In this document: in pieces, positions 1 through 6,573 of the stretch
Layout of the letters: every line of letters starts with the position of its first letter
Numbering within the stretch: position 1 is the first letter of the stretch
NCBI GenBank assembly: GCA_002069025.1
Contig: MWBK01000080.1
Span: forward strand, 1-6,573
Length of the DNA: 6,573 nt
Direction of reading: 5' to 3'
Source: Bacteroidetes bacterium ADurb.Bin302
GTDB taxonomy: Bacteria > Bacteroidota > Bacteroidia > Bacteroidales > Paludibacteraceae
Position numbers and translations under genes: made by a program
Notes under the pieces: model-generated
What the model was told of the DNA's origin: nothing
Seen by the model: the letters and a program-made list of their open reading frames with translations, nothing else
Databases searched by the model: none

Positions 1-120
1 ATATGCTGTTGAATCAAAATCTTTTAAATTTCGAGTATCATTAAGTTGAGCAAGATAATAGCGAACTAACTGATCTTCAGACGCCGCCTCGGTTAGATGT
101 TTGTTATTTAACTCATTCAT
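1..120 (-). CDS. hypothetical protein, 3' end beyond window
   Basis: An open frame starts at ATG 120-118 and runs off the left edge after 40 codons without a stop (begins MNELNNKHLTEAASEDQLV). A GAGG Shine-Dalgarno lies 7 bases upstream of the ATG, and the gene starts 26 bases after the preceding small ORF ends, so it continues the minus-strand operon. The visible part is polar and probably helical, with no motif I recognise. It is listed on the ribosome binding site, the uninterrupted frame and the operon position. Function unknown. Confidence 0.55.
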   Translation of the reverse strand, partial: MNELNNKHLTEAASEDQLVRYYLAQLNDTRNLKDFDSTAY

Positions 121-145
121 GGGTCATCCTCGGCAAATTGCTCAT

Positions 146-223
146 CTATCCACTTGTAGCCACAGGATTTATTTTAGTATCAAAGTTCTCTTGTAATGCC
201 TTGTTAAATTCAGTAAATGTCAT
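146..223 (-). CDS. possible 25-aa microprotein
   Basis: ATG at 223-221 is preceded by GAGGT at a good distance (GAGGTATTAAAATG) and opens a 25-codon frame beginning MTFTEFNKALQEN and ending VATSG. It follows the upstream gene 234-476 by 10 bases. The strong ribosome binding site argues that translation starts here. The length is doubtful. In another frame the last third reads CGYKWIDEQFAEDDP before a TGA at the start of the next gene, which looks more protein-like. The gene may therefore carry a frameshift, or it may be a true microprotein. Function unknown. Confidence 0.4.
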   Translation of the reverse strand: MTFTEFNKALQENFDTKINPVATSG

Positions 224-233
224 TTTAATACCT

Positions 234-476
234 CTAAACAATCCAAATATTCCGTGGTTTTAGGTGAGTAAATGTAGGATCCAATAGTTCCTGCAATTCC
301 TCATGAGTTACATTAAAAACACACCAGCTGCATTTAGTATAATGTTCCCATGAAATATCACAACAGTGAAAACTACACCAATATGAATCATACCCATGAT
401 CACCATGCTCGCATGATGAGAACTTGCAAGTTCTACATGGGCGCGATTCTCGAATCGAAACGTTAGTTATGCTCAT
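234..476 (-). CDS. small Cys-rich, probably zinc-binding protein
   Basis: An 80-residue protein with eight cysteines (C14, C17, C22, C34, C38, C39, C49, C52), including CxxC pairs at 14/17 and 49/52, plus several histidines at 24-46. This composition suggests one or two structural zinc sites. There is no signal peptide or membrane segment. The ATG overlaps the stop of the upstream gene in a TAATG junction and has GGAGG seven bases upstream, so the start is well supported and translation is probably coupled. Family not recognised. Small zinc-knuckle proteins of this sort are common in early regions of phages and archaeal viruses. Confidence 0.7.
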   Translation of the reverse strand: MSITNVSIRESRPCRTCKFSSCEHGDHGYDSYWCSFHCCDISWEHYTKCSWCVFNVTHEELQELLDPTFTHLKPRNIWIV

Positions 477-634
477 TATCTATCCTCCAAAAATATAACA
501 AATCCCTTTTCTATACATTCCGCTGCACTTACATACGATTGCCATACCGGATCTGCCCTCGGTAATAATTTATACCGAAGGCATCTCTCCCGCATATGAC
601 AATTCTCACCATTACATAGCGAATAATCAACCAT
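476..634 (-). CDS. small Cys-motif phage-type protein
   Basis: A 52-residue protein with N-terminal motif LCNGENCHMRERCLRY (cysteines 7, 12, 18) and a fourth cysteine at 40. The spacing C-x4-C-x5-C followed by RY, then a proline-containing stretch and a lone Cys, resembles tiny viral proteins seen repeatedly in phage and archaeal virus genomes, possibly zinc-binding. The ATG has GAGGT five bases upstream (GAGGTAGTATATG). The upstream frame's TAG stop lies inside that same site, and the downstream gene overlaps by one base at TAATG, so it belongs to one transcript. Function unknown. Confidence 0.65.
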   Translation of the reverse strand: MVDYSLCNGENCHMRERCLRYKLLPRADPVWQSYVSAAECIEKGFVIFLEDR

Positions 635-637
635 ATA

Positions 638-761
638 CTACCTCAAATTATGAACCCAGTCCCAATATCGGGAATGCAATTCAATAAAAACAATCGAAAA
701 CAGAATCCCACCAATGCACCCAATGGTAATAGCAAATAATTGAGAATGCCTGACGGGAATT
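638..761 (-). pseudogene. 3' part of a split small membrane protein gene
   Basis: The frame ending at TAG 640-638 encodes IPVRHSQLF, a hydrophobic helix (AITIGCIGGILFSIVFIEL) and a short aromatic C-terminus (HSRYWDWVHNLR). This looks like a single-pass membrane protein tail. Going upstream the frame runs straight into the left-end hairpin of element A, with no ATG or ribosome binding site. Its N-terminal part is most likely at 2132-2220 on the far side of element A. With 762-2131 removed, the two frames join in phase (Thr-Ala-Ile-Pro). A GTG at 778-776 could restart translation but has no Shine-Dalgarno. Confidence 0.55.
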
Positions 762-805
762 AGTGCCAGAAAGCCCACTTCTTTAGATGTGGGATGAATG
801 GCACT
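762..805 (+). repeat. left-end clamped hairpin of element A
   Basis: A 6-bp outer clamp AGTGCC/GGCACT encloses an 8-bp stem with one T-T mismatch at pair 6 and a TTTA loop. It has the same plan as the left ends of B (1240-1289) and C (3634-3673). Confidence 0.65.
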
Positions 806-814
806 TGTATATTA

Positions 815-846
815 TCTGGCAGAGGTATAATTATATACTTTCCAGA
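815..846 (+). promoter_or_regulatory. hairpin with TATA-like core upstream of the element A ORF
   Basis: TCTGG (815-819) pairs with CCAGA (842-846), and inside them GTATA-ATTA-TATAC (825-838) forms a second stem. The TATAATTATATA core is also a plausible TATA box or -10-like element about 30-40 bases ahead of the ORF at 868. It may be a subterminal transposon hairpin, a promoter, or both. Confidence 0.35.
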
Positions 847-850
847 CAAC

Positions 851-869
851 ATTTAATATAATATTAAAT
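851..869. promoter_or_regulatory. 19-bp perfect palindrome over the start codon
   Basis: ATTTAATAT-A-ATATTAAAT is a perfect inverted repeat (9-bp arms, 1-bp centre) whose right arm overlaps the ATG at 868-870. It may be an operator for the HTH encoded just downstream, or an RNA hairpin masking the start. All-A/T palindromes arise more easily by chance in AT-rich DNA. Confidence 0.35.
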
Positions 870-1002
870 GCAACATATAACAATGGTTTCAAAACTATCT
901 GATGCTGATAAATTAGAATGTGTTAAATTATACAATGAAGGGAAATCATATAAAGAAATTTCACAAATGTATAATGTATCAACACAAGCAATATGGGAAA
1001 TA
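868..1002 (+). pseudogene. N-terminal HTH segment of split homing endonuclease
   Basis: ATG 868 (or ATG 883) opens a frame with a helix-turn-helix: LSDADKLECVKLYNEGKSY, then KEISQMYNVSTQAIWEI. This is the resolvase/sigma-like HTH often found in front of LAGLIDADG or HNH domains, where it contributes to DNA binding. The frame continues into element B for 20 codons and stops at TAA 1063-1065; those residues (VNYPSLLLC...) are translated hairpin, not protein heritage. The catalytic domain resumes in the same frame at 1294. Joining Ile (1000-1002) to Leu (1294-1296) gives IWEI-LNRRNVKMRS, which has the usual HTH-to-linker spacing. This is therefore the amputated N-terminus of the next gene. Confidence 0.6.
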
Positions 1003-1050
1003 GTGAACTACCCCTCCCTGCTACTATGTAGCGAGGAAGGGGCTTCCTAC
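1003..1050 (-). repeat. right-end hairpin of element B
   Basis: On the minus strand CCCCTTCCT pairs with AGGGAGGGG (one G-U wobble), then after one unpaired C an inner GCTAC-ATA-GTAGC stem closes the loop (hairpin 1011-1042). It is followed by TAGTTCAC (1010-1003), identical to element C at 3484-3477. GGAAG precedes the stem, as in C. Confidence 0.7.
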
Positions 1051-1239
1051 GAGTGTAATCTCTAACGAGATACCTGTTTTTCGTAGATTATCAACAAACT
1101 GTTGATAGCCAGTCCACATGGCATCCTGTGATATCATTATAATCACCAATAATATACAGATCTTCAATTTCATACCTGTAAGGTTTGAGATCTTGTATAA
1201 TTTATATTTATTTTCAAAGAAGATAAATCTTTTGATACA

Positions 1240-1289
1240 AGCGCCTTTCACCCCCACCCTGATACCGAGGATGGGGACTTCCCGGCGCT
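1240..1289 (-). repeat. left-end clamped hairpin of element B
   Basis: Outer clamp AGCGCC/GGCGCT around inner stem CCCCATCCT/AGGGTGGGG (1252-1276). The inner stem arms equal those of the element D hairpin at 6509-6535, so B and D belong to one subfamily. Confidence 0.65.
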
Positions 1290-1308
1290 AAAGTTAAATC
1301 GTAGAAAT

Positions 1309-2115
1309 GTGAAAATGCGTTCTCAACATGAAGTTCAACAAAAATATAGATGTGATGAAACTTATTTTGACAATATAGATTCGGAATCTAAAGCATATTT
1401 CTTTGGTTTATTATATGCTGATGGTTGTAATCTTGATAGTAGAAATAATATCACTTTATCATTACAAGAACAAGATAAACATATTCTTGACACAATGACC
1501 CAACTAATACAACCAGAGAAACCATTACAATTTATTAAACTAAATGATAAAAATCCTAATTGGAAGAATGCATATAGAATTGTTATTGTTAGCAAACATA
1601 TGTGCGATACATTAAACAATTATGGATTAGTTCCTAGAAAATCATTGGTGAAGAAATTCCCTGATATTATACTAAACTCAAGTGAAGATATTATAAAGCA
1701 TTTTATTAGAGGATATTTTGATGGTAACGGATCTATTTCAACATCACAAAAATATATGACTATTTCGTTATCATTTTCATCAACATTAGATATATGTAAT
1801 TTTATTAATAATATTTTTATGCAACATATATCTGGGTTAATTTATAACATTGAAATATCCCATAAAGAAAGGAATGTAAACAATTATAATTTGCGATATT
1901 CATCAAAAGATTGTATAAAAGAGATATATAGATATATGTATGAGAATGCATCTTTCTATTTATATCGCAAAAATGCTGCTTTCAACATAGCATTGCGATC
2001 AGATAGCATTGGTCGATCCATTGCAGAAAGAGATGTAATGGAAGGGAGCACTGATACCCCTAAAATGGAAATGGTTCTTGAAAGCGAATCAACCATAGAA
2101 CCCCACGCACTTTAG
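1309..2115 (+). CDS. LAGLIDADG homing endonuclease with TnpB-like C-terminal tail (N-terminus lost)
   Basis: The core has two LAGLIDADG motifs, FGLLYADG (residues 32-39) and FIRGYFDGNG (132-141), each ending in the acidic metal-binding position. This is a monomeric two-motif endonuclease that would cut a long asymmetric site. The domain ends near residue 223 with the usual YENASFYLYRK. Residues 224-268 (NAAFNIALRSDSIGRSIAER, then a Ser/Thr/Glu-rich stretch to EPHAL) are foreign to the family and resemble the C-terminus of IS605-type TnpB. The stop TAG lies in the loop of the right-end hairpin. The current GTG start has no clear Shine-Dalgarno. The frame is open upstream to 1201 through element B, and the ancestral start was ATG 868 or 883. 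Catalytic residues look intact. Expression after the element B insertion is uncertain. Confidence 0.8.
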   Translation: MKMRSQHEVQQKYRCDETYFDNIDSESKAYFFGLLYADGCNLDSRNNITLSLQEQDKHILDTMTQLIQPEKPLQFIKLNDKNPNWKNAYRIVIVSKHMCDTLNNYGLVPRKSLVKKFPDIILNSSEDIIKHFIRGYFDGNGSISTSQKYMTISLSFSSTLDICNFINNIFMQHISGLIYNIEISHKERNVNNYNLRYSSKDCIKEIYRYMYENASFYLYRKNAAFNIALRSDSIGRSIAERDVMEGSTDTPKMEMVLESESTIEPHAL

Positions 2116-2131
2116 TCGTGGGAGTATGTCA
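1984..2131 (+). ncRNA. possible omega-RNA-like region at the 3' end of element A
   Basis: In TnpB elements the guide RNA overlaps the end of tnpB and stops at the transposon right end. Here the TnpB-like tail, the hairpin with stop codon in the loop (2102-2122) and the right end occupy that position. Whether an RNA is made is not visible from sequence. A guide, if any, would be read from flanking bases after about 2131. Confidence 0.25.
2102..2122 (+). repeat. right-end hairpin of element A
   Basis: CCCACG, a bulged C and AC pair with GT-CGTGGG around a TTTA loop. The endonuclease stop codon TAG begins inside the loop. AGTATGTCA follows and probably marks the element end. Confidence 0.65.
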
Positions 2132-2220
2132 GCAGTTATACCACACATCTTATGCTTACTCTCACAATATGGGTGAGAATCCCAACACACTATACAAGAA
2201 AACATGCGATTAGATATCAT
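2132..2220 (-). pseudogene. 5' part of a split small Cys/membrane protein gene
   Basis: ATG 2220-2218 has GAGG six bases upstream (GAGGGATAGATATG) and encodes MISNRMFSCIVCWDSHPYCE, then SKHKMCGIT: a CxxC followed by Cys at 19 and 26, a likely zinc knuckle. The frame then enters element A, where it would end at a chance TGA inside the transposon tail. The natural continuation is the membrane-helix segment at 638-761, giving a protein of about 70 residues with an N-terminal Cys motif and one transmembrane helix. It starts two bases after the stop of the upstream gene. Confidence 0.6.
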
Positions 2221-2222
2221 AT

Positions 2223-2381
2223 CTATCCCTCTTTTATAGGAAAATGAAACTTACACGGAACAATCGTACTACATTGGATTTCATATATCCCCAGAGCCAC
2301 ATTCCAGCGAGTGATCCCCTTAAATTCATTGCACTCCGCACACTTTACTACATCTTCAATCTTAACCCTACATAACGTCAT
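2223..2381 (-). CDS. small Cys-containing protein
   Basis: A 52-residue protein with cysteines at 4, 14, 17, 37 and 43, including CAEC, so a single zinc site is likely. The middle (KGITRWNVALGIYEIQCSTI) looks like a beta hairpin. The ATG overlaps the stop of the upstream Lar-like gene (TAATG), and GGAGG lies about 11 bases upstream within that gene's last codons, so translation is probably coupled. The gene ends two bases before the next start. Family unknown. Confidence 0.65.
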   Translation of the reverse strand: MTLCRVKIEDVVKCAECNEFKGITRWNVALGIYEIQCSTIVPCKFHFPIKEG

Positions 2382-2695
2382 TACCAATCAGCCCTCCTTA
2401 CATGTAAAGCAAAATTAATCCCATCAACATACCCTTTACGATATTCTAAACTTCGATTAACATCTATGCCCGGATGATAATATTCATAATGTAATCGCCT
2501 AATGAACCACGATGGCAGTGTATCAGTTGGTGCTGGGCACCGGGTATTCCAATTTTTTATCAAAACGGCAGGGTAATCTAAGTATGTCTGAATACAGCAA
2601 TCTGGATCAGAACACTCTATCATACCTAACCCGGAAGATTCTACTCGCAATTTGACTAAGTTACCACACCGAGGACACACATCCATCTTATCCAT
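2381..2695 (-). CDS. Lar-like zinc-ribbon protein
   Basis: 104 residues. The first half has CPRC (C7, C10), then C28 and C33/C34, then an aromatic/hydrophobic stretch ending KNWNTR (48-52). This order, CPxCG...C...C...WNxR, is that of restriction-alleviation protein (Lar) family zinc ribbons common in phages. Founding members modulate type I restriction-modification, but most relatives are uncharacterised. Residues 60-104 (LPSWFIRRLHYEYYHPGIDV, ending in RRADW) form a helical extension not typical of Lar. Two ATGs three codons apart could serve; the first has TGTGAT just upstream. Anti-restriction fits the neighbouring DNA methyltransferases but is inference. Confidence 0.65.
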   Translation of the reverse strand: MDKMDVCPRCGNLVKLRVESSGLGMIECSDPDCCIQTYLDYPAVLIKNWNTRCPAPTDTLPSWFIRRLHYEYYHPGIDVNRSLEYRKGYVDGINFALHVRRADW

Positions 2696-2704
2696 TTTAT
2701 CACA

Positions 2705-3124
2705 TCATTTATATGACAGCCAGTTAGTAATTAATCTTTGAACCTTGACAAGATTAACTTCTGCGCATTTACTGTCTAGCCGTTTAATATATGATGAATG
2801 AAATGATAATTCTTTCTGAAGGTTTCGATAAATTTGCTCCATATCAGTTTTAATCATCGTTACAAATTCAGGGGTAACTCCATTAACCCATAAATCATCT
2901 TGAAATACCCACGTATAACGAGAGAACGGATTACGAGGGCTCATCCGCATTTTTAATCCCACGTAAATTGGATCCCCAGTAACATTTACAGTAGTATAAA
3001 ACTCATAGAAATTAGTCTTAAATTCAGATATGTTATACTGTTTACCCTCATATCTCAAGAGGGCACGTTTCATCCTAATAATCTGTTTTATCATTAATTG
3101 TGTTTCAATGTCTTTTAGAACCAT
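2705..3124 (-). CDS. hypothetical protein
   Basis: A 139-residue soluble protein. The N-terminal helix (MVLKDIETQLMIKQIIRMKR) is followed by a beta-rich middle (YNISEFKTNFYEFYTTVNV, GLKMRMSPRN, YTWVFQDDLW) and a basic helical C-terminus. There is no signal peptide, membrane helix or catalytic motif I recognise. The ATG has GAGG eight bases upstream and overlaps the end of the membrane protein gene by 10 bases. It ends 9 bases before the Lar-like gene, so it sits mid-operon. Confidence 0.7.
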   Translation of the reverse strand: MVLKDIETQLMIKQIIRMKRALLRYEGKQYNISEFKTNFYEFYTTVNVTGDPIYVGLKMRMSPRNPFSRYTWVFQDDLWVNGVTPEFVTMIKTDMEQIYRNLQKELSFHSSYIKRLDSKCAEVNLVKVQRLITNWLSYK

Positions 3125-3339
3125 GATGCATTCCTCTGGTTAATTAACTGTAGAATACCTATCATAATACATAATCCCCCGAAAAATGGAAAAACTGCCT
3201 GATCAATGAAGAGTAAAATATGAAAAACCGTATCAGAATTATGTGTAAATATCAGAGTCCAATAATATATTGACCCTTTTAAACTGAACAAAAATAATAG
3301 TATTCCACATGCAATATAACACTTACCGTGTCGTAGCAT
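3115..3339 (-). CDS. small membrane protein, two or more helices
   Basis: A 74-residue hydrophobic protein. The first helix is about residues 7-31 (CYIACGILLFLFSLKGSIYY region) and the second about 39-66 (ILLFIDQAVFPFFGGLCIMI region), with a short polar loop THNSDT between. Size and topology suit a viral small membrane protein, but no holin or other family signature is evident. The gene starts 17 bases inside the end of the zinc-ribbon gene 3323-3463. The GGAG there lies about 12 bases from this ATG, so re-initiation is plausible. It overlaps the downstream gene by 10 bases. Confidence 0.65.
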   Translation of the reverse strand: MLRHGKCYIACGILLFLFSLKGSIYYWTLIFTHNSDTVFHILLFIDQAVFPFFGGLCIMIGILQLINQRNASWF

Positions 3340-3463
3340 CGTACACAGTCATCTCCTTTAGCATTTCTGCATTCCAGCACGCATCACACACTCCCACTTC
3401 ACCATCTTCAGAGTAAATGTATAACTCTGCATAATCTTGTAAACAATAAATACACTGTGTCAT
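3323..3463 (-). CDS. zinc-ribbon microprotein
   Basis: A 46-residue protein, MTQCIYCLQDYAELY... with CIYC (C4, C7) and CDAC (C26, C29), a compact four-Cys zinc ribbon with an acidic middle (SEDGEVGV). The ATG is preceded by AAGGTGAT five bases upstream, the best anti-16S match in the window. That ribosome binding site starts on the base next to the predicted right end of element C, so the insertion spared it by one base. Function unknown; such ribbons commonly mediate protein or nucleic-acid contacts. Confidence 0.7.
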   Translation of the reverse strand: MTQCIYCLQDYAELYIYSEDGEVGVCDACWNAEMLKEMTVYDATTR

Positions 3464-3476
3464 AGTCTATCACCTT

Positions 3477-3600
3477 GTGAACTACCAACAACTAAAGTAG
3501 TTGGCTTCCTAATTCATTGATCTCTGCTTACATCTCATATTTCAGAGGGAGAAGTCTTACGTGATCTCCAAAGGCTTAAATTCAGGCAGTACCTGCCTTA
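3477..3600 (-). ncRNA. possible omega-RNA-like structured region of element C
   Basis: The minus strand carries successive stems AGGCAG/CTGCCT (3598-3584), GGAGA/TCTCC (3569-3548) and the right-end hairpin (3504-3485) across the decayed TnpB tail. That is where a guide-RNA scaffold would lie. Preserved stems beside nonsense codons hint that RNA rather than protein was kept. Transcription is unproven. Confidence 0.3.
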
Positions 3601-3615
3601 CATACTAAATCGTTT

Positions 3616-3625
3616 ATTTTATAAA
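3616..3625 (-). promoter_or_regulatory. TATA-like box inside element C
   Basis: The minus strand reads AATGTTTATAAAATAAAC just inside the left-end hairpin. An archaeal TATA box here would fire leftward through element C towards 3323-3463, so the insertion could supply a promoter to the downstream train. GTTTAT-TTT-ATAAAC (3612-3626) is also palindromic. Confidence 0.3.
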
Positions 3626-3633
3626 CATTTAAT

Positions 3634-3673
3634 CCTGCTGTATCCCACTACTAAAGTAGTGGGTTTTAGCAGG
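3634..3673 (-). repeat. left-end clamped hairpin of element C
   Basis: CCTGCT/AGCAGG clamp enclosing a perfect 8-bp stem with a four-base loop (3644-3663). It could also end transcription from the right. Confidence 0.7.
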
Positions 3674-3678
3674 CAATG

Positions 3679-3706
3679 TTCACATAAAAATAATAAAATA
3701 GAAAAG
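3679..3706 (-). terminator. T-rich transcription terminator
   Basis: Directly after the stop codon of 3707-4102 the minus strand reads CTTTTCTATTTTATTATTTTT, with no stem. This suits archaeal oligo-T termination and marks the end of the right-hand gene train. The hairpin of element C follows and may reinforce it. Confidence 0.4.
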
Positions 3707-4102
3707 TTACTTTGATGCGTTCAAAGCATTTACTGCATCATCGAGAGGCATCATTTGATTACCAATAGTGCATGCGATTTCATCAACCACTGCAATTGTT
3801 AATCCAGATTTATTAAGAACTACATACGCATGATCAAATCTTACCGAGGCAGAACCTTGCTCCGTAATTATGAAATTTTTAGTATTACCACCATCAGATT
3901 CTAATGTTAAGACATACTGATTACTTTTTACACTATATCTTTTAGAGAATAATGAATGATTTAACCGCAATCTTACTAGAACTACCTCACCGTGTAATTC
4001 TATAAACCCTGCAATACTAGATACTGCAAGCTTTTGTTCTTCTTCAATCTCACGAAACAGGAACTTGCCAAAAACCGTATACAGCAAATGATCAATCAAC
4101 AT
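3707..4102 (-). CDS. hypothetical protein, beta-rich
   Basis: 131 residues. A helical start (MLIDHLLYTVFGKFLFREIE) is followed by alternating beta strands (AGFIELHGEVVLVRLRL, NQYVLTLESDG, NFIITEQGSASVRF, AYVVLNKSGLTIAVVDEI) and a short helix at the C-terminus. The strand pattern suggests a small beta-sandwich or barrel; no family recognised. Its ATG lies 7 bases after the stop of the HD-CoaD gene, with GGTGAT directly against the start, closer than usual, so coupling to the upstream gene is likely. It is the last gene before a T-rich terminator. Confidence 0.7.
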   Translation of the reverse strand: MLIDHLLYTVFGKFLFREIEEEQKLAVSSIAGFIELHGEVVLVRLRLNHSLFSKRYSVKSNQYVLTLESDGGNTKNFIITEQGSASVRFDHAYVVLNKSGLTIAVVDEIACTIGNQMMPLDDAVNALNASK

Positions 4103-4109
4103 ATCACCA

Positions 4110-5159
4110 TTATGAGACTACACCATTATATCTATCTGGTATATATTTAAATCCTGCGGTTCGATCATGAATAAACAGATCCCGAACCACTGTGGATGAA
4201 ACATGCGGGTAATTTGTTATGAAATACATATATCCAAAATCTGATTCTTTCAAATCATAATTAACCAATTGCATATTTATTTCATACTCAAGATCATTTC
4301 CATTCCGAAGCCCTCTAACCACGGTAACATACCCATATGGGTAATCAGTCGTTACATGATCTACAAATAATCCTTCGAACTCCCGAACCTCATGATAAGG
4401 GAGGATATCTGCTATTGGAATCATATGAGATGCTGATGCAGGGGTAGCAATAATCACTTTATCAAATACCCGTTCTGCCTGTTCCAACACCGACATGTGC
4501 CCAATATGAAATGGATTAAATGAACCCGCATATACCCCGATAGATGGTATATATCCCTCTACATATTTCCAATATTGATTAATAAATCTTTCATCAAACC
4601 ACCCCGTTCGCTCAAGTAATACAACAAAATCGAGATGTGCTGATACAAAAATATCATATGGTACAAATTGATATTCACGTAAAATTAATTTATAATTCCG
4701 TATCACCCTCCCTATATCCTCTTCAAAAAACGGACGCAAATCACATGATATAAAGAGATCAATCAGTTTACGAGGGGCACCGCTACATTCGCAGGGTAAC
4801 TTAGAGTATAATCGTGGATCTGAATACTTTATGACCTCAAAAACCATCTGTGCAATCTCCGGAGCCATATGCACATTACACTTTTCTATATCTTCTGTGA
4901 ATAAATCTGCGCTATCCCTTTCATTGGTCTCACTCTTTGGGTCATATATTGCATCATGATATAATGCAGCCATATACAGAACGTCTCGCTGCACTGCATT
5001 AATCTCATGCTCATCAGCCATAAGATCAATCATTGAACAAATGGATAAGATATGAGATTTATTATGGTAATACCGAAAGGACTCATCATATCGCCTGTAT
5101 ACCATATCAAAAGTTTCAAAATCTTTAAAGTATGATTTTAATATATGGTATATTTTCAT
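4110..5159 (-). CDS. HD phosphohydrolase - CoaD-like nucleotidyltransferase fusion
   Basis: 349 residues, two domains. Residues about 1-200 are an HD-domain metal phosphohydrolase of the COG4339-like type: YHNKSHI (31-37), ALYHDAIYD (65-73; metal ligands H68, D69), NERDSA (79-84) and a later Asp (D140). Residues about 206-340 match bacterial phosphopantetheine adenylyltransferase (CoaD): GVYAGSFNPFHIGH (208-221) contains the HxGH nucleotide-binding motif, VVRGLRNGNDLEYE (280-293) the RGLRxxxDxEYE motif, and VSSTVVRDL (320-328) the C-terminal SS motif. CoaD transfers AMP from ATP to 4'-phosphopantetheine. The segment holding its KKP lysine and TLEER helix is shortened and changed (PASASHMIPIADILPYHEV), so the substrate may differ. 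ATG overlaps the MT-A70 stop (ATGA), GGAG upstream. Confidence 0.85.
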   Translation of the reverse strand: MKIYHILKSYFKDFETFDMVYRRYDESFRYYHNKSHILSICSMIDLMADEHEINAVQRDVLYMAALYHDAIYDPKSETNERDSADLFTEDIEKCNVHMAPEIAQMVFEVIKYSDPRLYSKLPCECSGAPRKLIDLFISCDLRPFFEEDIGRVIRNYKLILREYQFVPYDIFVSAHLDFVVLLERTGWFDERFINQYWKYVEGYIPSIGVYAGSFNPFHIGHMSVLEQAERVFDKVIIATPASASHMIPIADILPYHEVREFEGLFVDHVTTDYPYGYVTVVRGLRNGNDLEYEINMQLVNYDLKESDFGYMYFITNYPHVSSTVVRDLFIHDRTAGFKYIPDRYNGVVS

Positions 5160-5776
5160 ACAAATCGCTCCTCATTCCCATGGTAATCCCAATTAGGAAT
5201 CTTTACCCGAGCAAACATTTCAAGCCGAGGGACATCACCATATAACATCTCTAACCGCTCCCGTACTTCGTCAGGCTTTTGTGAGTGCTCACGAATCGGG
5301 GATATAACAGTTGATCTCACTGATGCTGATACCCGCTTAAGCCCTTTCCCTCGAACACCAAGAATAACATACTCTGCATTACTTCTAGTATGATTTCCCA
5401 TTCCCATAAAATCACCCCGTGTTATTATATTACCTTCATAATTTACAAAGGTACATAACATTACTGGTTCACCCGATTTCATAGAATTTTGTATATTATT
5501 TTTATTTGTTTTTATCCATGTAAATGCAATAGTCTTATAAGTATATCCCCAAGACTCCATTAGAATACAGGCATCCGGAAACATCGGCCCGGTAGTCCAC
5601 ATATATAAAACTGAATCAGGATCCGATATACTCTTAATTTCCATTCGCATATTTACTAAATCCACCAATGATAAGCATGGATATTTGAATTCCGCCCCCC
5701 TATGCCCAGCAGATGCTTTATCTTTATATGACCATGGAGGATCACAATATATCAATTTATATGTCATCAATATCAT
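5156..5776 (-). CDS. MT-A70 family adenine-N6 methyltransferase
   Basis: 206 residues. DPPW (12-15) is the catalytic motif of MT-A70-type adenine-N6 methyltransferases, close to the N-terminus as in the short phage and bacterial members. GMGNHTRSNAE (125-135), REHSQKPDE (162-170) and LEMFAR (185-190) are the family's C-terminal SAM/substrate motifs. It would methylate adenine in DNA using S-adenosylmethionine, probably protecting the element from restriction; no nuclease partner is seen. The first ATG (5776) overlaps the Dam gene by 20 bases. A second ATG at 5767 (MTYKLIYCDPPW) is equally likely, as neither has a strong ribosome binding site. Confidence 0.9.
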   Translation of the reverse strand: MILMTYKLIYCDPPWSYKDKASAGHRGAEFKYPCLSLVDLVNMRMEIKSISDPDSVLYMWTTGPMFPDACILMESWGYTYKTIAFTWIKTNKNNIQNSMKSGEPVMLCTFVNYEGNIITRGDFMGMGNHTRSNAEYVILGVRGKGLKRVSASVRSTVISPIREHSQKPDEVRERLEMLYGDVPRLEMFARVKIPNWDYHGNEERFV

Positions 5777-6203
5777 TAAATTTCATTTGCTGGATAACTT
5801 CAGCCCCGTTACCAAATCCACATATAAATACACCCGGAGTTACCGCACGCCCGGAGGTATACCGAGCTCTAAACATCGGACTACAAAAGCCTTTAGATAA
5901 ACAAAACATTTTGATACATGGTGCATTTAGATGCCCAAGCAAAAACAGCACCGTAACTATACCATACTGGGATTCATGATACGCTTTTTCTATCCACTTC
6001 GGATACGATTCAATAGTCGGGGGATTAATGAAAGTATTACCATAGGTATGCCAATCTACTGTTAATCCATTAATCTCCTCAGTCAGATATACATCGCACA
6101 AGTGATGTTCAGGATCTGCAGCTGCGTCCAGTTTAAACTGAAACACATCATCCAACCGTTTATATACCGCAACTGGCGTATACAAATAATGTAATGTGGT
6201 CAT
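5757..6203 (-). CDS. phage Dam-type DNA adenine-N6 methyltransferase
   Basis: 148 residues matching the small phage DNA N-6-adenine methyltransferase family (Pfam Dam). It shows LYTP near the start, FQFKLDAAADPEHH (21-34), VDW (49-51), the motif IV region FINPP (58-62), YPKWIEKAYHES and a hydrophobic strand TVLFLLG, ending GVFICGFG. The catalytic motif reads NPPT instead of the usual NPPY/F; loss of the aromatic residue that stacks on the flipped adenine is unusual. The ATG has GAGGT six bases upstream. Length is slightly short for the family. It is translationally linked to the MT-A70 gene by a 20-base overlap. Confidence 0.8.
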   Translation of the reverse strand: MTTLHYLYTPVAVYKRLDDVFQFKLDAAADPEHHLCDVYLTEEINGLTVDWHTYGNTFINPPTIESYPKWIEKAYHESQYGIVTVLFLLGHLNAPCIKMFCLSKGFCSPMFRARYTSGRAVTPGVFICGFGNGAEVIQQMKFNDIDDI

Positions 6204-6226
6204 ATATTTACCTCACAAAATAATAA

Positions 6227-6412
6227 TTAGATAGAGGTATCCGGTAACGGACACGTATCAAGAATTGTATCAGGAGATTTAATTTTTTGCCGGGTAACTA
6301 GGCATTCGAATCGAACCTCCCCACTTGATATCATAAGTTCATCCCGAATCATCACATGATTCGGACATGCTATACAACAATCAACCTTCCTTTGGTATAA
6401 TTTTCCCGTCAT
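6227..6412 (-). CDS. small Cys-motif phage-type protein
   Basis: 61 residues: CCIACP (12-17), EC (C37) and CPLPD (C54). The pattern CxxCP...C...(I)...CPLP recurs in tiny uncharacterised viral proteins and suggests one zinc site. ATG 6412 is chosen because GGAG lies 8 bases upstream; a TTG two codons earlier would sit too close to it. The start overlaps the end of the truncated upstream gene (TGAGTATG), and the Dam gene begins 23 bases after the stop. Confidence 0.65.
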   Translation of the reverse strand: MTGKLYQRKVDCCIACPNHVMIRDELMISSGEVRFECLVTRQKIKSPDTILDTCPLPDTSI

Positions 6413-6414
6413 AC

Positions 6415-6486
6415 TCAAGACTCCGCAATAGTGCTCTGGCAGATAACGAGATCGGTATCAACATGTGCTTCTACCCAATCAGTGAA
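6415..6486 (-). pseudogene. 3' remnant of a gene cut by element D
   Basis: The minus frame ending at TGA 6417-6415 encodes DWVEAHVDTDLVICQSTIAE plus a final Ser. It is protein-like, acidic and close-packed against the next gene. Two codons upstream of the Asp the frame meets a TAG within transposon-end sequence (TAGTTCAC 6489-6482). The rest of the gene should lie to the right of element D, beyond the window. Confidence 0.45.
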
Positions 6487-6573
6487 CTACCCAATAATAT
6501 GTCAACTACCCCACCCTGCTTACGCGAGGATGGGGCTTGAGGTAGATCGAGGATCTAACTCAATTTAATTAGT
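6482..6573 (-). mobile_element. element D: right end of an IS605-like element, continues beyond window
   Basis: On the minus strand, hairpin CCCCATCCT-C-GC-GTAA-GC-AGGGTGGGG (6535-6509) is followed by TAGTTGAC (6508-6501), and 11 bases later by a second terminal-like TAGTTCAC (6489-6482). The inner stem arms equal those of element B's left end. By analogy with B and C this is the right end, so any tnpB or tnpA would lie past 6573. The duplicate terminal motif may be the scar of an older insertion. Confidence 0.55.
6509..6535 (-). repeat. right-end hairpin of element D
   Basis: Nine-pair stem with one G-U wobble on the minus strand, a bulged C, a GC/GC extension and a GTAA loop. Same wobble position and same bulged C as in element B. 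Confidence 0.65.

Follow-up and report, generated by a model that had tools for sequence, protein, structure and literature searches.

What is a LAGLIDADG endonuclease gene doing in an IS200/IS605-type transposon, in the place where tnpB is expected, with a reading frame that runs on into a TnpB C-terminus, and does the end of the element that it shares still encode a guide-RNA scaffold? These questions are raised by a window of 6,573 bp (that is, the whole stretch of DNA that was analysed), whose ORFs lie mostly on the minus strand and include those for an MT-A70 and a Dam-like methyltransferase and a nucleotidyltransferase-domain protein. The window had no match to phage or plasmid records by megablast. 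Neither tnpA nor a PF07282 protein was found in it when eight of the 19 listed ORFs were scanned, the other 11 being at most 88 aa long. One of its minus-strand proteins (4110-5159) combines an HD-like stretch, below the Pfam cut-off, with a cytidylyltransferase-like domain, and its phage matches are distant ones only. The features discussed here are collected in Table 1.

Table 1. Features of the chimaeric element and its surroundings, in window coordinates
Feature	Position	Strand	Basis
IS200/IS605-type element, inferred full extent	755..2132	+	left: spacing to target; right: shared end GTATGTCAG
Host-side flank TGAC in place of family target TTAC	751..754	+	spacing of 14 nt to left-end pattern
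Left-end hairpin	769..797	+	blastn to tnpB-locus left ends; pattern; DNA fold z -4.1
N-terminal HTH part of endonuclease gene	868..1008	+	in ORF 868-1065; HTH_23 E 2e-6
Insert of approximately 291 nt in endonuclease gene	1009..1299	- (orientation inferred)	boundaries +/- a base; end hairpins; P0001 without counterpart
LAGLIDADG endonuclease body	1309..1971	+	221 codons of 268-aa ORF; PF14528, phrog_4645, P0002 model
Last 47 codons and stop of tnpB, fused in frame	1972..2115	+	47/47 identical to TnpB P0124
Predicted omega-RNA scaffold	1972..2132	+	covariance model from 17 tnpB loci; covariation
Right-end hairpin, tnpB stop codon in loop	2102..2122	+	sequence and folds
Predicted 16-nt guide region	2133..2148	+	outside element; analogy with ISDra2 reRNA (excerpt of PMC8612924)

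The endonuclease gene and its TnpB tail

The 268-aa ORF (1309-2115, plus strand) is composed of a 221-aa LAGLIDADG endonuclease followed in frame by a 47-residue TnpB C-terminus. It matches PF14528 (E 8e-10) and phrog_4645 (E 3e-45), the latter only with residues 4-226 of the ORF and positions 85-301 of the 308 in the profile, so that a front part is missing and a back part has been added. Its GTG start is probably not the native start, and the ORF is part of the gene only: a helix-turn-helix (HTH) part, which corresponds to the N-terminus of the homologue P0001, stands separately in ORF 868-1065, with approximately 291 nt in between. P0001 (313 aa) is uninterrupted and shares 98% identity with the whole window-ORF query, while P0002 (313 aa) is 70% identical to the ORF and P0003 (206 aa) 89% identical over 77% of it. 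In the body, the window differs from P0001 at one of 221 residues and is 66% and 89% identical to P0002 and P0003, respectively.

Two LAGLIDADG stretches were recognized by PF14528, with conserved motifs at approximately aa 75-84 and 176-186 of P0002. The AlphaFold model of P0002, built from a 40-sequence alignment, has a mean pLDDT of 87.7 and a helix across the join (264-274), and its blocks from residue 281 onward average below 50. The TnpB tail is mostly disordered in this model and thus would add little to the protein fold. Among the 50 Foldseek matches listed for the model, which have E values of 3e-6 to 1e-4 and modest TM-scores of 0.33-0.49 by query length, are the LAGLIDADG enzymes PI-SceI, bI3 maturase, I-DmoI, and I-OnuI variants (E 6e-6 to 2e-5). 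No sequence relative was found in the PDB, and neither the window ORF nor P0002 retrieved a relative in viral scans. The endonuclease would presumably home, cutting an allele that lacks it and being copied there.

The stretch that separates the HTH part from the body lies between codons for IWEIVN, which end at 1008, and those for RRNVKM, which begin at 1300. It has a hairpin near each end (z -2.6, with none of 200 shuffles as good, and z -2.0, with 7 of 200), and one of its ends resembles 6496-6538 (79% over 48 nt, E 0.004-0.014) and, by eye, also 3479-3510. In the window copy, the endonuclease gene is split by what is probably a miniature element of the IS605 type. Including it, the window has IS605-like miniature elements or ends in three places, with right ends that resemble one another (GTAGTTCAC / GTAGTTGAC, minus strand): 1009-1299, 3479-3690, and 6496-6573, the last of which runs toward the end of the window.

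The origin of the back part was traced with the last 47 residues of P0002 as query. Of 19 candidates, 16 proteins had an E of at most 10, namely the endonucleases P0001, P0002, and P0003 and 13 TnpBs of 346-353 aa with PF07282, which are 56-91% identical to P0002 over the tail (77-91% for P0121-P0131). One of them, the 347-aa P0124, ends in exactly the 47 residues found in the window. PF07282 (RuvC, zinc-ribbon/TNB) was not found in the 268-aa ORF or in P0001-P0003, in which the TnpB part is the last 47 residues only. The same join, RK followed by NAAFNI, is common to the window, P0001, P0002, and P0003, the bodies of the latter three being 61-89% identical mutually. Its endonuclease side ends in an RK that is invariant in two family alignments, and its TnpB side begins right after the D-x of the D-x-NAAFNI motif, hence without that aspartate, which we take to be catalytic. 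Another homologue, P0004 (265 aa, from a 1,043-nt contig), ends directly after RK, for which the contig edge is a possible cause. In phage and plasmid records, TnpB P0124 has distant matches only (below 60% identity). A degenerate tail pattern had no match in viral contigs and one in genome contigs, in a Mycolicibacter contig whose genome contains one weak TnpB-like stretch (E 2e-4).

The first-pass annotation had placed a homing endonuclease in the position of tnpB and read the end of its frame as a TnpB C-terminus. Both statements were borne out, the first by PF14528, phrog_4645, and the in-frame tail, the second by the 13 PF07282 TnpBs and the identity to P0124; its division of the ORF, endonuclease then tail, stands with lengths of 221 and 47 residues instead of 223 and 45. 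An endonuclease joined to a TnpB tail within the element is an architecture that can be regarded as nearly certain.

Transposon ends and the omega-RNA scaffold

At the left, 768-800 matches the left-end hairpins of viral tnpB loci by blastn, with E values down to 5e-5, and the left-end pattern has a single occurrence in the window, at 769, when both strands are searched. As DNA, this hairpin folds better than 200 of 200 shuffles. The AAAG on its 5' side is presumably guide-like by analogy with IS608. At the right, the hairpin region alone has an ordinary fold (24 of 200 shuffles at least as good), and the alignments listed for the right-end region include over 30 viral tnpB loci. None of these alignments begins before 1971; most begin at 1971-1972 and some further in, for instance L009 at 1998 and L005 at 2006, and they stop at 2132-2139 if they reach the transposon end, with several stopping earlier. 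The two subterminal hairpins belong to one family and stand in the right order and on the right strand. The left end that had been proposed is therefore the hairpin of the same transposon family, and both ends are present as claimed, with bounds better drawn at 755-2132 than at 762-2131.

In 18 of the 19 left ends found by pattern, TTAC, given as the IS608 target in an excerpt of PMC8612924, stands 11-15 nt before the pattern; the window has TGAC. This flank and the interruption of the gene were both absent from the first-pass annotation. Since the endonuclease gene is split and the left target altered, the window copy may be neither active nor mobile. A TnpA-like ORF was seen by eye before tnpB in eight of ten viral relatives inspected, L004 and L011 being without one; the ORF of L002 was identified as a Y1 transposase (NF033573, E 4e-44). 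The distance from the left end to tnpB is 116 nt in L004, and that from the left end to the endonuclease ORF in the window is 99 nt, an L004-like spacing that suggests that the ancestor may already have lacked tnpA. With tnpA not found, the window element is a non-autonomous IS200/IS605 derivative at most. A search for an unfilled site gave no megablast match in phage and plasmid records, and a scan with the neighbouring genes gave one locus, 33% identical. In viral contigs, solo hairpins measuring 52-53 nt from TTAC to GTATGTCAG were also seen (L077, L078, L081, L084, L107, and L110), which consist of the left half of a left end and the right half of a right end and constitute minimal IS605-like elements.

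The right end was then considered as RNA. In ISDra2, the reRNA of approximately 150 nt comprises the tnpB 3' end and the right end, with approximately 16 nt of flank as guide, according to an excerpt of PMC8612924, and TnpB is described in part of PMC10278001 as able to process its own mRNA into omega-RNA. A scaffold alignment was made from 17 hand-chosen viral tnpB right ends, from the NAAFNI codon to the terminal GTATGTCAG, with the window excluded; the window, L049, L069, L071, and L089 were dropped from 22 rows, and longer or more divergent tails (e.g., L017, L019, L021, L028, L033, and L037) were never in the alignment. The consensus structure has 30 pairs, with compensatory double changes in 18 of them. 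Pairing is kept in 96.1% of pairing cells vs. 76.2% in shuffles, for a structure derived from the same 17 rows, and the covariation score of 0.59 compares with 0.19 for shuffled and no more than 0.10 for slid alignments, a comparison in which the same-row structure favours real over slid. The covariance model matches the window at 1972-2132 with 151.6 bits (E 1.7e-38, rough calibration) and zero non-standard pairs marked; elsewhere in the window, the model gives only two weak matches, of 10.8 bits (3635-3826) and 9.5 bits (774-794, in the left-end hairpin). Folded as RNA, the 161-nt tail has a z of -3.6, a value that none of 200 shuffles reached. No part of the scaffold is missing, and it starts close to the endonuclease/TnpB join.

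The earlier proposal that the tail doubles as a guide-RNA scaffold is thus strongly supported as structure by the covariation and the 151.6-bit model match. Comparative sequence analysis predicts a structured RNA that spans the tnpB 3' end and the right end and adjoins a guide in the flank; by analogy with ISDra2, 2133-2148 would be the position of a 16-nt guide.

Other RNA-like matches were recorded in the same searches. A complete scaffold of 128.5 bits is present at L098:5662-5812 without a tnpB frame and with no left end found upstream, possibly a stand-alone guide RNA or a relic. The Rfam model HgcC gave matches of 20.0 and 21.6 bits, below its gathering score of 50, to the window at 2041-2145 and to L010:1576-1676, in the 3' part of the omega-RNA; such a sub-threshold match occurred in one of seven loci tested, and HgcC may be related to the IS605 omega-RNA. 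A tmRNA-like match of 19.9 bits (gathering 47, E 4e-4) was found at L009:3023-3257.

Distribution and history of bodies and tails

A search for LAGLIDADG ORFs followed by this tail, suggested by the first-pass annotation, recovered further cases: the TnpB-tail profile matches P0001, P0002, and P0003 among the 120 homologues listed (464 found), some of the 117 tail-less ones being fragments. Neither tail nor scaffold was present in any of the 80 best viral loci of the endonuclease family, out of 346 confirmed (the highest model score being 16.4 bits, E 0.07). The same annotation would have been contradicted by close homologues carrying the tail outside transposon-like ends; no such case appeared among these 80 viral loci, and for the three tailed homologues the point stands in part, as the left end was verified in the window copy only and one chimaera was compared at the DNA level. 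In four phage relatives with tblastn alignments past residue 240, the C-termini are unrelated to the TnpB tail (best E 0.5) and have no Rfam match at E of at most 0.1. The endonuclease frames of L195 and L196, from two different phages, share the extension KIGEGCDANTE after the RK region, which is another kind of C-terminal extension in the family.

From the transposon side, none of 73 TnpB-relative loci in IMG/VR has an endonuclease of this LAGLIDADG family. Similarly, among 37 distinct elements with the right-end motif, including the window (elements sharing their final 400 nt count as one, which removed L111 and L112), the endonuclease occurs in the window only; of the other 36, four have less than 400 nt upstream and are not judgeable, and 11 have less than 1,400 nt. 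The tail of a second TnpB subfamily, used as query, returned 79 proteins, all with PF07282. The arrangement is rare and, within the searches made, restricted to one TnpB group. In one viral locus, L044:3998-5099, tnpB lies in two overlapping frames (model positions 1-255 and 253-323), which suggests a frameshifted copy.

In several pairs of chimaeras, body and tail have diverged to different extents. Between P0001 and P0002, 88 of 266 residues are different in the body and none of 47 in the tail (Fisher 7e-8); the corresponding counts are 62 of 159 and none of 47 for P0002 and P0003 (Fisher 4e-9), and 18 of 159 and none of 47 for P0001 and P0003 (Fisher 0.015). The window and P0001 depart in the opposite direction, with 1 of 221 body residues and 5 of 47 tail residues different (Fisher 7e-4). 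Between the window and P0002, 145 of 221 body and 42 of 47 tail residues are identical, and between the window and P0003, body (141 of 159) and tail (42 of 47) are equally alike, with no mosaic. As tails and bodies have different histories in this comparison, the tail resembles a module that can be exchanged. The tails of the TnpBs P0121-P0131 are only 77-91% identical to that of P0002, which makes it unlikely that selection by itself has kept those of the chimaeras at 100%. The contrasts in divergence, together with a window tail equal to that of TnpB P0124, suggest tails that are being exchanged and not decaying, and exchange between elements is the simplest reading of the mosaic. Assembly across the repeated tail could mimic such exchange, and could hardly mimic the join itself, because the join recurs with bodies that are 61-89% identical mutually.

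Competing explanations and relation to known elements

The locus is most likely a TnpA-dependent IS605 derivative with an endonuclease and an omega-RNA. In the working model, an endonuclease with an N-terminal HTH would stand in for the body of tnpB, starting shortly after the left end and reaching as far as the RuvC-III region, and the last 161 bp would have been kept as tnpB tail, omega-RNA scaffold, and right end in one. TnpA supplied in trans may move the element via the two hairpins. With the endonuclease gene transcribed through the scaffold and on into the flank, the 3' end of the mRNA would be a guide-bearing omega-RNA, available to the TnpB of a sister element for cutting the empty site, and the endonuclease would provide a second, fixed-target cut favouring the copies that carry the element. 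The model is supported by the tail identity, the right-end alignments from the join onward, the covariation, the unbroken scaffold, the left end with its L004-like spacing, the recurring join, the mosaic, and a tail that would add little to the protein fold, and is weakened by the lack of tnpA and PF07282, the TGAC flank, the split gene, an empty-site search without a find, the window/P0003 pair without mosaic, and the rarity of the arrangement. Taken as a whole, it is narrowly probable. Its core, an endonuclease swapped in with the TnpB tail and transposon end kept, is the interpretation of the first-pass annotation and is supported, the tail being a TnpB C-terminus and the scaffold intact.

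The strongest competitor of this model is a single arrival of a free-standing homing gene in a tnpB element, whose 5' part it deleted; the tail would then survive as a passenger that supplies a stop codon and the ends as relics. Such a passenger would fit a tail that was not found in 117 of the 120 listed homologues (some of them fragments), that is disordered in the P0002 model, and whose place is taken by other kinds of C-terminal extension in phage relatives of the endonuclease; the missing tnpA, the altered left flank, and the split gene of the window copy point the same way. However, all scaffold pairs are kept, identical tails sit on bodies that are 33% divergent, and the window tail is that of TnpB P0124, unlike an unused relic. 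The kept stretch also extends beyond the terminal hairpin to the whole omega-RNA. This account is serious and, on balance, unlikely.

A bolder reading envisages a dual-nuclease mobile element, in which one transcript would hold both a protein-guided endonuclease and the guide-RNA scaffold for a TnpB acting in trans, and in which the endonuclease would spread by converting resident tnpB copies via the left-end and omega-RNA arms; it is put forward as a quite unlikely proposal. Related to it is the suggestion that the endonuclease parasitizes tnpB elements by cutting tnpB copies and converting them, the homology arms being the left end on one side and the omega-RNA/right end on the other. Gene conversion via a right-hand arm would be expected to leave a mosaic like the one observed, but the same pattern could arise from ordinary repeat recombination or from assembly across the 161-nt repeat; this suggestion is very doubtful. 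An assembly artefact, in which endonuclease reads were wrongly joined to a repeated tnpB tail, is hardly credible: the tail does belong to an element that is present as a repeat, and the proteins were predicted from mostly short contigs of public genomes and metagenomes, but three protein clusters drawn from several sources (jgi, lgn, and ena) share the join, with bodies 61-89% identical mutually.

Read as the working model has it, the element can be placed beside known systems. It resembles IS200/IS605 elements with tnpB and a TTAC target as in IS608 in its AAAG and left-end hairpin, its right-end hairpin, its terminal GTATGTCAG, and a tnpB 3' end that serves as omega-RNA, and differs from them in having no tnpA, no TnpB body, a LAGLIDADG endonuclease instead, and TGAC as flank. 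We take it to be comparable to the MITE/PATE-like non-autonomous IS605 derivatives, with which it shares the kept ends and the lack of a transposase; to these it adds, joined to the tnpB tail, a nuclease gene from a different family. Among described chimaeras, the closest is the IStron, as presented in an excerpt of PMC4227781, in which an IS605 part is likewise combined with another mobile module; the module added in the window is an endonuclease gene. A group I intron or IStron was also sought directly and rejected, with no Rfam match over the whole window at the gathering score and no intron in 700-2300 at a relaxed threshold. The phage LAGLIDADG homing genes of phrog_4645 belong to the same endonuclease family, and, unlike the window, none of the best 80 of their 346 viral loci has the TnpB tail or omega-RNA. 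An arrangement of endonuclease and kept TnpB/omega-RNA end was not found described in the open-licence papers searched, and an earlier report is possible.

TnpB has itself been likened to a homing endonuclease in parts of PMC10278001 and PMC11870625. Here, a true homing-type endonuclease occupies the place of TnpB in a transposon, and the guide-RNA scaffold stays. The locus makes it testable whether an omega-RNA is kept for use in trans after the loss of TnpB, and whether retention by a fixed-target cutter and retention by an RNA-guided one can replace or assist each other. If the dual-nuclease proposal were true, the element would parasitize IS605 elements as a hyperparasite and form a bridge between fixed-target and reprogrammable homing. 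It offers a concrete case of a selfish gene exchanging an end module with its host transposon.
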